Below, piece by piece: positions 1 to 10,234 of a stretch of DNA of 10,234 nt. The stretch is from Anaerolineae bacterium (lineage in GTDB: Bacteria > Chloroflexota > Anaerolineae > Aggregatilineales > Phototrophicaceae). The stretch spans positions 1-10,234 of the forward strand of contig JANQRM010000264.1 of NCBI GenBank assembly GCA_028284565.1, in the 5' to 3' direction. The translations under genes were made by a program, and so were the position numbers. Each line of letters opens with the position of its first letter. The first letter of the stretch is position 1. The notes under the pieces were generated by a model. It saw nothing but the letters and a program-made list of their open reading frames with translations. It was not told where the DNA came from and searched no databases.

Positions 1-2
1 CT

Positions 3-1106
3 CCACCCGAACATGAACTTATTCAAGCCATCGAAGCCATGCGGGATGCCAAACTCGTGACGATTATCATGGGGAAAGGCGCAAAGGGGTTCCAAGATGA
101 GATTATCCAACTCGCAGAAGCCATCAATGCCCCTGTTTTGACGACTTTCAAAGCGAAGGGACTCATCCCTGATAATCATCCCTTGGCTTGCGGTGTATTG
201 GGACGGTCTGGAACACCAGTCGCCAGTAGCATGATGGGACGCGCGGACGTTATCTTGGTCTTTGGGGCTTCATTCTCCAATCACACAGGCATCTCGACTA
301 AAAAGAAATTGATTCAAGTGGATGCAGACCGCATGATGCTGGGCAAATTCCATCCCGTTGATATTCCCTTGTGGGGCGATATTGGAGTGACCGTGCGCGA
401 GATGCTCTATGCCTTCACCGGAATCGGCAAGCGGGGTGATTTGGTGGGCGAGTTATTCAACGACGAGAACCCGACCTATTCACGCGATTATGTCCGTCGG
501 GAAATTGAAGGTCGTTGGAAACTCTGGCGCAAGGAGAAAGCGCGTCGTGCGGATGACACGGACGAAGGTGGCATCAATTCAGCATTGCTGTTCCAATACA
601 TGAGTGAAGTCGTCCCAGAAAATAGTGTGATTGCCGTTGATGTAGGGAATAACACCTACTCCTTCGGACGTTACTTCGAGACCAAGTATGGACAAGAGTT
701 GGTCATGTCGGGCTATTTGGGGAGTATTGGTTTCGCCTTCCCCGCGGCGATGGGTGCATGGGCGGCAGTTGGCGATCGCCGTCTCGTGTGGGCAGTTGCT
801 GGGGATGGTGGCTTCGGTCAATACACGATGGAATATACCACCGCCGTCAAATACAAGATGCCGATTAAACTAGTTCTGCTCAACAACAGCGAAATCGGTA
901 AAATCAGCAAGGAACAACGTGGAGTCGAGCTACCCGTTTGGCAAACCTCGCTTGTGAATCCCAACTTTGCGGAATTCGCAGAGATGTGTGGAGGCTGGGG
1001 TAAGCGTGTCGAGCGCAATGAGGACATTAAAGCCGGACTCGAAGAACTTTCAGCATTGGATACGCCGGGTATCTTAGAAATTATCGCAGACCCACTCAAA
1101 ATATAA
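3..1106 (+). CDS. Thiamine-diphosphate-dependent enzyme, pyruvate oxidase/acetolactate synthase superfamily (5' end missing)
   Basis: The reading frame is open from position 3, so the gene begins outside the window; the first ATG at 39 lies inside the protein. About 367 codons are visible of the roughly 550-600 usual for the family. The left part (first ~120 residues) is the central Rossmann-like domain of these enzymes, with GKGAKGF near the start and LIQVDAD near its end. The C-terminal part is the ThDP-binding domain: AGDGGFGQYTMEY followed about 25 residues later by LNNSEIGKI, the classic GDG-to-NN motif that binds Mg2+ and the diphosphate. The missing N-terminal part would hold the catalytic Glu. 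Members decarboxylate pyruvate, giving acetate, acetyl phosphate or acetolactate; the exact reaction cannot be told from this fragment. LNNSEIGKISKEQ looks more like pyruvate oxidase than biosynthetic acetolactate synthase (inference). The thioesterase gene starts 51 bases downstream on the same strand, so co-transcription is likely. Confidence 0.85.
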   Translation, partial: PPEHELIQAIEAMRDAKLVTIIMGKGAKGFQDEIIQLAEAINAPVLTTFKAKGLIPDNHPLACGVLGRSGTPVASSMMGRADVILVFGASFSNHTGISTKKKLIQVDADRMMLGKFHPVDIPLWGDIGVTVREMLYAFTGIGKRGDLVGELFNDENPTYSRDYVRREIEGRWKLWRKEKARRADDTDEGGINSALLFQYMSEVVPENSVIAVDVGNNTYSFGRYFETKYGQELVMSGYLGSIGFAFPAAMGAWAAVGDRRLVWAVAGDGGFGQYTMEYTTAVKYKMPIKLVLLNNSEIGKISKEQRGVELPVWQTSLVNPNFAEFAEMCGGWGKRVERNEDIKAGLEELSALDTPGILEIIADPLKI

Positions 1107-1157
1107 TACAATAGTGAGGGTTATCAGAGACTTAATGGACCAGAGAGAGATGCGACG

Positions 1158-1538
1158 ATGAAAAAAATCCGTGTAGGATTGATTGGTGAAGCGATTTCAA
1201 CCGTCACCGAAAGCGATACGGCAAAATCAATGGGCAGTGGCATATTAGAAGTCTATGCGACTCCCGCGATGATTGCGCTGATGGAAGAAGCCGCCGTCAA
1301 TGCGATTGACCCGCATCTCTCCACGGGTTTGGCAACCGTGGGGATTGAAGTGGATGTCGAACATCTCTCCGCGACTCCTATTGGAGAGCGCATCATGGCA
1401 GTTGCCGAAATCACCTACCGCGAAGGCAAGCGAGTGAAGCTGGAAGTGCGCGCTTGGGATGAGAAAGAACTCATCGGTTCAGGGTCTCACACCCGCTACA
1501 TCATTGAGGTTGACGAGTTCATGGATCGCTTGCGGTAA
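1158..1538 (+). CDS. Hot-dog fold acyl-CoA thioesterase, FlK-like
   Basis: This 126-residue protein has the size of a single hot-dog domain. The segment ATPAMIALMEEAA followed by VGIEVDVEHLSATPIG is the signature of the fluoroacetyl-CoA thioesterase (FlK) family. Thr35, Glu43 and His69 have the same spacing as the catalytic Thr42, Glu50 and His76 of FlK, with a constant offset of seven. The family hydrolyses short acyl-CoA thioesters in the cytoplasm. Most homologues outside organofluorine producers have no proven substrate, so acetyl-CoA-like or other small acyl-CoA is only an inference. The start ATG at 1158 is preceded by a purine-rich GAGAGA stretch near 1143-1150, a weak ribosome binding site. 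The ThDP enzyme lies 51 bases upstream on the same strand, so the two may act on linked C2 metabolites. No intrinsic terminator is visible after the stop. Confidence 0.85.
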   Translation: MKKIRVGLIGEAISTVTESDTAKSMGSGILEVYATPAMIALMEEAAVNAIDPHLSTGLATVGIEVDVEHLSATPIGERIMAVAEITYREGKRVKLEVRAWDEKELIGSGSHTRYIIEVDEFMDRLR

Positions 1539-1647
1539 GAAGTAAAAAGTGTGAAAGTTGGCAAGTTAAAAAGTAAACTCACTTTGCAGAGCGAACGTTT
1601 TGACCTGAAAGCTGAGATGCTGATTTGCTGAACCGCTAAGATTTAGG

Positions 1648-1677
1648 TTGACAAGTGAGCAACATGCCCCGCATAAT
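1648..1677 (+). promoter_or_regulatory. Sigma70-type promoter of the pheS operon
   Basis: A perfect -35 box TTGACA lies at 1648-1653 and a -10 box CATAAT (5 of 6 matches) at 1672-1677, separated by 18 bases. Transcription would start near 1684, about 20 bases before the first T-box stem at 1703. That is the position expected for a T-box leader, which supports both calls. Confidence 0.75.
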
Positions 1678-1702
1678 ACGGGCAATCATTCAACGGCGAT
1701 GA

Positions 1703-1965
1703 TGGAGACAGTCTGCAAAGGCATCCCCAAAGGATGTGAGCCGTTACAGGGAGTTCGGGTCATAGATTGAGAGCCTGAATAACATCTCTTGCAGAATTCA
1801 CTCCAGAGCTGACAGGTGAACCGCCATGGCGAGTAGTCTGCTCCGCTTGTCCAGCGTTAATCGGACTCAACGAGTGCAGTCTATCGTGATGATAGACTGA
1901 ACGAGGGTGGTACCGCGGGAGAAAATTTGCGCTCTCGTCCCTTTTGCTGGGATGAGGGCGTTTTT
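1703..1965 (+). promoter_or_regulatory. T-box leader, tRNA-Phe responsive (UUC specifier), controlling pheS
   Basis: The T-box core AGGGTGGTACCGCG is at 1904-1917. Stem I closes with TGGAG (1703-1707) against CTCCA (1801-1805), then an internal loop, then TCTGCAA (1712-1718) against TTGCAGA (1789-1795). The 3' side of that loop carries TTC at 1797-1799 followed by A, a phenylalanine specifier codon plus the usual purine. A stem II candidate pairs 1808-1814 with 1848-1855 with one bulge. Stem III is a perfect 9-bp hairpin (1877-1885 with 1891-1899, loop GTGAT). The antiterminator forms from AGGG (1904-1907) with CCCT (1939-1942), a TGGTACC bulge, and CGGGAG (1916-1921) with CTCTCG (1932-1937). 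The bulge TGGT would pair with ACCA, matching a tRNA-Phe with discriminator A. Uncharged tRNA-Phe should stabilise the antiterminator and switch on the operon. I did not resolve the distal part of stem I. Confidence 0.96.
1930..1965 (+). terminator. Intrinsic terminator of the T-box switch
   Basis: A 12-bp stem pairs CGCTCTCGTCCC (1930-1941) with GGGATGAGGGCG (1949-1960), including two G-U pairs, with a 7-base loop. It is followed directly by TTTTT at 1961-1965. Its 5' arm is shared with the antiterminator helix (1932-1942), so the two structures exclude each other. Confidence 0.93.
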
Positions 1966-1993
1966 GATTCGGCATCATATCGGCAATCAATTC

Positions 1994-2021
1994 GTAAGGG
2001 CGGTTCGCGGACCGCCCCTAC
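1994..2021 (+). repeat. 28-bp palindromic repeat, copy 1, in the pheS 5' UTR
   Basis: The sequence begins GTAAGGGCGGTT and ends with GGACCGCCCCTAC, forming an imperfect palindrome with one A/C mismatch, one G-T pair and a CGCG centre. It has the same outer arms (GTAAGGGCG / CGCCC-TAC) and the same 28-bp length as the palindrome at 4258-4285, but a different centre. It lies between the T-box terminator and the pheS ribosome binding site. No T-run follows, so it is not a second terminator. Confidence 0.75.
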
Positions 2022-2060
2022 ATCGCTTACGACAAGTTTATAGTTATTTAGGAGACATCC

Positions 2061-3095
2061 ATGCCAGACAATATCGAAACCGTCCGAGACGAGGCGTTAG
2101 GCACACTCGAATCCATCACAGAGGATGAGAAACTACGCGAATGGCGGACACAATACTTGGGCAACAAAGGCCGAATCCGTGAGCTGTTGAGTGCAATTGG
2201 CTCGCTCCCTGCGGAAGAACGCAAGGACTTTGGGCAAGCGGTGAATCAACTCAAAAACCAATTGACGGAAGCCTTTGACGCGCGTGAAAAAGAGATTCAA
2301 AATCAGGCTCTATCACGTGACCTTGAAGAAGGTGACATTGACATCACCCTGCCCGGACGCACACGGACTCGCGGACGCTTGCATCCATCCACGCAAACCC
2401 TGCGCGATTTCTATACCATCTGGGCAGATATGGGCTTTCAGGTCTATCACAGCCGTGATGTGGAAGACGACGATACGAACTTCAAATTGCTCAACTTCCC
2501 AGAACACCATCCGGCGCGGGATATGCAGGACACCTTCTATACCACGCAGGAGAACATCATCTTGCGGACGCATACCTCACCGGGACAGATACGAGCGATG
2601 CAAGAACTCGGCGGTGAGGGACAAAAGCCCATACGCGTGATTCTGCCGGGCATGTGCTATCGCTATGAGCAAATCACTGCACGAAGCGAGATTCAGTTCT
2701 ATCAGGTGGAAGGTTTAGCTGTTGGGCGCAATATCCGCATGAGTGACCTAAAAGGCACAGTCACGGAATTCGCCAAGCGAATGTATGGCGAGAATGCTCA
2801 AGTTCGTTTCCGTGCGTCCTACTTCCCTTTCACGGAGCCGAGCATGGAAATTGATGTGGAATGCTTCCTCTGTGGTGGAGATGGCTGTCGAGTGTGTAAA
2901 TACACGGGTTGGCTAGAAATTGCTGGCAGTGGCATGGTGCATCCGGTGGTCTTGCGAAATGGGGGTTATGACCCAACCGAATGGAGTGGCTTTGCGTTTG
3001 GGATGGGACCAGAGCGCGTGACGATGCTCAAACACGGTATTGAGGACATCCGCTATTTCTGGGGCAATGACCTGCGCTTCTTGAAGCAATTCTAA
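2061..3095 (+). CDS. pheS: Phenylalanine--tRNA ligase alpha subunit
   Basis: PheS (344 residues, usual 327-350) is the catalytic subunit of the cytoplasmic (alpha-beta)2 synthetase that charges tRNA-Phe. The N-terminal ~90 residues are the tRNA-binding coiled-coil arm. The class II core follows: motif 1 around HPSTQTLRDFYTIWADMGF (108-126), HTSPGQIRAM at 171-180, motif 2 with FRASYFPFTEPS (250-261), and motif 3 with GFAFGMGPERVTMLKHGIEDIR (310-331). Ala312 in GFAFG is the position that sets Phe specificity. Cys268, 271, 276 and 279 (CxxC-x4-CxxC) form a zinc-knuckle-like insert also seen in Firmicutes-type PheS and absent from the E. coli form. The ATG at 2061 has GGAG at 2051-2054 with a six-base spacer. 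Expression is under the upstream phenylalanine T-box. The next gene starts two bases after the stop. Confidence 0.98.
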   Translation: MPDNIETVRDEALGTLESITEDEKLREWRTQYLGNKGRIRELLSAIGSLPAEERKDFGQAVNQLKNQLTEAFDAREKEIQNQALSRDLEEGDIDITLPGRTRTRGRLHPSTQTLRDFYTIWADMGFQVYHSRDVEDDDTNFKLLNFPEHHPARDMQDTFYTTQENIILRTHTSPGQIRAMQELGGEGQKPIRVILPGMCYRYEQITARSEIQFYQVEGLAVGRNIRMSDLKGTVTEFAKRMYGENAQVRFRASYFPFTEPSMEIDVECFLCGGDGCRVCKYTGWLEIAGSGMVHPVVLRNGGYDPTEWSGFAFGMGPERVTMLKHGIEDIRYFWGNDLRFLKQF

Positions 3096-3097
3096 TC

Positions 3098-4261
3098 ATG
3101 AAGTCACCGTTGTTGAAACGATTCGCCTCTGGTTATCGGGGAATTGCCATCATGGTGCTGAATACCCTGATATTGCTGATTCTACTAGAAGTGGTGGCAG
3201 GGGCGATTCTGAGTCAGCGTGGGACGACACTCGAACAGGAGATTGAAGTCTTCAAACAGAAGCAACTCAGCTTGTCTTATTATCAGGGGCAGGATTGGGC
3301 GCAGACCTATTGGGATGAACACATGCAGATTGTAGATTTCTGGGATTACCAACCTTATACGGTGTGGCGGACACGCCCGGCCGACGGTGAATTGATGACG
3401 GTGAATCAGAACCGTCGGCGCGTGACACTGGGATCGAATTGTACGGCAGAGACCTATCGTATCTTCGTCTTCGGGGGTTCAACAATGTGGGGCTATGGTT
3501 CACCGGATTGGGGGACGATTCCAGCCTATATACAAGCCCGACTGAATGAGGAAAATAGTAATGCCTGCGTGGTGAATTTAGCGGATGTTGCCTATAACTC
3601 GACGCAAGAGGTGATTCAACTCTTGCTCGAATTGCGGTCGGGGAATGTGCCAGATATGGTGATTTTCTACGATGGTGTGAATGATGTGAGTTCGGCACGA
3701 ATCACAGGTGATGCAACCCAACACCTCTATTTCGAGCAGATTGATGAAGCGGTTGGGGGCAATCTGGCATTTGGGGATGTGAATAGTGCATCATCTCCAT
3801 TACTAGATTTCATTCGGCAGACTGCCGTTGTTCGGCTGATTCGGGACTCATCGACACCTGATGAAACCACCTATGCCGATGTGGATACAGCATTGCTAGC
3901 CGATGAGATTGTGCAGAGTTATCTGGCGAATATGCAAACGGTTGAGGCTTTATCTGATTCGTATGGATTTGAATTTGTCGCGGTGTGGCAACCGATGCTA
4001 TTACTGTCAGAGCGTCCGATAACTGATGAGGAGCAACGCTTTTTATGGGAGATGCCCGGTGGCTTGCCAGAGCTATTCTTTGCGGTCTATCCGCAGATTG
4101 AAGCTGAAGCGGAGGCGAATTCATCGCTGGTTTATCTGGCAGATGCGTTGGATGAAGCAGAGGGAATTTTGTGGATTGATTTTAATCATTTGACCCCGAT
4201 TGGGAATCAGGTGATGGCAGACGCGATATTTGAGTTAATTCAACCTGTAGTCGCTCAGTAA
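3098..4261 (+). CDS. Membrane-anchored SGNH/GDSL-type hydrolase
   Basis: The 387-residue protein has a basic N-terminus and one hydrophobic helix (about residues 15-38), so it is probably anchored with the catalytic domain outside the membrane. SGNH blocks are present: GGST at 126-129 (nucleophile Ser128), YDGVNDV at 191-197 (block III Gly193 and Asn195), and DFNHLTPIGN at 361-370 (Asp361, His364). Block II, usually NxGxxGY, reads NLADVAY (160-166), with Ala where Gly is normal, so the oxyanion hole may differ. Relatives are esterases or acetyl-transfer/deacetylation enzymes acting on glycans or lipids; the substrate here is unknown. The start lies two bases after the pheS stop with no separate ribosome binding site, which suggests translational coupling. 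Being between pheS and pheT places it under the phenylalanine T-box, an unusual setting with no obvious functional link. Confidence 0.85.
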   Translation: MKSPLLKRFASGYRGIAIMVLNTLILLILLEVVAGAILSQRGTTLEQEIEVFKQKQLSLSYYQGQDWAQTYWDEHMQIVDFWDYQPYTVWRTRPADGELMTVNQNRRRVTLGSNCTAETYRIFVFGGSTMWGYGSPDWGTIPAYIQARLNEENSNACVVNLADVAYNSTQEVIQLLLELRSGNVPDMVIFYDGVNDVSSARITGDATQHLYFEQIDEAVGGNLAFGDVNSASSPLLDFIRQTAVVRLIRDSSTPDETTYADVDTALLADEIVQSYLANMQTVEALSDSYGFEFVAVWQPMLLLSERPITDEEQRFLWEMPGGLPELFFAVYPQIEAEAEANSSLVYLADALDEAEGILWIDFNHLTPIGNQVMADAIFELIQPVVAQ

Positions 4262-4285
4262 GGGCGTACAGCTGTACGCCCTTAC
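4258..4285 (+). repeat. 28-bp perfect palindrome, copy 2, between the SGNH gene and pheT
   Basis: All 14 bases GTAAGGGCGTACAG (4258-4271) are mirrored by CTGTACGCCCTTAC (4272-4285). The SGNH stop codon TAA (4259-4261) is inside it. The outer arms match the repeat at 1994-2021. It is followed by AAGAAACTACC rather than a T-run, so it would not work as a canonical intrinsic terminator; an mRNA-stabilising or processing hairpin is possible. Confidence 0.85.
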
Positions 4286-4335
4286 AAGAAACTACCTTTC
4301 CTAAACATCAACATATTCAGGAGTAAGTAACAACA

Positions 4336-6888
4336 ATGAAAATTCCGATTTCATGGCTGAAAGATTTTGTCGAGATTGATATTCCTGTGGAGCAGTTAGC
4401 AGAACGGCTGACTCTAGCGGGATTAGAAGTCGTCAAGTTGCAATACGTCGGTGTGCCACAGCAAGAGGTCGAAGGTGTGCGTGTGCCACCGTCCGATCAT
4501 CTCGTGTGGGACAGAGACAAGATTCTGCTGGGTGCGATTAAAGAAGTGAAACCGCATCCAGATGCTGACCGTCTGGTGCTGGCGATGGTCGATTATGGTG
4601 GGGATGAACTGGAACAATGCGTGACGGGTGCGCCAAATCTCTTTGAATACAAGGGGCAAGGGGAACTCAATCCACCCTTGTGGTCTCCGTTTGCGATGGA
4701 AGGTTCAACCGTATGGGATGGTCATAGTGACAAGCCGAAGTTGATGACACTCAAAGGCAAGAAGCTACGCGGTATCTACAACAAGAGTATGGTCTGTTCA
4801 GAGAAAGAACTCGGCATTTCGGAGGAACATGAAGGCATCATGATATTGGATGCGAAAGACAACTTCGTACCCGGAACACCACTACAAGATGTCTTGGGTG
4901 ATGTGGTGCTGGATTTCGATTTGACTCCAAATTTAGCGCGGTGCTTCAGTGTGCTTGGGATTGCACGCGAGATTGCCGCCTTGCTGAACAAGGAACTCAA
5001 AGAGCCGTCCTATGATTTTCTAGCAGAGGGTGCGCCGATTGAAGGACAAGTTAAGATTGAGATTCATGAGCCGGAATTGAATCCCCGCTTCACATTGACC
5101 TTGCTCAAAAACACCAAAGTGCAAGAGTCACCAGCATGGATGCAACATCGTTTGAAATTGGTGGGGCAACGTCCAATTAACAACGTCGTGGATGTGACAA
5201 ATTACATCACCTTTGAATTGGGACAGCCCTTACATGCCTACGATTATGACAAGTTGGTGAAGCGGGCAGGTGGCAAGACACCGACAATCATCACCAGATT
5301 GCCCAAAAAAGGCGAAAAGCTAGAAACACTGGATGATGTAGATCGTGAATTGGATAACCACAATATCCTTGTCTGTGATACAGCTGGTGTCATCGGCATG
5401 GGGGGTATTATGGGTGGTGCGGATACCGAAATTGCTGATGATAGCACGAATGTCTTGCTGGAAGCGGCGAATTGGAATTTCATCAATGTGCGTCGGAGCA
5501 TGAAATCGCAAAAAATTCATACCGAAGCGGGAACACGGTTCAGCCGGGGCGTTCATCCGTCACAGGCTATTTTGGGTGTGCAACGGGGCATTGAGCTGAT
5601 GCGACAAACCGGTGGCGGACAGATTGCTGAGGGCGTGATTGATGAGTATCCGAATCAACCAGAGCCAGTGACCGTCGAATTGCCCTTGAGCGAAGTGCAT
5701 CGTCTATTGGGGATTGAGATGTCGATACAAACGGTAGCGGAGATACTCAGTCGTTTGCATTTTGATGTGACCTTAGATGGCGAGGGGGTGCGTGTGGTTG
5801 TGCCAGATCATCGGATGGACATCAGCGACGATGCGGTGATTGGGCAAGCGGACTTAATCGAAGAGATTGCACGGGTTTATGGCTATGACAAGATTCCAAA
5901 CACGATTATGGCGGATGAAATGCCACCACAATGGGCAAATGCGACCTTTGAAGCCGAAGAAGAATTGCGCGATTTACTCGTGGGTTTAGGTCTGCAAGAG
6001 ACGATTAGCTATCGATTCACAACACCAGAAGCCGAAGCGATGTTGACACCACAGGGTTTGGTCTCCTCTTTGCCGAAAGCAAGCTATGTGGAGATGGCAA
6101 ATCCGTCATCAGCAGACAAGACGGTGTTGCGACATACCTTGCTGATTAGCTTGCTAGAAAATGCGATGAACAATCAGCGGTTTACACCGCGTCAGCAGAT
6201 TTATGAGATTGGTAAAGTCTATTTTCGTCGGGATGATGCCTTGCCAGATGAACCACGACGATTGGGGATTTTGATGACAGGGGCTGTGGATGAAACCGAT
6301 TGGTTGACAGCGAAGACGGAGCTGGTCGATTTCTATGATTTGAAGGGTGTGGTCGATGGTGTGATGGCTGGCTTGCATCTGGAGAATGTGGAATACAAGC
6401 GGGGGAGTCATTCGTCATTTCATCCGGGCAGGTCGGCTGATGTGCATTTGAATGGTAAGTCTGTGGGGACATTTGGCGAATTGCATCCATTGGTGGCGGG
6501 TACATTCAAGTTGACAGATGCACCGATTTTGGTGGCGGAATTCGATTTGGATGCGTTGTTGAAAGCGATGCCAGAACGACATGATGTGGCTTCGTTGCCG
6601 GTAACACCAGCAATTCTGGAGGATATTGCTTTGATTGTGCGGGAGGATATGCCTGCGTCAGAGGTGGAAGCGATCATCTGGAAGGCGGGGGGTCGGTTGT
6701 TGAAAGCGGTGAATCTGTTCGATGTGTATCGAGGGGATTCGATTCCGACTGGGAAGAAGAGCTTAGCATATAGCTTGACGTATCAGACGGATGATAAGAC
6801 CTTGAAAGATAAAGATGCGGCGAAGGTGCGGAACAAGATCATCGGTGCGGCAAAGCATCAGTTGAATGCGGAAGTCCGAAGCGGATAG
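4336..6888 (+). CDS. pheT: Phenylalanine--tRNA ligase beta subunit
   Basis: PheT (850 residues; E. coli 795, B. subtilis about 804) partners PheS in phenylalanyl-tRNA synthetase and holds the editing site. Order of domains: canonical start MKIPISWLKDFVEIDIP; EMAP/OB-type tRNA-binding domain (about 60-180) with PHPDADRL and KLRGIYNKSMVCSEKELG; B3/B4 editing domain (about 215-410) with QPLHAYD (His300), LLEAANW (Glu376) and TRFSRGVHPS; B5 domain (about 445-520) ending LIEEIARVYGYDKIP; the inactive class II-like core; and the C-terminal FDX-ACB anticodon-binding domain from about 756. Extra length lies partly in the EMAP domain, around residues 105-140 (NPPLWSPFAMEGSTVWDGHS). The only SD-like motif, AGGAG at 4319-4323, is 12 bases from the ATG, longer than ideal. 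An in-frame TAA at 4324-4326 rules out an earlier start. Confidence 0.98.
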   Translation: MKIPISWLKDFVEIDIPVEQLAERLTLAGLEVVKLQYVGVPQQEVEGVRVPPSDHLVWDRDKILLGAIKEVKPHPDADRLVLAMVDYGGDELEQCVTGAPNLFEYKGQGELNPPLWSPFAMEGSTVWDGHSDKPKLMTLKGKKLRGIYNKSMVCSEKELGISEEHEGIMILDAKDNFVPGTPLQDVLGDVVLDFDLTPNLARCFSVLGIAREIAALLNKELKEPSYDFLAEGAPIEGQVKIEIHEPELNPRFTLTLLKNTKVQESPAWMQHRLKLVGQRPINNVVDVTNYITFELGQPLHAYDYDKLVKRAGGKTPTIITRLPKKGEKLETLDDVDRELDNHNILVCDTAGVIGMGGIMGGADTEIADDSTNVLLEAANWNFINVRRSMKSQKIHTEAGTRFSRGVHPSQAILGVQRGIELMRQTGGGQIAEGVIDEYPNQPEPVTVELPLSEVHRLLGIEMSIQTVAEILSRLHFDVTLDGEGVRVVVPDHRMDISDDAVIGQADLIEEIARVYGYDKIPNTIMADEMPPQWANATFEAEEELRDLLVGLGLQETISYRFTTPEAEAMLTPQGLVSSLPKASYVEMANPSSADKTVLRHTLLISLLENAMNNQRFTPRQQIYEIGKVYFRRDDALPDEPRRLGILMTGAVDETDWLTAKTELVDFYDLKGVVDGVMAGLHLENVEYKRGSHSSFHPGRSADVHLNGKSVGTFGELHPLVAGTFKLTDAPILVAEFDLDALLKAMPERHDVASLPVTPAILEDIALIVREDMPASEVEAIIWKAGGRLLKAVNLFDVYRGDSIPTGKKSLAYSLTYQTDDKTLKDKDAAKVRNKIIGAAKHQLNAEVRSG

Positions 6889-6910
6889 ATAGCAAAATTA
6901 GTTGAGATAA

Positions 6911-6942
6911 AAGGCATCAGATAGGGAGTCTGGTGTCTTTTT
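6911..6942 (+). terminator. Intrinsic terminator of the pheS-SGNH-pheT operon
   Basis: An 11-bp stem pairs AAGGCATCAGA (6911-6921) with TCTGGTGTCTT (6929-6939), including two G-T pairs, with a 7-base loop. The T-run 6938-6942 overlaps its foot. It begins 22 bases after the pheT stop, so it closes the operon. Confidence 0.92.
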
Positions 6943-7098
6943 GATTCTAACCAGCTAGAAAGATTTGGGATGCCTGATAAACAGGCAATAACAGGGCAAT
7001 TTGGGTAATTTTTGGGTTATGTTCGGTTGGTGGAGGGTTGTCTTACGTGGGTTTGGTTAGAAGTTGGTTCGAGTTTGATTGAACCACAGAGATAGAAT

Positions 7099-7108
7099 AT
7101 CTATTGAA
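7099..7108. repeat. Left copy of probable target-site duplication
   Basis: ATCTATTGAA here and ATCTCTTGAA at 9630-9639 differ at one base and lie directly outside the two ends of the inverted repeats. IS1595-family elements usually make 8-bp duplications, so the true duplication may be a subset, with the ends set a base or two differently. Confidence 0.6.
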
Positions 7109-7144
7109 TTATCCCCTTATTGCAGGTAAATTATCTGCTATACT
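7109..7144 (+). repeat. Left terminal inverted repeat
   Basis: This segment starts TTATCCCC, continues through GCAGGTAA and ends with TATACT. Aligned without gaps to the reverse complement of 9594-9629 it matches at 26 of 36 positions, 17 of the first 21. Confidence 0.7.
7136..7144 (+). promoter_or_regulatory. Extended -10 promoter for the transposase, inside the left repeat
   Basis: TGC directly precedes TATACT (7139-7144), an extended -10 box pointing into the transposase gene, with the start codon 33 bases further on. No good -35 box is visible at 17 or 18 bases. The inverted-repeat origin of TATACT means it also occurs at the right end. Confidence 0.5.
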
Positions 7145-7162
7145 AAGATTAGGAAAGTAATC

Positions 7163-7173
7163 ATGTAGGTAAT
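7163..7173 (+). repeat. Subterminal copy of the inverted-repeat core
   Basis: ATGTAGGTAAT here is identical to the reverse complement of 9607-9617 in the right terminal repeat, and is closer to it than the corresponding part of the left terminal repeat (TTGCAGGTAAA at 7120-7130). It overlaps the ribosome binding region of the transposase. It could be a second transposase binding site. Confidence 0.5.
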
Positions 7174-7176
7174 GAC

Positions 7177-8101
7177 ATGACAAGTAAGCCTAGTAAGCAA
7201 CAAAAATCACAAAAGCTTGCCTATACACTGAAAGATTTCATGAAGGATTTTCCTGATGATAAAGCATGTCTTGAGTGGCTTAAGAACCGTCTTTATCCAA
7301 AAGGCATCCATTGTAAACAGTGTGGCAAAGTGACATCGCACTACCTTATCGAGAGTCGTAAATCCTACTCTTGTCAAGAATGCGGTCATCATGTCCATCC
7401 GACTGCCAACACAATTTTCCACAAATCCCGCACACCCCTCACGATCTGGTTCTATACAATCTTCCAGATGGCACTAACACGCGGGGGAATTTCTGCTAAG
7501 CAAATCGAGCGAGAAACAAGTGTAACTTACAAAACCGCATGGCGTATGTGCAAACTCATCCGTAGTCGCCTTAATGAAGATGGTGATGTCTTTGGAGGCA
7601 GAGATGATGACGGCAACAGTAAAGACAATGAAATTGAAGAAATCTATGTTGGAGCTGAGCCTCGTAAAATGCGATGAACCCTGTAAACATTGACGTAGCA
7701 CAACAAAAACAATTGGTCGGTGTGGAGGAGCACAAGAGTCTTATCAAGGCTGTTGTTCCTGATACCAAGAAGAAAACATTGACACCAATTATCGTATCGA
7801 CTGTTGAGAAGGGTTCAAACGTTCACACCGATGAGTACCCTACAACTATTGACCGATATGGGTTATAAACATTGCATATCTTGCATCAGATGAAACTCAA
7901 CGTGATAGGCAACGTTCACACGCAAACAATTGAAGGTCTTTGGCATTAGTCTAGACATGCATCATCGGTATTTATTATGGTTGTAGCAAAAAGTATCTCC
8001 AAAGCTATATCAATGAATATGCTTTCAGATACCATCATCGTAACGATATAGCACCTATGTTTAAGACATTTCTTTACTGGATGGCTGAGGTTTTGGGCTA
8101 G
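7177..8101 (+). pseudogene. Broken IS1595-family transposase
   Basis: The first segment (7177-7677, 166 residues) has the IS1595 zinc ribbon (Cys46, Cys49, Cys66, Cys69), then TANTIFHKSRTPLTIWFY and a helix-turn-helix with GGISAKQIERETSVTYKTAWRM (103-124). The family DDE core should follow with a VDETYxGG-like motif, but the reading is EIEEIYVGAEPRKM and then a stop, so the first catalytic Asp appears lost. The protein continues in another frame from about 7680 (LIKAVVPDTKKKTLTPIIVSTVEKG, VHTDEYP). It passes through LLTDMGYKHC in the first frame, returns for NVHTQTIEGLW (7911-7943) before an in-frame TAG, and ends in the third frame with GIYYGCSKKYLQSYINEYAFRYHHRND down to the stop at 8099-8101. 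At least three frame changes and several stops make it inactive. Its last 41 bases overlap the converging small cargo gene. Confidence 0.93.
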
Positions 8102-8261
8102 TCACATTAGTCAAAATATCGAAAAACAGTTCCTGCGTAAGAGTTCCCTCATCTTTACGTTCAAACTCACTGCTGTCTAAGTTGGGGAAATACTCTTTTA
8201 GAAATTCTGGATGCGTGTACTTTCGCGTCGTTTTAGCGATTTGTTGCTTTTTGTTGTCCAT
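8061..8261 (-). CDS. Small protein of unknown function, partner of the Ntn-hydrolase-like gene
   Basis: A 66-residue, charged, soluble-looking protein with no signal peptide or membrane segment. The N-terminus is basic (MDNKKQQIAKTTRKY); the middle HPEFLKEYFPNLDSSEFERKDEGTLTQELFFDILTNVT looks like a compact helical unit; the tail SPKPQPSSKEMS is antisense to the end of the transposase and may be accidental read-through into it. The start ATG (8259-8261) has AAGGA seven to eight bases upstream, a proper ribosome binding site. The stop of the upstream cargo gene is only 15 bases away, so the two form an operon. I do not recognise the family. Its fixed place next to a proteasome-like protein suggests a regulator, substrate tag or adaptor, but that is only inference. 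Confidence 0.65.
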   Translation of the reverse strand: MDNKKQQIAKTTRKYTHPEFLKEYFPNLDSSEFERKDEGTLTQELFFDILTNVTSPKPQPSSKEMS

Positions 8262-8276
8262 CTTACTATCCTTAAA

Positions 8277-9560
8277 TTAATTGTCGAAAAAATGATAGTT
8301 AATATCTGCATCAAAATAATGTTTCCGCTTAATCCACACGAAGCCATCTTTCTTTGAGATTACCGCAACATCAGTTGGTCCCCCGACAGTCTCTTTAACA
8401 TCTGATACACGCCTCATGTATGAAGTGGTGTTTACCAATGTCTCAGCCATGAGTGCCAATTCGTCCTTAGGTAATCCTTGAACTATATCCATTATAGGCG
8501 TAACGTATTGATTTCGCATTAGTTTTTTAAGTTCTTGGATAATTTGTATAATATTTCCTTCTGCAAGTTGAGATGCTTGTTTGTCAATGTCTGTTGAAGA
8601 TTGAGCTGAGTTCTGTTGCAGTACTTGCTTGTAGGTATTTGTCAGTTCACTGAGTGCAACATCTGTCAATCCTTCCCAAGCATATTGATGCACCCCTGAT
8701 ACAACCATATTTATTATGTCGCTTTGTGCAAATGGGAAAATACCAGAAAATTGTGAGGCTGTTTGATATTGTTGCTCTTTATATTTTAAGGTATCTGCTA
8801 AATAGCTCTCAAAGTAATATTCTGAAAATGATGAGTATATTTCATCTTCTCCATAACCAGCAACACAGACACCAGAAAATTGCCCAAAAAACCACCAATC
8901 TTTTTTGAACCAATTTATACACGTTTCCCACAGTTTATTCTTGTACTCTGCTTCCAACCCCTTTTGCTCAACAATGCCTAGAATATTTTGAAATTGTGTT
9001 TCAAAAGTTTGACGATATCTCTTTTCCATAGATAGGGTTATTTCATTTACTTTATTATTATCGAATAATTCCTGAGGCGTGTTCCACTGATCATAAATGT
9101 TATCAATTGTTGTACGCACTATTTTAAGAATCTCATCGTCTGATATAGGCTTTGCATTTTGGAGTATATATCTCTCGACTTCACGGCTGACGGCAATGCC
9201 GATGTCATTTTTTAAGAAAGAATTAAGCAACGATTCAAAAACCGAATCCTGATAATCCATTGGAAAAAACAATGCGTGATTGTCTCTCAAAAATTGTACA
9301 AGATTAATGCCATAATCTCTCAACTCTCCAAATCGCTTGGTATTTGTAACTAAATAGTCACGATAGGATTTAATTATCAATTCCCACGATTTACCCATTA
9401 GAAGAGCATTATTGTATATAAGTATTCCCACAGGATATTTAGGCGCGAGCATATACAACTTATTTGCTGAGTTAAAAATTTTGCCACTTTGAAAAGTCAC
9501 AGCACTGTCAGTAGCTAATGCAATAGCCCCTTGATTCATAATAATTACTTCTGCGGTCAT
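8277..9560 (-). CDS. Proteasome-beta-like Ntn-hydrolase family protein, uncharacterised (transposon cargo)
   Basis: The start chosen is the ATG at 9560-9558, with GGAG (9570-9567) six bases upstream; a TTG four codons earlier overlaps that site and is rejected. The 427-residue protein begins MTAEVIIMNQGAIALATDSAVT and continues to SANKLYML and VGILIYNNALLMG. After removal of Met, which is expected because Thr follows, the residues Thr1, Asp17 and Lys33 fall exactly where proteasome beta subunits keep their catalytic residues. The C-terminus (GGPTDVAVISKKDGFVWIKRKHYF) resembles the last strands of that fold. The ~315 residues between (about 60-375), including WWFFGQFSGVCVAGYGEDEIY (222-242), make it nearly twice the length of a beta subunit. 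No signal peptide or membrane helix is seen, so it should be cytoplasmic. It is probably a threonine peptidase or amidase; the substrate is unknown. I recall similar hypothetical proteins in other bacteria but could not check. Confidence 0.8.
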   Translation of the reverse strand: MTAEVIIMNQGAIALATDSAVTFQSGKIFNSANKLYMLAPKYPVGILIYNNALLMGKSWELIIKSYRDYLVTNTKRFGELRDYGINLVQFLRDNHALFFPMDYQDSVFESLLNSFLKNDIGIAVSREVERYILQNAKPISDDEILKIVRTTIDNIYDQWNTPQELFDNNKVNEITLSMEKRYRQTFETQFQNILGIVEQKGLEAEYKNKLWETCINWFKKDWWFFGQFSGVCVAGYGEDEIYSSFSEYYFESYLADTLKYKEQQYQTASQFSGIFPFAQSDIINMVVSGVHQYAWEGLTDVALSELTNTYKQVLQQNSAQSSTDIDKQASQLAEGNIIQIIQELKKLMRNQYVTPIMDIVQGLPKDELALMAETLVNTTSYMRRVSDVKETVGGPTDVAVISKKDGFVWIKRKHYFDADINYHFFDN

Positions 9561-9593
9561 ATCACACTCCAATTAAATTATTGCTATAATTGA

Positions 9594-9622
9594 AGTATAT
9601 ATGCCTAATTACCTACATTCAA
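9594..9622 (-). promoter_or_regulatory. Promoter of the cargo operon, inside the right terminal repeat
   Basis: On the minus strand TTGAAT (9622-9617) and TATACT (9599-9594) are 17 bases apart, giving 4/6 and 5/6 matches to the sigma70 consensus. Transcription would start near 9587, leaving a leader of about 27 bases with the GGAG site. The promoter lies wholly inside the inverted repeat, so the cargo carries its own promoter wherever the element lands. Confidence 0.65.
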
Positions 9623-9629
9623 GGGATAA
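9594..9629 (-). repeat. Right terminal inverted repeat
   Basis: Read on the minus strand from 9629 it starts TTATCCCTTG, contains ATGTAGGTAAT and ends with TATACT. It pairs with 7109-7144 at 26 of 36 positions. Confidence 0.7.
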
Positions 9630-9639
9630 ATCTCTTGAA
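9630..9639. repeat. Right copy of probable target-site duplication
   Basis: ATCTCTTGAA matches 9 of 10 bases of ATCTATTGAA at 7099-7108, on the other side of the element. Two more T bases follow in both places, but at the left they belong to the inverted repeat. Confidence 0.6.
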
Positions 9640-9980
9640 TTTTTCATCGAATAGACAAATTACAACGGCTTTGTCTAAATGTCCGATAAGGTCTTGCATC
9701 TGGTTATCCTCATCTGTTTGCACTAATGGAATATGACCTAATTATCATGCTGTCGACTGAGGAATATATCGACACGGAGAATTCTCAAACATTATCTGTC
9801 ACGACGACGAATTCATTGGTGCTACCCTTCTGGCATCAGTATAGCAGGTAACTATGGGATACGATGCTCATGTGAAAACAGAAGCAAATCGTGCGTTTGT
9901 CCTATTGATGGTATGATGTTTATGCGATGTTGATGTTGTTGGTTTAGACTGAGTTGACACAATTCAGCAAGGATGCTGAG
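9640..9980. other. Intergenic stretch without a recognisable gene
   Basis: No reading frame in this 341-base stretch has both a plausible start and convincing protein sequence. The only structure seen is an 8-bp hairpin (9652-9659 with 9670-9677, 10-base loop) with no T-run. The last bases hold the ribosome binding site of the next gene (AAGGA at 9969-9973). Promoter elements for that gene must lie here, but only an isolated TTGACA at 9954-9959 was seen, with no -10 box at the right distance. Confidence 0.6.
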
Positions 9981-10234
9981 ATGGATAGCACGCTCCAAAA
10001 TGTGTTGCTGTGTTTGTGCGGAATCGGCGCGGTGTTTCTGCTGGTTTTGGCGTATGTGTGGTATTTCATGTTTGGGAAGTCATTCCGACGCTTGGTGGTG
10101 GCGTTGGCGGGCGCGTTTATCAATCGGGATGACCGCATAGACCTCGAAAAGTTGGATGAAGCGACACAAGTGGATATTCGTCCCGAAGAGATGAAAGCAG
10201 AATTGGATTGGCAGGCGGATCAGGTCAATTTTGA
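9981..10234 (+). CDS. Single-pass membrane protein, unrecognised (3' end outside the window)
   Basis: The frame is open from the ATG at 9981 to the window edge, 84 codons. AAGGA at 9969-9973, seven bases before the ATG, is a good ribosome binding site and fixes the start; an in-frame TAG at 9945-9947 limits any extension. The N-terminus MDSTLQNVLLCLCGIGAVFLLVLAYVWYFMFGKS contains one membrane helix (about residues 7-31). It is followed by basic FRRLVVALAGAFINRDDR and then a soluble acidic stretch (IDLEKLDEATQVDIRPEEMKAELDWQADQVNF). The short outside part and the basic residues after the helix suggest the C-terminal part is cytoplasmic. I do not recognise the family. It appears to be the first gene of a unit to the right of the transposon. 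Confidence 0.7.
   Translation, partial: MDSTLQNVLLCLCGIGAVFLLVLAYVWYFMFGKSFRRLVVALAGAFINRDDRIDLEKLDEATQVDIRPEEMKAELDWQADQVNF

Follow-up and report, generated by a model that had tools for sequence, protein, structure and literature searches.

A decayed IS1595-family element from an Anaerolineae genome with a proteasome-like enzyme and a small partner as passengers

In the window (the whole stretch of 10,234 nt analysed here), two genes predicted to encode a proteasome-like enzyme and a small protein lie beside the remains of an IS1595-type transposase gene. Do these genes belong to a transposon, and what would such a cargo do? Positions 7109–9629 are a decayed passenger-bearing element of the IS1595 family, whose cargo occupies the stretch from the transposase gene to the right end. 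The original prediction of such an element, carrying an Ntn-hydrolase-like protein plus a small partner, is borne out by a second copy in genome G407 and by ten related elements with 8-bp duplications.

The element is bounded by terminal inverted repeats (7109–7144 on the plus strand and 9594–9629 on the minus strand) that are identical, without gaps, at 25 of 36 positions; the repeats had been predicted with 26 matches, a count that did not hold. No other place in the window pairs as well with the left 36-mer in inverted orientation (runner-up, 21), and among 500 first-order Markov resamplings of 7146–10234 the best inverted match reached 24 once and 25 never. An end profile with a 14-nt core, built on 21 ends from other genomes, ranks the same two places first in the whole window, at 7110 on the plus strand (15.1) and 9628 on the minus strand (14.7), the third site scoring 10.7. 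As the best site of 100 resampled windows reached 15.1 in 3 runs and 14.7 in 6, the weight of the argument rests on the inverted pairing. The true tip of the left end may lie up to 5 nt further left than 7109. The right end is spanned by the G407 match in L255 and includes a putative promoter pointing into the cargo operon (TTGAAT-17-TATACT, 9594–9622, minus strand), proposed solely from its match to 9 of 12 consensus bases. The end pattern TATCCCTTGACTGTAGGTAA, searched with up to two mismatches, was matched in 2 of 154 genomes and its reversed control in 1. The G+C content is 37.5% within the element, 49.6% in the left flank and 44.4% in the right one.

Immediately outside the ends, the 10-mers ATCTATTGAA (7099–7108) and ATCTCTTGAA (9630–9639) are identical at 9 of 10 positions (about 3e-5 per trial). 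The near-duplication reported earlier is present, but its reading as a target duplication is possible rather than proven. In intact relatives, six bases lie outside TATCCC and the duplications are 8 bp long; the 10-bp repeat misfits the end positions of these relatives, so that no target duplication is demonstrated in the window. In addition, the right copy pairs with the right end in a hairpin (9617–9640). The cargo genes were not seen at the same site without the repeats and the transposase, an arrangement that the original prediction had held would count against it: the 20 closest pheT loci, taken with 1.5 kb of flank, contain neither an Ntn gene nor an IS1595 transposase. Other genes lie downstream of pheT in these 20 loci, where the homologue of the downstream ORF of the window is absent, and identity to the nearest pheT relatives reaches no more than 62–68%, too little for a base-by-base comparison with an empty site.

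The transposase gene appears, from its reading frames, to be half dead. Its N-terminal half (7177–7677, plus strand, 166 codons), which comprises a zinc ribbon and an HTH, is open, matches Zn_ribbon_IS1595 (PF12760; E 2.6e-9, 37.3 bits for a cut-off of 25.4) and has the codon-position pattern of purifying selection. The catalytic (DDE) half (7674–8103, plus strand) is decayed: positions 7674–7868 score 26.3 bits against DDE_Tnp_IS1595 (PF12762), just below the cut-off of 27, and with the G355 transposase as reference this half has 2 stops and 7 frameshifts, the N-terminal half none. Calling the element dead thus suits its wrecked catalytic half but not its N-terminal half.

The linkage of this transposase with cargo genes recurs elsewhere. 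In G407 the transposase remnant is found again together with the two cargo genes and with ends that are similar, so that a copy of the kind sought does exist, although it is not intact: it is broken, and its parts lie on two contigs. Ten of the 13 relatives fetched are related elements with full-length transposases, exact 8-bp target duplications and other cargo genes inside. Among more distant relatives, exact 8-bp duplications were found in 7 of 15 (elements of 2.5–4.6 kb with 19–24 of 24 end bases matching); the remaining 8 loci gave none, or chance-like ends (14/24) with a 7/8 duplication. These figures were obtained with larger flanks, a scan of 16 loci with flanks of about 1.5 kb having recovered the G355 element only. 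G355 has three identical copies, with an exact 8-bp duplication identified by the scan in one and by eye in two more. The cargo of the lineage includes two kinds of proteasome-like enzyme, ClpP-like and trypsin-like peptidases, NYN, RhuM and, in a sister element, a HicB-like protein, and many of its ends, mostly left ones, have a predicted inward promoter; the searches that found the lineage covered one phylum, Chloroflexota as judged from records named Anaerolineae. The recurrence of cargo with transposase, supported by the copy split over two contigs in G407, identifies a passenger-bearing IS (tIS).

The cargo operon is convergent to the transposase gene and consists of two minus-strand genes, 8277–9560 and 8061–8261, separated by 15 nt; as predicted, both are open and fill the rest of the element up to the right repeat. 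The first encodes a proteasome-like Ntn hydrolase of 427 aa. Its predicted fold, compared with solved structures, resembles the beta subunit of the 20S proteasome, and the equivalents of Thr1, Asp17 and Lys33 are in place at the catalytic positions and conserved across 161 aligned sequences (T2 in 158, D18 in 158 and K34 in 160). A profile of the enzyme matches the 1pma beta subunit at E 0.0025 over 19 positions only, with unrelated Cullin-3 chains at 0.011. In the structure model, helical insertions occupy residues 101–219 and 292–362, after H1/H2 and between H3/H4, and the enzyme is assigned to class PMI-4 by this architecture alone, a layout that is also that of PMI-3. PHROG 5990 matches it along its full length (E 8.1e-91), and a Foldseek search against viral models gave no significant match (best E 0.16). 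In genome contigs, no close relative was recovered with a single-protein query, but an alignment query did find relatives. The cargo appears to be under purifying selection, with differences between the window and G407 at codon positions 1, 2 and 3 of 0.44, 0.31 and 0.63 over 334 codons and of 0.28, 0.17 and 0.64 over 94 codons.

The second gene encodes a 66-aa partner that has an FFP-type motif near its N-terminus, is 48% identical to the partner in G407 and yields a structure model of low confidence (pLDDT 67.7). Many PMI-4-like genes of bacteria, archaea and phages have a small downstream gene in the same position; this small second gene changes fast, and the FFP motif is common to its products and to the partner in the window. 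Homology between them may be proposed but is weak by score alone: a first-round profile matches the partner at E 3.3e-4 among 163 small downstream ORFs, a profile of 42 small downstream proteins that leaves it out gives E 0.065 among 16,615 ORFs (0.59 for the G407 partner), and a single-sequence search with the partner returned nothing at E 0.01. Its C-terminal tail (8061–8177, minus strand; LT..LFF..L..V..P.P) is similar to tails on unrelated cargo proteins of sister elements (leave-one-out profile, E 0.028; best unrelated match, 3.9). This tail recurs in part of the transposon lineage only, including elements without a detected Ntn hydrolase in their cargo. That it merely arises antisense to the 3' end of the transposase gene is unlikely, because the tail of L276 lies 951 nt away beyond another gene, because G407 and G504 have no aligned catalytic half and because the RhuM gene of G024 starts at most 4 nt from the end of a short transposase ORF. 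The small partner and the shared tail are unexpected parts of the element.

The explanation that we favour, with a probability of about 0.7, is that of a passenger-bearing IS1595 element carrying a mobile proteasome-like enzyme and its partner, which would act in conflicts between mobile elements and their hosts. The inward promoters found at many ends would allow the insertion to carry its own transcription, the right end in the window being a weaker match. Removal of the initiator Met would expose the catalytic Thr without any propeptide, and the large helical insertions would impose a non-canonical assembly on the enzyme. The partner could dock through its FFP motif and either restrain the enzyme or deliver a substrate, and the pair might then serve in defence, superinfection exclusion or addiction, a defence or addiction role being a guess. 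Such a role in conflicts would explain the carriage of these genes by prophages, satellite phages and the transposon of the window. Of the transposase, the kept N-terminal half might retain binding to the ends and serve either as a repressor or in mobilisation in trans. More tentatively, the IS1595 lineage might be an exchangeable chassis with promoter ends, a kept DNA-binding half and diverse cargo, in which the last cargo protein carries or precedes a common C-terminal peptide marking a shared purpose, such as the binding of a common factor; the pair in the window would then be a mobile, partner-controlled protease system. If the tail is indeed functional, a single transposon lineage would, unusually, be marking cargo proteins that are unrelated to each other. 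The recurrent small downstream gene and the carriage by transposon, prophages and satellite phages also provide handles for experiments on an enzyme that about 4000 proteins match at E 0.01.

Other readings have to be weighed against this one. A short IS1595 remnant could have come to lie by chance beside an Ntn operon that was already resident and has no relation to it, with a right end that is mere coincidence. The window indeed lacks a clean target duplication, and no IS1595 transposase was found within the flanks examined at 160 other PMI-4-like loci, which suggests that the association is confined, as far as seen, to the transposon lineage of the window. This reading is nevertheless hardly tenable, as a profile of foreign ends gives the right end the second-highest score in the window, sister elements have genes at the corresponding place between exact 8-bp duplications, the partner tail is common to other cargo of the lineage and, as a strong counter-argument, the same composite occurs again in G407.

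Granted that the genes are cargo, the enzyme and its partner might have a metabolic task or serve protein quality control, their carriage by transposon and phages being incidental. The very broad distribution of the matching proteins in bacteria and archaea would fit this, as would the mainly housekeeping Pfam families of 100 neighbours of PMI-4-like genes (among the 25 of 130 families listed) and the absence of any PADLOC family for either cargo protein at E 1. This alternative is rather improbable: the enzyme occurs patchily, with matches at E 1e-3 in 13 of 396 genomes from one class and at E 1e-10 in 5 of 154 from one order, and PMI-4-like genes occupy accessory positions in prophages and satellite phages. 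PADLOC families also gave 151 matches in neighbours against 19 in more distant genes, a comparison that is not decisive, the models being redundant and the matches not independent (the proteins compared were 100 out of 276 near the genes and 100 out of 242 further away). A toxin–antitoxin system, with the Ntn hydrolase as toxin and the small protein as inhibitor stabilising the carrier transposon or phage, would agree with two tightly spaced genes of which the second is small and fast-changing, with the HicB-like protein of a sister element and with the RelBE-type pair near the PMI-4-like gene of the satellite phage Javan421. It is unlikely, however, as antitoxin genes usually come first in such operons and the partner gene is second in the window. 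By analogy with connectase, the enzyme might also be a specific protein ligase or processing enzyme acting on the partner or on tail-bearing proteins. According to the account in PMC8665760, a monomeric ligase is found among the proteasome-like homologues, and the insertions of PMI proteins may block ring assembly; a C-terminal peptide common to unrelated cargo proteins would suit such an activity. The tail is, however, also present in elements without a detected Ntn hydrolase, and we regard this idea as very unlikely.

The mobile enzyme–partner pair favoured here can be compared with known systems. As in the IS1595 family, the window contains Zn_ribbon_IS1595, a decayed DDE_Tnp_IS1595 and inverted ends, and the 8-bp duplications described for this family (PMC8101967) are seen in its relatives; in the copy of the window, in contrast, the catalytic half is not intact, the duplication is not clean and the cargo is convergent to the transposase. 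Close parallels are tISCpe8 and MTnSag1, described as mobilisable IS1595-family elements with passenger genes, tISCpe8 being a lincomycin resistance element (PMC5704250). They share with the window an IS1595-type transposase and passenger genes between inverted ends, whereas the cargo here is a proteasome-like enzyme with its partner and sister elements carry still other genes. As for the enzyme, Fuchs, Alva and Lupas (2021, PMC8665760) described PMI-4 in bacteria, euryarchaea and phages as a Thr/Asp/Lys proteasome-like core with two insertions, a long one following H1/H2 and a second between H3 and H4. In architecture, the enzyme of the window has the same core and layout; its locus differs in that a small gene follows and a transposon carries both, where the same description reports the PMI-4 context as uninformative. 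With the 20S beta subunit and HslV (the latter as compared in PMC8665760), it shares the fold, a Thr after Met and the equivalents of Asp17 and Lys33, but it has about 200 extra residues in helical insertions and, its Thr directly following the initiator Met, lacks a propeptide, unlike the 20S beta subunit. PHROG 5990, its full-length match, is a phage family whose function is not given. The element belongs to a known kind, IS1595 with passengers, and differs in its cargo, a proteasome-like pair.

The pheT gene, identified from its translation, lies at 4336-6888, and the segment 7109-9629 further right is lower in G+C (37.5%, versus 49.6% left of the segment) and delimited by imperfect inverted repeats. 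The right end is the best inverted match in the window of the 36-nt left end (25 of 36, runner-up 21), a score never attained in 500 resamplings of the stretch right of the left end. In an independent test, a 14-nt core profile of 21 ends from other genomes ranked both ends first and second window-wide, in inverted orientation; this profile is short by itself, and in 3 of 100 runs the best site of a resampled window scored as high as the first-ranked end. The predicted terminal repeats thus hold, and the end pair is more than chance. The flanking 10-bp direct repeat (9 of 10 matching) was not accepted as the target duplication proposed in the original prediction, because it is placed off the sites of the 8-bp duplications of intact relatives and because the right copy forms a hairpin with the element's right end. 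This hairpin, formed by the right end and flank (ATTCAAG..CTTGAAT) and containing the right repeat copy, lies with a T run at 9617-9640.

The left part of the element encodes an open N-terminal transposase half with the IS1595 zinc ribbon. The enzyme gene (427 aa, 8277-9560, minus strand), encoding a proteasome-like Ntn hydrolase of PMI-4 architecture, runs from the right end toward the transposase and is followed after 15 nt by the partner gene (66 aa, 8061-8261, minus strand); both frames are open, so the two opposite-strand cargo genes are intact, as predicted. The transposase had been described as decayed, which is true of its catalytic half but not of its N-terminal half. In a frameshift-aware alignment against the transposase of the related genome G355, 2 stops and 7 frameshifts fall in 167 residues of the catalytic half and none in 117 residues of the N-terminal half; aligned against the L277 transposase instead, the catalytic half shows 1 stop and 5 frameshifts. 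The DNA-binding half alone stays open in the window and in the genomes G407, G024 and G504 (166, 121, 132 and 152 codons, respectively). The window half shares 74% and 76% amino-acid identity with those of G407 and G024; differences per site amount to 0.14-0.21 at the first and second codon positions and to 0.59 at the third. This codon pattern shows past purifying selection on the DNA-binding halves without proving that selection continued once the catalytic half was lost, a continuation toward which the uneven lesions of the window point. A search with the G407 remnant, run under a length limit that shut out full-length proteins, matched 1049 transposase-half-like proteins.

Within the order to which the best pheT hit belongs, a related transposase was found in 11 of 154 genomes (E 1e-15), an Ntn relative in 5 of 154 (E 1e-10), and both on one contig in one genome, G407. 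There, locus L254 holds a left end, the transposase N-terminal half (74% identical), a partner of 64 aa and the enzyme's C-terminal part (43%), ordered and oriented as in the window. A second contig (L255) stops soon after encoding the first 96 residues of a comparable enzyme (66%), and a DNA match with the window extends from this coding stretch through the right end. Our reading is that both would be one element broken by another insertion. The check set out in the original prediction, another copy with the same transposase, cargo and ends, thus came out positive, except that this copy is not intact. Enzyme and transposase-half relatives may also share a contig for the protein pairs P0016 and P0177 (longest contig 7153 each) and P0107 and P0163 (3144 each), but such equal lengths could be chance.

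The genome searches covered one phylum (inferred to be Chloroflexota), and some protein matches bear names from other phyla. At E 1e-30 the transposase search retained 15 genomes out of 340, G407, G024 and G355 among them. G355 contains three copies of 1.9 kb, identical to one another, each with a full-length transposase and a convergent 324-aa passenger and flanked by 8-bp duplications (one found by scan, two read by eye). Thirteen loci were fetched from the 12 other genomes; 10 of them have ends matching at 18-23 of 24 positions, with exact 8-bp duplications and a spacing of 1.4 to 3.0 kb (chance-like second matches reached 14-16 of 24, with a duplication of 7 of 8), and the same scan found no such ends in L281, L282 and L288. 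Exact duplications, 2.5-4.6 kb apart, also flank 7 of 15 more distant loci; these IS1595 elements (L241, L244, L245, L246, L248, L253 and L258) are probably passenger-bearing too. Pfam scanning of ten cargo proteins identified NYN and Trypsin_2 in L276, a HicB-like domain and DUF6941 in L280, and Proteasome in L282, beside the transposase; the other five proteins had no family. The slot for passengers is therefore genuine, and what it holds varies. In G024 (L201, 6095-7668), a convergent gene of the RhuM family, whose product has a tail-like C-terminus, directly adjoins a transposase N-terminal half, on a contig that stops before any right end. In G504 (L256, about 4020-6051), an element-like region comprises an end, a ClpP-like SDH protease, a 91-aa ORF, a small tail ORF and a transposase N-terminal half oriented the same way as the cargo; no right end was recognised by eye. 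On the minus strand of L282 (from G733), positions 2611-3291 encode another type of proteasome-like protein (226 aa; Proteasome family PF00227, E 4.3e-7). Its gene is convergent with that of a full-length IS1595 transposase belonging to this lineage, and a tail-like small ORF separates the two; element ends were searched there and not found.

The partner in the window ends in a stretch of ~35 residues (8061-8177) that is similar to the C-terminal ends of four other products: the G407 partner, the RhuM protein of G024, the passenger of G355 and the small ORF of G504. This likeness was first spotted by eye, then tested by leave-one-out searching of about 53,000 six-frame ORFs, which recovered the tails of G407 (E 4e-6; best unrelated 1.4), the window (0.028; 3.9) and G504 (0.03; 1.5), tied for G024 (0.12; 0.11) and failed for G355 (3.3, worse than the best unrelated 0.78). 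Among 2173 ORFs from the 13 loci outside the profile, the best matches, down to E 0.34, fell in six loci (L277, L278, L276, L282, L279 and L281), in every case on the minus strand; of these, five adjoin the transposase 3' end and the sixth lies 951 nt off, behind an NYN gene. The L280 match is doubtful (E 2.0). L283-L288 gave no match of that rank. The tail is therefore a feature of part of the transposon lineage.

Relatives of the enzyme were sampled at 160 loci: the best 80 of 436 in genomes and the best 80 of 143 in viruses, with some redundancy among the latter. Of the 153 loci where space allows, 113 (59 of 77 in genomes) have an ORF of 40-90 aa starting at most 40 nt past the enzyme stop; for other long genes in these loci the figure is 129 of 615. 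A profile seeded by one small downstream protein gathered, among 163 small ORFs at that position, 42 loci and the window partner (E 3.3e-4, first round). Built from those 42 without the window, it scored the window partner at E 0.065 and the G407 partner at 0.59 among 16,615 ORFs, while at least 8 further loci matched strongly; the window partner is therefore counted as a putative divergent member of this group, accepted on position and motif. The sole invariant column of the 25-sequence partner alignment is the Pro of F-F-P, and the structure model of the partner is weak (pLDDT 67.7). Other loci have small downstream ORFs without detectable similarity to this partner type. Several unrelated-looking types (e.g. 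ELREWQKxFNPS, SLQQVVxNAYKxLAAA) recur in the phage-type loci L105-L155, suggesting that there may be several partner classes.

Inward sigma-70-like pairs matching the consensus at 10 or more of 12 bases occur in 11 of 27 element ends (8 of 14 left, 3 of 13 right), versus 7 of 1200 random 65-mers; five of the 27 have no acceptable pair. The window right end has, as a consensus match, TTGAAT-17-TATACT (9 of 12), and a plain scan of the window region found no excess of promoter-like sites (9, with 9.2 expected).

In five phage records viewed, of 13 with a match, PMI-4-like genes stand between lysis genes and antiterminator or methylase genes, next to a holin gene, amid head genes, at a prophage end and in a Streptococcus satellite, which suits accessory cargo. 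In a Providencia phage (L222, 2406-5475), a DNA adenine methylase gene is followed by a PMI-4-like gene with an ORF of 58 aa downstream, immediately ahead of the lysis genes. Hachiman, Avs, DISARM-type and type IIG models were found among enzyme-gene neighbours, with 151 family matches to defence models near and 19 far, counts that are not independent; among the Pfam families shown for those near neighbours, housekeeping ones predominate. A partner-controlled, conflict-related hydrolase is the most likely reading of the pair, if a tentative one, and a role of the enzyme in quality control ranks next. For the explanation as a whole, a decayed passenger-bearing IS1595 element with a partner-controlled conflict role, our confidence was lowered from 0.72 to 0.70 after the 42-protein profile test.

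Among the titles and abstracts listed in searches of the PMC literature, none described this element, partner or tail; PMC13022661 matches in its reference list, where it cites Fuchs, Alva and Lupas (2021; PMC8665760). Passenger-bearing IS1595 elements are themselves already known, tISCpe8 and MTnSag1 being examples (PMC5704250).
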